Assembly: GCF_025685415.1 (NCBI RefSeq)
Contig: NZ_JAGSYB010000001.1
Location: 1,798,001 to 1,862,000 of the forward strand
Origin: Terriglobus aquaticus
GTDB taxonomy: Bacteria; Acidobacteriota; Terriglobia; Terriglobales; Acidobacteriaceae
Direction of reading: 5' to 3'
DNA: 64,000 nucleotides
Shown: positions 1 through 64,000 of the stretch, one piece after another
Layout: each line of letters begins with the position of its first letter
Numbering within the stretch: position 1 is the stretch's first letter
Notes under the pieces: model-generated
What the model was told of the DNA's origin: nothing
The model's database searches: none
Seen by the model: the letters and a program-made list of their open reading frames with translations, nothing else
Made by a program: the position numbers and the translations under genes

Positions 1-2
1 TC

Positions 3-827
3 GGCGCGCCTCTCGCCGGTGCCGTCTTCGGCATGGAGGTGCTCGCCATCGGTTCGGTCAGCTACGACGCCATCCTCCCCTGCTTCGTCGCTTCACTGAT
101 CGGCAACATCACCACCTCCGCGCTTACGGAGCATGAGGCCGCCTTCCGCGTCGGCTATGTTCCATATCTGAACGTGCGCACGCTCGTGCTGGCCGCCATC
201 GCAGGCGCAATCTTCGGCGCGGTCGGCCTCGCCTTTTCCTGGATCGCTCACCAGATCGAGCTTTTCTTCAAGAACCATGTGCGCTACGTGCCCATGCGGC
301 CCTTCTTCGGCGGCGTCCTCGTGGCGCTCGCTGCGGCTGCCATCCACAGCACACGCTACCTTGGTCTGGGTGCCCGCCCCATCGTGGAGGCGTTCGCCCT
401 CCGCGTCAGTCCGTGGGACTGGCTCGGCAAGCTTCTCTTCACCGCGCTCACCCTGGGTGCTGGTTTCAAGGGCGGCGAAGTGACACCGCTCTTCTTCGTC
501 GGTGCCACGCTCGGCAACGCCCTGTCCCGCTTCATCGCTTTACCGATGCCGCTGCTGGCGGCCATGGGTTTCGTGGGAGTCTTCGCCGGAGCAGCCAACA
601 CGCCCATCGCCTCCACCCTGCTCGCCATGGAGCTCTTCGGCGCGGAAGCCGGCAGCTTCGCCGCGATCGCCTGCATCTTCTCGTACCTGTTTTCCGGCCA
701 CTCCGGCATCTACCGTACGCAGCGCGTCCAGGTCAACAAGTACGGCGTGATCACAGAAGTTCCGGCCAACACGATCACGCATCCAGAGGATGCGATCCAC
801 CCGCAGCACGACAACGTCCAGATCTGA
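3..827 (+). CDS. ClC-family chloride/anion channel or transporter, 5'-truncated by the window edge
   Basis: This is the C-terminal part of an integral membrane protein of the voltage-gated chloride channel family. The frame is open from base 3 and reads a GxPLAG-type stretch before the first Met at 33, so the true start lies outside the window. About 274 residues are visible, with many hydrophobic segments. The conserved ClC motif in which a Phe lines the anion path (GFKGGEVTP, near positions 465-490) is present, and a late GxxNTPIA segment fits the last helices. The tail after the last helix is short and polar, with no CBS domains. Anion selectivity (chloride or fluoride) cannot be decided because the N-terminal motifs are missing. 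Confidence 0.88.
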   Translation, partial: GAPLAGAVFGMEVLAIGSVSYDAILPCFVASLIGNITTSALTEHEAAFRVGYVPYLNVRTLVLAAIAGAIFGAVGLAFSWIAHQIELFFKNHVRYVPMRPFFGGVLVALAAAAIHSTRYLGLGARPIVEAFALRVSPWDWLGKLLFTALTLGAGFKGGEVTPLFFVGATLGNALSRFIALPMPLLAAMGFVGVFAGAANTPIASTLLAMELFGAEAGSFAAIACIFSYLFSGHSGIYRTQRVQVNKYGVITEVPANTITHPEDAIHPQHDNVQI

Positions 828-893
828 TCTCCAGGACCAGCCCCGTGCCGCTGCATTCACCGCCACGGATCTCGCGGCCTGGCGAACGCTCGC

Positions 894-1220
894 CTATGCC
901 AGCGAGATCGGGTTCCCGGTATGCTCGCCGATCAGCCGCTCCGTCAGCGGCAGCAGCGCTTCACCCGTCTTCGGCAGCGCAAACGCCTCGCCATTCCAGT
1001 CCAGCTTGAAGCTCGTCGACAGCGCCGAAATCCAGATCTGCCGCACCGGCGTATTCGGCGTAAACACAAACTTCCCCTTGGGGTCGTCGAACACCACGTT
1101 CAGCACGCCGCCGTTCTCTTCCACCTCAAAGCCGCCGTCTTCCTCGGCCTCGATCAGGCTCTGCTTCAGCGTGTGCAACGCGCGGTCTGCCTCGCGCCGA
1201 AAAGTCGTCTCGTCCATCAT
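894..1220 (-). CDS. cyaY: Frataxin/CyaY-like iron-binding protein
   Basis: This 108-residue protein has the length and layout of CyaY. It has an acidic first helix (IEAEEDGG), then the strand motif ENGGVLNVVF, a QIWIS strand and a LDW..GEAF stretch that match the frataxin fold, where acidic residues of helix 1 and strand 1 bind ferrous iron. Frataxins regulate iron-sulfur cluster assembly in the cytoplasm. Two adjacent ATGs (1220, 1217) could start it and no clear ribosome site separates them. It is convergent with the ClC gene. Frataxin is well known in Proteobacteria and mitochondria and less common elsewhere. Identification rests on pattern recognition only. Confidence 0.8.
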   Translation of the reverse strand: MMDETTFRREADRALHTLKQSLIEAEEDGGFEVEENGGVLNVVFDDPKGKFVFTPNTPVRQIWISALSTSFKLDWNGEAFALPKTGEALLPLTERLIGEHTGNPISLA

Positions 1221-1262
1221 GCGCCCAGTCTAAATGCCGCCCCGGCAGCGACCCCTCGCACG

Positions 1263-4109
1263 TCAGAACCGGAGCGACAGAAACGCATTCACCACCCGGT
1301 TCGCCGCGGTGGTCTGCGACTGCTCCGCATTCAGTGACAAGCTCCGGCCGAAGTAGGGCGAACTCAACTGCCCGATCGGCATCGACCGGTTCACATGGTT
1401 CAGCAGGTTCTGCACCTGCACCCCAAAGAAGCAATGGAAGAAGCGATCCGGCGGCGCAGGTTTGGCTCCCGGTGCCGTCGGCTCTGCCGCCAGCCTCGGC
1501 CCAAAGATAAACTCCCGCCCAAACTGCCCCTGTACCGAGACCAGCCCCGGCGCAACGCCATAGTCGATGGGGATCACCCTCTGTCCGGCCACCGGAGCCG
1601 TGTCGAAATTGCCGATCGCCGTCCGCACCACCGTCGGCCGGCTCAGGTCCGTCGCAAACGCCGGCCGGTCATTGAAGATGGAATCTCCATTGTTGTCCTG
1701 CCCGGTCGTCACGTTGAACCGCGTCGCCGAGTGCATCGACAGAAACGCCGTTCCGCTGAAATTCCACGGCAGGTTGTACGAACTTCCCACAAACAGCCGG
1801 TGCCGTGTCATGTACGGTGTGCGCCCGTAGTCAGCCGAGACGTCGTAGCTGTTTGAGACAAAGCTGCCCGGCCCAAATCCCGCCGCCTCGCGGAAGCGGA
1901 AGCTGTAGTTCACCCACACAAACCCGTGGCTTCCGAACGACCTTGTATAGCTTGGCGCCAGCGTTGTCGTGTCCGACGTTCCCAGCGACGCGAACTGGTA
2001 CACGTTCTGCGACCCGCCCAGCGGGCGCACACCGTTCAGCGGTGCGTTGGCATTGCGCGACAGCAACTGGTGCGTGCCGTGCTCCCGCGTAAACGAGACC
2101 GAGGCCCGCCCGCCAAACAGCACCCGTTCCGCCGTAACCCCCTCACCCAGCACATACGGCGAGTGGAACCCCGGCGCAATCTGGTACACCGTCGACGGCC
2201 TCCCCTGCGCGGCGAAAGTCACCACCCCACTGCCGCCAGGAGCGGGCGGGCCTGGAAACGTATCCGGGTTCTGCAGAAAAACCGTCTGCTGCAGCACTCC
2301 GTTCTCGCGCGCCGCCGTCAGAATGTTTCCCGCCCCAAACCGGTCGTAAAAGAACCCCACGCCACCACGCAACCGCACCAGCGGCGTTCCCTTCCTGCCG
2401 ACGACCGTCAGCGCAAACCCCAGGCGCGGCGCAGGGTCGTTGTGGTCCGGAATGCCGTACTGCGACTCGTAACGCAGCCCGCTCGTCAACGAGAAGTTCT
2501 GCGACACCTTCCACTCGTCTTCGAAATACACGCCCAGGTCGCCCGTCGAGATCACCGCCGAAGGCTGACCCGCGGTCACGTTGTACTGCGACGCACCTCC
2601 GCCCGCGGCCCGTATCTGTGCCGGCGTCTGCCCCTGTGCCAGGCCGCGTACCGTCGTCTGGTACGCCTCGATCGACGCAAACGTGTACTGCCCGTTGAAC
2701 GCCGCGGTCGACGTATTACTGTCCCGCGTCAGCCGATATCGCACGCCGCCGCGCAGGTAATGCCGGCCGCGATCCGAACTCACGTACTCCTGCCATTCGT
2801 AGTTGTCCAGCACATCTCGCAAGCCCTGCGTTGCGCTGCCGCCCCCGGTGAACGCGCCCTGCACCACCAGCGCCGGGTCCGTGCTGTTCGGAGTCTGCTC
2901 CGTCCAGGTCCGCCGATACTGAAACCGGCTTTCCACCACCGTTCGCGTGCTTGCTACGGTCGTATTGCCTACCTGCAACGCAAATGTCTTGCTGTCGGCC
3001 GTGTATCCGGCGGAGGGCAGCACCAGTTCCCCCGCGCCCAGCCCGCCGTTCTCCTGGTGCGTTCCGGACCACTCCGCCCGGGCGGTCAGTGTGTTGCGCT
3101 CGCCAAACTGGTGATCGATCCGCAGATTCGCCGACCGCGTCAGCAACGGATCCGCCACCGTCTGCGAAAACGGGACGACGTTGAAGTTCGCGTCCAGCAC
3201 CGAGGCATTCACCGCTGCATTGTTTTGCAGGTCGTTAACCGTCGTCCCCGCAAAGAAGGACGTGCCTTTGCCCATCGGCCCGTTCACGTTCGCGTCCAGA
3301 AAGGTGGACTGGTACGACGGCGCCGTGGGCAGAAACGGATTGCGCGCATTCATCGGGTCCGCGTTCCCGCTCAGGTACACGCTGCCCTGGAGCTTCTGCC
3401 CGCCCGGCCGCGTAAACACGTCCACCACCGAGTTGCCCCGCTGATCGAACTGCGCAGAATATGCATTCTGGTTCACCCGGATCTCGCGAATCGCAGACTT
3501 GGGTGGCAGCCGCCCGTTGCTGAACCCGTCTACCCGCAGCTCCGGAGCGGATCCATCGTCCGTCTGCACCAGTGCATTGATCTGTTGCTGCAACACCGTT
3601 GGATCGTTCGACAGTGCCGCCAGTTCGTTCGCCCGCAACACAATCGCCTGGCCGTCTGAGATCGAGCCATCACCCGTCTCGCCGCTCGCGACGTTGACCG
3701 TCTCCGCCTTGGCCGCAATCCGCAGCCGCACCACCACCGGCTCACGCTCTTCCGTTCCGATCTCGACCGCCTGCCGCGCGTCCTGAAACCCGGTCGCGCC
3801 AATCCGCAAGCTGTACGCCCCTGCGGGCAGCGTCAGCAGCAGCTCGCCGGCGCGATCCGTGCGCAGCGTCTTTACAACCACGTCGTCCTGGGTGCGCGAC
3901 TGGAACACCTGCACCTGGGCATTCGGCACCTTCGCTCCAGACGGGTCCACCACCACCACCCGCAACGGCGCGGATCTGGCCGCCTGTCCGGCAACCGCCG
4001 CAGGCAGGCACGCCACGGCGCACACCACCGCCGCAGTCGCCAGGCCGCGGCTGCGTATGTTGTTTCCGAACCCTGCTTGTATAACGCGCACGGGGGCGCA
4101 CCAACGCAT
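1263..4109 (-). CDS. TonB-dependent receptor-like outer-membrane protein with carboxypeptidase-regulatory-like N-terminal domain
   Basis: The product is a protein of about 948 residues. After a Sec signal peptide (hydrophobic run ending near AVAGQA) comes an Ig-like carboxypeptidase-regulatory domain (VVVVDPSGAKVPNAQVQVF), then a plug region (RVDGFSNG, IREIRVNQNAYSAQFDQRG) and a long beta-barrel. The last residue is Phe, typical of outer-membrane barrels recognised by the Bam machinery. Such Oar-like receptors are expanded in Acidobacteriota and are thought to import large ligands such as glycans, peptides or metal chelates. I chose ATG 4109 over the GTG at 4115. No partner gene adjoins it, so the ligand is unknown. 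Confidence 0.9.
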   Translation of the reverse strand: MRWCAPVRVIQAGFGNNIRSRGLATAAVVCAVACLPAAVAGQAARSAPLRVVVVDPSGAKVPNAQVQVFQSRTQDDVVVKTLRTDRAGELLLTLPAGAYSLRIGATGFQDARQAVEIGTEEREPVVVRLRIAAKAETVNVASGETGDGSISDGQAIVLRANELAALSNDPTVLQQQINALVQTDDGSAPELRVDGFSNGRLPPKSAIREIRVNQNAYSAQFDQRGNSVVDVFTRPGGQKLQGSVYLSGNADPMNARNPFLPTAPSYQSTFLDANVNGPMGKGTSFFAGTTVNDLQNNAAVNASVLDANFNVVPFSQTVADPLLTRSANLRIDHQFGERNTLTARAEWSGTHQENGGLGAGELVLPSAGYTADSKTFALQVGNTTVASTRTVVESRFQYRRTWTEQTPNSTDPALVVQGAFTGGGSATQGLRDVLDNYEWQEYVSSDRGRHYLRGGVRYRLTRDSNTSTAAFNGQYTFASIEAYQTTVRGLAQGQTPAQIRAAGGGASQYNVTAGQPSAVISTGDLGVYFEDEWKVSQNFSLTSGLRYESQYGIPDHNDPAPRLGFALTVVGRKGTPLVRLRGGVGFFYDRFGAGNILTAARENGVLQQTVFLQNPDTFPGPPAPGGSGVVTFAAQGRPSTVYQIAPGFHSPYVLGEGVTAERVLFGGRASVSFTREHGTHQLLSRNANAPLNGVRPLGGSQNVYQFASLGTSDTTTLAPSYTRSFGSHGFVWVNYSFRFREAAGFGPGSFVSNSYDVSADYGRTPYMTRHRLFVGSSYNLPWNFSGTAFLSMHSATRFNVTTGQDNNGDSIFNDRPAFATDLSRPTVVRTAIGNFDTAPVAGQRVIPIDYGVAPGLVSVQGQFGREFIFGPRLAAEPTAPGAKPAPPDRFFHCFFGVQVQNLLNHVNRSMPIGQLSSPYFGRSLSLNAEQSQTTAANRVVNAFLSLRF

Positions 4110-4325
4110 CCGCACTAGAGTGAGCTTTCTAGTTCCAATTCAGAATCGCAGGTGTGCGGTGGCGAGCGCTCAGGCGCTTCTATCGACGCACACATCCCTG
4201 TGGAACACAGGCTTGAGGGAGAGACAGCAACGGGAACAGTACTGCAACCAAACTTCTTCAGCGATAAAAAGCAAAGCCGGCGCTAACTTCCGCAACCGGT
4301 TTCGCCCGCTGCAAACCGCCGGGGA

Positions 4326-4868
4326 CTAGAACGGGATATCGTCGTCCGTGATCCCCTCATTCGCGTAGTCGTCCTGCGGAGCCGGTGTCCTCTGGTCGAA
4401 GCTGGCAGTGTTGTTGCCACCACCGCCGCCACGGCTGTATCCGCCCTGGCCGCCGCCGTACCCACCCGAACTCTGGTTACCGCCGTAGCTCTGGCCGCCA
4501 CCGTAGCTCGATCCACCTTCACGGTCGCCGCCACGGCCACCCAGCAACGACAACTCGTTCACCAGGATTTCAGTCCGGTACTTCTTCTGGCCGCTTTCCT
4601 TGTCATCCCACGACCGCGTCTGAATCTTGCCCTCGATGAAGATCTGCGTTCCCTTCTTCACGTAGTCACGCACGATCTCGGCGGTGCGGTTGAAGCAAAC
4701 CAGGTTGTGCCACTCCGTCTTATCGACCCAGTTGCCGCTCTGGTCCTTCTGCCGGTCGGCAGTCGCCAGCGTCAACTGCGCAATGACCATGCCGCCCTGC
4801 GTCGCACGCATTTCCGGGTCTTTGCCCACATTGCCCAGCAGGAAAACCTTGTTCACACCCTTTGCCAT
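4326..4868 (-). CDS. ssb: Single-stranded DNA-binding protein
   Basis: The protein has 180 residues, with an N-terminal OB fold (starting MAKGVNKVFLLGNVGKDPE, including WHN and a WDDKESG loop) that binds single-stranded DNA as a tetramer. A glycine/serine/tyrosine-rich linker of about 50 residues follows, and the acidic tip DDDIPF docks repair and replication enzymes. I chose ATG 4868, which follows a GAGGTG ribosome site, over the GTG two codons earlier. It stands alone between two divergent or unrelated genes. The linker is rich in GGYGGGQ repeats, common in SSBs of this phylum. Confidence 0.96.
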   Translation of the reverse strand: MAKGVNKVFLLGNVGKDPEMRATQGGMVIAQLTLATADRQKDQSGNWVDKTEWHNLVCFNRTAEIVRDYVKKGTQIFIEGKIQTRSWDDKESGQKKYRTEILVNELSLLGGRGGDREGGSSYGGGQSYGGNQSSGGYGGGQGGYSRGGGGGNNTASFDQRTPAPQDDYANEGITDDDIPF

Positions 4869-4949
4869 GCCCACCTCAACCGAATCAACAAAAGCCTAGC
4901 AGAATCCCGCGCGGCCTCGGTGTTTGTACGATACATCCAGCACCGAACC

Positions 4950-6470
4950 ATGCCGCCTACCCTGCCCAGCCTTCCCCGCATCTGCGTCGCCCTCAGCGGC
5001 GACGGCATGGCCAGCCTCGCCGCCGAAACCGCCCGGTCCTTCCCGTTTCTCGAATTCCGCCTCGACACCGCCCCTGAACCCTTCGAAGCCGTCTTCGAAA
5101 TGGGCGCGTTCCTCCGCAAGCACCCGGCCGTCCGCGTCATCGCCACCTGCCGCCGCTCCAGCAACGGCGGCCAGTTCGCCGGCACCGCCGCCGACGAAGT
5201 CGAGATGCTCCGCCAGGCCATCGCCGTTGGTGCCCACATCGTCGATCTTTCGCTCGAAACCGCCGAAGAGCTCGCCATCAACCCGCACGCCCTCGCTCCC
5301 CTGCGCCGCGGGCCCAACGCCCTCCTGCTCTCGTGGCACGACTTCCACGGCACCCCACCCCTCGCGCCCGTGCTCGACCGCATGCACCGCGTCGGGGCCG
5401 ACCTCTACAAGATCGTTCCCACCGCAACGACTCTCCGCGACAGCTTCGCCCTGCTTGACCTCCTCGAAGCCCACAGCGCCGACCGCAACCTGGTTGCCAT
5501 GAGCATGGGGGCGCCCGGCACCCTCACCCGCATCCTCGGTCCACGCTTCGGATCGCTCTTCACCTTCGCCTCACCCACGTCCGGAACGCCTACCGCCCCC
5601 GGCCAGATCGATGCCGCCACCCTCCGCGACCTCTACCGCCTCGAATCCATCACGCCGCAAACCGAGGTCTACGCCGTCTTCGGTAAACCCATCTCCGGTT
5701 CGCGCTCGCCCGTCATGCTCAACACCGCCTTCCGCACCGCGGGGCGCGAAGCCGTCTATCTCCCGCTCGAGACCGACAATCCTGACGAGCTCTTCCTGGC
5801 CTGGCGCCACCTCCACCTCGCCGGCGCCAGCGTCACCATGCCGCTCAAAGAAACCATCCTGCCGCAGCTCACCGAGCTCGACCCGCAGGCCCGTACCGCG
5901 GGCGCGGCCAACACCTTGCAGAGCCTCCCGGACGACTCCATTCGCGGCAGCAACACCGACATTCTCGGCATCCTCGCTCCGCTCGACCGTCACTTTGCGG
6001 AGCGCGGGTCCACACTCTCGGGCAAATCCGCTCTCGTCCTCGGTGCCGGCGGAGTCGCGCGCGCCGCTCTCCACGCCCTCAAACAACGAGGCTGCCAGAC
6101 ATTCCTGACCAATCGCACCCTCGCCCGCGCCGACGCTCTCGCGGCGGAGACGGGCGCGACCGCACTGCCGCCTGACACCCTTCCTGGCCGGCACTTCGAT
6201 CTCGTGCTCAACGGCACACCTTACGGCATGCCCACGTCCACCATGGCCGCTCCCATCGACTTCTCGGTCACCCCGTGCGGCCTCTTCTTCGACCTCGTCT
6301 ACAACCCCATCGAGACACCGCTGATCCGCTCCGCCCGCGAACACGGCATCGTCGTCATCCCCGGAGTCGAAATGTTCCTCGCCCAGGGCGCAGCCCAGTA
6401 CCAGACGTGGACCGGCGAACCAGCGCCACTCGACGCCATGCAGGCCGCGGTGTACCGCTCCATCCTCTAA
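4950..6470 (+). CDS. aroDE: Fused type I 3-dehydroquinate dehydratase / shikimate dehydrogenase
   Basis: This bifunctional 506-residue shikimate-pathway enzyme catalyses steps 3 and 4 towards chorismate. The N-terminal half is type I dehydroquinase: the catalytic His is in SWHDFHG and the Schiff-base Lys in LYKIVPTATT. The C-terminal half is NADP-dependent shikimate dehydrogenase: GKPISGSRSP binds shikimate, VTMPLKE carries the catalytic Lys, and LGAGGVARAA is the dinucleotide-binding loop. The frame stays open upstream to 4707, but that part overlaps ssb on the other strand, so ATG 4950 is preferred. The fusion resembles the plant enzyme and is found in scattered bacteria. Confidence 0.95.
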   Translation: MPPTLPSLPRICVALSGDGMASLAAETARSFPFLEFRLDTAPEPFEAVFEMGAFLRKHPAVRVIATCRRSSNGGQFAGTAADEVEMLRQAIAVGAHIVDLSLETAEELAINPHALAPLRRGPNALLLSWHDFHGTPPLAPVLDRMHRVGADLYKIVPTATTLRDSFALLDLLEAHSADRNLVAMSMGAPGTLTRILGPRFGSLFTFASPTSGTPTAPGQIDAATLRDLYRLESITPQTEVYAVFGKPISGSRSPVMLNTAFRTAGREAVYLPLETDNPDELFLAWRHLHLAGASVTMPLKETILPQLTELDPQARTAGAANTLQSLPDDSIRGSNTDILGILAPLDRHFAERGSTLSGKSALVLGAGGVARAALHALKQRGCQTFLTNRTLARADALAAETGATALPPDTLPGRHFDLVLNGTPYGMPTSTMAAPIDFSVTPCGLFFDLVYNPIETPLIRSAREHGIVVIPGVEMFLAQGAAQYQTWTGEPAPLDAMQAAVYRSIL

Positions 6471-6552
6471 ATCGAATGTTGATGCATTGACGCTCTGGAA
6501 ATCCCACAATCGGGGAGCGAACACATCCACAACCTTAAGCATCCATTAAGAC

Positions 6553-6867
6553 ATGAGTGGGAACGAGCTTCTGGCGCGGGTACGCCGGGCTGTGCACATG
6601 GCAGACAGTCTTCACATCGCGGATCACGCCCTGGCCGAGGAGTTCCTCCGCGCTACCGAGCGGTGCCGCGAATCCATCCGCGAACTGCAAAGAGTTACCG
6701 AACAACTCAAGACGGCCAGCCCCGCTGCAGAAGCCGCGCGGCTTGAACTGCTCCAGCAGCTTTCAGACCTCGACTGCGGCGACAAGCTTCTGCACAGCAT
6801 GATCGATGCTGGCGACGGCTTCCAAGCGGAGATCCACACCGAGATCCCGCCCGGGCAGCTTCAATGA
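6553..6867 (+). CDS. Small hypothetical protein, helical
   Basis: This 104-residue protein has no family I recognise. It is rich in Glu, Arg, Leu and Ala with heptad-like stretches (ELLARVRRAV, SIRELQRVTEQL), so it is probably all-helical and cytoplasmic, with no signal peptide or membrane segment. It lies 82 bases after aroDE on the same strand and converges with glmM. It may be co-transcribed with aroDE, but spacing alone does not show that. Confidence 0.6.
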   Translation: MSGNELLARVRRAVHMADSLHIADHALAEEFLRATERCRESIRELQRVTEQLKTASPAAEAARLELLQQLSDLDCGDKLLHSMIDAGDGFQAEIHTEIPPGQLQ

Positions 6868-6921
6868 GTCCAGACTCCAACTAGGTGGTGAATCGGAAGG
6901 CTCATCCGACCGGTTCCCTGC

Positions 6922-8259
6922 CTAAACCCCAAGCTCCGTCCGGATCGCCCCTGCAATCGCATCCGCATGCCGCCGCATGGCGGCCTCATCCTCCGCCTCG
7001 ATCATCACGCGTGCCAGCGCCTCGGTGCCCGAGTAGCGAATCACCACTCGACCCGAATCCTCCAGCTCCTCTTCCGCAGCGCGAATCGTGGTCTGCACGG
7101 CTGGGATCGTCTCCAGCGGCTTTTTCTCCCGCACCTTCACGTTCACGATCACCTGCGGAAACGTCTTCAGGTCCGCGATCAACTCGTCCAGCGACTTGCC
7201 CGACCGGTGCACGATGTCCAGCACCAGCAGCGCCGTCAGCAGCCCGTCGCCCGTGGTGCTGCGGCCCTGGAACAGGATGTGACCGCTCTGCTCGCCACCC
7301 AGCGACGCGCCGGAGTTCCGCATCTCCTCCAGCACATACTTGTCACCCACGGGAGCGCGCAGCATGCGAATTCCGTCCCGCTTCAGCGCGGCCTCCAGCC
7401 CCATGTTTGACATGGTCGTCGCCACCACCACATCGCCCTTCAACAACCCGCGCTCTTTCAGGTCGCGCGCTGCCAGCAACAGCACCGCATCCCCGTTCAC
7501 CACGCGCCCATGCCGGTCCGCGAACAGGGCGCGGTCCGCGTCTCCGTCGAACGTCACACCCAGGTCCGCACCCGCCTCGACCACCATGCGCGCGACGACT
7601 TCCGGGTGCAGCGCTCCGCAACCCTCGTTGATGTTGCGCCCGTCCGGCGAAGCGTTACGCACCTGCACTTCGCCCTTCAACCCTGCGAACAACTGCGGAG
7701 CCACGGCGCTCGCCGCTCCGTTCGCGCAATCCAGCACCACGCGCTTCCCGTCCAGCGACAGGCCCGTCACCGCTGCCAGCAGCGCCTGCGCATACTCGGC
7801 GCGGTCGCTCTCTTCCACCTCGGGCACCGGCTCATGCTCGTGGTCCGCATGGTCCTGCTCCATCTGCCGAAAGATCTCGTCCTCGATGGCCAGCTCCGTC
7901 GCATCCGGCAGCTTGTACCCGTCCGGCCCGAAGACCTTGATGCCGTTGTCCTGCCACGGATTGTGCGACGCCGAAATCACCACGCCCGCGCTGAAACCAT
8001 GCGACACGGTCAGGAACGCTACCGCCGGCGTCGTGATCACGCCCGCGCTCTCCACCGTGGCTCCGCCCTGGCGCAGCCCCGCGGCCAGCGTTGCCGCGAT
8101 CCATTCGCTCGACTCGCGCGTGTCCATGCCCAGCACCACCCGGGGCGCGTTGCCCGCGTGCTTCGCCAGCGCCACACCCACCGCGAACACTGTGCGCCGG
8201 TCCAGCGGAGCCACGCCCGCTACGCCGCGAATGCCATCCGTGCCAAACAGCTTCCTCAT
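6922..8259 (-). CDS. glmM: Phosphoglucosamine mutase
   Basis: The enzyme converts glucosamine-6-phosphate to glucosamine-1-phosphate for UDP-GlcNAc and peptidoglycan synthesis in the cytoplasm. All 445 residues match the usual length. The N-terminus is KLFGTDGIRG. The phosphoserine loop ISASHNP has its Ser at about residue 98, the metal loop is DGDADR, the sugar-binding loop is GGEQSGH and the phosphate-binding loop is RYSGTE. Its start codon overlaps the stop of xseA by four bases, so the two are translationally coupled. The loop motifs fit GlmM better than phosphomannomutase. Confidence 0.96.
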   Translation of the reverse strand: MRKLFGTDGIRGVAGVAPLDRRTVFAVGVALAKHAGNAPRVVLGMDTRESSEWIAATLAAGLRQGGATVESAGVITTPAVAFLTVSHGFSAGVVISASHNPWQDNGIKVFGPDGYKLPDATELAIEDEIFRQMEQDHADHEHEPVPEVEESDRAEYAQALLAAVTGLSLDGKRVVLDCANGAASAVAPQLFAGLKGEVQVRNASPDGRNINEGCGALHPEVVARMVVEAGADLGVTFDGDADRALFADRHGRVVNGDAVLLLAARDLKERGLLKGDVVVATTMSNMGLEAALKRDGIRMLRAPVGDKYVLEEMRNSGASLGGEQSGHILFQGRSTTGDGLLTALLVLDIVHRSGKSLDELIADLKTFPQVIVNVKVREKKPLETIPAVQTTIRAAEEELEDSGRVVIRYSGTEALARVMIEAEDEAAMRRHADAIAGAIRTELGV

Positions 8260-9914
8260 GCTCCGTCCTTACCCCGCTCTTCCCTGCTGCGAATCTCTTC
8301 CACCCGCGCCACCGCGCTGCCGCTTGCAAACCGCGTCACGATGCGCTCCCCTGCCGTCAACTGCTCCGCTGAACGCACTATGGCTCCGCCTTCGGTAAAC
8401 GCCAGCGCATACCCTCGATCCAGCACCGCCAGTGGCGACAACGCGCCCAGCCGCGCCGACGCGCTTTCCAGCCGGTGCTTCGACCGCACCGTCAACCCTG
8501 CACCCAGCTTCTCAAGCCGGTCCACCCGCGACCGCAGCACCGTTCGCGCATGCTGCAACTGCGCGCGCACATCCTGCCGCTGCAGCCGCGCGTCCAGCCT
8601 ACGCAACCGGTCTGCCGCCTGCCTCCGTACATCGATGGAGGCTCGCTCCAGCCGCTCACTCAGCATGTCCACCCGTTGCTGCCTTCGCTCGATCCCATCC
8701 TGCGTCCGCTGCAGCACACCCGCCGTGGCCAGGCGCGTAAACCTCTGCCGCGCGCTCATCTGCTGAAAGCGCACCGCACGATACAGCCGGCTTTCCAGCG
8801 CCTGCAGCCGCTCTTCCACCCGGTGCTGCGACTCCGTAATCATCTCCGCCGCGGCGCTCGGCGTAGCCGCGCGCAGGTCTGCCACAAAGTCCGCAATCGT
8901 GAAGTCCGTTTCGTGACCCACGGCGCTCACCACTGGCAGATGCGAAGCCGCGATCGTCCGCGCCAGCGCCTCTTCGTTGAATGCCGCAAGGTCCTCCGCC
9001 GACCCACCTCCGCGCGCCAGCACGATCAGGTCCACCACCTGCGAAGGTTGGCCTCCCTCCGCAACCCGGTTGAAATACCGGATCCCCGCTGCGATCTCCA
9101 CCGCCGCACCCGTACCCTGCACCGCCGCCGGGTACACCAGGAGGTTCATGCATCCATGCCGCCGACGGCACACCGTCACAATGTCCCGGATCACGGCACC
9201 CTGCACCGACGTGACAACACCCACGCGCCGGGGAAACGCCGGCAGTGCGCGCTTGCGCTCCGCGTCAAACAAGCCCTCGTCGCGCAGCTTCGCCTTCAAC
9301 TGCTCAAACTGCACCTGCAGTGCGCCCGCGCCACGCGGCTCCAGCATTTCGGCAATCAATTGCAGTTGTCCGCGGCCTTCGAACACGGAAAGCCGGCCAC
9401 GCAGCAATACCGCCGCGCCATCGCCCGGCTGCCAGCGCAGCATCGCCGCCTGGCGGCGAAACAGCACCGCACCCACCTGCGCCGCGCCGTCTTTCAGCGT
9501 GAAGTAAACATGTCCCGATTGCGCTGGGCGGAAGTTGCAGATCTCACCCACGACCCACACCGTGCCGTGGTTCTCCAGCCGCCCACGCAGCGTCCCGACC
9601 AGCTCGCCCACGGTCCACGGCGCATCATCGCGCGTGCGCTCCGGTAAGACGCCCGCCCGCTCAGCAACCCGCACCACCTCGGGCGCAACTTCCACGCTCG
9701 CAGTCACCGGACCCGGTACCGGTGCAACGGACCGCGTCTCCGCCGCAGCGACTTCCACAATCGGCTCAACTACCGGAGGTGCCGGTGCTTCAAACAACAG
9801 GCCGAACTGACCTAGCGCATCGGCCGTCGGCTCCGCAGACCACTTCGCCTGCCGCGCGCGATTCCGCTGCACATGCAACTGCGCCAGGCTCGGTGCCACC
9901 GGTTCGCGTTCCAT
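8256..9914 (-). CDS. xseA: Exodeoxyribonuclease VII large subunit with extended N-terminus
   Basis: This is the catalytic subunit of exonuclease VII, which degrades single-stranded DNA in repair. The OB-fold domain begins near residue 97 (WTVGELVGTLRGRLE, then VWVVGEICNF), followed by the nuclease core (FPRRVGVVTS, ARGGGSAEDL, SAVGHETDFTIADFVAD) and a long Arg-rich coiled coil. At 552 residues it is roughly 100 longer than usual. The extra part is an N-terminal Ala/Val/Pro/Glu-rich tail with no visible domain. No later start fits better, because the frame is open and ATG 9914 is the first. It sits between the TPR gene and glmM in an apparent operon. Confidence 0.93.
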   Translation of the reverse strand: MEREPVAPSLAQLHVQRNRARQAKWSAEPTADALGQFGLLFEAPAPPVVEPIVEVAAAETRSVAPVPGPVTASVEVAPEVVRVAERAGVLPERTRDDAPWTVGELVGTLRGRLENHGTVWVVGEICNFRPAQSGHVYFTLKDGAAQVGAVLFRRQAAMLRWQPGDGAAVLLRGRLSVFEGRGQLQLIAEMLEPRGAGALQVQFEQLKAKLRDEGLFDAERKRALPAFPRRVGVVTSVQGAVIRDIVTVCRRRHGCMNLLVYPAAVQGTGAAVEIAAGIRYFNRVAEGGQPSQVVDLIVLARGGGSAEDLAAFNEEALARTIAASHLPVVSAVGHETDFTIADFVADLRAATPSAAAEMITESQHRVEERLQALESRLYRAVRFQQMSARQRFTRLATAGVLQRTQDGIERRQQRVDMLSERLERASIDVRRQAADRLRRLDARLQRQDVRAQLQHARTVLRSRVDRLEKLGAGLTVRSKHRLESASARLGALSPLAVLDRGYALAFTEGGAIVRSAEQLTAGERIVTRFASGSAVARVEEIRSREERGKDGA

Positions 9915-9956
9915 CAGCCCCTCAGCTGGCGTTCGTTCCTGTCCAGAAAGCCGGTT

Positions 9957-10664
9957 CTACCGCGCCGGAGCTCCACCCAGGTTCTGCGTCGCAATCTCCG
10001 CGGCAGCGCTCTTGGGATCCTTGTCCTTGATCTCCGCGTAGATCTTGCGAGCCTGGTCCTTCTTGCCCTCGCTGTTGTACAGGTCAGCCAACTGCAACTG
10101 TGCCAGCCCACCCGGCACCGCCGTGGTCGGCTTCTTCGCCAGCTCCTGGTAGATCTCGATCGCCTGCGCGTCGCGGTTCGACCCGTGATACAGCCCTGCC
10201 AAGGCCAGCTTCGACAGCGCGGCGATGTCACTGTTCCACGATCCCGCCGACTTCTTCAGCAGCTCCTCCGCCGTTGCGGTCTGACCCATCTGCTGCGCCG
10301 TCACGCCCTGCAGGTACAGCGCATTGCGTCCCGCCGGCGTCATGCCATAGCTGCTTGCAACTGCTGCAAATTCGCCGTTGGCTGCGCGCGCCCGCTCCTC
10401 GCTCGTGTTGAAGGTGCGCTCGCCCGCCGGTACCGGCTGGCCCGGCTGCACCACCGGCGTCTCATACGTCCGCATGGCATCGCTCAACTTCTGCTGGGCC
10501 ACCGTCGACCGGTGGTTGTACAGCAGGACCACGGCCAATAGGAGGATGGCCACGCCAACAGCGCCCACGATCACCGCAATCAGGTTGCGGTTTTCTGAAA
10601 CGTAGAGCGGTCCGCTCTTCAGCGGGTTGGTGGCAAGCGCGGAGTTCGTTCGGGAGGTGGTCAT
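9957..10664 (-). CDS. Membrane-anchored TPR-like protein (YfgM-type)
   Basis: The protein has about 235 residues. A short cytoplasmic N-terminus and one transmembrane helix (NLIAVIVGAVGVAILLLAVVLLY) are followed by tandem helical repeats resembling tetratricopeptide units (ALYLQGVTAQQMGQTATAEELL; AQIEIYQELAKK-like periodicity). This single-pass layout matches the YfgM/TPR-21 family, which acts near the Sec translocon, but function here is inferred. I chose ATG 10664 over TTG 10670. It is the first gene of a run with xseA (42-base gap) and glmM. Confidence 0.75.
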   Translation of the reverse strand: MTTSRTNSALATNPLKSGPLYVSENRNLIAVIVGAVGVAILLLAVVLLYNHRSTVAQQKLSDAMRTYETPVVQPGQPVPAGERTFNTSEERARAANGEFAAVASSYGMTPAGRNALYLQGVTAQQMGQTATAEELLKKSAGSWNSDIAALSKLALAGLYHGSNRDAQAIEIYQELAKKPTTAVPGGLAQLQLADLYNSEGKKDQARKIYAEIKDKDPKSAAAEIATQNLGGAPAR

Positions 10665-10795
10665 GTTCAAGAAAGGCGGCTCGTTTCAGATCGGAAGTTG
10701 GGTCGCGAAAGCTGCAAAGCGGCATCGCTGCATGCCATCCCGAAGTTTATCAGTCCTGCCCATGCTGCTACCCTAACGGCAAGGAGCCCGCCGCC

Positions 10796-11251
10796 ATGTA
10801 CGAGAACTTCCACACCACCGACCGCTGGACCGGCGAGGACCTCCATTGCGTCTGGAAGGGCACCTTTGTCGCCATCGCCACCCGCCACGCCGACGCCACC
10901 GACATCCGCTTCGCCGTCAACGGCCGCCCCATGTGGATCGCCATGCCCAACATCGCCTGGGTCGAGATGAAGCGCCGCACCGGCCACGTCATCACCGACT
11001 ACGCCGCCGCCCAGGCCGCCGGCCGCTATCTCAAATCCATCATTGACACCGGCTACGACAACGGCCGCGAGTTCTACACCATGACCGTCGACGAGGTCAT
11101 CGAGCACGTCAACGCCGTCGTCAACGAGGCCGGCTCCACCGGCGCCCTCCCGCTGCTCCCCGTCATCAACGACGACGTCCAGCCCGAAACCTACGCCGGC
11201 CACCTCCCCTCCGACAACGTCACCGAGCCCGTCGCCGCCCCCAACCCGTAG
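10796..11251 (+). CDS. Conserved hypothetical protein
   Basis: This 151-residue soluble protein has no recognised domain. It has an N-terminal beta-rich half (CVWKGTFVAIATRHADATDIRF, MWIAMPNIAWVEMKRR) and a C-terminal half with helices (YAAAQAAGRYLKSIID), ending in a Pro/Ala-rich tail. Codon choice is strongly C-ending in third positions, as in neighbouring genes. A GAGCCC-type ribosome region precedes ATG 10796. It is divergent from the TPR-xseA-glmM operon and may share a promoter region of about 130 bases with it. Confidence 0.7.
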   Translation: MYENFHTTDRWTGEDLHCVWKGTFVAIATRHADATDIRFAVNGRPMWIAMPNIAWVEMKRRTGHVITDYAAAQAAGRYLKSIIDTGYDNGREFYTMTVDEVIEHVNAVVNEAGSTGALPLLPVINDDVQPETYAGHLPSDNVTEPVAAPNP

Positions 11252-11386
11252 CCGCGATCCATCGAAACCGTGCCCCGCGTCCGGCTCTCGGGCGTGGGTT
11301 TTTCGTTTCCACCAAAACTAGCCACTTGCGGCCAACCACGCTTCCGTCGCCACGAACAGCGCACCCATCGCGTACCCTTATCCCCA

Positions 11387-12556
11387 ATGAACCGCCGCGA
11401 GCTCATCGCCGCACTCTCAGCAGGGGTACTCATGTCGAACGTCGAATCCGCCGCCGCTACCGCACAGCAGTCCAGCAAACGCGCCCCGGGAACCGTCCGC
11501 CTCCTCATCGGCACCAGCAAGCGCGACTCCAAGGGCCTCTACACCGCCTACTTTTCCAACGGCACCCTGTCTGCACCAGCGCTCGCGGAGCCCGCCCGCA
11601 ACCCCAGCTTCCTCGCGCTGCCCCGCCCGGACTACCCCGTCCTCTTCGCCGTCACGCAGCCCGAAGATCTGCCTTCGCACGCAAGCTCGTTCACACACCC
11701 GCCCATGAGCGACCGTCCCGACGGCGACCAGTTCCAGAAGATCAGCGATGCCCCGTCACACGGTAAAGGCGGCTGCCACGTCGGCGTCTCGCCCGACGGC
11801 CATTCCGTCTTCATCGCCAACTACGCCGGCGCCTCCGTCGCCTCGTTCCACGCCGACGACCGCGGCGCCCTCACGCTCGCCTCCCACATCGACTTCCCGC
11901 CCGACGGCCACGGTCCCAACCCCGACCGCCAGCAGCAGAGCTACATCCACTCCGCGCTCAGCTCACCCGACGGCAACTTCGTCCTCGTCAACGATCTCGG
12001 CCTCGACCGCATCCACATCTTCCGCCTCGACCACGCCACCGCAAAACTGACTCCGCACGGCGAGTGGCATGCGGAGCCTGGCTCTGGCCCGCGTCACCTC
12101 GCCCTGCATCCCAACGGCCACTGGATCTACTGCATCCACGAGCTCAACTCCACCGTCGTCCTCCTCCACTGGAACGCCGCGGAAGGCACGCTCACCACCG
12201 CCGGCCAGCCCATCTCCACGCTGCCCCCGGGCGTCGACGCCGCCGGCAAGCGCGCCTCCGAGCTCGCCTTCTCCCACGACCTCCGCTTCCTCTACGCCAG
12301 CAACCGCGTCCACGAGTCCTTCACCGTGTACAGCATCGACCCGCAGACTGGCGCGCTCAGCACTGTCCAGCATCTCGAAAACCCCGGCAAGGAATCACGC
12401 CACATCGCCCTCAGCCCCGACGGCAAGTTCTTCCTCAGCGCCAACCAGTTCTCCGACGAGATCAGCGTCTTCCCCATCGACACCGCCACCGGCAAGCTCG
12501 GCGACCGCACCTCCACCGTCCCCATCGCCGGCCCCAGTTGCCTGCTCTTCGCATAA
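11387..12556 (+). CDS. Exported lactonase-type seven-bladed beta-propeller protein (6-phosphogluconolactonase-like)
   Basis: The protein has 389 residues with an N-terminal signal (MNRRELIAALSAGVLMSNVE..AAA) and then repeated propeller blades with the recurring pattern HxxxSPDGxxxxxxN (GVSPDGHSVFIANYAG, SSPDGNFVLVNDLGLD, ALSPDGKFFLSANQ). This matches the lactonase family that includes the cytosolic Pgl enzyme of E. coli. Here the signal suggests action outside the cytoplasm, so a role in the pentose-phosphate pathway is doubtful. I chose ATG 11387 rather than the upstream GTG at 11270 because the signal peptide begins there. A second exported protein follows 61 bases downstream. Confidence 0.88.
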   Translation: MNRRELIAALSAGVLMSNVESAAATAQQSSKRAPGTVRLLIGTSKRDSKGLYTAYFSNGTLSAPALAEPARNPSFLALPRPDYPVLFAVTQPEDLPSHASSFTHPPMSDRPDGDQFQKISDAPSHGKGGCHVGVSPDGHSVFIANYAGASVASFHADDRGALTLASHIDFPPDGHGPNPDRQQQSYIHSALSSPDGNFVLVNDLGLDRIHIFRLDHATAKLTPHGEWHAEPGSGPRHLALHPNGHWIYCIHELNSTVVLLHWNAAEGTLTTAGQPISTLPPGVDAAGKRASELAFSHDLRFLYASNRVHESFTVYSIDPQTGALSTVQHLENPGKESRHIALSPDGKFFLSANQFSDEISVFPIDTATGKLGDRTSTVPIAGPSCLLFA

Positions 12557-12617
12557 GCGACAGAAGTTCCGGTCGCGATAGACAATGATCCTCAAACCAA
12601 CGGGGTGACCTATCGCA

Positions 12618-13970
12618 ATGACCAGCCGTTCCGGACGCACCGGCGCATCCGCCTGCTCCAACGTTCCGCACCCGGACCTCGCCCTTTCCCGGCGCGACAT
12701 GGTCAAGCTCTCCGGCATGGCCGGAGTGGCGGCCCTCACCGGCAACGCCGGCGCCGCGCAGCAAAATACCCCGCAGCACCGCCCGCGCATTGCCTGCCTG
12801 GTCAGCTACTGGGGCGCACCCAACTCCCACGCGGACTGGATCATCGACAAGCTCATGGACGGCTACTGGTGGCACGGCGCCCACACCCCGTCACGCGTCG
12901 ACGTCGTCTCCGTCTACATCCATCAGCTCGACACCAGCCCATTAGGCCAAAAGGTCTGCGCCGCAAAGAACATTCCCATCTACAAGACGGTCGCCGAAGC
13001 CGTCACCCTCGGCGGCAAGGATCTCGCCGTCGACGGTGTCGTCATCGTCGCCGAACACGGCAACTACCCCACCAACCTCAAAGGCCAGTGGATGCTGCCG
13101 CGCTGGTGGATCTACCAGCAGGTGATCCGCGTCTTCGAGCAGAGCAACCGCGCCGTCCCCGTCTTCAACGACAAGCATTTCTCCTGGGACTGGGACGAAG
13201 CCAAGTGGATGTTCGACAAGTCCCGCGAGCTCGGCTTCCCGCTCACCGGCGGCTCCTCCATCCCGGCCTACTTCCGCAAACCTGAGATTGAACTCACACC
13301 TGGCACGCCCATCCGCAACTCCATCGTGGTCGGCGACGCTGCCGACGAAGGCGCCCTCTTCCACTGCGTCGACGTCCTCCAGGCCTTCGTCGATCGCCGC
13401 AAAGGCGGCGAAACCGGCGTCCGCTCCGTGCAGTCCATTCGCGGCCCCGAAAGCTGGAACTGGGTGCAACACACTGCCTGGGCCAACAACCTGTTCGAAG
13501 CCGTCCGCAAGCAGTTCAACCTAGAGCCCGACCAGATCCAGAAAGTCCGCAACCCCAACGTCACCGTCGTCGAGTACAACGACGGCACCAACGGCGCTGT
13601 CATCACCGGCGCGGGCGTCGGCTGGACCTACGCCGCCGACATCGCGGGTCAGCCCTCCCCCACCCTCATCTCCATGCTCGGCTGGCCCGGCCCCTTATCG
13701 CAGTACCACGCCTCCAACGCCCATTCCCATTGGGCGATCGAGATGATGCTGACTAAGCAGGAACCCTTCAACGCCGAGCGCCTCCTGCTCGCCACCGGCA
13801 TCACCGACTTCGCCATGGACTCCTGCTGGCAGAACGGCCGCTACTCCGCCGTGGGCCGCCGCGTCCCCACGCCATTCCTCAACATGACCTACCAATCGAC
13901 CCACGGCCCGCTCTTCGAAACCGCCCCGCGCCCGCCCAACACGCCCTACCTTCGCGGCTTCCAGTCCTGA
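12618..13970 (+). CDS. Tat-exported hypothetical protein
   Basis: The protein has 450 residues. The twin-arginine signal SRRDMVKLSG followed by an Ala/Gly-rich hydrophobic stretch lies about 25 residues in, so either the N-terminus is long or a later start is used. The body (RIACLVSYWGAPNSHADWIID, VVIVAEHGNYP, NDKHFSWDWDEAKWM) looks like an alpha/beta protein with a conserved Trp/His-rich pocket. I recognise it only as a type found as hypothetical protein in Acidobacteriota and Planctomycetes. Tat export implies folding in the cytoplasm, perhaps with a cofactor. It follows the lactonase gene closely and may form an operon with it. Confidence 0.78.
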   Translation: MTSRSGRTGASACSNVPHPDLALSRRDMVKLSGMAGVAALTGNAGAAQQNTPQHRPRIACLVSYWGAPNSHADWIIDKLMDGYWWHGAHTPSRVDVVSVYIHQLDTSPLGQKVCAAKNIPIYKTVAEAVTLGGKDLAVDGVVIVAEHGNYPTNLKGQWMLPRWWIYQQVIRVFEQSNRAVPVFNDKHFSWDWDEAKWMFDKSRELGFPLTGGSSIPAYFRKPEIELTPGTPIRNSIVVGDAADEGALFHCVDVLQAFVDRRKGGETGVRSVQSIRGPESWNWVQHTAWANNLFEAVRKQFNLEPDQIQKVRNPNVTVVEYNDGTNGAVITGAGVGWTYAADIAGQPSPTLISMLGWPGPLSQYHASNAHSHWAIEMMLTKQEPFNAERLLLATGITDFAMDSCWQNGRYSAVGRRVPTPFLNMTYQSTHGPLFETAPRPPNTPYLRGFQS

Positions 13971-14012
13971 TCCCGGCGCTCAGGTCCGCCCTCGACACAA
14001 CTCAACACGAAC

Positions 14013-15239
14013 CTAAGCCGTAGCCTGCCCAAACACCCGCCGCAGGTTCCCGCCCAGAAACTTGCGGATCCGCGCCTCGCTATACCCGCGTCGCAGCATC
14101 GCATCCGTCACCATCGGCAGATCACGCACATCGCGCATCCCGCGCGCCAGCGTCGGCCCGCCATCAAAATCGCTTCCCAGCGCCACGGCATCCTCGCCCA
14201 CCAGCCGGATCGCGCGATCCACCACATCCACCCAGTCATCCATGTGCATCGCGACCTCGTCCGGCACCTCCGCGCCCAGCATGGGAAAGGTCGGCGCCAC
14301 CAGTTCATCGATCTCGTAAATGCTCTTGCCCCGCGTCCGCTCCGGAATGCTCGTCGTATCCCAGAACGTCTTCTTGCGATGCGCGGTCAGCCACGCGTAC
14401 TCGCGCGGATAGGCGAACTCGCTGCCAATCTGAAACCCGATCACGCCACCCCGATCCACCAGCTTCTTCAGCAGGTCGTCCGGCATGTTCCGCGGAATGT
14501 CGTTCACCTCGCGCAGCCCATGGTGCGTGGCCACCACCGGCCGCTCACTCGCGTCGATCACCTGCGCAATCGTGGTGTCCGCCGCGTGCGACACGTTGAT
14601 CACCATGCCCAGCCGGTTCATCTCGCGCACCACGTCGCGCCCGCGCGACGTCAGGCCGCCCCCCTGCGCCGTCGAACAACACGCATCCGCATAATGCTGA
14701 TTCCAGTTGTGCGCCGAAACCTGCGCCGACCGCAGACCCAGCGCGTGCATCGACCGCAGCACACCAGGGTCGCCGTCCAGGTCATAGCTGCCCTCAATGT
14801 CCAGCACCGCCGCGACCTTGCCCTCGCGCTCCAGTCGCGTCAGGTCCGCACCGTTCAGCGCCAGCCCAAGCTGCGCGTTCGCATCGTGAATCTGCCGCAG
14901 CGCATGATCCATGCGCCGCAGGGCCTGCTTCGTCTCGTACCGTCCCGGGTAGTACTCTTCGGGCACAAAGACCGACAGGAAGAACGCGTCGACCCCGCCT
15001 TCCCTGGCCCGCGGCAGATCCCACTGTCCAACCTCAACCCGGTCAGTGATGTTGCCGCCGTGGTAAAACTCCCGGTCCAGGGCGTGAACGTGCGCGTCGA
15101 ACACATACGCATCACGGTGCAGTGCCGCCGCCCGGGCAGACACCGCACCCAGGCTGCTGGCGGGCAGCGCAGTTGCTGCAACCGCAAAGGCAGCACCCTT
15201 CAGGAATTCCCGGCGACTCGCAGCAACGGAACGCATCAT
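14013..15239 (-). CDS. Tat-exported membrane dipeptidase (peptidase family M19)
   Basis: This is a zinc dipeptidase of the renal-dipeptidase family with 408 residues. A classical Tat signal (SRREFLKGAAFAVAATALP) precedes the amidohydrolase-like barrel. Metal and active-site motifs are visible: DAHVHALD (HxD), DIEGSYDLDGD (bridging Glu), NVSHAAD and THHGLR (His ligands) and GSDFDGG (Asp). It probably cleaves dipeptides or D-amino-acid-containing dipeptides in the periplasm. Two adjacent ATGs (15239, 15236) are possible starts. It converges with the Tat hypothetical gene and diverges from the lipoprotein gene. Confidence 0.92.
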   Translation of the reverse strand: MMRSVAASRREFLKGAAFAVAATALPASSLGAVSARAAALHRDAYVFDAHVHALDREFYHGGNITDRVEVGQWDLPRAREGGVDAFFLSVFVPEEYYPGRYETKQALRRMDHALRQIHDANAQLGLALNGADLTRLEREGKVAAVLDIEGSYDLDGDPGVLRSMHALGLRSAQVSAHNWNQHYADACCSTAQGGGLTSRGRDVVREMNRLGMVINVSHAADTTIAQVIDASERPVVATHHGLREVNDIPRNMPDDLLKKLVDRGGVIGFQIGSEFAYPREYAWLTAHRKKTFWDTTSIPERTRGKSIYEIDELVAPTFPMLGAEVPDEVAMHMDDWVDVVDRAIRLVGEDAVALGSDFDGGPTLARGMRDVRDLPMVTDAMLRRGYSEARIRKFLGGNLRRVFGQATA

Positions 15240-15457
15240 TCTGGTTTCGCAGCAGCATACCGTCTCAGCGTCGCCTCCAACTCAGACGCAAGTCCTACCC
15301 GCGGCCAAGGCCCACCGCAACACGTTGACCGCACTCGTCTCGCCGACCCCGCTGCCTGCTCTTCGCCTGAACGCCATCCCGCTTTAGCCGCCAAAGCACC
15401 ACCGGCTCCCGTATACTTCCGCCGTACCGGCCTCACACGGCCGACCGCCAACAACCT

Positions 15458-16234
15458 ATGCGCAACGTTGCCATCGCTCTCCTCAGCGTCGCCCTCAGCG
15501 TTCCCCTCGCGGCTTGTCTCCACGGCCAGGCCGACGGCGGCTACACTCCGAGCGACGGTGGCGGAGGTGGAGTTCTTCAGAGCATCTACGTTCCAAATTT
15601 TCAGAACGCACCCTTCACCCTCACACTTCACACCGAGTGGAGCCAGACCTTGCGCAACGGCGGCACCTTCACCACGGTCAACACGCGGCCCATCTTTCGC
15701 GACCGCGCCGGCCGCATCTACCAGGAGCGCTGGACCCTGGTCCCCAAGGGCAGCGACATCCGTTCCCAGATGACCTTGATCCAACTGGATGATCCAGTGG
15801 CTCAGAAGTTCTACCAGTGTTTCGTCCGCGAAAAGGTCTGCCAGATCTCGACCTCCTACATGGGTCTCGCCCACTACGATCCGAACCGACTCCAGTCGGG
15901 CCCGCTGAAAGACAACAAGGGCACGTTTCTGCACGAAGATCTTGGCGCTGCCAGCGTCGTCGGTATGCTCGTCCACAACTACCGCGACACCACAACACTC
16001 AACACCGGTGTCCTTGGCAATGACGCTCCGATGGCGACCGTCCGCGAGTTCAGCTACAGTGCCGATCTCGGCTTCGACCTCGCTTCCAGCCTCGACTCGG
16101 CCCAGGTTGGCCACCAAATTTTTACCGTCACCGACCTGAACACCAACGACCCCGATCCCAAGTACTTCCAACCGCCGGAAGGCTACAAGCTGATCGATCG
16201 CCGCAAGCCCGCACCCACCGGCCAGGTTCGCTAG
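15458..16234 (+). CDS. Hypothetical lipoprotein
   Basis: The protein has 258 residues. The N-terminal signal ends in a plausible lipobox (PLAAC, Cys about residue 20), followed by a Gly-rich spacer. The body has beta-rich segments (FTLTLHTEWSQTL, GRIYQERWTLVPKG) and ends with a region LGFDLASSLDSAQVGHQIFTV. No family is recognised, but the style matches acidobacterial surface proteins of unknown role. It lies 218 bases from the divergent dipeptidase gene and converges with the VWFA gene. Confidence 0.7.
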   Translation: MRNVAIALLSVALSVPLAACLHGQADGGYTPSDGGGGGVLQSIYVPNFQNAPFTLTLHTEWSQTLRNGGTFTTVNTRPIFRDRAGRIYQERWTLVPKGSDIRSQMTLIQLDDPVAQKFYQCFVREKVCQISTSYMGLAHYDPNRLQSGPLKDNKGTFLHEDLGAASVVGMLVHNYRDTTTLNTGVLGNDAPMATVREFSYSADLGFDLASSLDSAQVGHQIFTVTDLNTNDPDPKYFQPPEGYKLIDRRKPAPTGQVR

Positions 16235-16287
16235 CAAAAGATAGGTAAGATTCGTCGCTCATTCGGCCGCTTTCTGCCGCATCTTCC

Positions 16288-17820
16288 TCAAGGCTTCGGT
16301 GCCGGAACCCGCTGCGCCATGGTCGCGTTGGTAAGCGCCGCCCGGTCAACGTCGACACATCCCAACCGGCCATCCTGTTGCGAGCTGATCACCAGGCGCA
16401 CACGATCCACGTTCGCCGGAAGCTCCAGCGTCAACTTGAACGACGCCGTCGTTCCGGCAAGCACCAGCGGATCCTGGGAGCGTGTCATCATCGCAACATT
16501 GCGGAAATTGGACGACAACCGCTTGCCCTCCTTCGACAGGCCCAGCCCACCCACCGTGAACTCCGAGAGGCTCGTCTCTTGCTCATCGGGGCGCCACGGC
16601 AGGTCCTTTCCTTCCGCAAACAGGGTGAACTCCGCACTCTTCCCATCGGCGGATCGGTCGATGTGCGTCACCCGAAGCGGTAGCTTCTGAAATGGCAAAG
16701 TAGCGTTCGCCGCTTCCGCCATCTGAAACACCTGCATCGCCTGCGGTGTGTTCTGCTCCTGCACCTCCGGAGCGTAGTAGCCGCTCTTCGTCACCACGCG
16801 AAGGTTGGGGTTGCGCAGCGTCACGCGGATGTGCCGGAACTTGCCATCCACTACCGTCTCGCTCGGGCGATACGTCAGCCGGTATGACCCGCGTTCCAGG
16901 TCAAGAGCTTGGCGCATCGCAGTCACCAGGTCGTTCGTCGCTGTGTAAACGGATCCGCCTGTCTCCGCCGCCAGCGTTCGCAGGTTGAAGCCGCTGCCGT
17001 ATGGATCGGCGGCACTCGCCGCCTGCGAATCGGACCCCAGATGAAAGCCCGAATACAAGACGAAGTCCGGAGGAAACAGGACATGCAACGTCATCCGGCT
17101 CTCCAGAAACGTGTTCGTCAGGTAGCGGATGTACTGTTGCGTTTGCGATCGCCTGGTCAGCGGCTGAGCATAGAAGTCGATCCCGTAGCCGGGGCCAAGC
17201 CACACCACGGCAGTCTTGGCAGGGTCGCCCAAGCCCTCCAGCGCAATCTGTTCCAACGCGCTCAGGGTTCTGTTCAGGCGCTCCGACTCCAGGTTCACCA
17301 TCGTCGCATCAGTCCCTGGCAGGTGCGCCACGGCAGAGAGCAGGTCGGCACGCTTCCGCGTAGCGGGTTGCACGATCTTCAACACCGTGTCCGTCAGCAC
17401 CATAAACTCGGTCGGATTCGCGAGCGTTTCAGGCAGCGAACGCAGGTAGTTCTGGAACGAGATCAGGTAGTAGGCCCTGTCGGCAGGCGCGGTGTTCAAT
17501 TGGTCCAGCACAAACACATGGGTCGATGCTGACGCCTGAGACGGAGCCTCAAACGAGAGGATGCGTTGCGCTTGCCCATCCTCCGTAACGGCGAAGTCGT
17601 CGCGATCCAGTCTCACGTTAGCCGGACGGCCCTTCTTGTCGATCACCGCTACATCCAGCAGCACGATCTGCGTGCTCACATGCAACGTGGTCGTCGCAGG
17701 CTCGACCGCGCTCGCGCTTTGACCTCGCAAGTGTGACGCGGAAAGTGCCACAACAAGAACTGCCCAACCCAGAAGTCTGCAAACGACTGCACGCATAGTT
17801 GTTCTCGCGAGTGACGGCAT
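16288..17820 (-). CDS. VWFA-related domain protein of the acidobacterial type
   Basis: This exported protein has about 510 residues. After the signal peptide (hydrophobic run ending near SHLRGQSAS) comes the family hallmark TTLHVSTQIVLLDVAVIDKKGRPANVRLDRDDF, then a von Willebrand factor A-like fold (FVLDQLNTAPADRAYYL) that has lost the full MIDAS triad. The C-terminal beta-rich domain includes YRLTYRPSETVVDGKFRHIRVTLRNPN, a signature of this family. The role is unknown. These proteins are multiplied in Acidobacteriota genomes, which is one of the taxonomic clues here. The start may be MPSLART at 17820 or the Met eight codons later. Confidence 0.88.
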   Translation of the reverse strand: MPSLARTTMRAVVCRLLGWAVLVVALSASHLRGQSASAVEPATTTLHVSTQIVLLDVAVIDKKGRPANVRLDRDDFAVTEDGQAQRILSFEAPSQASASTHVFVLDQLNTAPADRAYYLISFQNYLRSLPETLANPTEFMVLTDTVLKIVQPATRKRADLLSAVAHLPGTDATMVNLESERLNRTLSALEQIALEGLGDPAKTAVVWLGPGYGIDFYAQPLTRRSQTQQYIRYLTNTFLESRMTLHVLFPPDFVLYSGFHLGSDSQAASAADPYGSGFNLRTLAAETGGSVYTATNDLVTAMRQALDLERGSYRLTYRPSETVVDGKFRHIRVTLRNPNLRVVTKSGYYAPEVQEQNTPQAMQVFQMAEAANATLPFQKLPLRVTHIDRSADGKSAEFTLFAEGKDLPWRPDEQETSLSEFTVGGLGLSKEGKRLSSNFRNVAMMTRSQDPLVLAGTTASFKLTLELPANVDRVRLVISSQQDGRLGCVDVDRAALTNATMAQRVPAPKP

Positions 17821-17961
17821 ACCTACTCAGGAATCGCGACCGACTATATCAGCATGGCTTCAGTACCTTCCAGAGTTTTATGCTGGCGACCAGTCGCCTC
17901 CTGTGCCAGCAGTCCCGGTCGCGGTGACTGGGTTCGGCATTCCGCTCATCTAACCGCACGC

Positions 17962-18252
17962 ATGTTCCTGCACACCCTTCGTATCGAGCGCATCACGCCA
18001 TCAGGAGAAGTTCACGCCGTTCCCATCGCGCAGCTCGACAACTTCAGCATGCGCAACTTCACCAATGACGCCATCTTCGACGACACACTTCCTGTCGCCG
18101 ATGGCACCCTCGAAGCCGGCTCGCTCGTGCCGCTCGACCGCCTGCGCGACGCCATGGTGCTCTGGTTCCGGCGTAAGCAATACCTCCAGCCCGGCGACAC
18201 GCTCCGCATCACGCCAACGACTTTCCACCGCGGCGAGACCTCAAAGTCTTGA
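17962..18252 (+). CDS. Small hypothetical protein
   Basis: This 96-residue protein is of unknown family, starting MFLHTLRIERITPSGEVHAVP. The frame is open back to 17854, but the upstream part is Arg/Ser-rich and not protein-like, so ATG 17962 is preferred. The pattern of hydrophobic residues suggests a small alpha/beta domain (LVPLDRLRDAMVLWFRRKQYL, LQPGDTLRITPT). It is followed within 30 bases by a strong intrinsic terminator, which supports a real transcription unit. Confidence 0.6.
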   Translation: MFLHTLRIERITPSGEVHAVPIAQLDNFSMRNFTNDAIFDDTLPVADGTLEAGSLVPLDRLRDAMVLWFRRKQYLQPGDTLRITPTTFHRGETSKS

Positions 18253-18280
18253 CACGCCTCGTAAACTAATACTGAAGCGG

Positions 18281-18308
18281 AAAAGCCGGCGCATGTGCGC
18301 CGGCTTTT
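18281..18308 (+). terminator. Strong intrinsic terminator
   Basis: A 13-base arm beginning AAAAGCCGGCGC pairs perfectly with its complement across a two-to-four-base loop. The A-run on one side and T-run on the other make it usable from both strands. It ends the small gene on the plus strand and may also stop transcription arriving from apt on the minus strand. Confidence 0.85.
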
Positions 18309-18332
18309 CATTTCGATCCGTAAGTAACACCA

Positions 18333-18362
18333 CCGCTGGAACTTACGCCTAAGTTCCAGCGG
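18333..18362. repeat. Perfect 13-bp inverted repeat
   Basis: Arms CCGCTGGAACTTA and TAAGTTCCAGCGG enclose the loop CGCC, with no T-run on the plus strand. The heptamer GAACTTAC recurs at this site and again near 18372 and 18408. It lies between the terminator and the 3' end of apt, so it could be an RNA-processing or second terminator hairpin for apt, or a protein-binding site. Confidence 0.6.
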
Positions 18363-18438
18363 CAGAAGAACTTACCGTGGCATCCAGAACGCAAGTGTCA
18401 CGGATTGAGGAACTTACGATTTCCAGCCAGGGAGGGGG

Positions 18439-18978
18439 CTACTCGTTGTAGTGCAGCAGGCTGTACACATCCACGTCGGGAAACTTGTCGCGCCCCTTCA
18501 GAAAGTCCAGCTCCACCGCAAACGCCACGCCAGCAATCTCGCCGCCCAACTGGCGCACCAGTTGCACGGTCGCCTGCATGGTTCCGCCCGTCGCCAGCAG
18601 ATCGTCCACGATCACGACGCGTTGCCCAGGCTGGATCGCATCCAGATGGATCTCCAGCGAATCCGATCCGTACTCGAGGTCGTAAGTGACCTTCGCAACC
18701 GGCGCCGGCAGCTTCTTCGGCTTGCGAACCGGCACAAAACCAGCATTCAAGCGGTACGCCATCGCCGGCCCAAAGATGAATCCGCGCGCCTCGATGCCCA
18801 GCACCAGGTCCACATGCTTGTCGATGTAGTACGCCGCAAAGGCGTCGATCATCTGCGCGAATCCGGCCTTGTCCTTCAGCAGCGTCGTAATGTCGTAAAA
18901 GAGAATGCCCGGCTTCGGAAAATCAGGCACGGTGCGAATGAGCTGCTTCAGCGGCTCACAGTTGATCGGTGTCGACAT
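18439..18978 (-). CDS. apt: Adenine phosphoribosyltransferase
   Basis: The enzyme salvages adenine with PRPP to AMP in the cytoplasm. All 179 residues match the usual size. The purine-specific region [23 protein letters not shown] and the PRPP loop [13 protein letters not shown] are intact, and [20 protein letters not shown] is the family N-terminus. The start ATG 18978 is preceded by a weak ribosome site. It stands alone about 115 bases downstream of the acylphosphatase gene on the same strand. Confidence 0.96.
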
Positions 18979-19094
18979 ACAAACATTGTATGTTTCTCGC
19001 CTGTTGAGATTGCCGCTTCAGGCGCAAGCTGAACCACTCTGTTGAACTTGCCGCAGCAGGTTTGATGATCTTGCCGCAGGACATCTCAGGCGAT

Positions 19095-19376
19095 CTACAT
19101 CGCGCCGTGGATGCGAAACTCACCCAACTCGGCGCCTTCCGCATCACTCAACTCGTGCACCTGCACGCGATCGACGCGGCTACCGCGCGAGCCTTTGCGC
19201 AGCGCAGCTTCCAGTTCCGAGAGCTGCTCCGGCTCGCCCATGGCAACCGCTTCCACGTGGCCGCTGTCCGTGTTGCGCACCCAACCACGAAGCCCGATCT
19301 CGGCGGCCTCGCGCTGCACGAACCACCTGAAACCAACGCCCTGTACGCGGCCCTCGATCTGATAGTGGCGAATCAC
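19095..19376 (-). CDS. acyP: Acylphosphatase
   Basis: This small enzyme (93 residues) hydrolyses acyl phosphates. The phosphate-binding loop GRVQGVGFRWFV contains the catalytic Arg and the motif GWVRNTDSG contains the catalytic Asn. It starts at GTG 19376, which overlaps the stop of the upstream hydrolase gene by four bases, so the pair is translationally coupled. The C-terminus EFRIHGAM matches the final strand of the family. Confidence 0.94.
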   Translation of the reverse strand: MIRHYQIEGRVQGVGFRWFVQREAAEIGLRGWVRNTDSGHVEAVAMGEPEQLSELEAALRKGSRGSRVDRVQVHELSDAEGAELGEFRIHGAM

Positions 19377-20275
19377 GCGGAATGTTCCTGCAGATGTTCC
19401 AGAATCGCGGCCGCGGTCTCCTTCGGCTGTTCGCGCTGCGGGAAGTGCCCAGAGTGTTCCAACAAAATGCGACGGTAGCCATTCGTGAAGTACTGACCCG
19501 CGCCGTCCGTCGTCTCCGCGAGCGTGCAGTTGTCTTCCATGCCGTGGATCAGCAAGGTCGGCGTGCTCAGGTGCGCCGTTGCCTCGAATCTTGTCTGCAG
19601 TACCGCGTAGCGCGGATCCTTTTCCGCATGGCCCCAGCGTGAGCGATAGCTGTGCAGCACCGTGCCTTCAAAGTCCTTGCCAGTCCAACTGCGCGCAGCC
19701 TCCGCCAGGTCGGCTGCCGTGTACCAGCCGTGCGGGCTCCACGCATCCCACTGCGCCTTGCCAAAGGCAACAGGATCTTCGCGGAACTTCTTCGCGCCCG
19801 GCTCCGTGCACAACAGCCACTGATACCAGAACGCGCGCGCCTGCGGAAACGATGGCGCCTCCTGCGACGCCGGCTGAAACGGCACGGAAATCGTCACCAT
19901 GCTCTTCAGCCGCTGCGGGAACAACGCCGACAGCGCGTGCGCGGTCCGCGCACCCCAATCATGGCCGATGAAATGAAAGCTGCGCATTCCCAGCGCATCC
20001 GCGAGGTCGATCATGTCCTGCGCAAACGCGACCGGCTGCCCGGTCCGGCGAGGCTTCTTGCCGAAGAAGCTGTCGCGATACTCGCTTGGACCGTAGCCCC
20101 GCAGATACGGAACGACCGTGCGATAACCCGCTTCATGCAGCACGGGCAACACCTTGTCCCAGGTCCGCGGCGAATCCGGCCAGCCATGCACCAGCAGCAA
20201 CCGTTCGCCCTTTTTCGGTCCGCTCTCTTCATAGGCCAGCCGCAAGACCGGCGTCTTCACTTCATGAACGCGCAT
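19373..20275 (-). CDS. Alpha/beta hydrolase, epoxide hydrolase/haloalkane dehalogenase-like
   Basis: The protein has 300 residues with the alpha/beta hydrolase fold. The oxyanion motif HGWPDSP, the nucleophile elbow GHDWGA (Asp nucleophile, as in epoxide hydrolases and haloalkane dehalogenases rather than Ser esterases), a later Asp in MEDNCT and the catalytic His in EHSGHFPQ are all present. I chose ATG 20275 over the start at 20311 because homologous sequence begins at HEVKTPVLRLAYEESG. It overlaps acyP by four bases. The substrate cannot be told. Confidence 0.88.
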   Translation of the reverse strand: MRVHEVKTPVLRLAYEESGPKKGERLLLVHGWPDSPRTWDKVLPVLHEAGYRTVVPYLRGYGPSEYRDSFFGKKPRRTGQPVAFAQDMIDLADALGMRSFHFIGHDWGARTAHALSALFPQRLKSMVTISVPFQPASQEAPSFPQARAFWYQWLLCTEPGAKKFREDPVAFGKAQWDAWSPHGWYTAADLAEAARSWTGKDFEGTVLHSYRSRWGHAEKDPRYAVLQTRFEATAHLSTPTLLIHGMEDNCTLAETTDGAGQYFTNGYRRILLEHSGHFPQREQPKETAAAILEHLQEHSA

Positions 20276-20302
20276 GCTTCGTTTGGATGCGCGGCAAACG
20301 GA

Positions 20303-20330
20303 AAACGGCACCGCCGAAGCGATGCCGTTT
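20303..20330 (-). terminator. Intrinsic terminator after efp
   Basis: On the minus strand a 12-bp stem (starting AAACGGCATCGC) closes a UUCG-type tetraloop and is followed by TTTTCC. It sits 20-47 bases past the efp stop and separates efp from the hydrolase-acylphosphatase pair, so these are probably distinct transcription units. Confidence 0.75.
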
Positions 20331-20349
20331 GGGCCAAAACTGCCGCAAA

Positions 20350-20910
20350 CTATGCCCGCGACATGTATGCGCCTTCCGCGGTGTCGATGCGAATCTTCTC
20401 GCCCTCGTTGATGAAGGGAGGCACCTGCACGACCAGACCGGTTTCGGTCTTCGCCGGCTTGGTCACGCTGCTGGCAGTGGCGGACTTGATGCCCGGCTCG
20501 GTCTCGACGATGGTCATCTCGACTACGCCAGGAAGCTCGATGCCCACCGGCTTGCCGTCATAAAAGCTCACGTGAATGTTCAGATTGGGCAGAAGATAAT
20601 CGACCGCATCGCCCAGCGTCTCGCGTTTCAGCGGCGTCTGCTCAAACGTCTCAGTGTCCATGAAGTAGTAATCGTCGCCGTCGTTGTACAGGAACTCCAT
20701 CGCGACTTCATCGACGATGACGCGCTCAATCGCGTCGCCGGAGCGGAAGCGGTGCTCGAACATGGCGCCGGAGCGCAGGTTGCGCAGCTTGGCCTGGATA
20801 AAGGCGCGCAGATTGCCGGGCGTGCGGTGCTCCACCGAAAAAACGGCATGCAGCACGTCGTTGTGCTTGATGATCATGCCCGGACGCATTTGAGTGGCGG
20901 GAATCGCCAT
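20350..20910 (-). CDS. efp: Elongation factor P with Asn at the position usually modified
   Basis: EF-P (186 residues) relieves ribosome stalling at polyproline. All three beta-barrel domains are present, with the C-terminal signature GLVVQVPPFINEGEKIRIDT. The tip loop of domain I reads RTPGNLRAF, aligning Asn with the Lys (E. coli K34) or Arg (Pseudomonas R32) that is normally modified. The protein must therefore work unmodified, use an unusual modification, or use the nearby Arg. The start MAIPATQMRPG at 20910 is clear. It follows an exported-protein gene 90 bases upstream and ends at a strong terminator. Confidence 0.94.
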   Translation of the reverse strand: MAIPATQMRPGMIIKHNDVLHAVFSVEHRTPGNLRAFIQAKLRNLRSGAMFEHRFRSGDAIERVIVDEVAMEFLYNDGDDYYFMDTETFEQTPLKRETLGDAVDYLLPNLNIHVSFYDGKPVGIELPGVVEMTIVETEPGIKSATASSVTKPAKTETGLVVQVPPFINEGEKIRIDTAEGAYMSRA

Positions 20911-21000
20911 AGAAACAACTCCTTCAATTACTTCTGGATCGCTCTGGTATCGCTCTTCGATTGTATCGTGCGGCCTGTCGGGCCTGCGTCGCGGCAGAGG

Positions 21001-21903
21001 CTACTTGCCGCCGAAGAGACGGTGAAAGAACCGCGCAATCGCACTGAACGGATTGCGCGATGTTTGCGCAGCACTCGCCTGTGACGCTGCCGTTGCCGAC
21101 GGCTGTGCAGGCCCGTTGTGGGCTGCATCTGCCGCCGTGGTCACGGGCACGGTGCCGTCCGGCAGCGGCGGACCGCTCGCCGTCCCGGTGGCTCCGTTGT
21201 AGTCCATGCCTGCGGACACCTGCGTGTGCTGCTGACCGGCTGGTGCGGCGGGAACGGTCGAAGGCACCAGACCCGCGCTGACCGCCTCAGGGAAATCATC
21301 GCCTTTGCCCGGCCGGGGGCAACCGCACTGAGTGGAAGGCCGGCTGACCACGGCACGAACGCTGCCCTTCTCGAAGATGATGTGCTGGCCCGGCTTGACC
21401 AGGTACCCGGCGCCGCTAAGCTGCTCGGTCACATGCAGGATCGGCGCGTTCTTGCCCAGGTTTTCAACGCAGGTGTCGCCCGCGCTGTTTACGCGCAGGT
21501 GCAAGTCCAGCGGCGCCGGATCGGAGCTTTCGATCCGCAGGTCTGGTGTGACCACGGCATCGCTTCGCAGCAGAGGTGCCGTGATCTCCGTGGCGCCATG
21601 CTGCAAGCCGAACAGCAGCGGTCGTTGCGCGTTGGGCTGACCATTGGCTGCCTGGGAAAAGCTGACGGCACTGCCGATGCACACACGCACCGCGCCGCCG
21701 CGGGTCAGGTCCACCTCGGCGGTTTCTCGGCCCGCGGTCACCGTTGCGTTGTTTTGGATGGTCGACTTCCCAGCCGACACTGAAACCATTCCCTGCACCT
21801 GCGCGCTCGAGGTGCGGACCGTCCCAATGCTTTGTGCCGCACTTTCCTGCGCAAGCGACACGATCGCAACCAATGCGAGAAGAGCGGTACAGACCGGGCG
21901 CAT
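21001..21903 (-). CDS. Exported hypothetical protein (acidobacterial)
   Basis: The protein has 300 residues. A Sec signal peptide (LLALVAIVSLAQESAAQ) precedes a beta-rich domain with a FecR-like flavour (GKSTIQNNATVTAGRETAEVDLTRGGAVRVCIG), then a Pro/Ala/Thr-rich linker and a short basic-hydrophobic C-terminus (AIARFFHRLFGGK). Two Cys pairs (VCIG, DTCVEN, QCGCPRP) could form disulfides. It starts six bases after the trpG stop, suggesting transcription in one unit with trpG and probably efp. Function is unknown. Confidence 0.72.
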   Translation of the reverse strand: MRPVCTALLALVAIVSLAQESAAQSIGTVRTSSAQVQGMVSVSAGKSTIQNNATVTAGRETAEVDLTRGGAVRVCIGSAVSFSQAANGQPNAQRPLLFGLQHGATEITAPLLRSDAVVTPDLRIESSDPAPLDLHLRVNSAGDTCVENLGKNAPILHVTEQLSGAGYLVKPGQHIIFEKGSVRAVVSRPSTQCGCPRPGKGDDFPEAVSAGLVPSTVPAAPAGQQHTQVSAGMDYNGATGTASGPPLPDGTVPVTTAADAAHNGPAQPSATAASQASAAQTSRNPFSAIARFFHRLFGGK

Positions 21904-21909
21904 GTCTGG

Positions 21910-22503
21910 TTACAGCTCCAGGAAGTTCTTCAGAAGCTGTTTGCCATCGCGGGTCAGAACACTCTCCGGATGGAACTGCACGCCTTCGATCGGCAGTTCG
22001 CGGTGACGCAGGCCCATGATGACCTCGCCTTCCGGATCCTGGGTGCGGGCCGTTACTTCAAGTTCGTCGGGCAGCGTCTCAGGCTTGACCACCAGCGAGT
22101 GGTAGCGGGTGCAGACCATGCGGGGAGCGATGCCGGTGAAGATCGTCTTGCCGTCGTGGTCGATTTCGCTGGTCTTGCCGTGCATCAGGCGCGCGGCGCG
22201 CACGACGTCACCGCCGAATGCCGCACCGAGTGACTGGTGGCCCAGGCACACGCCGAGCACTGGCGTGCGGCGTTGGCGCTGACGCTCCGCGTCGGCGAAA
22301 TGACGGATCAGATCGATCGAGATGCCGGCCTCGTGCGGTGTGCATGGCCCGGGCGAGATGACGATGCGCTCTGGCTGCATGGCTTCCACCTCTTCGGGCG
22401 TCACCTCGTCGTTGCGGCGCACCACGACCTCGGCCCCGAGCTCGCCCATGTACTGGACGAGGTTGTAGGTGAACGAATCGTAGTTGTCCAGCACGAAGAC
22501 CAT
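21910..22503 (-). CDS. trpG: Anthranilate synthase component II (glutamine amidotransferase), possibly shared with PABA synthesis
   Basis: This class I glutamine amidotransferase (197 residues) supplies ammonia for anthranilate or aminodeoxychorismate synthesis. The oxyanion motif [11 protein letters not shown], the catalytic Cys in GVCLGHQS and the His-Glu pair in VQFHPES are intact. It lies 1.4 kb downstream of trpE on the same strand, separated by the flavin reductase gene and an opposite-strand gene. A TrpG/PabA distinction is not possible from sequence alone. The start at ATG 22503 begins [18 protein letters not shown], typical for the family. Confidence 0.93.
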
Positions 22504-22627
22504 GTTCTTATCCTAGCTCCCCAGCGCAGCGCGGCAGATGCCTGCCCCGAACTAACCCAGCCGGACTTCGAGATTCCCCAACGGTGTGATTGAAGAGAAT
22601 GTCGTCGAATGCCGATGCTATCTAAGT

Positions 22628-23158
22628 ATGTTCGCCCTGCTCCGAATCAGCGCTGCCGTCCTGGCGATTGTGGTAGCGCGCCCTATGGTGGCGGCTCACA
22701 TCGCCGAAACTGGCGCCGCTGAGGCCGGCGCAGCGGTGCTCGCCGAACCGGCCGGCGACGCTGATGCGGTCACAACTGTGAAATCCGCCTCGCCCGCACC
22801 GCTGGTTCGGGTGCTGGCGCTCTCGGCGGCTCGCCTGACCGCTGCAGGACAGGCTGCCAAGTCAGTGGCCGATCTTTCGGTGCGACACTTACCGAGTCCT
22901 TCCCTGATTGAGCAGTTGCCAGTGGTGGTGGCGGTGCGGCGCCGCGCGGGCGAACACTGGAACACCACAGATAGCAGCCGTCCCAGCGACTTCGCCCTGT
23001 GCTATCGATTTTCTCGAGTGATGGGCCTGCAAGTGGTCCCCGGCGACCTGACACCAAGCAAGCTGCCCACGCCCAAGATGCTGAGCGTGAAAAACCAGGG
23101 CAGCGGCATGGGCGTGCTGGTCGGGATGACGTTTCGGCTTGGCAGGATGAGCAAGTAG
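22628..23158 (+). CDS. Exported hypothetical protein
   Basis: The protein has 176 residues with no recognised family. From ATG 22628 there is a hydrophobic N-terminus (MFALLRISAAVLAIVVARPMVAAHI) that may be a signal peptide, then an Ala/Val-rich central part and a C-terminal region ending GMGVLVGMTFRLGRMSK. It is on the opposite strand to its neighbours, between trpG and the flavin reductase gene. The evidence for coding is frame openness and the signal-like start only. Confidence 0.5.
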   Translation: MFALLRISAAVLAIVVARPMVAAHIAETGAAEAGAAVLAEPAGDADAVTTVKSASPAPLVRVLALSAARLTAAGQAAKSVADLSVRHLPSPSLIEQLPVVVAVRRRAGEHWNTTDSSRPSDFALCYRFSRVMGLQVVPGDLTPSKLPTPKMLSVKNQGSGMGVLVGMTFRLGRMSK

Positions 23159-23190
23159 CGCGCCCAACGCGGCTTGGTACGCTTTCCTGC

Positions 23191-23844
23191 TTAGCGGTTC
23201 CAGCTTGGCCGCGGGACCTCGAACAGGTCCTGCGTGCGGCAGTACCCGCCCGCGGTCCCGCCGCCCATGCGGCCAATCAGGCGAAGCTGAGCGGGATCCA
23301 GGTGCAGCCGCTCTATATCTGAGAATGCCGATCGGCGTACGTGTGCATGCTGAATGCGAGCAAGGACGATGGTGTTTGACCCCGCGGGAACCTCCGCATG
23401 CACGACACACTCAAACGCCGCAGGAGAACCGGCGATGCGTGGTGGTTTGACGGAGATGCTGTCGGCAAGTGCGAGATCGGCGTAGGCCAACTCGTCCACG
23501 CCTCGCGGCGCGTCGATGGCGGTGATGCTCATCGCCTCCGCGAGTTCTTCCGGCACCAGGTTCACGACCAGCTCTCCTGTCGCGCGCAGGTTTGCGAGGC
23601 TGTCCTTTCCGTCGCGGTCAGACGCTGCAGAGAACGACACGGCCAGCAATGGCGGGTCGGTGGAGAGGATGTTGAAGAACGAGTAAGGTGCGGCGTTGCG
23701 GATGCCGTTTGCGTCCTGTGTGACAACCCACGCGATGGGCCGGGGCACGACGAGTGCGGCGAGCAGCTTGTAGCTGTCCGAAGGCTTCATCGTGTCCATC
23801 TGGAAGTGGAGGAACGGCTCAGTGGTTTGCGGTGTCTCGCTCAT
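23191..23844 (-). CDS. Flavin reductase-like FMN-binding protein
   Basis: The protein has 217 residues and belongs to the flavoredoxin/flavin reductase family. It carries the characteristic start of the split-barrel fold (YKLLAALVVPRPIAWVVTQDANGIRNAAPYSFFN; S..A.S.RDGKDSLAN) that binds FMN. Such proteins reduce flavin with NAD(P)H or act as small flavoproteins. It begins 33 bases after the trpE stop on the same strand, so it is probably co-transcribed with trpE, though no metabolic link is evident. Confidence 0.88.
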   Translation of the reverse strand: MSETPQTTEPFLHFQMDTMKPSDSYKLLAALVVPRPIAWVVTQDANGIRNAAPYSFFNILSTDPPLLAVSFSAASDRDGKDSLANLRATGELVVNLVPEELAEAMSITAIDAPRGVDELAYADLALADSISVKPPRIAGSPAAFECVVHAEVPAGSNTIVLARIQHAHVRRSAFSDIERLHLDPAQLRLIGRMGGGTAGGYCRTQDLFEVPRPSWNR

Positions 23845-23877
23845 GCTCGCTCCTCGGGAGTGCGATCTTGGGTCGCG

Positions 23878-25428
23878 TTATCGGCTGGCCTGGGCACGCG
23901 CACGTTCAATGGCACGCACCACGGCTTTGCTCTTGTTGACGCACTCTTCGAACTCGGTCGCAGGCACGGAATCTGCGACGATGCCCGCGCCGGCCTGCAC
24001 GGATGCTTCGTTGCCGTGCATGAAGAGGGTGCGAATCGCAATGCAGCTATCCAGATTCCCGGAGAAATCGGCGTAAAGAATAGAGCCGCCGTAGATACCG
24101 CGGCGCGCCGGCTCCAGTTCTTCGATGATCTCCATGGCGCGGATCTTTGGCGCACCCGACAGGGTGCCGGCCGGGAAGCAGGAACGGAACGCGTCGACAG
24201 CGGTCAGATCGGCGCGCAGACGGCTGCGGAGCGAGCTGACCAGGTGCATGATGTGCGAGTAGCGCTCGACCACCATCAGGTCTTTCACCTGCACGGTGCC
24301 AAAGTCGCTGACGCGACCCAGGTCGTTGCGTCCCAGGTCAACCAGCATCACGTGCTCTGCGGTTTCTTTGGCGTCGCGGCGCAGGTCTTCTTCCAGACGG
24401 GCATCGCTGGCCTCATCGTCTCCACGCGGACGACTGCCAGCGATCGGACGGTAGTCGAGGTGATGATCCTTGACGCGGACGAGCAGTTCCGGCGACGAGC
24501 CCACGATGTGAGCGGGCTCGGGTGCGCCGTTTGCACCGCCGCGCGCCAGCGGAAACCGCAGGTAGTACATGTAGGGCGAAGGATTGACGATGCGCAGCGC
24601 GCGATAGATCTCGAACGCGTCGACCTCGGGTCTGCAGTCAAAACGCTGGGAGAGAACGCACTGGAAGACGTCGCCGGCGGCAACGTATTCCTTCACGCGA
24701 TCAACCGCCTTGAGGAAGTCCCTCTTCGGCGTGCGCGGCTTCAGTTCCAGGGCGCCGAGAGCTTTGCGCTTCGGCTTGCGGAGAGGCGCTGGCAGCGGTG
24801 CGGTGACCTGCTTCTCCATGCGGTCGAGACGCTTCAGCGCGTTGCGGTAGGCCTTCTCCGGATCCGGCTCACGGAGCAGGTCCGCGGTGACGATCAGGAA
24901 GATCTGTTTCTTCACGTGGTCGAAGGCCAGTACCTCGTCGAAGAACATGAGGCAGGCATCGGGCGCGTGCAGTTCGTCGGCGGCGGTGGACGGCAGGCGT
25001 TCGATTTGACGCACGACATCGTAGCTGAAGAATCCAACCGCGCCCGACGTGAACGGAGGCAGACCTGGCAGCTTGGCCGGTGTGTGTTCACTGAGCGCCT
25101 GCTGCAGCACCTGGAAGACGTCGCCTTCAAAGGTGCGGCTCTTCCTGCCTTGCGTGTCGGTCAGGGTGCGGCCATACGCCGTCAGTTTGCGGTACGGACG
25201 CACGCCGATGAAGGTATAGCGACCAACGCGCTCACCGCCCTCCACGGACTCAAGCAGGAACGCCTCGGGCTCGGCCGAAGCGACGCGCAGGAAGGCGGAG
25301 ACGGGCGTTTCCAGGTCCGCATTGATGGTGCGGAAGACCGGGATCAAAGTATGACGCTTGCGCTTGAGCAGGAGGAATTGCTTCTGGTCCGGCGTTGCCT
25401 CTGCAGGGTTGGTCGACGTTGTGCTCAT
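23878..25428 (-). CDS. trpE: Anthranilate synthase component I
   Basis: The enzyme converts chorismate to anthranilate with ammonia from TrpG. From ATG 25428 it has 516 residues. The N-terminal feedback region includes ESVEGGERVGRYTFIG and a LLES motif typical of Trp binding. The catalytic domain shows IAGSRPRGDD, the LVDLGRNDLGRV block and FPAGTLSGAPKIRAMEII. The upstream extension to 25521 lies inside the ABC permease gene and is rejected. The start overlaps the permease stop by four bases, so this trp gene is coupled to a transporter operon, an unusual neighbour. Confidence 0.95.
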   Translation of the reverse strand: MSTTSTNPAEATPDQKQFLLLKRKRHTLIPVFRTINADLETPVSAFLRVASAEPEAFLLESVEGGERVGRYTFIGVRPYRKLTAYGRTLTDTQGRKSRTFEGDVFQVLQQALSEHTPAKLPGLPPFTSGAVGFFSYDVVRQIERLPSTAADELHAPDACLMFFDEVLAFDHVKKQIFLIVTADLLREPDPEKAYRNALKRLDRMEKQVTAPLPAPLRKPKRKALGALELKPRTPKRDFLKAVDRVKEYVAAGDVFQCVLSQRFDCRPEVDAFEIYRALRIVNPSPYMYYLRFPLARGGANGAPEPAHIVGSSPELLVRVKDHHLDYRPIAGSRPRGDDEASDARLEEDLRRDAKETAEHVMLVDLGRNDLGRVSDFGTVQVKDLMVVERYSHIMHLVSSLRSRLRADLTAVDAFRSCFPAGTLSGAPKIRAMEIIEELEPARRGIYGGSILYADFSGNLDSCIAIRTLFMHGNEASVQAGAGIVADSVPATEFEECVNKSKAVVRAIERARAQASR

Positions 25429-26672
25429 CCGCTGTACTTGACCCAACGGATGATCTCCGGCAGGTTCGGCTTCTTGCCGTACATGAGGATACCGACGCGG
25501 TAGATGCGGCTGGTGACCCACAGGATGGCATAGATCGTGATCGCCATGATCACAAGGGAGGCCGCGATCTCATACCAGGGCACCGGCGAGATCGAGACGC
25601 GCATGTACATGAGCAAGGGCGTGCAGAACGGGATGAGCGACAGCACACGAGACCAGGGATTGTTGGGCGAGCTCAGGATGAGCGGCAACGCGACCATGCA
25701 GCCGGCCAGCGGAAGTACAAGAAACATGTTGAGCTGCTGCAGTTCCTGCTCAGAGTTGGTCATGGCTCCCAGCGCAGCTGCCATGGCGGAGTAAAGCAGG
25801 TAGCCCATCAGGAAGTACACGATGAAGAAGATGACCTGAGCCGCGGAAAACGAGATGCCCGAAGAGCCGCCACCGACGTAGTGCGCGATGATGGCGGTGT
25901 GCGTGAGCAGCACCGCTGCAAGCATCCAGATTCCGACCTGCGTCAGGCCGACGGAGCCCACCCCGACAACCTTGCCAGCCATCATTTCCAGCGGTCGAAC
26001 CGTGGCAAGCATGACTTCAAAGACACGCGATGTCTTTTCTTCGATGATGGACCTGGCCACGTTCATGCCGTACAGCATGATGACCATGTACATGAGGAAG
26101 AAGGTGACGTAAGCCGCGGCGAAATTTGCGCTGGTATTGTCCTGCTGCCCTGCCTCGGTGGACTCCAGTTCGGCCGGCTTCATCATGTCTTCGACCTGCT
26201 GCTGCGAGAGGCCCTGCTGCATCAGGCGCTCGCGCGTAAGCACCGTATCAATCGCATGCTGCACAGAGGAGCGCGTTGCCATGTCGGCCGAGGAACCTTG
26301 GCGATACTGCAGCACGGGGCGGCCACCCGCGTAGCGCGGCGGGCTGATCCAGAGGTATCCGTCGAGCTCTTTCTGCCGAAGCAGGTCGTTGAGGTTGGCG
26401 CGGGTCCGATCGCTTGGCGGCGAGATGACGTCGATGGTCATCTCTGAGTCTTTGCCGTGTTCCAGCTCGTTCTGCAGGTCGGTGGCGAGCCTGCTATCGG
26501 ACGAAACAACGGCCAGGTGCGAATTGGACTTGCTGTGCTTGGCAATCAGGATGGAGCCGCCAATGCCTGCTGCCATGAGCACTGGGATCAGGATCGTCGC
26601 GATCATGAAGCCGCGGGTACGCACGCGCTCCAGATATTCGCGACGGGCGATCAGAAAGATGTTGCTAAACAT
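25425..26672 (-). CDS. ABC-2 type transporter permease (NatB-like)
   Basis: This 415-residue membrane protein starts IARREYLERVRTRGFMIATILIPVLM, typical of NatB/ABC-2 permeases. One N-terminal helix is followed by a large extracytoplasmic domain (about 200 residues) and then five or so helices (AAYVTFFLMYMVIMLYGM, IIEEKTSRVFEVMLAT, GVGSVGLTQVGIWMLA). The motif SIIEEKTSRVFEVML is a family hallmark at the ATPase contact. It lies 41 bases after the ATPase gene and overlaps trpE by four bases. It is probably a sodium- or drug-type exporter, but the substrate is unknown. Confidence 0.92.
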   Translation of the reverse strand: MFSNIFLIARREYLERVRTRGFMIATILIPVLMAAGIGGSILIAKHSKSNSHLAVVSSDSRLATDLQNELEHGKDSEMTIDVISPPSDRTRANLNDLLRQKELDGYLWISPPRYAGGRPVLQYRQGSSADMATRSSVQHAIDTVLTRERLMQQGLSQQQVEDMMKPAELESTEAGQQDNTSANFAAAYVTFFLMYMVIMLYGMNVARSIIEEKTSRVFEVMLATVRPLEMMAGKVVGVGSVGLTQVGIWMLAAVLLTHTAIIAHYVGGGSSGISFSAAQVIFFIVYFLMGYLLYSAMAAALGAMTNSEQELQQLNMFLVLPLAGCMVALPLILSSPNNPWSRVLSLIPFCTPLLMYMRVSISPVPWYEIAASLVIMAITIYAILWVTSRIYRVGILMYGKKPNLPEIIRWVKYSG

Positions 26673-26713
26673 GGTCGCTCTCCGCGTGGCACTCAGAAGT
26701 GGATCCGTCGGCG

Positions 26714-27622
26714 TTATGCATCGACGCGACCTCCTACTGCGCTGATGAAGATTTCTTCCAGCGTCGGTTCTTTGACTTCAAACTTCTGAATGCGGACTCC
26801 ACTGCGCACGGCATCGAGCAGCAGAGGTTGTGCATCCGGCTGCTCGCCACGCAGCGTGACCTCCGCACGTCCCGTGTACTCCTTGACTTCGGCGACTTCG
26901 GGGTTGCGCAGGAAGCTGTTATCGCCCTCGTACACCACCTCAACGCGGTTCCGCGGATAGCGTGCCTTCACCTCGCGCATACCACCCTGCAGCACCACTC
27001 GACCGCGGTGGATCAGGGCGATGCCGTCGCACATGCGCTCCACCTGGTCCATGCGGTGCGTTGAAAAGAGGATGGCCTTGCCGGCGGAGCGCAATTCCAT
27101 CATGGTGTCCTGCAGAAGCGCGCCGTTGACGGGATCGAGGCCGCTGAACGGTTCGTCAAGGATGATCAGGTCGGGTTCGTGCAGCAACGCAGCGATGAAC
27201 TGAATCTTTTGCTGCATGCCTTTGCTCAACTCTTCAGTCTTCTTGGGCAGGGCTTCGGTTATTTGCAGACGGTCGGCCCAGATCTTCGCTCGGCGTTCGG
27301 CCTCCATGGTGTTCAAACCGTGCAACCGGCCCATGAAGATGAGTTGATCGAGCACGTTCATCTTCTTGTACAGACCGCGCTCTTCGGGCAGGTAGCCCAC
27401 CCGCTTCAGGGCGTCGCGCGTGAACGGCCGGTCGAAGAGTTCAACCGTGCCGGAGTCCGGCATCGTGATGCCGATCATCATGCGGATGGACGACGTCTTG
27501 CCAGAGCCGTTGGGGCCCAGGAGACCGAACATGGTGCCGGGATCGATGCGCAGCGTCAGGCCCTCAACCGCGACCTTGTTCTCGTAGACTTTTCGAACCT
27601 GATTCAGTTGAACAGTAGGCAT
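26714..27622 (-). CDS. ABC transporter ATP-binding protein (NatA-like)
   Basis: The protein has 302 residues. The Walker A loop GPNGSGKTS, the signature LSKGMQQK, Walker B LIILDEP and the switch His (LFSTHRMDQ) are all present. The C-terminal extension of about 80 residues (ERMCDGIALIHRGRVVLQG onwards) is the NatA/DrrA type. I chose ATG 27622 (MPTVQLNQVRKVYENK). The earlier start at 27667 adds a non-conserved stretch. It heads the operon ATPase-permease-trpE-flavin reductase and is divergent from recG. Confidence 0.94.
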   Translation of the reverse strand: MPTVQLNQVRKVYENKVAVEGLTLRIDPGTMFGLLGPNGSGKTSSIRMMIGITMPDSGTVELFDRPFTRDALKRVGYLPEERGLYKKMNVLDQLIFMGRLHGLNTMEAERRAKIWADRLQITEALPKKTEELSKGMQQKIQFIAALLHEPDLIILDEPFSGLDPVNGALLQDTMMELRSAGKAILFSTHRMDQVERMCDGIALIHRGRVVLQGGMREVKARYPRNRVEVVYEGDNSFLRNPEVAEVKEYTGRAEVTLRGEQPDAQPLLLDAVRSGVRIQKFEVKEPTLEEIFISAVGGRVDA

Positions 27623-27746
27623 AGTGAGGGGAAAAAAGCCGCGAAAGTCGCCGGATTTCTGCTGCATCCGAGTTTAGCAGCCCGTTCGGGCGGGAGCCGG
27701 GCATAGCGTTCCGTGGCACGTGGCCCGCGCTGCTACCATCGCAGGG

Positions 27747-30041
27747 ATGATCGCGCTCGGAACGCCCGTACAGCAGTTGAAGGGCGTCGGTCCGCGTAAC
27801 GGCGAGGCCTTGGCGCGCCGCGGCGTGCATACCGTCGAGGACCTGCTGTATCACCTGCCGTTCCGCTACGAGGACCGCCTCCATCCCAAGCCGCTGAGCG
27901 AGCTAGTCGCTGGCGAGACGGCGAGCATCATCGCCGAGGTGCGCGGAAGCGCTCTGCTCTACACGCGCAGACAGCCGATCTTCGAACTCACGGTGGGGCA
28001 CGGCCTGCAATCTCTGACCGCGTCGTGGTTCGGTGGAGTGTATCTAAAAGATCGATTCAAGCTGGGCGACATGGTTGCGCTGTACGGCCGAGCGGAACCG
28101 AGCCGGTCCCAGGGTGGCCGGTTCAAGATGATTCAGCCGCAGTTCGAAGTCTTGCCGGCCGCGTCGGGCGATAGCGATCCTCTGGAGCGGCTGCTGGAAG
28201 TGGGACGAATCGTACCGGTGTACGAATCGCTGGGCGGCACTACACAGAGCGGCGCACGGCTGACCTCGCGCTGGGCGCGGCGGCTGCTATGGCAGGTGCT
28301 GGAAGCGCTTGCGCAGGGGCCGCCCATTCCCGAGGTCTTGCCTTCGGCCATGCTGCAGCGGCTCGGCTTACCAGGCCGTTTGCAGGCGCTGCGCGAGACG
28401 CACTTTCCGCCGGAAGGAACGCCGATGCAGGAGCTGCAGGAGTTCCGCACAGCGGCGCAACAACGGCTCGTGTTTGAGGAGCTGTTCTACCTGGAGCTGG
28501 GCCTGGAGCTGAAGCGCAAGCGCTTGCGCGAACGAGATGGAACGGCCTTTCAGACGGGTGAGCTGGTGCGCGATGCCCTGAAGCAGGTCTTGCCGTTTCG
28601 GCCCACAGCGGCGCAGAAACGCGTTCTGCGCGAGATCGTGGACGACATGAGAAAGCCAACGCCGATGCGGAGGCTCCTGCAGGGTGACGTGGGCAGCGGA
28701 AAGACCATTGTGGCACTGCAGGCCGCACTGATCGCCATTGAGAATGGCTCGCAGGCCGTGCTGATGGCCCCGACGGAGATCCTCGCGACGCAGCATTACC
28801 TGTCTGCGAAGAAGCTGCTGGCGAAGGGCGCTCGGCGCTACCAGGTAACGCTGTTGACCGGAGCGCTGGACGACGCAAGCAAACGAAGCGCGCGTGCCCG
28901 CATCCTGCGCGGCGAGGCAGAACTCATCATCGGAACGCAAGCGCTGATCCAGGAAAAGGTCGACTTCGCCAACCTGGGACTGGTGATCGTGGACGAGCAG
29001 CATCGGTTCGGCGTGCGTCAGCGATTCACCCTGATGAAGAAGCCTGGCGGGAACGAGCCGGATGTGCTGGTCATGACAGCAACTCCCATTCCACGCACGC
29101 TGGCGATGACCATCTATGGCGACCTGGACGTGAGTGTGATCGATGAGTTGCCGCCCGGACGCACCCCGGTGGTCACGCGCCGCGTCGGACAGCAGAAGGC
29201 GTCGGAAGTTTGGGAGTTCGTACGGAAGCAAGTGCAACGCGGTCGACAGGCTTATGTGGTGTACCCGCTGGTGGAAGGTCCGAGTGAGGATCAGCCGCAG
29301 TTGGACTTCGCTGCCGAAGCGGCTCCCATCGATACAAAGTCTGCGGCGAAGAAGTCGGCCGCGAAGAAGGGTGCGCGGCGCGGCGCGGCAGCAAAGCAGG
29401 CGGCGCTGGCCGGCATGGATGCACGAGCGCCCCTGCGCTCTGCGGTGGAGATGTACGACGACTTACGGCATGGCGCGTTTGCAGATTTGCGCGTAGGCCT
29501 GCTGCATGGCCGAATGGCGGCCGATGAGAAGGAAGCCACGATGGGCCGCTTTCAACGCGGCGAGATCGACATTCTGATTGCAACCACGGTCATCGAGGTC
29601 GGTGTAGATGTGCCCAACGCGACCGTGATGGTCATTGAACACGCTGAGCGTTTCGGCTTGGCGCAGATGCACCAGTTACGCGGTCGCGTGGGTCGCGGCG
29701 CAGCGAAGAGCTATTGCGTTCTGATGACGGGCGAGCGGGTGAGCGAAGAGGCCGAGCAACGGTTGGATGCCATGGTGCGGAGCCAAAATGGGTTTGAGCT
29801 GGCGGAGTTGGATCTGCAACAGCGCGGCCCCGGAGAGTTCTTCGGAACGCGACAGGCTGGCATGCCCGACCTGCGCGTGGCCAGCCTGTTACGCGACCGG
29901 CGAATGCTGGAGATCGCCAAGGCCGAAGCCCAGGACCTGGCCGCTGGGCGCCTGCACGATATGACCGATGCCGAACGCGAAATGGTGCGGACCCAGTTGA
30001 AAGAACAATGGCAGCGCCGGTACGGCCTCGTAGAGGCCTGA
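27747..30041 (+). CDS. recG: ATP-dependent DNA helicase RecG with a Lys/Ala-rich insertion
   Basis: RecG remodels stalled forks and recombination intermediates. From ATG 27747 it has 764 residues. The helix-hairpin start (QQLKGVGPRNGEAL), wedge OB domain, Walker A LQGDVGSGKT, the DEQH box IVDEQHRFGVRQR, TATPIPRTLAMT, and motif VI QLRGRVGRG are all intact. In helicase domain 2, between VYPLVEGPSED and the ADEKEA segment, is an extra low-complexity stretch of about 40 residues (bases about 29305-29425) rich in Lys and Ala, resembling histone-H1-type tails. The earlier start at 27720 is less likely. Confidence 0.95.
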   Translation: MIALGTPVQQLKGVGPRNGEALARRGVHTVEDLLYHLPFRYEDRLHPKPLSELVAGETASIIAEVRGSALLYTRRQPIFELTVGHGLQSLTASWFGGVYLKDRFKLGDMVALYGRAEPSRSQGGRFKMIQPQFEVLPAASGDSDPLERLLEVGRIVPVYESLGGTTQSGARLTSRWARRLLWQVLEALAQGPPIPEVLPSAMLQRLGLPGRLQALRETHFPPEGTPMQELQEFRTAAQQRLVFEELFYLELGLELKRKRLRERDGTAFQTGELVRDALKQVLPFRPTAAQKRVLREIVDDMRKPTPMRRLLQGDVGSGKTIVALQAALIAIENGSQAVLMAPTEILATQHYLSAKKLLAKGARRYQVTLLTGALDDASKRSARARILRGEAELIIGTQALIQEKVDFANLGLVIVDEQHRFGVRQRFTLMKKPGGNEPDVLVMTATPIPRTLAMTIYGDLDVSVIDELPPGRTPVVTRRVGQQKASEVWEFVRKQVQRGRQAYVVYPLVEGPSEDQPQLDFAAEAAPIDTKSAAKKSAAKKGARRGAAAKQAALAGMDARAPLRSAVEMYDDLRHGAFADLRVGLLHGRMAADEKEATMGRFQRGEIDILIATTVIEVGVDVPNATVMVIEHAERFGLAQMHQLRGRVGRGAAKSYCVLMTGERVSEEAEQRLDAMVRSQNGFELAELDLQQRGPGEFFGTRQAGMPDLRVASLLRDRRMLEIAKAEAQDLAAGRLHDMTDAEREMVRTQLKEQWQRRYGLVEA

Positions 30042-30113
30042 CCGAAACGCTGCCATGAATGCATGAAACGGGCGGATACGCGTCGCACTCGTTGCGCGGT
30101 GTACTCGATAGCG

Positions 30114-30566
30114 TTACGAAGCACGCTGCATGGCGCTGTCCATCGCCACCACCGGAGACCACGACGGAGCGGATATGACGGCCTTGCGTGGACCCCGCTT
30201 CCGCGCAACCAGGATGCGTACGCGTTCCAGCAGCTCCACGGGAGAGCATGCACCCTTGGGTAGAAATGCATCGGCCTCTGAGCCGCGTTCGAACTGCGAC
30301 ACGGTGCCGGAGATCATGAGCGTGGGAACACCGGGGCGCACCACGCGCGCGCGGCGCACCAGTTCGTTGCCGTCGACGTGCGGCATGATCAGGTCACACA
30401 GCAGCAGGTCTACCGTGCCCGTCTCCGGCGCCTCCAGCTGCTGCAGCGCCTCCTGTGCGCAACTTGCAGTCAGGACGCGATATCCGCGGGTTTCCAGCAG
30501 AAACTTGCGGACAGCCAACGTTTGTTCGTTGTCGTCGACACAGAGGATGACCTTACGTGGGCGCAT
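30114..30566 (-). CDS. Single-domain response regulator (CheY-like receiver)
   Basis: The protein has 150 residues. The receiver fold shows the acidic pair CVDDNE, the phosphoacceptor Asp in LLLCDLIMP, the switch Ser/Thr in MISGT and the conserved Lys in FLPKG. There is no DNA-binding or enzymatic output domain; the C-terminal 25 residues are a short tail. It must therefore act by protein-protein contact or as a phosphate sink. No histidine kinase gene is nearby. It is convergent with recG. Confidence 0.92.
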   Translation of the reverse strand: MRPRKVILCVDDNEQTLAVRKFLLETRGYRVLTASCAQEALQQLEAPETGTVDLLLCDLIMPHVDGNELVRRARVVRPGVPTLMISGTVSQFERGSEADAFLPKGACSPVELLERVRILVARKRGPRKAVISAPSWSPVVAMDSAMQRAS

Positions 30567-30759
30567 GAGACCTTTCTTTCCGGCTGTGCCGTTGAGGCGC
30601 AGAGCGGCGTTTGACTTGCTCGCGCAAGTCAGGGTGCCGGGTGATTACTCACCCGAAGAAAAACGAGCATCGGCGTTTGCGCTATTGCGGCGCATTGGCC
30701 TGAGTTCGGGGGGAATGTCGGAGTTCGCTGCCCGTTACCGCGCAGCACGATCGCGCTGA
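30565..30759 (+). CDS. Possible small protein of 64 residues
   Basis: A short frame starts at ATG 30565, overlapping the response-regulator start by two bases on the other strand, or at GTG 30586. Its second half is protein-like (VPGDYSPEEKRASAFALLRRIGLSSGG), with charged and hydrophobic residues in helical spacing. There is no recognised family and no clear ribosome site. It is listed because the surrounding 350 bases otherwise hold no gene. Confidence 0.25.
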   Translation: MRPFFPAVPLRRRAAFDLLAQVRVPGDYSPEEKRASAFALLRRIGLSSGGMSEFAARYRAARSR

Positions 30760-30919
30760 CGCGATCAACGTTCCTCACAGTACGGTCATGTACCTGCCGT
30801 GGCAACGGCGAAATTCAGGCGAAACCAGCCCGACGCGATAGGCCAAACTTTCCTACGTCCGCCGAAGCTCTCCCGATACAGGCACTTACCTTCTGCAAGG
30901 GATGTGGAAAGCCGCAGGA
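30567..30919. other. Gene-poor stretch between response regulator and phzF-like gene
   Basis: About 350 bases lie between the response-regulator start and the PhzF stop. Apart from the weak 64-residue frame on the plus strand I see no gene, strong hairpin or clear promoter. The promoter for the response regulator must lie at its left end. Confidence 0.5.
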
Positions 30920-31852
30920 TCACGGACGGAGAAAGCGTCCGGTTGCAACGGGGATGGTGCAGCCGCGAACGCGCACTCGGCACACTCGCCCGGTGTCAAG
31001 AGCCGCCTGGACGAGAATGCGGCTGGGGCGATGGACAAACCTGCCCTGCAGGATCGTGACCGCTGTTTCCGGCGGCGCGGCACCGTGCTCGACCAGGTAG
31101 CTGATGGCACAACCCGCCGCCGAACCGGTTGCCGGGTCTTCCCCGCCGTAGAGCGGAAGGCGCGCATGCCACGTGTGCTCATCGTGCTGTGCCAGGAAGT
31201 AGACGAACTTTGCAGATGTCGCGGACCGCAGAGTCTTCTCCCGCGCGGGGTCGGGTTCTAGCGCGGCCAGCGCTTCGAAAGAGGCGAGCGGAACGACGAG
31301 CACCGGCAGGCCCGTGCTGACGATCTGCGGTGGCAAGTGCGGGTGGAGCTCAAGCGTATCTAGCCCGAGGTCGCGATGGAGGTCACCGGGGCCGATGGTG
31401 TCCAGAAAGATGGGCTCGGGCTGCTCCATCTCTGCCGTGATGGCCGCTGCGGGATCGGATGAATGCGACTGAGGGAAGCGCACGAGCACTGGCCCCACGT
31501 TCAGGTGCAGGATGATCTTCTCCGCGTCGGCGAGCTCGGGCCGGATGGCGCGAAGCCAGCTTGCTGTGCCTAGCGTGGGATGCCCGGCGAACGGCAGCTC
31601 CTCCTGCGTGGTGAAGATGCGAACGCGAATGCCCTGCTGCTCTTCCACGGCGCGGTCGCGGGGGAAGACGAACGTGGTCTCCGACAGATTGGTCTCGCGT
31701 GCGATCGCCTGCATCTCCGCATCGGTGAGACCGGTCGCGTCGGGAAAGACGGCGAGCATGTTGCCCTGATAGGGCGCGTCGGCAAAGACGTCCACCTGCG
31801 CCCAGTCGAGCCAAGCCGCGGTGTCGTTCGCATCCGGGCGCGAGTTTGACAT
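30920..31852 (-). CDS. PhzF-family isomerase/epimerase-like protein
   Basis: The protein has 310 residues and the double hot-dog-like fold of PhzF/YddE proteins. The N-terminus DVFADAPYQGNMLAVFPDA and the catalytic Glu in RETNLSETTFVFPR are conserved, as are FAGHPTLGTASWL and GGEDPATGSAAG. PhzF itself isomerises a phenazine precursor, but no phenazine genes are present here, so the role is unknown and probably unrelated to phenazine. It is divergent from the peroxiredoxin gene across 244 bases. Confidence 0.92.
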   Translation of the reverse strand: MSNSRPDANDTAAWLDWAQVDVFADAPYQGNMLAVFPDATGLTDAEMQAIARETNLSETTFVFPRDRAVEEQQGIRVRIFTTQEELPFAGHPTLGTASWLRAIRPELADAEKIILHLNVGPVLVRFPQSHSSDPAAAITAEMEQPEPIFLDTIGPGDLHRDLGLDTLELHPHLPPQIVSTGLPVLVVPLASFEALAALEPDPAREKTLRSATSAKFVYFLAQHDEHTWHARLPLYGGEDPATGSAAGCAISYLVEHGAAPPETAVTILQGRFVHRPSRILVQAALDTGRVCRVRVRGCTIPVATGRFLRP

Positions 31853-32096
31853 GAAAAGCCTCCCTCGCTATGGTTGCAGCAGATGAAGCATTTCACCACC
31901 GCCGACTTCGTGCTCTGCTGCCGCTGCTGTTGCCGCGGAACGGCACGGCCGTCGGTCTGATCGCTTCGACACAGGATTGCACCCGCCGGCCCGCTCAAGC
32001 ATCAGCTTAGTGGGCTTTCGTTTTTGCGCCAGGCTCATCGAAGCCCCCGAACACAGATCGCCTGGCAAGTCGCACTTCACTTCGCGAGAGGAACTC

Positions 32097-32756
32097 ATGT
32101 CACTGCGCATCAACGACACCGCGCCCGACTTCACCGCAGAAACCACCCAGGGTCCCATTCATTTTCATGAGTGGATTGGCGATGGCTGGGCCGTTCTGTT
32201 CAGCCACCCCAAAGACTTTACGCCGGTTTGCACCACGGAGCTGGGCGCGATGGCTGGGCTGGAAGCGGAGTTCGCCAAGCGCGGCGCCAAGGTGATTGGT
32301 CTGAGCGTTGATCCCGTTGACAGCCATGCCAAGTGGGCGAAGGACATCGAGGACGTAGGCGGGCATCCTGTGACCTACCCGATGATCGGTGACCCGGAGC
32401 TGAAGATCGCGAAGCTGTACGACATGCTGGCCGCAGATGCTGGAGAGACCAGCGAAGGCCGCACGCCCGCGCTGAATGCTCCGGTGCGCACGGTGTTTGT
32501 CATTGGCCCGGACAAGAAGATCAAACTGCACCTGGCGTATCCGATGACCACGGGTCGCAACTTCGACGAGATCCTGCGCGTACTCGACTCCATGCAGTTG
32601 ACGGCGAAGCACAAGGTGGCCACGCCGGCGAACTGGAAGCAGGGCGACGATGTGATCATCACCGCCGCGGTTTCCAACGAGGAAGCGGACAAGAGCTTCC
32701 CCGGCTACAAGACGGTGAAGCCGTACCTGCGCACGGCGGCCCAGCCGCAGTCGTAA
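32097..32756 (+). CDS. Single-cysteine peroxiredoxin (Prx6-type)
   Basis: This thiol peroxidase has 219 residues. The peroxidatic Cys45 is in DFTPVCTTELG and is the only Cys in the protein, so it is a true 1-Cys enzyme that needs an outside reductant. The long C-terminal domain with GRNFDEILRVLDSMQL and PANWKQGDDVII is the Prx6/AhpC-1-Cys type. The ribosome site GAGAGGA lies just before ATG 32097, which decides the start over the upstream frame opening at 31977. It reduces peroxides in the cytoplasm. Confidence 0.95.
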   Translation: MSLRINDTAPDFTAETTQGPIHFHEWIGDGWAVLFSHPKDFTPVCTTELGAMAGLEAEFAKRGAKVIGLSVDPVDSHAKWAKDIEDVGGHPVTYPMIGDPELKIAKLYDMLAADAGETSEGRTPALNAPVRTVFVIGPDKKIKLHLAYPMTTGRNFDEILRVLDSMQLTAKHKVATPANWKQGDDVIITAAVSNEEADKSFPGYKTVKPYLRTAAQPQS

Positions 32757-32763
32757 GCAGATT

Positions 32764-32779
32764 CGGGGCTCCGGCCCCG
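32764..32779 (+). terminator. Short GC hairpin after the peroxiredoxin gene
   Basis: Arms CGGGGC and GCCCCG with the loop TCCG lie just after the peroxiredoxin stop and before tRNA-Cys. There is no T-run, so termination is uncertain. It may instead mark processing of a peroxiredoxin-tRNA transcript. Confidence 0.35.
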
Positions 32780-32785
32780 CATTGA

Positions 32786-32861
32786 GCACCGGTGGCGAAG
32801 TGGCTAACGCGCTGGTCTGCAAAACCAGTATTCGCCGGTTCAATCCCGGCCCGGTGCTCCA
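32786..32861 (+). tRNA. tRNA-Cys (anticodon GCA)
   Basis: All arms fold. The acceptor stem GCACCGG pairs with CCGGTGC, followed by discriminator T and an encoded CCA. The anticodon stem CTGGT/ACCAG carries the loop CTGCAAA with anticodon GCA, and the T arm GCCGG/CCGGC has the loop TTCAATC. U73 and GCA are the identity elements for cysteine. It lies 29 bases after the peroxiredoxin gene and is followed by a strong terminator. Confidence 0.96.
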
Positions 32862-32872
32862 AACTTCAGCAG

Positions 32873-32907
32873 GCAGAAAGGCTCCTCCTCACGAGGAGCC
32901 TTTCTGC
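32873..32907 (+). terminator. Terminator after tRNA-Cys
   Basis: A perfect 15-bp stem (arms beginning GCAGAAAGGCTCCTC) encloses the loop CTCAC, starting 12 bases past the tRNA. Uridines come within the descending arm (CCTTTCT) rather than after it, so efficiency is unknown, but the stem length and position make it the tRNA terminator. Confidence 0.75.
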
Positions 32908-32988
32908 TGTGCGGCTGTGGAGACGACAGCTTCGCGCCAGGAGTCATCCTGTGCCGACGGTGCAAAGGTGATGTGCGTCTCATAGAAC

Positions 32989-34461
32989 ATGCTGCGCTCT
33001 CGTCTGCTGCTCCCGTTCATTTGCCTCCCGTGTGTTTGCACGCCGTTGCTTCGCAGCCAGGCTGCCCTGGGTTCCGCAGACCAGAGCCTCGGCATCGTCA
33101 ATGTGCGTTCGGCAAGATTTGGTGCGCGGGCCGATGGCAAAGCCGATGACACCGCTGCGCTGAATACCGCACTCGCGGAAGCACGGCGCCTGCGTGCGCT
33201 AGTCTTCGTTCCCGCCGGTGACTACCGGTTGACTGCAACACTCGACGTCACCGGCCTAGAGATCGTTGGTGCAGGACGGGAGAACACGGTGCTGCACCTC
33301 GACGGGGCGGTGCAGCAGAATGCGGTGGTTAGCCGGGGCAATACGATGCTGCGCGACATCGGCATTCACGGTGGTTGGGACGGGCGTACCCGCGGCCTGA
33401 AAGGATCGGGCTTTGCCATGCTGTCGGACCCGAACGCGAAGCCGCCCTACTTCGGCTATGACACGCGGCTGGACAACGTCTCGATCCAGTACACGAAGGA
33501 GGATTGCATCTTCATTGAACAGGGCGGATACGAAAGCCTGCACAACGTGAAATGCAACGCTTCCGGGCAGAACAGCCTGGTGATGGAAAGCGACAAGAAC
33601 CCCGGCATGGCGACAACGACGGTGAACGTGGATGGGATGTCCACCTTCAGCGATACCTATGGTTACGCAGTGTTCATTCACGATGGACAGACCATCAGCT
33701 TCAGCGGCCGAACCACCATGGAGAATACGGACGGCATTCGGCTGACCGGCGGGGATGGCCGCACCTTGAAGCTGTCTGGCATTCACCAGGAAAATACACG
33801 CACAGGCAAGTTCCTGACTGCGGCCGATTCCGGCGGCATCGGCCTGACTCTCACGGACAATTTCATGGCTGGCACGCCGGTGTTCCCGGAACCTTCGGGT
33901 GAGTTGACGCACTGGGGCAACGTGACTACCGACGCCAATGCACTTGGCGGTACCTACAGCACAGGCATGCCCACGGCAGTGCGGACGATGAACGCGCCCG
34001 ATGGTGAACCTGTAGAGATTGTGCCGGGTGGGTGGCGGGTCGGCCCAGCTGGTCCGACCGTCATCGGCCTCCTGGATCATCCTGCGGGGGCGGCGTGGTC
34101 GGCGAGACTGACCGGGCACTGGATGGCGGGTGACGGCACGCCCAAGGTCGCGCACGAATTCCTGGTGAGCAACCTGCATCCGGTGGTGCAGGTGGGTGCC
34201 ACATCGTTTCGGCTAAGTCTGAATGCGAGTGGCCGCCTCCAGGTCAACGTGACCCCACCTCCCGGAGACACGGGGCCGTTTGAGTTCCTCGGCACAGTGG
34301 AACTGATCGTGGATCGTCACCATGGAGCTAACCAGGACGTCGCGATCGAAACGCCGTCTGCCGCACGGCTGGGAACGGTCCGCGTGAACTCGTTGGCTGG
34401 CAAGGGAACGTCCGAAGTGTGCGTCAGCGAGGATGGAACGCTTTATCGCTGCAAGAAGTAA
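32989..34461 (+). CDS. Exported right-handed beta-helix protein (pectate lyase superfamily)
   Basis: The protein has 490 residues with a signal peptide (LLLPFICLPCVCTPLL). The domain opens with VRSARFGARADGKADDTAALNTAL, the standard start of the pectate-lyase-3/GH28-like beta-helix family, followed by repeated short strands with Asn/Gly turns (LEIVGAGRENTVLHLDGAV, MLRDIGIHGG). The C-terminal 150 residues are beta-rich and may bind carbohydrate. Catalytic residues cannot be assigned, so it could be a lyase, hydrolase or phage-tailspike-like protein. It stands alone after tRNA-Cys. Confidence 0.8.
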   Translation: MLRSRLLLPFICLPCVCTPLLRSQAALGSADQSLGIVNVRSARFGARADGKADDTAALNTALAEARRLRALVFVPAGDYRLTATLDVTGLEIVGAGRENTVLHLDGAVQQNAVVSRGNTMLRDIGIHGGWDGRTRGLKGSGFAMLSDPNAKPPYFGYDTRLDNVSIQYTKEDCIFIEQGGYESLHNVKCNASGQNSLVMESDKNPGMATTTVNVDGMSTFSDTYGYAVFIHDGQTISFSGRTTMENTDGIRLTGGDGRTLKLSGIHQENTRTGKFLTAADSGGIGLTLTDNFMAGTPVFPEPSGELTHWGNVTTDANALGGTYSTGMPTAVRTMNAPDGEPVEIVPGGWRVGPAGPTVIGLLDHPAGAAWSARLTGHWMAGDGTPKVAHEFLVSNLHPVVQVGATSFRLSLNASGRLQVNVTPPPGDTGPFEFLGTVELIVDRHHGANQDVAIETPSAARLGTVRVNSLAGKGTSEVCVSEDGTLYRCKK

Positions 34462-34467
34462 GCGGGC

Positions 34468-34836
34468 TCATTTCTGCAGCATCATGCGGGCTGCCATGAT
34501 GAGCAGAACGACCGCGAACCCACGGCGCAGCAACGTCTGCGGCAGATGTTGGGCAAACCGTCCACCGACGAACGCGCCCATCGCGAGACCGATCGCCAGG
34601 GTCGCGCCGAGCCGCCAGTTCACATTCCCGGCGCGGGCATAGCTCCACAGCGGAGCGATCCAAAGCGGGATCAGCGCGATGAAGAGTGACGTTCCCTGCG
34701 CACGAAGCTGGGTCAAGCCAAAGACGTAGACCAGCGTGGGGATGATGAAGGCGCCACTGGTTCCAGTCAGGCCGACCAGGACGCCAACCAGCGCTCCCAC
34801 AACAACGACCAGCCACGCTGCGGGAGCGGTCATCAT
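34468..34836 (-). CDS. Half-length TauE/SafE-family membrane protein
   Basis: The protein has 122 residues and about four transmembrane helices (VVVVGALVGVLVGLTGTSGAFIIPTLVYVFG, GATLAIGLAMGAFVGG, RRGFAVVLLIMAARMML). The motif GLTGTSGAFIIPTLV is the signature repeated once in each half of full-length TauE/SafE exporters, which have about 250 residues. Here only one half is present, so it may work as a homodimer. Its start overlaps the stop of the penicillin-binding protein gene by four bases (ATGA), so it is translated with the division cluster. Confidence 0.82.
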   Translation of the reverse strand: MMTAPAAWLVVVVGALVGVLVGLTGTSGAFIIPTLVYVFGLTQLRAQGTSLFIALIPLWIAPLWSYARAGNVNWRLGATLAIGLAMGAFVGGRFAQHLPQTLLRRGFAVVLLIMAARMMLQK

Positions 34837-37154
34837 CGTCCGAAGCGCACCACGACTTCCGTTCCCACAGGGACCATGGTTCCGGCAGCGGGCATCTGTT
34901 CGCGCGCCAGACCGCTGCCGACAGGCTGAACACGCAGGCCTGCTACGCCTGCCTTTTCAATCACGGTGCGCAGAGCGCTTCCATCAAACACCGGTACGGC
35001 AACCTTGCGACTCGCATCCACGACGACAGCGCCATCGGAGCGAACCGTGGTGGAAGGCTGCGGCTTCGGCATGGGACGGACGTTCGCTTCCTCCGGCATA
35101 AACGACGATCCGCCGTGCTCGCGGAATGCCTGCATGATCTTGTCCGGCAAGGCCGCAAAGATTGCGGCTGCCTTGCTGGACGAGGTTGGTGTACTTACAA
35201 CCTGCGCGGTCTGAACGGGCTTCGCGGTTGCAGTCTGGTCTCCATGCAACGGATCGTCAGCGGGTAACGCGTTCGCTTCCGCAAAGAGTGCAGCCAGATC
35301 GCCGGTCTCTTCCGAGGGTGCGTCTTCCGCAAGTTCTGCCGCGGGATGCGCCGGCTCATCGCCCGGCTTCACCGGATGGAGCGGGCGGTCGTGGGGCACG
35401 CCAAGGTACTCCAGCACCTCTTGCGCGACCTGCTGGAATACCGGCGCACTCGTTTCCGCACCGTAGCGCGAGCCGACTGTGGGCGTGTCGATGACGACTG
35501 CGATCGAGATCGCAGGATTGTTCACGGGAGCGATCCCGGCAAAGCTGGCGACCAGCTTGGTATGGGAGTACGTGTGCGTAACGGGATCGACCTTGTTCGC
35601 GGTACCGGTCTTGCCGCCTGCGCTGTAGCCGTTCAGCGCGGCCTTCTTACCGGTTCCCTCCACGACGACGCCTTCCATGATGTCGCGCATCTTGGCGGCC
35701 GTCAGCTCACTGATGACGCGGTGTGCTCCGTCCGGCAGCTTCGCCGGCAACGACGTGGTGGGATGAAACGCCGCAGGCTGCAGCCGCGGATCACCCTTCA
35801 CATAATCACTAGCGTTCAGCAGAACGTGCGGCGGCAGATAGGTCCCACCATTCGCAATGGTCGACACCATGGTGACGAGTTGGATCGGCGTAACGCCCAC
35901 CTCCTGCCCGATGGAGATGGACAGGATGCTGGGCGCGTCCCACTTCTTCGGCGGACGCAAAAGACCACGGGTTTCGCTCGGAAGCTCAATACCGGAACGA
36001 TCGCCGAAACCGAACGAACGGATGTAATCGTAGAAGCGCTGATTGCCAAGCTTCAGCGCCATTTTTGCCGCGCCAACGTCGCTGGAGTGCTCGAGAGCAT
36101 ACTTCACCGTGACGCGGCCGAAGTGGTCAGACTTATCATCGTGCAGGGTGCGACCGAACAGAGTGAAGGCACCGCCCTGGCAATCCACGATGTCGGTCGG
36201 CTGCACGCCCGCGCCATCAATCGCAGAGGCATAGGTAAGCAGCTTGAAGGTGCTGCCTGGCTCGTAGACGTCGCTCACTGCAAGGTTCTTCAGGATCGAC
36301 GGATCCTGGTGCTTCAGATCGTTCGGGTTGTAGCGAGGGGCGATGGCGAGCGCGAGGATCTGGCCTGTGTGCGGATCCTGCACGACTACGGTGCCGTGTG
36401 CGGCCTTCATCTTCTCCATTTGCGCATCCAGCGCGCGCTCTGCAATGTGCTGGATGTTGGTGTCGATGGTGAGCACCAGATTCTCACCGGGCAGAGGCTC
36501 GCGCTCTTCGGATCCGAGAGCGTGGCGCTTGGCATCGACTGCGGTCAGCACATGGCCGGGTGCGCCGTGCAGTTCGTCCTCGAACTCGCGCTCCAGGCCG
36601 CCCAGGCCGGTGTCGTCCATCCCGACATATCCAAGCGTTTGCGACGCCAGGTCGCTATTCGGATAGAAACGCTTGTATTCCTTCTGTAGGTACACGCCCT
36701 TCAGGTTCAGTTCGCGAATGCGCTGCACCTGCTCGGGCGTCAGCTTGCGGGCGATCCAGGCAAAGTTGCGCGACGCATTCAGGCGGGCCAGGATGGAACC
36801 GCGAGCCGTGAAAGTGTCGGTCGGGTCCACGTGAACGATGCCGGAGATGATGTCGGCCACATTCTCGCGGTTGTCGCCCAGTTCGCTTGGAACCGCGTAG
36901 ACCGATTCGGCGAGTACGGTCACCGCGAGCTCGCGGAGGTTGCGGTCATACAGCACGCCGCGGCGAGGCGCGACTTCAAATGTGCGCTGCTGCTGCTTGG
37001 CTGCGCGCTCTACCCAGTCGTGATGCTTGACCAGTTGGATCCAGACCAGACGGCCGCAGATGATCGCGATCCACGCCATGAAGAACACTGCGACCTGCGC
37101 AAAGCGTTTGCGACGGATGGGCGCGGTGAGTGGCTGGCGGGACTGCGTCTGCAT
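34833..37154 (-). CDS. ftsI: Cell-division transpeptidase FtsI (class B penicillin-binding protein) with C-terminal PASTA domain
   Basis: This septal peptidoglycan transpeptidase has 773 residues. A single N-terminal transmembrane helix (about residues 19-36) anchors it. The pedestal domain (RRGVLYDRN) precedes the transpeptidase domain with Ser301 in GSTFK, the second motif SSD (357-359, Asp in place of the usual Asn) and KTG (515-517). A Pro/Ala-rich linker leads to a PASTA domain (VPVFDGSALRTVIEKAGVAGLRVQPVGSG). I chose ATG 37154, with GGAG ten bases upstream, over GTG 37187. It is the fourth gene of the mraZ cluster. Confidence 0.93.
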   Translation of the reverse strand: MQTQSRQPLTAPIRRKRFAQVAVFFMAWIAIICGRLVWIQLVKHHDWVERAAKQQQRTFEVAPRRGVLYDRNLRELAVTVLAESVYAVPSELGDNRENVADIISGIVHVDPTDTFTARGSILARLNASRNFAWIARKLTPEQVQRIRELNLKGVYLQKEYKRFYPNSDLASQTLGYVGMDDTGLGGLEREFEDELHGAPGHVLTAVDAKRHALGSEEREPLPGENLVLTIDTNIQHIAERALDAQMEKMKAAHGTVVVQDPHTGQILALAIAPRYNPNDLKHQDPSILKNLAVSDVYEPGSTFKLLTYASAIDGAGVQPTDIVDCQGGAFTLFGRTLHDDKSDHFGRVTVKYALEHSSDVGAAKMALKLGNQRFYDYIRSFGFGDRSGIELPSETRGLLRPPKKWDAPSILSISIGQEVGVTPIQLVTMVSTIANGGTYLPPHVLLNASDYVKGDPRLQPAAFHPTTSLPAKLPDGAHRVISELTAAKMRDIMEGVVVEGTGKKAALNGYSAGGKTGTANKVDPVTHTYSHTKLVASFAGIAPVNNPAISIAVVIDTPTVGSRYGAETSAPVFQQVAQEVLEYLGVPHDRPLHPVKPGDEPAHPAAELAEDAPSEETGDLAALFAEANALPADDPLHGDQTATAKPVQTAQVVSTPTSSSKAAAIFAALPDKIMQAFREHGGSSFMPEEANVRPMPKPQPSTTVRSDGAVVVDASRKVAVPVFDGSALRTVIEKAGVAGLRVQPVGSGLAREQMPAAGTMVPVGTEVVVRFGR

Positions 37155-37292
37155 GGGTGGAAGCTCCGGAACGCGGAAAGGTGCCACCAGCTTATGGTGG
37201 CCCGCCCGGTAAGAGAAAGCTCCGATTCGGAACTATGAGAGAAGCGCGAACCTTTACAGGTTCGCGCCTGGAACAAGGAGCAGTGCTGTAGG

Positions 37293-37805
37293 TTACCGGC
37301 TCAACTGCGCCGGCACCTTCGCCTCGGCGAGTACGCCCTCGCCACCCGTATAGGTGAGCTCTGGACGGATCACCTGGCCTGGCTGCGGCATGTCAAGACC
37401 AAGCTGCTTCGCGATGCGATCGATGCGGTCAGGGTCGGCGAGCTGCGCTTCAGTAAGACGCAACTGGCGGTTCTCCTCGCGCAGATGATCGACCTGAATC
37501 TTCTGCGCTTCGATGGAGTAGCCCAGCTCGATCGAAGAGAAGTGCTGCCACACATAGGTCATGGTCAGCAAGAACAGGATCGTCATGGCAATGGTGAAGG
37601 AGCGCACTTCCTTGCGGCGCTCCGGATCATCCGCCTTGACCAACCGGGTGTTATCCAGATGCTTGGTGAAGAAGATTTCCGGCGTGGGACCACGACGCGC
37701 GCGGCGCTGCGCGTCAAACACGGCGCGGTTGTGATCGCGGAATGACTCGGCGCGTTCGCGCTGCGCCCGGCTTGCTATGCCCGCTGCCGTCATTACCTGT
37801 TCCAT
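37293..37805 (-). CDS. ftsL: Cell-division protein FtsL-like
   Basis: The protein has 170 residues. A long cytoplasmic N-terminus (about 68 residues, Arg-rich) is followed by one transmembrane helix (FTIAMTILFLLTMTYVW) and a periplasmic coiled coil (IEAQKIQVDHLREENRQLRLTEAQLAD), the FtsL layout. The order rsmH-ftsL-ftsI supports the call; primary sequence similarity is weak in this family. ATG 37805 follows a GGAGAAGG ribosome site. FtsL forms a complex with FtsB and FtsQ to activate septal synthesis. Confidence 0.85.
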   Translation of the reverse strand: MEQVMTAAGIASRAQRERAESFRDHNRAVFDAQRRARRGPTPEIFFTKHLDNTRLVKADDPERRKEVRSFTIAMTILFLLTMTYVWQHFSSIELGYSIEAQKIQVDHLREENRQLRLTEAQLADPDRIDRIAKQLGLDMPQPGQVIRPELTYTGGEGVLAEAKVPAQLSR

Positions 37806-38004
37806 CGTCCTTCTCCTTCGTTACACGCCGGAACCTCTGTTGATTCCTGCGCCAGAACACGAAATCTTTGGTGCACCAATCCTGCTGCAGGCGTCTCTGG
37901 TATTAGCACGCCTGTGTTACAGGCTCGATCTTTCTCAATCCGGTACTTCGAACTGGCTCGTCCGGTGCGGCAAGTTATCCTACAAATCCACCGATTATCC
38001 ACAG

Positions 38005-38955
38005 CTATCTTCTTCCTCGACGGCTACCGCCCTCTGGCGGTATCTTTACTTCCTTGTGCGAGTCGATCCGGATCGCCGCTCGTAACTTCGCGCTTCGCGA
38101 TCTTGGATTGCGCCGTTGCTCGCTTTCATCGGCAATCACCGGCTTGCGTGTTAGAACCTCCCAGATGCCGCTCTTTGCACCGTCGCGCAAGGCATCTTTG
38201 ACCTGGCGATCCTCTAGGGAATGGAAGCTGATCAGCACCAGCCGACCGCCGCGTTTCAGCAGAGATGGCGCGCTATGCAGCAGCGACCGGATCTCTCCAA
38301 GCTCATCGTTCACGTAAATTCGGAGGGCCTGAAACGTAAGTGTCGCGGGGTGTAACTTGTCGCCTTTCATTGCTGGGGCAGCGGCCGACACCACCTTGGC
38401 TAACTCCGCCGTAGTATGTATCGGCCGTGCCCTGACAATGGCTCTGGCGATTCTCCGCGACCTCCTTTCCTCTCCGAATTCGTAAATCAGATCGGCGAGC
38501 TCTTCCTCGTCCATCTGATTTACCACTTGACCGGCAGTAACTCCGCTGCGCGTATCCATGCGCATATCCAAGGAAGCATCCTGCCGAAAACTAAATCCTC
38601 TGTGAGCTTCGTCCAGTTGCAGACTGCTGACGCCAAAGTCGGCTAACAGTCCATCGAGGCTACCGGGGGCGATCTCTTCCGCTGCGACCGAGAAGGCTCG
38701 TTCTACAAACCGCACCTGCGGCATCGCGGCACCCAGCTCCTCGCGCAGCGCATCGATTCGTTGTTTCGCGATCGCCATTGCTTGAGGGTCGCGATCGAAC
38801 GCGATCAGCGTGCCCTCCGCTCCCAGTCGCCGCAACACGGCACTCGCGTGCCCGGCCAGCCCGAGCGTCGCGTCCACATAGACGCCGCCCGGCCTCACAT
38901 CCAGAAGGTCCAACACCTGTTGAGGAAGAACCGGTACATGCTGCGGATCCGCCAC
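38005..38955 (-). CDS. rsmH: 16S rRNA (cytosine-1402 N4) methyltransferase RsmH
   Basis: This SAM-dependent enzyme (formerly MraW) methylates C1402 in the decoding centre of 16S rRNA. The family start HVPVLPQQVLDLL, the SAM loop YVDATLGLAGHA, and later blocks DGLLADFGVSSLQLDEAHRGFSF, FQALRIYVNDEL and ISFHSLEDRQVK are present. GTG 38955 is preferred, giving 316 residues, because a GGAGGCGGAGA ribosome site sits just before it. The longer TTG start at 38994 lies only four bases from the mraZ stop. Second gene of the division cluster. Confidence 0.95.
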   Translation of the reverse strand: MADPQHVPVLPQQVLDLLDVRPGGVYVDATLGLAGHASAVLRRLGAEGTLIAFDRDPQAMAIAKQRIDALREELGAAMPQVRFVERAFSVAAEEIAPGSLDGLLADFGVSSLQLDEAHRGFSFRQDASLDMRMDTRSGVTAGQVVNQMDEEELADLIYEFGEERRSRRIARAIVRARPIHTTAELAKVVSAAAPAMKGDKLHPATLTFQALRIYVNDELGEIRSLLHSAPSLLKRGGRLVLISFHSLEDRQVKDALRDGAKSGIWEVLTRKPVIADESEQRRNPRSRSAKLRAAIRIDSHKEVKIPPEGGSRRGRR

Positions 38956-38997
38956 TCTCCGCCTCCATGCAAGCCCCTGGGGGCAAACTTCCAATCG

Positions 38998-39438
38998 TTA
39001 CAGTCCGAGGTCGGCCAACGCCGCCAGATCGGCTTCGTTCAGCGGTTCGGCTTCCAGCTTCGCCTTAAAGTCGTCGTGGTTCACGACTTCCAGATAGGTC
39101 TGCGCTCCAAGCACCACCACTTCAGCGGTGACCCGTGCGCTGTCTCGCAGCAGTTGGGGCAAGGTGAGCCGGCCCTGCGCGTCCAGCTCCGCCATCTGGC
39201 CGTAATAGTTCGTCACGTCCAGGAACTTCTTTTTCGAGGGGTTCATGCTGGGAATGCCCGCCAGCTTCTCCTCGACTTTTTCCCATTCACGCAGCGGGTA
39301 GATCTCGGCCCGCTTGCCGTCCTTGCTTGTTACGTAAAACTGCGGGCCGTATGCCTCATCCACACGACGCTTGAACTCCGCGGGCAGCTTTAGGCGGCCC
39401 TTCTCGTCCACGCGCGCTGGATGGTTCCCGCGAAACAT
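38998..39438 (-). CDS. mraZ: Transcriptional regulator MraZ
   Basis: The protein has 146 residues, with two SpoVT/AbrB-like repeats: MFRGNHPARVDEKGRLKLPAEFK and YGQMAELDAQGRLTLPQLLR (each with the DxxGRLxLP core). MraZ forms a ring that binds repeats upstream of its own gene and controls the division and cell-wall cluster. It heads mraZ-rsmH-ftsL-ftsI. Three spaced GTGG boxes lie upstream, as expected for autoregulation. Confidence 0.95.
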   Translation of the reverse strand: MFRGNHPARVDEKGRLKLPAEFKRRVDEAYGPQFYVTSKDGKRAEIYPLREWEKVEEKLAGIPSMNPSKKKFLDVTNYYGQMAELDAQGRLTLPQLLRDSARVTAEVVVLGAQTYLEVVNHDDFKAKLEAEPLNEADLAALADLGL

Positions 39439-39527
39439 CCGATTCCGACTCCCAGCGAGCGCCGGTTAGCGCATTCGCTTTCTCGTGGCCTGAGATGGAG
39501 GTTTTAGGGTCTGCCCTCTCCCTTTTG

Positions 39528-39553
39528 CTCCACTTCACTCCACCAACAGCCAC
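39528..39553 (-). promoter_or_regulatory. Predicted MraZ operator: three GTGG boxes at 10-bp spacing
   Basis: Read on the minus strand, the boxes GTGGC, GTGGA and GTGGA start at 39553, 39543 and 39533, each separated by five bases, about 90-115 bases upstream of the mraZ start. The spacing is the same as that of the E. coli MraZ site (TGGGN repeats with five-base gaps). The box sequence differs slightly, which is expected between phyla. Autoregulation of the division cluster by MraZ is the natural inference. Confidence 0.65.
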
Positions 39554-39658
39554 ATCATTACCCTTTTCACCGCACCAAGCAAGGACAAAGGGATTGGAAA
39601 TGTGGACACAATAGCGCTTTATGTGGAAAACGCCACAAGTAGGGCCTAACGGCCGTAA

Positions 39659-39676
39659 TACACAAGGGATTGTGTA
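39659..39676. promoter_or_regulatory. Inverted repeat upstream of the mraZ promoter region
   Basis: Arms TACACAA and TTGTGTA with the spacer GGGA form a perfect 7-bp dyad 220-240 bases upstream of mraZ and 90-110 bases beyond the stop of the convergent-side DUF2127 gene. A regulator-binding site or a short terminator for an antisense transcript are both possible. Two TGTGGA words also lie nearby (39600-39635). Confidence 0.4.
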
Positions 39677-39767
39677 CACCTTTTAGGGAATGCCTCAGAT
39701 GAAGGTGCCAATCCGTTCCGATTTGGTATCGGTTGTCTCTGCGGCTGCTGGAAGGCGGGGCAGGCGC

Positions 39768-40253
39768 CTACACAGCGCCACGCTGCCGCTTGCGGCGCAG
39801 CAACCAGACCAGGTATGCCACGATCATCAGGTTGACCAGGGGCACAGCGAGTCGCCACCACTGCGGGTGGCGCAACAACTCCCACAACTCCCAGGGAACG
39901 AACGCCGTACTCAACCAGAGAGTGAAGTACTCTGCCCACACCCGTTTCCGGATCAGCCCATAGCCCTCAACAAGGCACAGGAAGGCGTAGCCGACACTGA
40001 GCATGCTGAACTGCCGGATGCGGTGGTGCGTGACCAGATCTGCCTTGCCTAGCACGAGGGAGACGAAGCGGTTCTCTGTGTCCAGGTTGAGGATCGTGAC
40101 CAGCCGATCCAAGGCCTGCCCCAGATCGTGATGGATGAAGTGCATGGCGCCAGCCGCAATGGCGACGAAAAAAACCGCCTTGCTGAGCTTGAAGATCGCA
40201 ATGATCAGGAGGCCGCGATCATGCGGAGGCACCCTGGCGGAGAGATCACCCAT
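39768..40253 (-). CDS. DUF2127-type integral membrane protein
   Basis: The protein has 161 residues and four predicted transmembrane helices (GLLIIAIFKLSKAVFFVAIAAGAMHF; FSMLSVGYAFLCLVEGYGLI; AEYFTLWLSTAFVPWELWELL; LVNLMIVAYLVWLL). The opening GLLxIAIFKLxKA and the EYFTLWLS..FVPWELWEL block are what I associate with DUF2127. The function is unknown. I chose ATG 40253; the frame is open to 40388 but that part is polar and not conserved-looking. Confidence 0.8.
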   Translation of the reverse strand: MGDLSARVPPHDRGLLIIAIFKLSKAVFFVAIAAGAMHFIHHDLGQALDRLVTILNLDTENRFVSLVLGKADLVTHHRIRQFSMLSVGYAFLCLVEGYGLIRKRVWAEYFTLWLSTAFVPWELWELLRHPQWWRLAVPLVNLMIVAYLVWLLRRKRQRGAV

Positions 40254-40783
40254 GTTCGCGGCGTGTGCTGGCGACTCTGTGGCCACACATCGAGTGTTGT
40301 CGTGAGAGTGTGGCTTGTCAACGCGCGCGGCTGAGGGCTGCGCGCGTTGATACGAGCTCGTTGCTTGTCCGTGCGATTGGCCGATCACTCAGTCCGCCGC
40401 GCTGTTGCCCCGGCTGCATGAAGAGCGTTTCGCAATCAGCGTCTTGGTTGCTTCGCTGCTTGTTCCCGCACGAAGTTGTTGACTCGGTACTCAGACTTTC
40501 CCCGCGTCGGTGAATGCCCTTGGACGCTGAGCAATCGGTACGGACTCAACCCCTTCGACTTGCGGTCATAGAAGAGACCCATCCTCCTTTGGATTGGGCT
40601 CTGGGTAGGCCACTGACGGCCAGAAACCGATTGCCTGGCGAGAAATCGAATGCAGCCTCACGGTCTCCGAAACTTCACTTGACATGGTCGAAGGGCGACC
40701 GCTACAAGGGTTCCGTTCAAACATCTCTGGAATCGTTTTCAGGCCATTCACCCGGTTGCATGAAGTAGTTTTTCGGAGGCTCC
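40254..40783. other. Intergenic region upstream of the TonB-dependent receptor
   Basis: About 530 bases contain no convincing gene. Near the right end is a candidate promoter for the receptor gene. The phrase TGCATGAAG occurs at about 40418 and 40758. Several short frames exist but none has a ribosome site or protein-like composition. Confidence 0.5.
40679..40708 (+). promoter_or_regulatory. Candidate sigma-70-type promoter with embedded dyad
   Basis: A consensus TTGACA at 40679-40684 is followed after 18 bases by TACAAG. The spacer contains the dyad GGTCG-aaggg-CGACC, a possible operator. It lies about 75 bases upstream of the receptor start at 40784. Acidobacterial promoters are poorly defined, so this is tentative. 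Confidence 0.35.
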
Positions 40784-43700
40784 ATGTTTCGCACCAGAAC
40801 CCTTGTAGCGGCTATCGCGGCTACTACCTTCACGCTCAGCCTTCCCTACGCTGCTGTCAGTCAATCGGACAGCTCTTCGCTTTCCGGAACTGTGTCGGAC
40901 GCATCCGGCGCCGCACTGCCAAACGCCAGGATCACGGTCACGAACAACGCGACCAAAGCCGTAAATACCGTCACCAGTAATGAGAGTGGCGGCTACACCG
41001 TTCCGAACATCCCATCGGGTGACTACACGGTTCACGTGGAGGCATCGGGCTTCCAAAGTTACGACATTCAGAACGTGCACGTGGACCCAAGCATTGGCCG
41101 CAAAATCGACGCTTCGCTGAAGGTGGGCGAGACCTCCGCGGTGGTGGAGGTGCAGTCGGATGCGAACACGGTACAGACCGAGAGCGCAACTGTCGGTCAG
41201 CTTGTGACCCAGGAGCAGGTCAGGAGTATCCAGCTCAACGGCCGCAATCCGCTCTACCTCTCGCAGCTTGAACCGGGCGTGGTGCGCAACTCGCCGATGG
41301 CAGCCCTGTCGTTCGGTCTGGATAACGGCATCAACATCGGTGGTGCCCGCTCGCAGGAGAGCCTGATCACCTTGGACGGCGCACCCGCCGTCCGTACCCG
41401 CTCGAACGGCACAAGCGTAGGCGTGGCCGATGTGGACTCGACCGGGCAGGTCCAGATCCTGACAAATAGCTATCCGGCAGAGTACGGCCGCAGCGATGGC
41501 GGCCAGGTCCGCATCGTGCCGAGAAGCGGTACCAGCTCCTTCCACGGTTCCGCTTTTGAGTTCCTGCGCAACACCTTCTTCAATGCGAACACGTGGCAAC
41601 GCAAGCTGCCGTCGAACTCACTCCGGGTGCGCTCGCGCCCACCGGGTTTCGTGTACAACCAGTTCGGCTACAACTTCAACGGCCCTGTAACCTTTCCAGG
41701 CTTCAACAAGAGCCGTACCCACCTGTTCTTCCTGTTCGGGCAGGAGTATCTGCGGTACAACCATGACGACACCGTCTTCCAGAAGGTGCCGACCACGCTG
41801 ATGCGCCAGGGCAACTTCAGCGAACTGCTCGGACCCAACATCTTCTACAACGGCGTCCAGCAGATCTATAACCCAACTACCCGCCAACCCTATCAGGGCA
41901 ACATCATCCCTGCGGGCGATCAGAGCGCCAACGGCCTCGGCCTGCTGAATGCGTTCCCTGCTCCGAACGCGGCGGGTGCCAACTACAACTGGTTCGAATC
42001 TGCTCCATACATCGAGCGTCAGCGCAAGGACACCTACGTCATCGACTACATCCCGGCGGACGCCCACCGGATTCGCTTCACGGTGCTGAACTACAACTAC
42101 AACGACCTGGAACCGCACTACGGCAATTTCAACCGCAACCCGCGTATCTTCAACCGACCGAATCAGATTGGCGTCATCCACTACACCTGGAGCGCTTCAC
42201 CGACCCTGGTCAATGAAGTGATCGTCTCCGGCGCGTCCGACCACGTCACCATCAATATCGACACGTCGAGTGGCCGATACAACCGGACGAACTACGGGAT
42301 TAACTACCCGTACTTGTATTCCGCCTCAACAAAGACGCTGCCCAATAAGATCCCGACAGTACAGATCGCCAACTTCACATTGCTTGATGGTGGCCCTTAC
42401 CCGTCACGTTCCGGCGGCATCGTCTACAACGCTGCCGACAACATAACGAAGGTGCTCGGCAATCACACGCTGAAGGCCGGCTTCAACTTCGAGTACTCGG
42501 GCGAAAATAACTTCGACCAGATCACGGTGTCGAACACGCCGGGTTCCACGAACAACCAGAACGGCAAGTTCGTCTTCAGCGATTCACGCGGTCTGGCCAA
42601 CACGTCTTCTGTAGGAACCAGCGGCGTCGCTGTGGCCAACACAGCGCTCGGCCTCTTCGACACCTATGGTGAGATCGGCCAGCGTTCGTACACCCTTTAC
42701 CGCAGCACGATGTACGAAGGCTTTGTGCAGGACACGTGGCGCGCGACGCCGAAGCTGGTGGTCGAAGCAGGTATTCGCTATAGCTGGTACAACCCGTACT
42801 ACGCCAAGTGGGGCAACCAGTCGGTCTTTAGTCCTTCTAACTACAATCCGTCGATCGCCGCAATCGTGAATCCGAACACCGATGTGGTGACGACGCCGAA
42901 CGGAGACCAGAGCCGTTACAACGGCGTGGTCATTCCGGGCAGCGGCTTTCCTTCCATCGCACAAGGGCATGTTGCCTCCGACATTCTCGCCAATGGTTAC
43001 TCGTTCCTGTTCCGCGGATATGACAGGAACTATTCACCGACCATCAAGACGGATATCCAGCCGCGTCTCGGACTGACGTATCAGGTGCGTTCCGGCCTGG
43101 TTCTACGCGCGGGTGGCGGACGGTATACGCAGCGGCTTGGCATTACGGATAACGTCTTCACCGGTGGAAACGCGCCGTTCCAGCCTTCGTCTACGGTCAG
43201 CCTCGGTGGGGCGGACCAGCCGGGCGGTGTTGGCAGCAACCTGTTTCCCTTCAACTATTCCTCTCAGGCCTACAACTATCCCAGCCCGAACGCTTACAAC
43301 TGGAACGCCACCGTGGAGCAGGAGTTCCAGAAGCTGGGCGTGCTGACGATGGCGTATGCCGGACGGCGCGGCGTTCACCTGGAAGAACTGCTGAACATCA
43401 ACCAGTTGCAGCCGGGTACGCTGCAGGCAAATCCAACGATTCGTCAGCAGGATTACCTGCGGCCGTACAAGGGCTTTTCGAACATCAACCAATCCACCAA
43501 CGGCGGCGCGTCCTTCTATAACTCGCTTCAGGTAAATCTGCGGCGCAGGTTGCAGAATGGCCTGCTCTTTGGCGTTGCGTATACGTGGTCGAAGAGCACC
43601 GACTTCGGCTCCAGCAATGGCACTATCCTGCCCAACACGTTTGACAAAAACATCTACTACGGACCCAGCGACTTCGACCGGCGCCATGTTTTCGTCGCAA

Positions 43701-44278
43701 ACGTGGTCTACAACATCGACCAGTTCAGCCGATCCAGCAACGGGTTCGCTCGCGCGGTGCTGGGCCGCTGGCAGGTGTCTAGCACGCTGCAGGGGCAAAC
43801 GGGAGCGCCTCTCAACGTCTCCACGTCAACAGACTTTGCGGGTGTCGGACCGGGGTCGGGGAACCAGTTGGTTCCTTTGATTCGCGGTATGCAGTCGTTC
43901 AAGTCGTTTGCTGGGCAGACAGGCACGTCTACCTGGTTCGACATTGGAGCCTACCCGACCCTGAACGGAAGCCGTTCAAACGCGGCGCTCACAAACCTGT
44001 ATGCCGGGCGGTTTGCGCCACGCGGCAACCGCAACATCATCTACGGTCCTGGCTTCCAAAGCTACAACGCAGCGCTGAATAAGACCTTCCCCATTATCCC
44101 CGGCCACGAAAGCCAGACGCTTGTCTTCCGTGCTGAGGCATTCAACATCGCAAACCATCCCACCCCCGACAACCCGGACACCGGTTACACCTCCAGCACG
44201 TTTGGTCAAAGCAAGACCAAGGGCGGCACCTATGCCGCGGACCGGCAGTTCCAATTCAGCCTGCGTTACGCTTTCTAG
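40784..44278 (+). CDS. TonB-dependent receptor-like outer-membrane protein (Oar type)
   Basis: The protein has 1164 residues. A signal peptide (TLVAAIAATTFTLSLPYAAVSQ) precedes a carboxypeptidase-regulatory domain (LSGTVSDASGAALPNARITVTNNATKAVNTV, with the SG.Y.VPNIPSGDYTVHVEASGF end), a plug domain and a large barrel ending in Phe. A GGAGG ribosome site seven bases before ATG 40784 fixes the start. It is followed after a terminator by an exported alpha-mannosidase gene, so the receptor probably imports mannose-containing glycan pieces. This functional link is inferred from position only. Confidence 0.92.
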   Translation: MFRTRTLVAAIAATTFTLSLPYAAVSQSDSSSLSGTVSDASGAALPNARITVTNNATKAVNTVTSNESGGYTVPNIPSGDYTVHVEASGFQSYDIQNVHVDPSIGRKIDASLKVGETSAVVEVQSDANTVQTESATVGQLVTQEQVRSIQLNGRNPLYLSQLEPGVVRNSPMAALSFGLDNGINIGGARSQESLITLDGAPAVRTRSNGTSVGVADVDSTGQVQILTNSYPAEYGRSDGGQVRIVPRSGTSSFHGSAFEFLRNTFFNANTWQRKLPSNSLRVRSRPPGFVYNQFGYNFNGPVTFPGFNKSRTHLFFLFGQEYLRYNHDDTVFQKVPTTLMRQGNFSELLGPNIFYNGVQQIYNPTTRQPYQGNIIPAGDQSANGLGLLNAFPAPNAAGANYNWFESAPYIERQRKDTYVIDYIPADAHRIRFTVLNYNYNDLEPHYGNFNRNPRIFNRPNQIGVIHYTWSASPTLVNEVIVSGASDHVTINIDTSSGRYNRTNYGINYPYLYSASTKTLPNKIPTVQIANFTLLDGGPYPSRSGGIVYNAADNITKVLGNHTLKAGFNFEYSGENNFDQITVSNTPGSTNNQNGKFVFSDSRGLANTSSVGTSGVAVANTALGLFDTYGEIGQRSYTLYRSTMYEGFVQDTWRATPKLVVEAGIRYSWYNPYYAKWGNQSVFSPSNYNPSIAAIVNPNTDVVTTPNGDQSRYNGVVIPGSGFPSIAQGHVASDILANGYSFLFRGYDRNYSPTIKTDIQPRLGLTYQVRSGLVLRAGGGRYTQRLGITDNVFTGGNAPFQPSSTVSLGGADQPGGVGSNLFPFNYSSQAYNYPSPNAYNWNATVEQEFQKLGVLTMAYAGRRGVHLEELLNINQLQPGTLQANPTIRQQDYLRPYKGFSNINQSTNGGASFYNSLQVNLRRRLQNGLLFGVAYTWSKSTDFGSSNGTILPNTFDKNIYYGPSDFDRRHVFVANVVYNIDQFSRSSNGFARAVLGRWQVSSTLQGQTGAPLNVSTSTDFAGVGPGSGNQLVPLIRGMQSFKSFAGQTGTSTWFDIGAYPTLNGSRSNAALTNLYAGRFAPRGNRNIIYGPGFQSYNAALNKTFPIIPGHESQTLVFRAEAFNIANHPTPDNPDTGYTSSTFGQSKTKGGTYAADRQFQFSLRYAF

Positions 44279-44298
44279 GCGCAGCGCAGTTCGCTTAG

Positions 44299-44338
44299 GC
44301 GAAAGGGTTCCGCTCCGGCCGGGGTGGAACCCTTTTCG
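44299..44338 (+). terminator. Intrinsic terminator between receptor and mannosidase genes
   Basis: Arms GCGAAAGGGTTCC and GGAACCCTTTTCGC pair with a single-base bulge around a GC-rich loop. It begins 21 bases past the receptor stop and ends about 40 bases before the mannosidase start, so it may attenuate rather than fully block expression of the mannosidase. Confidence 0.7.
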
Positions 44339-44379
44339 CACCTTCCTTGCCTCGATCAAATGATTCGGAGATCTGCACA

Positions 44380-47300
44380 ATGCCCTTCCGCTTTTCTGCA
44401 CGCAAACTCCAGCTAGGCACCCTTGCGCTGGCTGCGGTATCTACGTCCGCAACCAGCGTGGCGCAAACGTCCAAAGCGCCGGACATCACGAAGGTGCCAA
44501 CGCTCTACGTGGTGCCGTATGCGCACTTGGACACGCAGTGGCGTTGGGAGTTTCCGCAGGTGATAAGCGAGTACCTGCTGAAGACCATGCGGGTGAATTT
44601 CGACTACATCGACAAGTACCCGCACTACGTCTTCAACTGGACGGGTTCGAACCGGTACCGGCTGATGAAGGAATACTTCCCGGACGACTACGCTCGCATG
44701 AAGGGCTACATCGCTGCCGGGCGTTGGTACCCTGCCGGTTCCTCGGTGGAAGAAGGCGATGTGAACTTGCCCTCCGCAGAAGGGCTCTTCCGCCAGGTGC
44801 TCTATGGCAACACTTACTTCCGACATGACTTCGGCAAGGCAAGCGACGAGTACATGATCCCCGATTGCTTCGGGTTTCCCGCCTCCCTGCCGACCATCCT
44901 GCACCATGCCGGAGTGAAGGGCTTCTCGACACAGAAGCTGAACGCGGAATGGCAGCCTGCTCCGAAGGTCGGTGGACCGGACTCGCCGGAGAAGACTCCT
45001 GAAGGGATCCCGTTCAATGTCGGCAAGTGGATTGGCCCCGATGGCTCGTTTGTGATCGCCGCTCTGAACCCCGGAACGTACGGCGGAAATACTTACACCG
45101 ACATAAGCAGCGTGACGGAGCCTCGGCCCGCACCCCAGTTGCCGGCTGCAGAAGTCGCAAAGCTCACACCGCAGCAGTTGCGCATCTATAACCGGCTGAG
45201 CCAGCGCGAACGGCAGGAGCCAAACTGGGTGGAACGCATTGCGCTGGATGGCAAGGTCTCGGGCATCTACGCGGACTATCACTACGTGGGTACCGGCGAC
45301 ATCGGCGGCGCTACCCAGGAGTCAACCGTAAAGCTGTTGGAAGCGATCGTGACCAAGAGCACCACTGTGCTGCCTACACCGCCGCTGCCTGACTTCATGA
45401 AAGCGGCTCAGCCCGCACCCGGGCAGCCAGTGCGTGTGGGTCAGGGACCGGTCACCGTCATTGAGGCCACGGCGGATCAGCTCTTCCGCGACATCCCGCC
45501 GAGTGACACGGATCGCTTCCCGACCGTCCAGGGCGACTTGGAGTTGATCAACCACTCCGCTGGTTCGCTGACTTCGCAGGCGTATCACAAGCGGTGGGTG
45601 CTGATGAACGAGCGGCTCGCCGATGCGTCGGAGAAAGCCTCTGTCGCTGCCGCGTGGATGGGAGGTCTGCCCTATCCGCAGGAGCGGCTGACCAATGCCT
45701 GGACGCTTGCGCTGGGAGGTCACTTCCACGACACGGCAGCGGGCACCGCTACGCCGTTGGCGTATGAGTACGCCTGGAACGACGACGTGCTGACTGCCAA
45801 CCAGTTCGCAGGCATCTTCACCAGCGCGACCCAGAGCGTTGCGGCGGCGCTGGACACTGCGGGCCAGGGCGTTCCCGTCGTGCTGTACAACAACCTGAAC
45901 ATCGATCGCGAAGACGTGGTCAGCATGGCGCTACCGGCATCGCTGGCTGGCGCGAAGAGCATCGCCGCCCGCGGTCCCAATGGCGAGCAGGTGCCCGCGC
46001 AGGTCAGCGGGAATCAAGTGCTGTTCGTGGCCCGGGTTCCCTCCGTTGGATACGCCGTGTACCACCTCATTCCGAACGGCAAAGAGAAAGCAAAGGGCGA
46101 GCTGAAGGTATCCGCCAATTCGCTGGAAAACGCGCGCTACCGTGTGCAGGTGAACGCAGACGGCGATGTGAGCAGCATCTTCGACAAGCAGCTCAACTTC
46201 GAACTGCTCTCTGCTCCGGTCCAACTGCAACTCACAACGGACACACCCAAGCAGTGGCCGGCGTGGAACATGGACTTCGACCAGGTCGAGGCCAAGCCCC
46301 GTACCGTGGTCGGCGGACCTGCGCAGATCCGCATCAAGGAAGACGGTCCGGTTCGCGTTACGCTTGAGATCTCCCGTGCGGGCGAAGGTGGAACGTATGT
46401 GCAGACCGTGAGCCTGGCTGCGGGGAGTGCCGGCAATCGACTGGAGTTCGCAAACAGCATTGACTGGCACGGCAAGGCGGAGAACCTGAAGGTTGCGTTT
46501 CCGCTGAAGAGCAGCAATCCAAATGCGACCTACAACGAAGATGTGGGCGTGGTCACTCGGCCCAACGCGATGGAGCGGCAGTTCGAGGTCGTCTCGCATA
46601 AGTGGATCGACCTGACGGATGCATCCGGCGGTTTCGGTGCCACGATCCTCACCGACGACAAGAACGCCTCAGACAAGCCGAACGACAACACGCTGCGATT
46701 GACGCTGCTGCGCACGCCGGGCATTGCGCCGCACGTGGGCTACAGCGATCAGGCGAACCAGGACTGGGGTCACCACGAGATCCGCTACGGCATCACCGGG
46801 CATCGTGGCGACTGGCGCGCGGGGCAAACGGATTGGGAAGGCTACCGCCTCAACGATCCGCTGCGCGCCTTCACAACCACGTCTCACACCGGACGTCTCG
46901 GCAAGCAGATCTCATTGCTGAAGGTGAACAATCCGCGCGTGCGCGTGTTTGCGTTGAAGAAGTCTGAGATCTCGGACGAGTTGGTAGTTCGCTTTGTCGA
47001 GATGGACGGCAAGCCGGCGAACGATGTCCGAGTGACTCTACCCGGCGCGATCACGGCAGCGCGCGAGATCAACGCGCAGGAGCTGCCGCTGGAGGGCGCA
47101 CCGGCTGTAGCTCTGAATGGAGGTGCACTTACCACCTCGCTGAAGGGCTTCGAGCCGAAGACGTTTGCGTTCAAGCTGGGCGGAGCTCCAGTATCTGTTC
47201 CGGCGGTAGCATCGCAACCGGCAACGCTCACCTATGACACGGCGATTGCAACCAACGACGACACGCCCACTCCGGCTGGAGGGTTCGACGGTAAGGGCGA

Positions 47301-47970
47301 TGCATACCCGGCGGAGATGCTGCCGGAGCGGCTCAGCTTCCACGGCGTGAACTTCACGCTGGCGCAGGCCGCAACCGGTACGCCCGACGCAGTCACCGCG
47401 CATGGGCAGACGATTGCGCTCCCGTCCGGCAGCTTCGATCGCGTGTATGTCCTGGCCGCGAGCAGCCGCGGCGACCAGGCAGCCAGCTTCAAAGTCGGGA
47501 ACCTAGCAGCGAACGTAACAGTAGAAGACTGGGGCGGATTTCTGGGTCAGTGGGACACGCGCCTTTGGAAGCCAAAAGGCACGCCAGTGGACTGGGCAAG
47601 TTCTGCGCATCACCAGCCATGGCCGCCCAAGGATCTGCGCGCTGCCGAACGGTCTGAGCCTTCACCGGAGAACCCGGGAGACTACCTTGGCCTGCGGGAG
47701 GGCTTCGTGAAGCCGGCTGAGGTCGCGTGGTTTGCGTCGCACCACCACACCGCTACCGGTCTCAACCAGCCGTATGCCTACAGCTATCTGTTCGCGTACA
47801 CGCTGGAACTGCCGCCGGGCGCGACAACGTTGACACTGCCGAACAATCCCGACATCCGCATCGTTGCTGTATCAGCGGCGAAGACCGGCCCGTCGGTGGT
47901 CCCCGCGACGCCCCTGTTCGACACTTTGAAGCACACGTCTGTGCCGACTACGTCGACAAACGCGCAGTAA
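44380..47970 (+). CDS. Exported GH38 alpha-mannosidase
   Basis: This glycoside hydrolase has 1196 residues. After a signal peptide (LQLGTLALAAVSTSATSVAQ) comes the GH38 catalytic domain: VVPYAHLDTQWRWEFP holds the zinc-binding His and Asp, and the nucleophile Asp is in the MIPDCFGFPASLP block. A GHFHDTAAGTATP motif adds another conserved His-Asp. The rest is the large beta-sandwich typical of the family, extended by about 250 residues at the C-terminus. It is a retaining zinc enzyme that would trim alpha-mannosides in the periplasm or outside. ATG 44380 is preferred over 44347, which lacks a signal. Confidence 0.92.
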   Translation: MPFRFSARKLQLGTLALAAVSTSATSVAQTSKAPDITKVPTLYVVPYAHLDTQWRWEFPQVISEYLLKTMRVNFDYIDKYPHYVFNWTGSNRYRLMKEYFPDDYARMKGYIAAGRWYPAGSSVEEGDVNLPSAEGLFRQVLYGNTYFRHDFGKASDEYMIPDCFGFPASLPTILHHAGVKGFSTQKLNAEWQPAPKVGGPDSPEKTPEGIPFNVGKWIGPDGSFVIAALNPGTYGGNTYTDISSVTEPRPAPQLPAAEVAKLTPQQLRIYNRLSQRERQEPNWVERIALDGKVSGIYADYHYVGTGDIGGATQESTVKLLEAIVTKSTTVLPTPPLPDFMKAAQPAPGQPVRVGQGPVTVIEATADQLFRDIPPSDTDRFPTVQGDLELINHSAGSLTSQAYHKRWVLMNERLADASEKASVAAAWMGGLPYPQERLTNAWTLALGGHFHDTAAGTATPLAYEYAWNDDVLTANQFAGIFTSATQSVAAALDTAGQGVPVVLYNNLNIDREDVVSMALPASLAGAKSIAARGPNGEQVPAQVSGNQVLFVARVPSVGYAVYHLIPNGKEKAKGELKVSANSLENARYRVQVNADGDVSSIFDKQLNFELLSAPVQLQLTTDTPKQWPAWNMDFDQVEAKPRTVVGGPAQIRIKEDGPVRVTLEISRAGEGGTYVQTVSLAAGSAGNRLEFANSIDWHGKAENLKVAFPLKSSNPNATYNEDVGVVTRPNAMERQFEVVSHKWIDLTDASGGFGATILTDDKNASDKPNDNTLRLTLLRTPGIAPHVGYSDQANQDWGHHEIRYGITGHRGDWRAGQTDWEGYRLNDPLRAFTTTSHTGRLGKQISLLKVNNPRVRVFALKKSEISDELVVRFVEMDGKPANDVRVTLPGAITAAREINAQELPLEGAPAVALNGGALTTSLKGFEPKTFAFKLGGAPVSVPAVASQPATLTYDTAIATNDDTPTPAGGFDGKGDAYPAEMLPERLSFHGVNFTLAQAATGTPDAVTAHGQTIALPSGSFDRVYVLAASSRGDQAASFKVGNLAANVTVEDWGGFLGQWDTRLWKPKGTPVDWASSAHHQPWPPKDLRAAERSEPSPENPGDYLGLREGFVKPAEVAWFASHHHTATGLNQPYAYSYLFAYTLELPPGATTLTLPNNPDIRIVAVSAAKTGPSVVPATPLFDTLKHTSVPTTSTNAQ

Positions 47971-48006
47971 GTCGGGCTCGTCTGCTCCATTGTGGGTAGG
48001 AAACTA

Positions 48007-48053
48007 ACAAACAGTGAAGCTGCCGCGATGTCTGCGGCAGCTTCACTGTTTGT
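48007..48053 (+). terminator. Strong intrinsic terminator after the mannosidase gene
   Basis: A perfect 20-bp stem, with arms beginning ACAAACAGTGAAGCTGCCGC, closes a seven-base loop and has T-rich distal sequence (TGTTTGT). It starts 37 bases past the stop and cleanly separates this unit from the antiporter operon. Confidence 0.85.
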
Positions 48054-48161
48054 CTGCGTTGAGAGTCGGAAGTCATCCCCTAACACTTGAAAGTCCTGTC
48101 GTCTTCCGGCACGAGATCGCAAGCATCCTTTTTCGCTCAATTGCACGTCTCTGTTGCCATT

Positions 48162-48743
48162 GTGAATGCAGTCAAGTTCAGCCACGCGACGCGATCCGGG
48201 CGAGGGCCGCTCGTGTTTGCATCCGCGCTGGTCCTTGTCCTCGCGCTGTGGATGCTGTTTACCGGCTCAAAGCAGGCTCATGAATGGGTGGCTGGCGCCT
48301 TCAGCATCGCCTGCACTCTCAGTCTGCTGATAGTCGTGTACCGGGAACAGTCGCAGACCTTCGATCTTCGCTGGAGCGATGCCCTCGCCCTGTGGCGCAC
48401 GCCGTGGTACGTGGTCAGCGGCATCGTCGAGATCACGGTGGTCCTGCTGAAAGATCTGGCCGGGCATCGTGCTGAATCGATCTTTCGCGTCTGCGGATTT
48501 CGCACCGCCAAAGAGGATCCCTTGCTGGTCACACGGCGGGCACTCGCGACTGCGTATACCAGCATTGCTCCCAACTTCATCGTTCTAGGAGTGGACCACC
48601 AGCAGAGCCGTATGCTGTTTCACCAGATTCAACGCAGTTCGGTGCCGCGCATGACGAAGCAACTGGGAGCCGAGGTGGGCACCCGTGAGGACAATCCCGG
48701 GGACGCCGCTGCCCAGCGTCAGCAGAAGGCGGAGCAGCAATGA
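48162..48743 (+). CDS. mrpE: Mrp-type cation/proton antiporter subunit E (MbhA-like)
   Basis: This membrane protein has about 193 residues. Helices LVFASALVLVLALWMLFTG and VAGAFSIACTLSLLIVVY are followed by WRTPWYVVSGIVEITVVLLKDL, then the conserved soluble part with TAYTSIAPNFIVLGVDHQQ..LFHQI typical of MrpE. The start is unsure: GTG 48162 and TTG 48087 are in frame, and neither has a strong ribosome site. It is the first gene of the seven-gene operon and overlaps mrpF by four bases. A C-terminal Gln-rich tail is extra. Confidence 0.82.
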   Translation: MNAVKFSHATRSGRGPLVFASALVLVLALWMLFTGSKQAHEWVAGAFSIACTLSLLIVVYREQSQTFDLRWSDALALWRTPWYVVSGIVEITVVLLKDLAGHRAESIFRVCGFRTAKEDPLLVTRRALATAYTSIAPNFIVLGVDHQQSRMLFHQIQRSSVPRMTKQLGAEVGTREDNPGDAAAQRQQKAEQQ

Positions 48744-48991
48744 ACGTATGGCTGATTGCAGGTGCGGCGGTCAGCGCTGGGTTATTCCCATGCGCTGACA
48801 TGTGCTTGCGCGGACCGGTAGAGCGCCGCCTGGTCGGCATGGAAATGGCCGCCTTTCTCGCCATCTTTGCCATGGTGTTGTTCACCATCGGCTTCGACCG
48901 GCCTTCCTTCATGGACCTACCATTGGCGCTCATGATCATGTCCTTTGGCGGAACCTTCGTCTTCGTGCGGTTTATAGGAAAGCACCTGTGA
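48740..48991 (+). CDS. mrpF: Mrp-type antiporter subunit F (MbhB-like)
   Basis: This 83-residue protein has three transmembrane helices (VWLIAGAAVSAGLFPCADMCLRG, MEMAAFLAIFAMVLFTIGF, MDLPLALMIMSFGGTFVFVRFI), the size and layout of MrpF. The motif LRGPVERRLVGMEM matches the conserved cytoplasmic loop. It is coupled at both ends by four-base overlaps with mrpE and mrpG. It is a small structural subunit of the multi-protein antiporter. Confidence 0.85.
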   Translation: MNVWLIAGAAVSAGLFPCADMCLRGPVERRLVGMEMAAFLAIFAMVLFTIGFDRPSFMDLPLALMIMSFGGTFVFVRFIGKHL

Positions 48992-49344
48992 CGGCTTCAT
49001 ACATTGCGCAAGCGGTGCTGCTGACCACCGTAGTAATCGCCTGCTGGCTCGGCGTTATCGGCATGTGGCGCATGCGCGACGCGACACAGGCGCTGCACTT
49101 CATCACGATCCCAGCAGTCGTGGGCAGCCTTGCCCTCACAGCAGCGGTATTTGTGGCCAAGGGCAATACCCTAGCCGGATGGAAGATGGGCCTGATCGCA
49201 CTCATCATGGTCGCTTTGAACTCCGTGGGCATGCACGCCAGCGCACGCGCATTTCGCGCCCGCGAACTCGGCCATTGGGAACCGCGTGACGGCGATGACT
49301 TCGAGTGGGTGCGGGCTGGAGCGGAAGAGGAGCCTGGTCGATGA
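48988..49344 (+). CDS. mrpG: Mrp-type antiporter subunit G (MbhC-like)
   Basis: The 118-residue protein starts at GTG 48988, which overlaps the mrpF stop (GTGA). Three helices (AQAVLLTTVVIACWLGVIGMW; ITIPAVVGSLALTAAVFVA; MGLIALIMVALNSVGMHASARA) and the conserved RMRDATQALHF stretch after the first helix match the MrpG/PhaG family. A longer frame upstream from 48802 runs through mrpF and is rejected. Confidence 0.87.
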   Translation: MTASYIAQAVLLTTVVIACWLGVIGMWRMRDATQALHFITIPAVVGSLALTAAVFVAKGNTLAGWKMGLIALIMVALNSVGMHASARAFRARELGHWEPRDGDDFEWVRAGAEEEPGR

Positions 49345-49616
49345 CATGGTTTGGTGCAGCTCTGCTGCTGCTGGTCGCGATTACGGGCTGGGGCGTAGTG
49401 CGCACCCGCGACGTCACGGAACAGGTCGTTGCGCTGGGATTCTTTGGCATCGTCATGGCGCTGACCTTTTTCTACTTCCAGGCACCCGACGTGGCACTGT
49501 CGCAGATCGTTGTCGGCGCGGTCGCCTTGCCGCTTATGATCATGCTGGCCATCTCTCGGATGCGGTTCCGCAAACTGGCTCAACAATCTCCTGGCGAGGG
49601 CGACGCGCATGACTGA
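49341..49616 (+). CDS. MrpA C-terminal-like subunit (MbhD/DUF4040 type)
   Basis: This 91-residue, three-helix protein has the hallmark FYFQAPDVALSQIVVGAVALPLMIML, which is the DUF4040/MbhD segment normally fused to the end of MrpA. Here it is a separate gene, as in the archaeal Mbh cluster. ATG 49341 overlaps the mrpG stop, and its own end overlaps the next gene by eight bases. Confidence 0.85.
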   Translation: MTWFGAALLLLVAITGWGVVRTRDVTEQVVALGFFGIVMALTFFYFQAPDVALSQIVVGAVALPLMIMLAISRMRFRKLAQQSPGEGDAHD

Positions 49617-50358
49617 TCGCACACGCGCCCGCTGGGTCTTTCTGCCTCTCGCCGGTTTTGCCGCGCTCTATGCCTACTCGGTGCATAACTTGCCCCCGTG
49701 GGGCGCGTACCGCGGACCCTATGGCGATACCATCGCGCGCTTGGCAGTGTACGAACGACATGCGACCGATGTGGTGAACGCGATCAACTATGATTACCGG
49801 GCATTTGACACGCTGGGCGAAGAGTTCATTCTGTTCACCGCTGTTCTTGGTGTCGCCATGCTTCTGCGGCGCGAAACTCAAACTGCTGTCAAACCGGCAG
49901 GACGGGTGGTAGATACGCCTCCGCTTAGTTCCGCCGCTCGGCTGACCACGCTACCGGCCCTGCTTGTGACGATTCTGTTTGGGATGTACATCGGGCTGCA
50001 CGGACAGTTGACACCAGGCGGGGGATTCCAAGCCGGGGTCATCCTGGCCACGGCACCTGTGTTGCTCTATCTATGCGAAAACACAGCGGCATTCCGGCGC
50101 ATTACGTCGCACGCCGCGGCGGAAGTCATTGAGGCGATCGGAGCAGGGGGATACGCCGTCATAGGCCTGGTGCCGCTGCTGATGGGCGCTCCACTGCTGA
50201 CAAATGTTCTCCCTTTGGGCGTGACCGGCGACGTTTTCTCATCCGGCACGATCGCCCTCATCAGCGTCACGGTCGGGGTGGAAGTGACGTGTTCGTTCCT
50301 GATGGTGATCTACGCCTACCTGGAAGAGATCATCACGGGCGAGGTGCCGGAGAGTTGA
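49609..50358 (+). CDS. mrpB: Fused MbhE-like segment and MrpB/MnhB subunit
   Basis: The protein has 249 residues. The N-terminal part (VFLPLAGFAALYAYSVHNLPPWG; VVNAINYDYRAFDTLGEEFILFTAVLGVAMLL) matches the MbhE/MrpA-end segment with its conserved YR.FDTLGE. The C-terminal part (LLVTILFGMYIGLHGQLTPGGGFQAGVIL) is the MnhB domain with the signature GQLTPGGGFQ. In Mbh clusters these are two genes, so this is a natural fusion. Two-base spacing to mrpC. Confidence 0.85.
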   Translation: MTDRTRARWVFLPLAGFAALYAYSVHNLPPWGAYRGPYGDTIARLAVYERHATDVVNAINYDYRAFDTLGEEFILFTAVLGVAMLLRRETQTAVKPAGRVVDTPPLSSAARLTTLPALLVTILFGMYIGLHGQLTPGGGFQAGVILATAPVLLYLCENTAAFRRITSHAAAEVIEAIGAGGYAVIGLVPLLMGAPLLTNVLPLGVTGDVFSSGTIALISVTVGVEVTCSFLMVIYAYLEEIITGEVPES

Positions 50359-50360
50359 CG

Positions 50361-50717
50361 ATGCCTCACATTCTTCATGCATGGCCTTTCCTGGTTGCCG
50401 GCTGGCTTTTCTGCTGCGGTCTGTGGGGCATCATCACCAGCCGCCACCTGGTACACGCGGTGGTATGTCTCGCGATCCTGCAGAGCTCTACTTACGTTCT
50501 GTTGCTAGGTATCGGATATCGCGTGGGCGGAGCAGCACCTGTGTTCTCCGACATCGATCCTCACACGCTGACGGTGGACCCGGTGGTCCAGGCATTGATG
50601 TTGACCGACGTGGTGGTCGAGGCCGTTGTGGTCGCGCTGCTGCTGGCGATGGTGATCAAAGCGCACGAACGGTCTGGTTCGGTTTCGCCTAGCGATTTAC
50701 GCACGGTACGCGGATGA
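50361..50717 (+). CDS. mrpC: Mrp-type antiporter subunit C (NuoK-like, MbhG)
   Basis: The 118-residue protein has three helices (FLVAGWLFCCGLWGIITSRH; VVCLAILQSSTYVLLLGIGYRVG; ALMLTDVVVEAVVVALLLAMVI). The pair DPVVQALMLTDVVV is the NuoK/MrpC signature with the membrane-embedded acidic residue. ATG 50361 comes two bases after the mrpB stop, and the gene overlaps mrpD by four bases. Confidence 0.88.
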   Translation: MPHILHAWPFLVAGWLFCCGLWGIITSRHLVHAVVCLAILQSSTYVLLLGIGYRVGGAAPVFSDIDPHTLTVDPVVQALMLTDVVVEAVVVALLLAMVIKAHERSGSVSPSDLRTVRG

Positions 50718-52525
50718 ACTGGAGCCACACTCTTCCCGCTCTGCCTGTTGCGTTGCCCTTGGTTGGTGCGGCGTTGCTGGGTGCGCTCCGCAAGTGGCTG
50801 CCCAGACTGGCTACCGATGTCGTGAGCATCGCGTTTGCCGGGGGAACGCTGACCGCGTGCCTGCTTCTTTTAGCTTCAGCGCTGCACCATCCCATCGTTT
50901 ACTGGCTGTGCAACTGGTACCCACGCGGATCAATGGTGCTGGGAATCGCCCTGGTAGCTGAGCCTATCGGCGTGAGCCTGGCCGCACTCGCCGCGTTTCT
51001 TACGCTTCTCGCTCTCGTGTTTTCGTGGCGAAGCATCGATTCCGGCGCCAACCACATGCAGCCGCTTCTGCTCATCTTCCTTGCGGCCATGTGCGGCTTC
51101 TCGCTGACCGCCGATCTGTTCAACCTCTTCGTCTTCTATGAACTGATGAGCACTGCCGCCTTCGCACTGTGCGGTTTGAAAACGGCGGAACCGGCACCGT
51201 TGCAGGGCTCGTTCAACTTCGCTGTCACAAACACCATCGCTGCGTTCATGGTGCTTACCGGGATCGCGCTGCTGTACAGCATCACGGGCGCGCTCAACAT
51301 GGCGCAGATCGGTCTCGCTCTGGGAACCCGGCACGATCCCGTGGTGCTGTTTGCCTTCACACTGCTTACGTGCGGTTTCCTGACCAAAGCGGCCATAGTT
51401 CCCTTCCACCTTTGGCTGCCTGACGCGCACGCCGTGGCGCCGACGCCGGTGTGTGTTCTCTTCTCGGGCATCATGGTGGAGTTGGGCCTATACGCCGTGG
51501 CTCGGCTGCACATTGTGCTTTTCGCAGGTTCTCTGGCCTCCCACGAACGTGCAACGCAGATGCTGCTGGTGGGTGCGGCCGCGATCACGATTTTGGTGGG
51601 CGGGGTGATGTGCTACGGCGAGCATCATCTCAAACGCATGCTGGCGTTCTCCACGATCTCGCACGCTGGACTTATGCTGCTTGCGCTCGCTATGGGCGGA
51701 CCGCTTGCACTCACCGCCTTCTTCACCTACCTGCTCGGCCACGCGCTGATCAAAGCCAGTTTGTTCTTCGGCAGCGGCATCCTGTTGCGAAAGGGTCGCG
51801 CAATCGGGGAACGAGAGCTGTTTGGGGCTGGCCGAAGCCTGCCCTTCGCGGCGCTGCTGTGGTTCGCCGGCGGGGCAGGCCTCGCTGCCGCTCCCGGCTT
51901 TCTTACCAGCCTAGGGGAGGCCGCGGCAACGGCTGCCGGAGAGGACCGCGCTGTTCCGGGCGTCACGCTGCTCTTTGCTCTTGGCGGTCTGCTCACCGCG
52001 GCCGCAGTGTTTCGCGTGGGCCTTCACGTCTTTCTGGGGTGGGGATCGGAACCACTGACTGACCAGGCCGCAGACGTTGGCGAACTGCCCGAAGATATCG
52101 ACTCTCATGTCACCTGGTATCACCTGGCAGCACCCGCCCTTTGCGTTGTGGCTGCGATATTCCTGACCGTGTGGTCAGGCTGGCGCCCGACATTGGATGC
52201 AGCAGCAGGGCAGATGGCAGAACAACCGGCATATCTGCACACCGTCTACACGAGGGCTGCCGGCACTGCGCAGTTGATGCACAACCATCCCCATGTGGGC
52301 GAAGCAGCGGTGCATGGAGCGCTCACGCTCCTGTGCGCCCTTCTACTGGCATGCACCTCCGTTTTCCGGCTCCGACTGCCACGTGCTCTTCGAATCGGCG
52401 CTTTCGCCGAGAGTGGTGTTCCGCTGCTGCGTGAATGGCAGAGCGGACATCCCGGCGACTATGTCTTCTGGCTGATAAACGGAGTGGTCTTGTTCGGTGC
52501 GCTCGCCCTGCTGCTTCTCCGCTGA
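50714..52525 (+). CDS. mrpD: Mrp-type antiporter subunit D (NuoM/N-like proton-translocating subunit)
   Basis: This large antiporter-type membrane protein has 603 residues and about 14 helices. Key channel residues are visible: Glu143 in FNLFVFYELMS, Lys225 in LTKAAIVPFHLWLPDAH, and the broken-helix region YGEHHLKRMLAFSTISHAG. It is the only NuoL/M/N-type subunit in the operon. At about 100 residues longer than MrpD it has an extra C-terminal part, as some MbhH or NuoL relatives do. It probably moves protons against Na+ or K+. Confidence 0.92.
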   Translation: MNWSHTLPALPVALPLVGAALLGALRKWLPRLATDVVSIAFAGGTLTACLLLLASALHHPIVYWLCNWYPRGSMVLGIALVAEPIGVSLAALAAFLTLLALVFSWRSIDSGANHMQPLLLIFLAAMCGFSLTADLFNLFVFYELMSTAAFALCGLKTAEPAPLQGSFNFAVTNTIAAFMVLTGIALLYSITGALNMAQIGLALGTRHDPVVLFAFTLLTCGFLTKAAIVPFHLWLPDAHAVAPTPVCVLFSGIMVELGLYAVARLHIVLFAGSLASHERATQMLLVGAAAITILVGGVMCYGEHHLKRMLAFSTISHAGLMLLALAMGGPLALTAFFTYLLGHALIKASLFFGSGILLRKGRAIGERELFGAGRSLPFAALLWFAGGAGLAAAPGFLTSLGEAAATAAGEDRAVPGVTLLFALGGLLTAAAVFRVGLHVFLGWGSEPLTDQAADVGELPEDIDSHVTWYHLAAPALCVVAAIFLTVWSGWRPTLDAAAGQMAEQPAYLHTVYTRAAGTAQLMHNHPHVGEAAVHGALTLLCALLLACTSVFRLRLPRALRIGAFAESGVPLLREWQSGHPGDYVFWLINGVVLFGALALLLLR

Positions 52526-52721
52526 CTCAAGCGGCGGTCGAAAACCGAGTCAAAGCGGCTGAGAAATCGCCAAAAACCGACACCAGCAGCCCCAGCGCAA
52601 GCTTCCTGCCGACACAAGTGGTTGTCGGGCGGGCAGTCTGCATCCAATGTTGTAACGAGTCCGTCACGAACTGCCATCTTCCGCACAAGCGGCGGACCCT
52701 CAACTCATCTGGCAGGCCTCA

Positions 52722-54053
52722 TTGAATACTTATTCGAGCTCGACCGGCGACGAAGCGTACCTCCCGCCGGAGTTGGACATCTTGTGTTTCAGCCACCTTC
52801 GGTGGCGGTTCGTAACACAGCGGCCGCAACACCTGCTACGGCGGGCGGCGGTCACGCGCCGCGTCTTTTACTGGGAAGAGCCGATTCACCATGCCGCACA
52901 GGCTATGCCGCTGCAGTCGAACCTGATGCCTATGGAAGTCTCGGACGCAGGTTCTGACGGACTTCCGCGCTTCGCCCTTGAGATCATGCTGGAGGACAAC
53001 GTCACCGTCCTGCGGCCGCACCTGCGCAACGATCTCACCGAGAAAGAGTCGGCAGAAGCTCAGGCTTGCCTGTTGCAGCGGTTCCTTCAGTTCTCAGCCA
53101 TCTCCAGCTACATCACCTGGTATTACACCCCCATGGCAACGGCGTTCACTCACGCCCTGCGCCCTGCCGTGACGGTGTACGACTGCATGGACGAGCTGAG
53201 CCTCTTTCAAGGAGCTCCGCCTGCGCTTCGCCTGCGTGAAGAAGCCTTGTTGCGCACGGCCGACGTGGTATTCACGGGCGGCATCAGCCTGTACGAGGCC
53301 AAGCGCAAGCGGCACAGCAACGTTCACGCTTTCCCAAGTTCGATCGATCACGCTCACTTCGCCTCTGCGACAACCATCCAGGCGAAGGGTGAGGAGCCTG
53401 AGGATCAAGCTTCCATACCGCACCCGCGCGCGGGCTTCTATGGTGTGCTGGATGAGCGGCTCGACACGGAATTGCTGCGGAAAACGACCGCGTTGCTGCC
53501 GCACGTGCACTTCGTTCTGATCGGACCCGTGGTCAAGATCGATGCGAACGCATTGCCTGCCGCACCTAACCTGCACTACCTGGGCGGCAAGCGATACGAA
53601 GAGCTGCCGTCCTACCTGGCCGGGTGGGATGTCGCGCTGCTGCCGTTTGCCCGTAATGAGTCGACGCGATTCATCTCTCCGACGAAGACCCCGGAGTATC
53701 TCGCCGCCGGCAAGCCCGTCGTCTCCACATCGATCCGCGACGTCGTTCGCGAGTACGGCGATGCGGGACTGGTGAGCATCGCGGACACGCCAGAGGCGAT
53801 GGCACAGGCGGTCTCGGCTGCGCTGCTGCCCCAGACTGCTGGCTGGAGGGAAGCGGTGCGGCGCAAGCTTGCACAAACCTCTTGGGACCGCACCTGGAAC
53901 CAAATGGAAGCAGAAATCGCCGACACCTTGGCGCAGAAGCGTGCTGCTCGCAATGCGATTGGGCGTCGCCAATCCGCTCCCATCCGCGCTTTGATTCCAG
54001 GTGTCGCGGCGGCAGCGGCAAAGACTCTTTCGGAACGCACCGTGGAGTCGTGA
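52722..54053 (+). CDS. Glycosyltransferase, GT1/GT4-like
   Basis: The protein has 443 residues. The N-terminus CFSHLRWRFVTQRPQHLLRRAA is typical of a group of GT-B glycosyltransferases that decorate exopolysaccharides. YDCMDELSLFQGAP, FYGVLDERLD and the nucleotide-sugar-binding block GGKRYEELPSYLAGWDVALLPFARNESTRFISPTKTPEYLAAGKPVVST (with PTKTPEYLA) follow. The start is TTG 52722, since no ATG or GTG fits before the conserved region. It is alone after the antiporter operon and ends in a perfect terminator. Acceptor unknown. Confidence 0.86.
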   Translation: MNTYSSSTGDEAYLPPELDILCFSHLRWRFVTQRPQHLLRRAAVTRRVFYWEEPIHHAAQAMPLQSNLMPMEVSDAGSDGLPRFALEIMLEDNVTVLRPHLRNDLTEKESAEAQACLLQRFLQFSAISSYITWYYTPMATAFTHALRPAVTVYDCMDELSLFQGAPPALRLREEALLRTADVVFTGGISLYEAKRKRHSNVHAFPSSIDHAHFASATTIQAKGEEPEDQASIPHPRAGFYGVLDERLDTELLRKTTALLPHVHFVLIGPVVKIDANALPAAPNLHYLGGKRYEELPSYLAGWDVALLPFARNESTRFISPTKTPEYLAAGKPVVSTSIRDVVREYGDAGLVSIADTPEAMAQAVSAALLPQTAGWREAVRRKLAQTSWDRTWNQMEAEIADTLAQKRAARNAIGRRQSAPIRALIPGVAAAAAKTLSERTVES

Positions 54054-54112
54054 GTGCCAATCGTGTGCCGGTCTACAGGACTCACGTCGACCGCGATGAA
54101 CGGATAGGAATG

Positions 54113-54153
54113 CAATGGAAAGAGGTAGTCCGAGAGACTACCTCTTTCCATTG
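54113..54153. terminator. Bidirectional perfect 18-bp hairpin terminator
   Basis: Arms CAATGGAAAGAGGTAGTC and GACTACCTCTTTCCATTG surround the loop CGAGA. It lies 60 bases after the glycosyltransferase stop and 60 bases beyond the 3' end of the tRNA-Val fragment on the other strand, so it can end both transcripts. It also marks the last clear chromosomal feature before the integrated element. Confidence 0.8.
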
Positions 54154-54212
54154 GAGTAGCCGCTCAGGGACACTCGCGTTGTAGCCCAGCAGCCTCTAAG
54201 TTTTTGATTTGA

Positions 54213-54257
54213 TGGTGGGCACAGCAGGATTCGAACCTACGACTTCCACCGTGTGAA
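54213..54257 (-). other. 3' fragment of a tRNA-Val(CAC) gene: attachment site of an integrated element
   Basis: Read on the minus strand, the sequence gives the anticodon loop TTCACAC (anticodon CAC), the descending anticodon stem GGTGG, variable loop AAGTC, T arm GTAGG/TTCGAAT/CCTGC, acceptor strand TGTGCCC, discriminator A and CCA. The ascending anticodon stem (CCACC expected) and everything 5' of it are missing: position 54258 onward reads AACTC. A 45-base 3' tRNA fragment of this kind is the classic product of tRNA-targeted integration. The intact tRNA would then lie at the far end of the element, right of this window. Confidence 0.85.
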
Positions 54258-54291
54258 AACTCAACGCATTTGTAACTTGTTGATTTCAGGA

Positions 54292-54358
54292 GCACCGATG
54301 GCGCTCGAAAGCACCTGAAAGCACCCTAATTGCACCGTTGTGCACCGTCGGCTGCACC
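54292..54358. repeat. Six GCACC direct repeats, five in helical phase
   Basis: GCACC occurs at 54292, 54311, 54321, 54332, 54342 and 54354, so the last five are spaced 10, 11, 10 and 12 bases, one DNA turn apart. They sit 35-100 bases from the att core. Such phased repeats next to an att site fit arm-type binding sites for an integrase or excisionase; this is inference. Confidence 0.6.
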
Positions 54359-54364
54359 ATGCAG

Positions 54365-54643
54365 TCAGGCCACCTCGGATGCTGGTCCCCTCCATCCTGC
54401 AAACCGTTCAGTGAACGATAGGGCTTCATACCGGGCAGACGCAAACTCGAACGTGCCGCCTATCGACTCCGAACCAATGAGAGACTGCCCTTCGAACCGC
54501 GCGATTTGTAGCCGCGCGGGAGAGGCTCCGGTGTGTTGGGCATCTATTTGCAGCTGTACATGCAGCTCCTGCCAAGCGCCCGAAGCAGTGTTTTGGCGGT
54601 AGCGCCATCGCTCGTGAACGGTCTCAAATGCCACCTTTTGCAA
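54365..54643 (-). CDS. Small hypothetical protein in the island boundary region
   Basis: The frame gives 92 residues from a TTG at 54643, or 89 from GTG 54634. Composition is protein-like (FETVHERWRYRQNTASGAWQELHVQLQIDAQ; RYEALSFTERFAGW), but there is no ribosome site and no known family. It may be a remnant of a longer gene that ended near the integrase relic. Confidence 0.35.
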   Translation of the reverse strand: MQKVAFETVHERWRYRQNTASGAWQELHVQLQIDAQHTGASPARLQIARFEGQSLIGSESIGGTFEFASARYEALSFTERFAGWRGPASEVA

Positions 54644-55207
54644 CCATAGAACGCTGACCGCCTCATCTCGTTGATGTTGCCCCTAGAACATCTGTTGCGG
54701 GCTGTCACGTTTCCGACGATGGAAGCCAACTCGCTTGACACGTAATCAAACTTAAAGCATCTGTCCAGCTCCCGCCGCAATAAGCTGCCAAGAGGTGAAG
54801 CAGTGCCTTAACGCCTAGCAGACCGCCCGGCGGGAGCGAGGAAGGCCCGTTCCTGCGTGCCGTCAACAAGGTCGCCAACTTCGGGAAAGTCTCAGCATGT
54901 GAGTGGTCCGGGCCGCCGTTACGGAATCGGCCACGATCTACGGCACACCTACGCGAAGCTCTGCCGCAAGGCCGATGGTAACCGGGGCACTCGTCCATCC
55001 AAATCGCGGTGCGCCATCAGGGTCTGAGCGACAGATCGCTCTCGCAGTGAAACCCAGCTTCGGAGTGAACAGATCGGTGTACGCGACCCTGACCCAGGAC
55101 CATGCGCATACTCAACCGCCGGAGTGCACATACATACGTGCAGATCGTGGCGAGGAATGTTGATATGCCACTATAATCCAACACGATCTCGCGAACGAAG
55201 AGGATAA
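54644..55207. other. Decayed region before the defence cluster
   Basis: Apart from the integrase relic I see no intact gene here. The right end, upstream of the methyltransferase gene, carries AT-rich sequence with TATAAT-like words (CACTATAATCC at about 55170) that could serve as its promoter. Confidence 0.5.
54832..55070 (+). pseudogene. Relic of a tyrosine-recombinase integrase C-terminus
   Basis: Integrase motifs appear in consecutive but different frames. GPFLRAVNKVANFGKV is read from about 54844. From 54917 comes RYGIGHDLRHTYAKLCRKADG, containing the HxLRH box of tyrosine recombinases. From 54985 comes GHSSIQ followed by AVRHQG, where the catalytic Tyr of the usual RYLG is replaced. 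From 55023 comes SERQIALAV, the usual tail. Four blocks in the right order with at least three frame changes mean a dead gene. It may be the former integrase of this island or an older guest in the same tRNA. Confidence 0.7.
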
Positions 55208-56488
55208 ATGGGTAGCGGTCAGAGCATCTTCGAGATTTGGACCGGTGCTCGTGATCTGCACTGTTACGGTACGAATGCATTTTCTGCGGAACTACCGTTC
55301 CAGAGTTGGCGACGGTTCAAAGAGGCTTTCGCTCCTGAACTGATCCATCGAGCCGTTGAGAGTAGCGCGATCCCTGTTCGCACGTGCCTGGATCCGTTTG
55401 GGGGTTCTGGCACGACCGCATTAGCTTCTCAGTTCTTGGGCGTGTACCCAATCACGATCGAGGTGAATCCGTTTTTGGCGGATCTGATTGAGGCTAAATT
55501 AACCAAATACGACACCACGGCTCTTGCACGAGACCTTGGCAGGATCCTCAGGCAGCGCCGAACTAACGACAGAAATTTGGCAGAATGGGCAAGTGGGCTT
55601 CCTGCCACATTCATTGAGCCGGGAGACGGAGATCGTTGGCTCTTTAGCCGCGCTGTCGGTACAGCCGTGCTGCAGCTCCTAGCCGGGTTGGACCGGATCG
55701 AGAACCCTTCACATAGGCGTTTGTTCCGGGTCGTCCTCGGCGGCATTCTTGTAGATGCCAGCAATGTCAGGATCAGCGGCAAAGGTCGTCGGTACCGAGC
55801 AAATTGGCGGCATTCGCAGCCTTCTGCTCAGGAGGTAGTCAGCTCCTTTGCTGAGAAGGCCCAACAAGCCATCGTTGAAGTCCACAGGTTCGATCATAGA
55901 CCCGAGCAGCGTTACAAACTCATCCGCGGTGACTGCCGAAATCAAGGTTCCTCCATCAAAGAAGTAGATTTGGTCGTCTTCTCTCCTCCGTATCCGAATT
56001 CGTTTGACTATACAGACGTCTACAACGTCGAGCTATGGACCCTCGGCTATTTGCGTTCCTCTCAGGACAATCATCGTTTAAGGAAGTCAACCTTTTCTTC
56101 GCATGTTCAGATCAAACGAGACTTCGCATCCGCTCCAAAAGACTCGCGCTCTCTGAATCGGGTACTGAAATGCTTGGAACTCTCCAAAGACCAGTTGTGG
56201 AGTAGGCATATACCAGCGATGGTTGGCGGTTATTTCGCTGATTTAGCTGCCCTGCTTAACTCTCTCCAAAGCTCCTTGAGAGCGGGGGGCTCCATCTGGA
56301 TGTGTGTTGGCGATAGTCAGTACAACGGCATCCGGATCCCGACCGCCGCAATTCTTGCGGAGCTCAGCCGTCCTCTAGGCTTTATCGTTACACTCTCTGA
56401 ACCTGTTCGATCGATGCGCTCCTCCCCTCAGCAAGGGGGAAAAGAGGAGCTTCCCGAAACGCTGCTGGTGCTTCAGAAAAAGGCATAG
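55208..56488 (+). CDS. DNA methyltransferase (amino-methyltransferase, SPPY type)
   Basis: The protein has 426 residues. The SAM-binding motif I (LDPFGGSGTT, residues 61-70) comes before the catalytic motif IV (SPPY, 259-262, within FSPPYPNSFDYTDVYNVELW), so the order is motif I then IV. The SPPY tetrad points to N6-adenine or N4-cytosine methylation. Glu85 in the ITIEVNPF block should contact the ribose of SAM. A ribosome site AGAGGA precedes ATG 55208. The gene converges on the nuclease gene with a six-base gap. It probably marks self DNA for the neighbouring system; the target sequence is unknown. Confidence 0.9.
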   Translation: MGSGQSIFEIWTGARDLHCYGTNAFSAELPFQSWRRFKEAFAPELIHRAVESSAIPVRTCLDPFGGSGTTALASQFLGVYPITIEVNPFLADLIEAKLTKYDTTALARDLGRILRQRRTNDRNLAEWASGLPATFIEPGDGDRWLFSRAVGTAVLQLLAGLDRIENPSHRRLFRVVLGGILVDASNVRISGKGRRYRANWRHSQPSAQEVVSSFAEKAQQAIVEVHRFDHRPEQRYKLIRGDCRNQGSSIKEVDLVVFSPPYPNSFDYTDVYNVELWTLGYLRSSQDNHRLRKSTFSSHVQIKRDFASAPKDSRSLNRVLKCLELSKDQLWSRHIPAMVGGYFADLAALLNSLQSSLRAGGSIWMCVGDSQYNGIRIPTAAILAELSRPLGFIVTLSEPVRSMRSSPQQGGKEELPETLLVLQKKA

Positions 56489-56494
56489 TGCATC

Positions 56495-57556
56495 TCAGGC
56501 AGAGGCGCCTAGAGCCCTTCGCAACTCGGCAGAAGAACTATAGAGATACCACCGACGTAGGTTGACTCCCAGCGCCGCAGCCTTGCTTAGAATGTGCTTG
56601 AAACATGCTGCACCTGTATCGCTCTTCCGCATGTCGAAGCAGCATAAAGCCGACGTCAAAGCGTGTGCCTCATTCCTGTATGCCGAGGCTTGCTCTACAC
56701 CCTTTGTAACCCAATCCACCATATCTTTAGGAGGGATAGCCTTCCCGCCAGCACTAAAGGATCTTAGGACCTTCAACTCGATGACCATGTGGTTAATGAG
56801 GCTTGAAGGCCCAACTCCTGTGTATTCCTCTATCAGTAGATCGACCCGACCGGTTACCTGAGTGCGCTCTTGTCGAACATTGCATAGCGGAAAGGCCCTG
56901 TTCAGACCCACCTTAATGTAAAACTGAACAGTCTGTTCAGCCAGCTTTACAGGGCGCCAGCGAGTAGCATCTTCCCACAGCTTCCCCACAGCGCTCTGTG
57001 CCTCGGGCGTGATCAATTCTTTCTGGTACAAAGCGTCTATGTGACGAAACACCTCGTCTACATTGACATTGCTAGTGAGAGGAGCGAGTTCCACGTGGTC
57101 TATGGCGTTAAGACCGTGCGGATAAAAGCGAAGCTCGCGACATCTAGGATCGAAGATCAACGCCGGCAGAGTGCCCAGCGCCAAGCCCTCCGAAACGAAT
57201 CGAAATAGCTCATCATCGTCGTTCGTCTGATGTTCACGAGACCAACCCGAATTCACTGTTGGGTTTACTATCCAGACGCGACCACCGAGCTGATTCTGCC
57301 CGTTCCGAAGCATCGGAACGCGGGAGAAGTTCTCCAGAGATACTTCACCTGAGCGGGCCAATAGAAAAACAGAAAGGCCCTCCTCGGAGAAGCCGCGTAG
57401 ATGTCTCAGTTGCACCAGTTTTGCCACGCCTCCTTTGAATCGTATCTCTGGCGGCATATCGGAATCCATTCCGATCGGCTGGAACGTTGCGGCTGAGTCT
57501 ACAAGCTCACTCTCAGTCCAAGCGCCCAGAGATGTTTCATCTTTAACCAGCGGCAT
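56495..57556 (-). CDS. PD-(D/E)XK nuclease, probable effector of a three-component ABC/SMC system
   Basis: The protein has 353 residues. The C-terminal half has the full nuclease pattern: Glu207, then GRVD with Asp239, IELK with Glu260 and Lys262, and Gln289-x3-Tyr293 (QASAY) as in RecB-like enzymes. The N-terminal 190 residues (with RFKGGVAKLVQLRHLRGFSE, FYPHGLNAIDHVEL) are of unknown fold and may sense or bind a partner. It starts inside the end of the preceding gene (14-base overlap), so it is translated together with the middle component and the ATPase. The end lies six bases from the methyltransferase end. Confidence 0.75.
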   Translation of the reverse strand: MPLVKDETSLGAWTESELVDSAATFQPIGMDSDMPPEIRFKGGVAKLVQLRHLRGFSEEGLSVFLLARSGEVSLENFSRVPMLRNGQNQLGGRVWIVNPTVNSGWSREHQTNDDDELFRFVSEGLALGTLPALIFDPRCRELRFYPHGLNAIDHVELAPLTSNVNVDEVFRHIDALYQKELITPEAQSAVGKLWEDATRWRPVKLAEQTVQFYIKVGLNRAFPLCNVRQERTQVTGRVDLLIEEYTGVGPSSLINHMVIELKVLRSFSAGGKAIPPKDMVDWVTKGVEQASAYRNEAHALTSALCCFDMRKSDTGAACFKHILSKAAALGVNLRRWYLYSSSAELRRALGASA

Positions 57557-58205
57557 ATAGCCTCCTGGTCATGTGAGATATGTAGGACTGGATCATTTCA
57601 CCGGGTGAGGTCTGGCCGTCTCTTCTCAGAAGAGAACCCAGCTTATGCGCTGCATTCGCTGCGTAGTTGGTTTGCCTCCATTCGGCAAAATCGACCACGT
57701 TTCCGGTATCGGTGACGGCGTCGCCGTATGTCGCATCTTCCTCGCCCAGAAGTGGAATCTCAGCATTACTAACAGACGAAAGACTAAGTGCAAGCTCTTG
57801 GCAGAACTCGCAAATCTGTAGCTCCTCTGGAAAGCTTCTAACGACCTCAAGCACGGGGTCTGCGAGCTGGTGATTCAAGCTGTACAGACCCCGCAAACGC
57901 CACTGATGATCGGAATCAAGACGATAATCGAGATCACTGAACGTGAGTAGACCCTGCCCAATCAGGTCGTCGGCGTCTGCCTGAAGAGCAGGATAAAAGG
58001 GGCCATCCTCCTTTTTCAGAAGCTTGCCCTCAAGCACTGGAATCTCCCAAACAGGAGCGAGTACGTTTGAGAGATAAGCCATCATGTGTAGCGATGCCGC
58101 TGGTAGAGGAGCAATTAACGCTTGTTCCGCGGCATCAACAAGAACGAGTATGCGAATGCGCCTCTGAATCGCCTGTTGCAACGGATCCTGAGCTGGGCTA
58201 CTCAT
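57543..58205 (-). CDS. Middle component of an ABC-three-component-like system
   Basis: The protein has 220 residues. The central block ASLHMMAYLSNVLAPVWEIP followed by VLEGKLLKKEDGPFYPALQADADDLIGQGLL reads as a winged-helix-like domain and strongly resembles the middle-component proteins that accompany SMC-like ABC ATPases in conflict systems. There are no catalytic motifs and no membrane segments. It overlaps the ATPase gene by 8 bases and the nuclease gene by 14. I infer that it bridges ATPase and effector. The family name is from memory and should be tested by profile search. Confidence 0.65.
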   Translation of the reverse strand: MSSPAQDPLQQAIQRRIRILVLVDAAEQALIAPLPAASLHMMAYLSNVLAPVWEIPVLEGKLLKKEDGPFYPALQADADDLIGQGLLTFSDLDYRLDSDHQWRLRGLYSLNHQLADPVLEVVRSFPEELQICEFCQELALSLSSVSNAEIPLLGEEDATYGDAVTDTGNVVDFAEWRQTNYAANAAHKLGSLLRRDGQTSPGEMIQSYISHMTRRLYAAG

Positions 58206-60195
58206 CCAGAGCCGCCTCTAAAATCCGTTCGTAAACTTGGTGGTATTCAGCCATGTGTGAGCGAACAGCCGCAGTGGGAGTAGCGATCCTTAGCAGGTCG
58301 ACCACGTGGTTAGAAGGCTCCCGGTCTGCTTTACTCAGGCGAATTAGGTCGGGTACCAGCGCGCCTTCCACTAGGTTGGACGTGATAACTAAGCGATTAG
58401 CTGATTTTCGCGTCGCGAAGCGAGCGAGAACCATAGCAGCTCTGTTGGAGAAGACAGCGTCAAGTGAGGATTCTGGAGCATCGATCAGCAAGGAAGAGGC
58501 TCCTTGATGTGCGCTCGACACCTCCATGAGAGCCATGCGAAAAGCAAGATCAATGAATTCGCGTTGACTTTCGGATACTTGATCCGGACTACTTCGTCTT
58601 GTAGCACCGACGAAGTCAGCACCCGTCATCTCGAGCCCAAAGGCTGGGAAGCTGACGGCCTCGCCTGTCTGACCAACGCGCGCTGAGTACGGCGCCCAAG
58701 TCAATTCACATTCTTCGATCAAAAAGCCTGAGGCATACTCGCCGAAGCTCGCCTTGATACTCTCTGAAAAATGATTGATCTTACGATTTTCGCCTTGCAC
58801 AAACGAACTGAATTCCTCTTGTCGCTGAGTCAGTTCGTCCTTCATTTCGGCAACACGGCGCTTAAGCGCGGAGAGACCGTCTAGCTGCTCACGTCGATCG
58901 TGCTCGTCTGGCGGGAGTTGCTTGATTAGTTGGCTGATCCTAAGAGCACGCTGCTCATAGCTTGTAGCCAGATGAACGAGTTCTTTTGCCGCAGCTAAGT
59001 AATCCTCTTCAGCCTGAGCGACATTGTCTCGTGCCGCCGACTGTTGCTGCTGGAGGGCACTCAACTCAGAAGTAATGAGCTCCAAAGAACGACCAGCAAA
59101 TTCAACACCCGGGAAGCTGTCGGGTTGCAAAGCTGTACCGCAAATTAGGCAATCGTGCTCGGCAGCACGAGTGGTGTAAGTGGTCACCGCTTCTTCAGGA
59201 GCAGCGTGACCACAAACCAGACAATGTCTGTCGGAGAGCAGTCGCGCTAATAGAAAAGCCGTAGTGTCACTCGATTTGGGAAAACTAGCGCGTATGACGG
59301 CTAACTTTGCTCTCTCATATTCTCGCTGATGGCTGTCCGCTTGCTGTTCCACTTTCAACAGTTCAAGACGGAGGCCTTGGCGAAAAGTGTCTAGCTCCGC
59401 CATACGCGCCTCCAAAGCATCGCGACGTTCCTCTTCTTGAAGCTGGAGCATTTCGAGGGTGACGAGCTCGGTACGTGTACTTGTCGCAGTCTCGACAGTC
59501 GCTGCTGCCCGACTTGCTACTTCTTCTTCTTTACTCACAGCGGCTCTTAGATTCCTCATGCGGCTGTCAAGCTCGAGAATCGTCCTCTCTTGCGACAGCC
59601 AAGATCCCGCAACACCGGGCGGTAGAAAGAGTAGTCTCAGAAGTTGTCGCTGGGCCGATGGATCCCAAATCAACGAACGGCGTTCTTCGAAATAGAAGAC
59701 GATGTGCCGTAGCAGGAGGATGAGATCACCTAAGGAACCAAGGCCGAGGAGGTTAAGGAATCGTGCCTCATAGTGTTGCTCAGTAACAGGCTGCCGGGTA
59801 TCGTCAATCTGGAAGTCCAGCAAAGACAAATCAGATAGTCTTCGTTGAATGACGACCTTATGAACACCTACTGAGAGCTTCAATGTGGCCGAGGCGCTTC
59901 GTGCTCCTTTGGCATCGCGATTCGCAAACAAAGCTCGTTTCGCTGGTGAAAGCGGAGTGTGACGCGTGTTGATGTTGCCGAGGCTTTCGGATCCGTCCAA
60001 ACCGGGGATGTCGAAGGGGCCTGTCATCAGGCGATACAACATCTGCATCAATGTCGACTTCCCAAGCCCGTTGGCTCCTAAGAAGAGTGTCAGGCCGTGA
60101 TCGAAAGCGACGTGTAGTCCCGGAGCATCGGGTGTGCCTGGGAAAAGTCCGAAATCATCAACATCAAGCGAGCTGAGAACCGGAAAGTTGATCAC
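58198..60195 (-). CDS. SMC/Rad50-like ABC ATPase with zinc site
   Basis: The protein has 665 residues. It has Walker A GANGLGKST (40-48), an ABC signature region SESQREF (541-547), Walker B LLIDAPESSLD with Asp572 and Glu575, and VITSN near 604. Between them lies a coiled coil (about 200-300 and 365-480) whose tip carries CLVCG (325/328) and CLICG (349/352), a four-Cys zinc ribbon or hook. It starts at GTG 60195, which overlaps an upstream stop (GTGA). It heads the operon with the middle component and nuclease. It most likely senses DNA ends or foreign replicons and licenses the nuclease. Confidence 0.88.
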   Translation of the reverse strand: MINFPVLSSLDVDDFGLFPGTPDAPGLHVAFDHGLTLFLGANGLGKSTLMQMLYRLMTGPFDIPGLDGSESLGNINTRHTPLSPAKRALFANRDAKGARSASATLKLSVGVHKVVIQRRLSDLSLLDFQIDDTRQPVTEQHYEARFLNLLGLGSLGDLILLLRHIVFYFEERRSLIWDPSAQRQLLRLLFLPPGVAGSWLSQERTILELDSRMRNLRAAVSKEEEVASRAAATVETATSTRTELVTLEMLQLQEEERRDALEARMAELDTFRQGLRLELLKVEQQADSHQREYERAKLAVIRASFPKSSDTTAFLLARLLSDRHCLVCGHAAPEEAVTTYTTRAAEHDCLICGTALQPDSFPGVEFAGRSLELITSELSALQQQQSAARDNVAQAEEDYLAAAKELVHLATSYEQRALRISQLIKQLPPDEHDRREQLDGLSALKRRVAEMKDELTQRQEEFSSFVQGENRKINHFSESIKASFGEYASGFLIEECELTWAPYSARVGQTGEAVSFPAFGLEMTGADFVGATRRSSPDQVSESQREFIDLAFRMALMEVSSAHQGASSLLIDAPESSLDAVFSNRAAMVLARFATRKSANRLVITSNLVEGALVPDLIRLSKADREPSNHVVDLLRIATPTAAVRSHMAEYHQVYERILEAALDE

Positions 60196-60794
60196 AAATA
60201 GAAAATATAGAGGTTTACGCCCCTTTCAGGAAGGCTGTTAGTAAAGGAGGTCCGTCGCAGAACGTTGTAGGCCTCCAGCTGTCTCTTCCCAGACCTGCCG
60301 CACACAAATTCGCCCTGATCGCGTACCTGCTCACGTATCGGAACGGTATGGCGCTCACGTAGCGATGCTGACGCAAACGAAAGGCAGCGATTCGGCAAGC
60401 AACCACCAGTCGCGATACGGCTGCTTCTGGCTGAGAGCCGAAGCCGCACCATGCCGTGCATAGGTTGACGGCTGGCGTTGATGATCTTGTAAAGCGGTTC
60501 CTGCGTCTTGTAACGACTCGTCCAGGGCAGCGGCGTCATTCCGTCCCGCTCCAGGAGGCCGACGTGGTCCGTGTCGGTCGCAAGGTCGAACGCGAACGTC
60601 ATGATAACGACCCTGAGTTGTTCCTCCATGCAGCGAAGGCAGAGCCGGGCGCCCGTGCCGCCGTCTGTCCTGGGAGGCAGCATGTTGCGGCACTTGCAGC
60701 AGACCTTGCCGGTCTCGATCCGCCGAATCGCGCATGCTCTCGGGCCGCCCATGTGCGGTAGTATAGGCGAATAGAAAGCGAAGAGTTTCCACAT
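60192..60794 (-). CDS. Zinc-ribbon-like hypothetical protein, possibly frameshifted
   Basis: From ATG 60794 (or ATG 60752, 12 bases after a TATACT element) the frame encodes CxxC-x16-CxxC (CCKCRNMLP..ARLCLRCMEEQ), a zinc ribbon, followed by an alpha/beta-looking segment (TFAFDLATDTDHVGLLERDG, PLPWTSRYKTQEPLYKII). After about position 60430 the protein-like signal moves to another frame (KQPYRDWWLLAESLPFVCVSIAT, ending near 60355), so a frameshift may have broken it. As read, the frame runs on and overlaps the ATPase GTG start. It may be an accessory gene of the ABC system or an unrelated phage gene. Confidence 0.45.
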   Translation of the reverse strand: MWKLFAFYSPILPHMGGPRACAIRRIETGKVCCKCRNMLPPRTDGGTGARLCLRCMEEQLRVVIMTFAFDLATDTDHVGLLERDGMTPLPWTSRYKTQEPLYKIINASRQPMHGMVRLRLSARSSRIATGGCLPNRCLSFASASLRERHTVPIREQVRDQGEFVCGRSGKRQLEAYNVLRRTSFTNSLPERGVNLYIFYL

Positions 60795-60949
60795 GGGGGC
60801 GATGCTCAAACTGATGTCGCAGGAACGCTTCGATGAGCTTTGGGATACGTCACTCGCACCCGTATGCGAAAGCGGCCGCAAGCTCGCCCATGCCTTTTCT
60901 GGAGGCATGCGGCGACGACCTGGACGTTGTCCACAGGAATCGTCATAAA

Positions 60950-61513
60950 ATGACGTTCTCAGAAAAAAACATGTCAAGAGTAATCAGGCATCAATGGCGT
61001 CCAGCGCCGCCGCCCAAATCCGGGTTCGCAAGCAAGATAAGCAGAGTGTTCGTCTTTCTTGGTGCATTTGTAACGCTGTATGGGCTTTACGGTGTCTGTG
61101 TCACGGGGCCGGGTATAAGTCCGAGCGATCCATTGGGCCCCGATGCCCTGACGACTCCATTCAAGATCACGAACAACAGCTTCGTTCGGATGCGAGATGT
61201 TCAGGTGTTTTGCGCCTTGGATGAGTTTGCGACGGACGCCGGAGTCTCATTCAAAGACGTCGGCGTTTCCGACACACGCATCAATGCAGAGGAACTTGAT
61301 TACGAAGGTTCCGTGGACGTTGTATGCCCGAACGGTCTTGGACGGCTTCATCGGACCACGTTTGCCAACGTGAGGGTTTTCGGCCTATACCGGCCGGCAA
61401 TTTTCCCGCGCTGGTTTCCGAATAGATGGCCCTTTCACCGGTATGTAGAGCAGAAGTTTAGGTTGGTTCTCAACAGCGATGGGAAAGCAAGATGGCTGTA
61501 TGGGGCCAAGTAG
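60950..61513 (+). CDS. Single-pass membrane hypothetical protein
   Basis: The protein has 187 residues from ATG 60950, or 180 from ATG 60971, which follows an A-rich tract. One transmembrane helix (VFVFLGAFVTLYGLYGVCVTG) is followed by an extracytoplasmic beta-rich domain with two Cys (QVFCALDEF, VDVVCPNG) that could form a disulfide (NNSFVRMRDVQVFC, RLHRTTFANVRVFGLYRPAIFP). No family recognised. Its 3' end overlaps the convergent HTH gene by 79 bases. Confidence 0.7.
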   Translation: MTFSEKNMSRVIRHQWRPAPPPKSGFASKISRVFVFLGAFVTLYGLYGVCVTGPGISPSDPLGPDALTTPFKITNNSFVRMRDVQVFCALDEFATDAGVSFKDVGVSDTRINAEELDYEGSVDVVCPNGLGRLHRTTFANVRVFGLYRPAIFPRWFPNRWPFHRYVEQKFRLVLNSDGKARWLYGAK

Positions 61514-61782
61514 CTGATGCCGAGCGGTCGCGCCGTTCCCAAGGCGCGTGCGAGTGAGCACCGAACTGTGCGATTCACTTCACCATTCTCTTCCCTTACT
61601 AGCTCGAACACTGCTCGCGGTATGCGGATGCAGCGATATTGCCGCTTGTGCAGGGTCTCGGGCCGCTTCAGGATGAGGACGCCCGGCTCGTTCTCAAAGA
61701 GCCGGGTCGCCGTTTGCCTGGAGAAGCCGAGCAGGGCAGCGGCTTCCTCGATAGTGAGCACCGCCTTATCCTCAAGATTCAC
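61435..61782 (-). CDS. Excisionase-like HTH DNA-binding protein, copy 1
   Basis: The protein has 115 residues. The N-terminal part LTIEEAAALLGFSRQTATRLFENEPG is a winged-helix excisionase/MerR-type domain with the wing KRPETLHKRQYRCIRIPRAVFELV. The C-terminal 50 residues are not conserved-looking and run into the convergent gene. It is preceded by a close paralogue and overlaps it by four bases. Such small HTH proteins control excision or early gene expression in mobile elements. Confidence 0.75.
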   Translation of the reverse strand: MNLEDKAVLTIEEAAALLGFSRQTATRLFENEPGVLILKRPETLHKRQYRCIRIPRAVFELVREENGEVNRTVRCSLARALGTARPLGISYLAPYSHLAFPSLLRTNLNFCSTYR

Positions 61783-62012
61783 CGCGCCTTTACCTGCATG
61801 CGTTCTCTCACCCGTTCATACACGGCCCGCGGAACTCTTATGGATCGGTACTGGCGCTTATGCAGCGCCTCGGGGCGCCGGTAAATGAGAACGCCCGGCT
61901 CGTTCTCGAAAAGAGCGATCACTGTTGAAGTGGACAAGCCTAGTAGGTCGACCAAGTCGGCGACCGTAAGCACCTGCTTTTGGTCTGGGTCTTTCGGTCG
62001 CGCTCTTGGCAA
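61779..62012 (-). CDS. Excisionase-like HTH DNA-binding protein, copy 2
   Basis: The protein has about 77 residues. LTVADLVDLLGLSTSTVIALFENEPGVLIY and RRPEALHKRQYRSIRVPRAVYERVRE match copy 1 along the whole domain, so the two arose by tandem duplication. The start is probably TTG 62012 (PRARPKDPDQKQ) or GTG 61973. The frame is open to 62132, but that part overlaps another small gene. Confidence 0.7.
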   Translation of the reverse strand: MPRARPKDPDQKQVLTVADLVDLLGLSTSTVIALFENEPGVLIYRRPEALHKRQYRSIRVPRAVYERVRERMQVKAR

Positions 62013-62023
62013 GCATCCACCAA

Positions 62024-62212
62024 TTACGCGAAGCGGTCGAAGAGACCGTCTATCGTGCCGTCTTGTAGGCCGAGGAGTTCTAGAACAGTCCAGACGAGAT
62101 TCGCAGATAAGTCGCGGAGGCGGTCTCGCCATGTATAGGGAGCGGCAAACGCGATGATGGCGCTCTGCTCTGCGGTTGATAGTGGCCGGTCAGTTGCAGG
62201 GGTGATTGACAC
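62024..62212 (-). CDS. Small hypothetical protein
   Basis: A 62-residue frame starts at GTG 62212. Its composition is protein-like (PLSTAEQSAIIAFAAPYTWRDRLRDLSANLVWTVLELLGLQDG), with a helix-rich C-terminus. Its stop comes 11 bases before the probable start of HTH copy 2, so it fits an operon. It could be the true continuation of the gene starting at 62304 in another frame. Confidence 0.45.
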   Translation of the reverse strand: MSITPATDRPLSTAEQSAIIAFAAPYTWRDRLRDLSANLVWTVLELLGLQDGTIDGLFDRFA

Positions 62213-62304
62213 CTGAGCACCTTTACGCGTGAAGTGGCGATGACGCTACCGTTCTTCAGGGCCGAGAACGTTCCCGGCGCGGTTTCGCGCATGACGAGAA
62301 GCAT
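62080..62304 (-). CDS. Small hypothetical protein with strong ribosome site
   Basis: The 74-residue frame starts at ATG 62304, with AAGGAGA eight bases upstream, the best ribosome site in this cluster. The first 33 residues look natural (TAPGTFSALKNGSVIATSRVKVL); the rest is Ser/Arg/Leu-rich. The natural-looking sequence seems to continue in the frame of the 62-residue gene, so a frameshift (real or programmed) may join them. Confidence 0.4.
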   Translation of the reverse strand: MLLVMRETAPGTFSALKNGSVIATSRVKVLRCQSPLQLTGHYQPQSRAPSSRLPLPIHGETASATYLRISSGLF

Positions 62305-62387
62305 GAGTCTCCTTCCAAGTTGGGAGGGTTTGCGCCAGCCCTATACACTCGAAGGGCCAAGCGACGTCTAGAGCGTTCGTTTGGTAA

Positions 62388-62421
62388 GCGGCTCCCGAAG
62401 TCTCGAACACTTCGGGGCCGC
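62388..62421. terminator. Hairpin upstream of the HTH gene cluster
   Basis: Arms GCGGCTCCCGAAGT and ACTTCGGGGCCGC pair with one unpaired base around the loop CTCGAAC. There is no T-run. It lies about 85 bases before the ATG at 62304 on the minus strand, so it may act as a leader hairpin rather than a terminator. Confidence 0.4.
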
Positions 62422-62478
62422 ACATGCAATAGCGACACAATGACACAGGCAGTCTACCGGCGTCAACGCCTTTGTTAT

Positions 62479-62510
62479 GTACAACTTCTGAGTACAAATC
62501 ATCCGTACAA
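62479..62510. repeat. Three GTACAA boxes at exact 13-bp spacing
   Basis: GTACAA begins at 62479, 62492 and 62505. On the minus strand this is TTGTAC three times, 175-205 bases upstream of the small-gene cluster. Even spacing suggests a cooperative regulator operator, plausibly bound by one of the tandem HTH proteins. Confidence 0.6.
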
Positions 62511-62616
62511 ATTGCGGTCTGAGTCTATGACGTTGCCGAGGCTCAAGTCTCTTCCTGGTAGAGAAACTGGCGGTTCCGAGAAGATATAGATAACCTGCCC
62601 TGAATGAGAGACTTGA

Positions 62617-62650
62617 TTGCCTTTGTCCCATAAGTGAGGGAGCAAATAGG
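62617..62650 (+). repeat. Iteron-like direct repeat, copy 1
   Basis: This copy contains the 27-base core whose conserved centre is CATAAGTGAGGG, flanked by TTTGTCC and AGCAAATA. It is followed about 30 bases on by an AACAGGCGC word also seen after the other copies. Confidence 0.75.
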
Positions 62651-62825
62651 GCTTAATGCTTTGGTATTAGACAAACAGGCGCTAGCGAGGGGTTCACCTT
62701 CGGAACTTCGCGCGGGTTTCTTAGCCCAAGAATCGGCTTCGGACGAACCTCCGGGCCGCGAGGCGGCAGCAGAGACTCGGCGCGCTCCGAGAGTTCATAG
62801 GTAAGCCCGTAGGCTCAAAGAGTTA

Positions 62826-62860
62826 ACCTTATTTGTCACATAAGTGAGGGAGCAAATAAC
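62826..62860 (+). repeat. Iteron-like direct repeat, copy 2
   Basis: Same core as copy 1 with one change (TTTGTCACATAAGTGAGGGA), 210 bases further on. It is followed by ACAGACGGGCGC at a similar distance. Confidence 0.75.
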
Positions 62861-62962
62861 ACTTTTCTTGCTCTGGCATTCAACAGACGGGCGCATCAGG
62901 CCGTCCTTGCGGGGTATCTGACATGAACCAGAGATAAACCTTGCAACGACAGCAGCTTAGGT

Positions 62963-62993
62963 GCCTTTGTCCCATAAGTGAGGGGGTAAATAG
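62963..62993 (+). repeat. Iteron-like direct repeat, copy 3
   Basis: Same core with GGGGGTAAATA in place of GGGAGCAAATA, 134 bases after copy 2. It is followed by GAAGAGGCGC at a similar distance. All three are in the same orientation. Confidence 0.75.
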
Positions 62994-63401
62994 CGATTTC
63001 ACGACGATCTTCAAACGAAGAGGCGCTCTCTCGCTAGGGTCGTTCACTGCGGCATTCACCTGGACGTGGGATCACCTCCTCACCTCAGAGATGCATTGCA
63101 GTTCTCAAGTCTGCTTGTAGCCTAAGAACAGGTCGACACAGCGGCCACACAACCTGCCACAAGCGGAGACGCCAAACGACCAACCGGGTCGTGCGCTCGG
63201 ATTCCGCAGAACCTAAGCACCGCAGCACCATACAGACCGCGCCACTAGGAACCCGAGCCGATCTTCGGCCGCGACGGACATTCGCCGTTCCAGCAAAACA
63301 AAGCGCGACTCGAACCCACCAAACAACCGAATAGCAAACTTCCCATTCGTGCGCGCAAAGATGGCCGTTTTCGTCCGTTCGCGTCTGCACTCAGGAGACC
63401 T

Positions 63402-63602
63402 ATGCCCGATGTCTTTGTCGACGTCAGAGACGCGGCGCACCTTGCAGGTGTGTCCGCTCGGACTGTGACCCGTTGGCTTACGGAGAACAGGCTGCAACGG
63501 TACCGTTCCGGCTCGCTGACTCGCATCAACCGCTCCGAACTTCTCAGCTTCATCGAACCCCGGCTCGCACCCGCAAGACGCAGGAAGGATCGCCATGCCT
63601 AA
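63402..63602 (+). CDS. Excisionase/MerR-like HTH protein
   Basis: The 66-residue protein is a single winged-helix domain: VDVRDAAHLAGVSARTVTRWLTENRLQRYRSGSLTRINRSELLSFI, with Arg-rich wing and tail. The ribosome site AGGAGA precedes ATG 63402. It differs from the two leftward HTH proteins. It begins a rightward operon, overlapping the next gene by eight bases. Confidence 0.82.
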   Translation: MPDVFVDVRDAAHLAGVSARTVTRWLTENRLQRYRSGSLTRINRSELLSFIEPRLAPARRRKDRHA

Positions 63603-63954
63603 CCTCTCCCACGAGCAACGACTCGCAGAGATTGACCGCTTCGCTGAGGGTGCGCCGTTCGTGCTGTGCATCTCTCGCACCGAGGACTCAACCGGGTACG
63701 ACATCCGGGACGTCTCAGATGGGCCGTCGCTGCCCGAAGCACGCGCGGAGCTTGAGGGCCGCGGGCGCGTGTTCCTCGGCGCTGTTGCGATCCGCGACGG
63801 CCAAGCCTTGAGCCGGCTCGCCGAACCCGTGCCCGAGCCGGTCGTGCGGATGCTGGCATCGTCCTGCTTGGCGCACTTGGCTGGGCGCCTCGACGCGGCT
63901 TTCCAGCGACTCGGCCTTGCCGTATCTCAGAGCAGCGCAGAAAGGGTGCAATAG
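63595..63954 (+). CDS. Hypothetical protein of the island operon
   Basis: The protein has 119 residues and no recognised family. Mixed alpha/beta composition (RLAEIDRFAEGAPFVLCISRTEDS; VVRMLASSCLAHLAGRLDAAFQRLGLAV), soluble. ATG 63595 has AGGAT just upstream and overlaps the HTH gene. It ends directly at the next start (TAG then ATG). Confidence 0.7.
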   Translation: MPNLSHEQRLAEIDRFAEGAPFVLCISRTEDSTGYDIRDVSDGPSLPEARAELEGRGRVFLGAVAIRDGQALSRLAEPVPEPVVRMLASSCLAHLAGRLDAAFQRLGLAVSQSSAERVQ

Positions 63955-64000
63955 ATGGCGGCTCCAGTATGGGTCTTGTCTGTAGACCTTCAGACGAAAA
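63955..64000 (+). CDS. Start of a further gene, cut by the right edge
   Basis: ATG 63955 follows the stop of the preceding gene without a gap and reads MAAPVWVLSVDLQTK to the end of the window. The opening VWxLSVDLQTKTA resembles, from memory, the N-terminus of tape-measure-like proteins in acidobacterial prophages. With 15 residues this is only a hint. Confidence 0.4.
   Translation, partial: MAAPVWVLSVDLQTK

Follow-up and report, generated by a model that had tools for sequence, protein, structure and literature searches.

A four-gene methylase-nuclease-ATPase cluster on a tRNA-Val island of Terriglobus aquaticus as a candidate restriction-modification-like defence unit

A DNA methylase gene and three genes for an SMC/Rad50-like ABC ATPase, a small middle protein and a nuclease make up a conserved unit on mobile elements of diverse bacteria. 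The unit probably acts as a four-component, restriction-modification-like defence system in which methylation would license self DNA and an SMC-type complex would attack unmarked DNA, a reading drawn from gene content, motifs and comparative genomics. The window analysed here is a stretch of 64,000 nucleotides of Terriglobus aquaticus (contig NZ_JAGSYB010000001.1, positions 1,798,001 to 1,862,000), and coordinates are given on the window scale. Its relevant features are the following:

54204..54257, no strand: left attachment-site-like repeat, an exact 54-base copy of the 3' part of a tRNA-Val gene
55208..56488, plus strand: DNA methylase, 426 aa, predicted N4-cytosine/N6-adenine type (open reading frame, Pfam, PADLOC and motifs)
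56495..57556, minus strand: nuclease, 353 aa, PD-(D/E)XK domain at about residues 206-340, D239 to K262 at 56771-56842
57543..58205, minus strand: middle component, 220 aa, winged-helix fold
58198..60195, minus strand: SMC/Rad50-like ABC ATPase, 665 aa, GTG start (LmuB match, motifs, SMC/Rad50 matches)

The three minus-strand genes form an ABC-three-component/Lamassu-like core, composed of a zinc-site ABC ATPase, a winged-helix middle protein and a PD-(D/E)XK nuclease. The nuclease and middle genes overlap by 14 bases and the middle and ATPase genes by 8, and the methylase gene is separated from the nuclease gene by 6 bases, all as the initial annotation had described them. Its placement of the cluster on a tRNA-integrated island is also right, although the tRNA itself lies outside the window: the second copy of the 54-base repeat is found at 73929-73982, where it covers the 3' part of a tRNA-Val(CAC) gene (73938-74012, minus strand), and a phage-type integrase frame occupies 72691-73914 on the plus strand. 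Elsewhere the four-gene unit is carried by Tn7-like elements and viral contigs.

The predicted SPPY DNA methylase was borne out by its motifs, DPFGGSGT and SPPYPNSFDYTD, and by a match to Pfam N6_N4_Mtase (E 1e-12); PADLOC MTase_II matches at 3.9e-45. The best stretch of the Pfam match aligns residues 28-94 with positions 159-219 of the 221-position profile. Motif I (55391-55417) precedes motif IV, SPPY (55979-56017), an order that is permuted relative to the Pfam profile. Both motifs are present in all 11 compared methylases and in that of L006 (other loci are designated by L numbers). A sequence search of the PDB matched the motif-I region alone, in three chains.

A related methylase lies within 2 kb of the core in each of the 12 distinct loci whose flanks are long enough to tell, and as in restriction-modification systems its catalytic motifs are intact in all 12. 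The methylase is thus absent from none of these homologous loci, and six of them (L002, L005, L006, L039, L047, L051) were retrieved by middle or ATPase queries alone. In seven loci the methylase is co-directional with the core and at most 10 bases away; in the window, L002, L021 and L022 it is convergent. Four-base overlaps join nuclease and methylase genes in L039 and L047, and methylase and ATPase genes in L033. In L005 a single methylase lies between two cores that are 25-29% alike. Genome surveys agree with this linkage. The ATPase family occurs in 4 of 396 genomes of the window's phylum, all four with the methylase; since the search profile already included these four ATPases among its rows, this survey shows no unlinked core rather than new linked cores. 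The ATPase turns up in two of 72,556 plasmid records (E up to 1e-10), and methylases at 43-46% identity occur in just those two. The next plasmid methylase is at 26% identity; as a lead only, it may be M.DraR1, a Deinococcus m4C methylase (PMC10855626, in part). Further ATPase surveys of 148, 350, 119 and 18 genomes added no locus, each survey's centre genome alone matching; the large surveys scored 3-10 first-look candidates per genome (the 18-genome survey scored all), so misses are possible. Middle-protein searches found one locus in the genome collection and no match in phages or viral contigs.

The methylase might instead be a passenger or orphan among unrelated defence genes collected on one island. 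The island setting fits such an accumulation, as do the wider-family methylases that occur without a core in 9 of the 13 phylum genomes with a match. Linkage in 12 of 12 loci, however, spans a Chloroflexota MAG, Burkholderia, Azospirillum, viral contigs and the window's own phylum (Acidobacteriota), and a branch with SH-aLRT 98 separates the linked methylases, along with two unlinked ones, from the rest; methylases of this branch occur without a core in L035 and L023. Linkage, overlapping genes and the single methylase branch rule the passenger methylase out, leaving it a very improbable explanation: the methylase belongs with the core.

The ATPase carries Walker A (GANGLGKS) at residue 40 (60055-60078) and the two-CxxC zinc site proposed for it, as CLVC at 325 and CLIC at 349 (59140-59223). 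Two CxxC motifs are present in all 12 compared ATPases and also in L006. When the ATPase profile is compared with the PDB, SMC and Rad50 chains rank first, and no chain named Lamassu occurs among the best 60 of 287 matches. LmuB is the best-scoring described defence family: the PADLOC model matches the window ATPase at 1.7e-13, and LmuB PDLC03859 matches nine of nine ATPases (best 1.1e-24). With 665 aa and these matches, the protein qualifies as an LmuB-type ATPase, which has about 650 aa, a short coiled coil and a zinc motif. The AriA and mad3 models also match all nine, more weakly than LmuB (mad3 best 1.4e-13), and mad8 matches five of nine; PbeC PDLC02747 matches seven of nine weakly (best 3.9e-8) and DndD three of nine (best 9.8e-11).

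Walker B (58459-58491) reads LLID-A573-P-E575. The catalytic glutamate is expected right after the Walker-B aspartate, and in a weak profile alignment to the Smc3 chain 6zz6 (14.2 bits over the Walker-B stretch) A573, not E575, occupies this position. That alignment speaks against Glu575, which is invariant in nine ATPases, as the catalytic residue for which it had been taken. In the register of the same weak alignment, the glutamate is replaced by Ala or Thr in 11 of 12 cores, those in which the motif was found. The ATPase is therefore probably not a fast motor but a slow clamp or switch that depends on nucleotide, a role likewise proposed for Lamassu. In L002 and L006 the ATPase frame is split in two, and in the third open reading frame of L006 the nuclease triad is missing; some copies of the unit may therefore be inactive.

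The nuclease residues first noticed in the window, D239, E260-x-K262 and Q289-x3-Y293, are invariant in 12 aligned cores (the 13th known core, L006, was left out), so the motif is not due to chance; the active site is intact in these 12, as a restriction-modification role would lead one to expect, in contrast to the L006 frame. Neither the window nuclease nor the window middle protein has a profile match in PADLOC, Pfam, NCBIfam or PHROGs, and the expectation that they might fall into Lamassu families was not borne out at the profile level. At the structural level, the model of the middle protein aligns to a chain of the Lamassu complex that we take to be LmuC. By sequence, the PDB (E up to 1) yielded no match for the nuclease and a single chance-level match for the middle protein (0.88). 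Among relatives, PDDEXK_9 (0.0075) and DUF6641 (0.062) each match one of six nucleases, and WH_III-A (0.0019) matches one of six middle proteins. No strong profile match backs the nucleases of L024, L033, L034, L036, L039 and L051, which were identified from their location, length and motif; the middle proteins of these loci, L034 excepted, were identified likewise.

These features bear on a second explanation, a Lamassu-type abortive system fired by DNA ends or by the replication structures of phages or plasmids, in which the nuclease attacks all DNA and the cell dies, while the methylase marks no targets and insulates the host or regulates the operon. The LmuB matches and the alignment of the middle model are consistent with it, and so is the core itself, in whose proteins no target-recognition part or sequence-specific reader was identified, a result that also weighs against the favoured explanation. 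The substituted Walker-B position also fits, since the LmuB glutamate is generally replaced by Gln (PMC10586767, in part), though the substitution here is by Ala or Thr and its register comes from a weak alignment. Two observations oppose it. LmuA consists of an N-terminal effector and a C-terminal docking domain (PMC10586767, in part), whereas the PD-(D/E)XK domain here is C-terminal and the protein has no LmuA profile match; on these grounds, Lamassu proper was set aside. Moreover, all 12 loci have a linked methylase, whereas Lamassu as described has none: in agreement with the initial annotation, the term "methyl" appears nowhere in the consulted portion of a Lamassu review (PMC10586767). 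An abortive mode of this kind is on balance unlikely.

The ATPase, middle protein and nuclease have a common history (r 0.94). The methylase departs from it: its correlation with the core is r 0.12, and 721-815 of 5000 permutations are as high. Coevolution of all four genes was thus looked for and not found for the methylase, which counts against simple co-inheritance; the methylase has been swapped among cores, but no locus lacks it. The window methylase is 50-51% identical to those of L002 and L022, versus 33-42% for the core, a difference expected if the methylase target is fixed. Exchange would be odd if core and methylase target recognition must match, unless both methylase branches have a common target or the methylase supplies the specificity.

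The latter case corresponds to a variant of the favoured explanation, in which the methylase is the DNA-reading subunit that brings the SMC-type core to unmodified sites, with the core serving as a generic effector that can pair with different methylases. PglX-, HsdM- and Mod-type methylases act as DNA readers in BREX and in Type I and III systems. A methylase sensor would account for a methylase exchanged yet always present, and for the one methylase beside two divergent cores in L005. However, neither a contact surface nor a fusion was seen, and the convergent methylases of the window, L002, L021 and L022 are transcribed separately from their cores. The variant is on balance unlikely.

In the favoured explanation, the methylase would place its mark at a fixed sequence in the DNA of both host and element. 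The ATPase would dimerize via its zinc site and, with the middle protein and the nuclease, build one DNA-clamping complex; DNA without the mark would shift this complex into an active state, and the nuclease would then cut. Of the interpretation first given to the cluster, the tie between methylase and core thus stands, whereas gating by methylation, like defence itself, is a predicted part. Tentatively, the unit may represent a distinct restriction-modification class, with an SMC/Rad50-type clamp in place of the helicase motor or sequence-specific endonuclease of established types, methylation as a silencing licence, and core and methylase as exchangeable modules; the clamp would read the missing mark, or an unoccupied methylase, and no sequence of its own.

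Among known systems, Type II restriction-modification differs in that the nuclease here is tied by common history to an ABC ATPase and a middle protein. MADS, a methylation-associated defence that includes mad3 and mad8, is similar in the mad3 matches of the ATPases; mad models in PADLOC match neither the nuclease nor the middle protein, and for the methylase the comparison covers 25 of its 44 matching families. Pairing of a coiled-coil ABC ATPase with DNA methylases, in a predicted restriction-modification setting, is already in print as the CxC ABC ATPase-DndE systems (PbeABCD), whose methylases are of cytosine-5 or permuted N4-cytosine type (PMC10853773, in part). Those systems comprise a CxC hook, DndE, an HKD nuclease-SF2 helicase fusion and a small disordered protein (PMC10853773, in part), unlike the two CxxC motifs, winged-helix protein and PD-(D/E)XK nuclease found here; the window's four proteins have no DndE, HKD or helicase match in Pfam, which places them outside that group. 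Lamassu, ABC-3C and DdmABC have in common with the unit an SMC-like ATPase with a length of about 650 aa, a zinc site and a substituted Walker-B catalytic residue, a nuclease effector, and a small middle protein whose gene lies between those of ATPase and effector. The unit differs from them in its methylase at 12 of 12 loci, its C-terminal nuclease domain, and a nuclease and middle protein without Lamassu profile matches. The literature titles and abstracts surveyed revealed no ABC-3C/Lamassu core with a dedicated methylase, although the main ABC ATPase classification paper (10.1093/nar/gkaa726) could mention one. How Lamassu-type SMC sensors discriminate self from foreign DNA is unsettled (PMC10586767, in part), and a family with a methylase at every examined locus offers a direct handle on this discrimination; if the favoured explanation is true, it ties SMC surveillance to restriction-modification logic.

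The four-gene system of the window comprises an ABC/SMC-type ATPase, a small middle protein and a PD-(D/E)XK nuclease (the core) together with a DNA methylase. Open reading frames confirm the four genes, with overlaps of 14 and 8 bases and a convergent gap of 6 bases, and the motifs named in the initial annotation are present in the proteins. The tRNA-integrated island proposed there is real, as indicated by a 54-base repeat, a tRNA-Val gene and an integrase, but it extends past the end of the window.

Features bounding the island (coordinates above 64,000 continue the same scale)
54204-54257: exact 54-base repeat, first copy
73929-73982: second copy, over the 3' part of the tRNA-Val(CAC) gene
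73938-74012, minus strand: tRNA-Val(CAC) gene, beyond the window

The repeat pair places the system within an element of about 19.7 kb. A phage-type integrase (Pfam Phage_integrase, 5.3e-26) adjoins the tRNA gene and a Prim-Pol primase (1.2e-30) lies nearby; the four-gene system is at the end distant from the integrase. The G+C content of the element is 0.584, versus 0.626 in window positions 1-54195 and 0.632 past the tRNA, and that of the four-gene stretch, at about 0.53, is below the value for the element. Two small adjacent genes of similar sequence are also found inside the island (61435-62132, minus strand), the first of which matches HTH_17 just below the curated cut-off (2.1e-5; 25.1 versus 27 bits).

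Co-occurrence of methylase and core, raised by the initial annotation, holds across related loci: a same-family methylase lies within 2 kb of the core in 12 of 12 distinct loci with sufficient flanking DNA (13 cores in total). Excluded from this count are L049 and L021, broken by contig ends, and L050, a repeat of the L024 locus.

Loci counted
Window; L002, Chloroflexota MAG; L005, Burkholderia stagnalis (two cores); L006, Azospirillum
Viral contigs: L022, L024, L047, L051
Genomes: L033, L034, L036, L039

Gene layouts
Convergent methylase: window, L002, L022, and the cut locus L021
Methylase first, co-directional: L024, L033, second core of L005 (at 0.4 kb)
Methylase last, co-directional: L034, L036, L039, L047, L051

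Six loci (L002, L005, L006, L039, L047 and L051) were retrieved using the middle protein or ATPase alone, although the profile that retrieved L047 and L051 contained rows originally found via the methylase. ATPase and methylase are recognised by profile at all 12 loci. In L024, L033, L034, L036, L039 and L051 the nuclease match is marginal at best (0.00065 in L024) and the middle protein matches clearly in L034 only; both are assigned there by position and size, the nuclease also by active-site residues seen on alignment. The methylase overlaps the adjacent core gene by four bases in L033, L039 and L047; in L006 one KAP NTPase gene intervenes. These layouts suggest co-transcription of methylase and core. 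In L005 (1-9795) a single methylase is flanked by two ABC cores that are 29, 25 and 27% alike, an arrangement that fits a shared mark.

The carriers are varied. The window system is carried by the tRNA-Val island, L005 and L006 contain Tn7-like elements (Pfam matches TnsA-like, Mu-transpos_C, TniB and TniQ), and the L022 contig is phage-like, encoding an AAA_22 protein alongside lysis-like genes (Mu-like by eye). L024 is surrounded by tail-like genes (by eye), and a serine recombinase lies alongside L051.

The ATPase family is rare, occurring in 2 of 300 genomes of the window's family (queried with the single window protein), 4 of 396 genomes of its phylum (whose ATPases all already stood in the search profile) and 2 of 72,556 plasmids; four further surveys (1/148, 1/350, 1/119 and 1/18) each returned just the genome already known. 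No core without a methylase was found in these genome and plasmid surveys, which added few new loci. The methylase family occurs in 13 of the 396 phylum genomes, so nine hold a methylase relative without the core.

In a midpoint-rooted tree of 24 methylases (12 linked to a core, 11 unlinked, 1 cut), all linked sequences fall on one side of a branch with support 98, together with the unlinked L035 and L023 and the cut L021. Flanks of the unlinked L016, L019 and L020 are only about 1-1.5 kb, and L026 has almost none on one side; the phylum survey found no ATPase match in the genomes of L016, L019 and L020. On the viral contig L023 (7992-13428), the methylase converges with an 849-aa KaiC-like protein (Pfam 7.7e-13), with no ABC core; two proteins of 274 and 279 aa that match no Pfam family lie beside it, and the set is possibly another effector set sharing this methylase type. 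The more distant methylases of L025 and L028-L032 are each preceded by an open frame of about 630-715 aa, which matches the methylase profile weakly and slightly overlaps the methylase gene; these pairs are a separate two-gene arrangement. The L033 system is followed, less than 2 kb downstream, by a gene that resembles cytosine-5 methylases and encodes an N-terminal helix-turn-helix (L033:16691-18082, by eye).

Across 11 loci (omitting L006 and the first L005 core), the ATPase, middle-protein and nuclease trees are concordant (distance correlations 0.940, 0.935 and 0.949; none of 5000 permutations reached such values). The methylase tree is concordant with no core gene (0.115-0.122; 721-815 of 5000 as high). 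By eye, L024 and L033 combine one core type with the other methylase type and L047 the reverse, so methylases have been swapped between cores at least twice. That methylases are exchanged but never absent argues for a requirement for some methylase. Exchange also raises the question of which component reads sequence: a methylase that recruits the core to unmodified sites would be exchangeable between cores yet always present, and this explanation therefore carries the same weight as a Lamassu-like abortive system in which the methylase insulates the host.

Under the favoured explanation, restriction-modification-like defence, the methylase would mark self DNA, the clamp complex would engage DNA, and the nuclease would be activated where the mark is absent. 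Two unrelated records (L002:1084-3091 and L006:5711-7911) have an ATPase frame that is broken within the coiled coil, through either decay or sequencing error, and the third L006 frame lacks the nuclease triad. In the 11 cores with a recognised Walker-B motif (the first L002 piece stops before it), Ala or Thr occupies the position aligned with the Smc3 residue that follows the catalytic-site Asp, in a register set by a weakly aligned stretch of 14.2 bits. Glu575, initially proposed as the ATPase test residue, is therefore not canonical, and K46 or nuclease D239/K262 are better mutation targets. According to the Lamassu review PMC10586767, LmuB generally has Gln at this position and may hydrolyse slowly.

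No report of the four-gene family was found in the literature searched, a scope outside which the main ABC ATPase classification falls. ABC-3C and Lamassu systems are already known, and PMC10853773 describes a CxC-DndE clade of coiled-coil ABC ATPases coupled to cytosine-5 or permuted N4-cytosine methylases.
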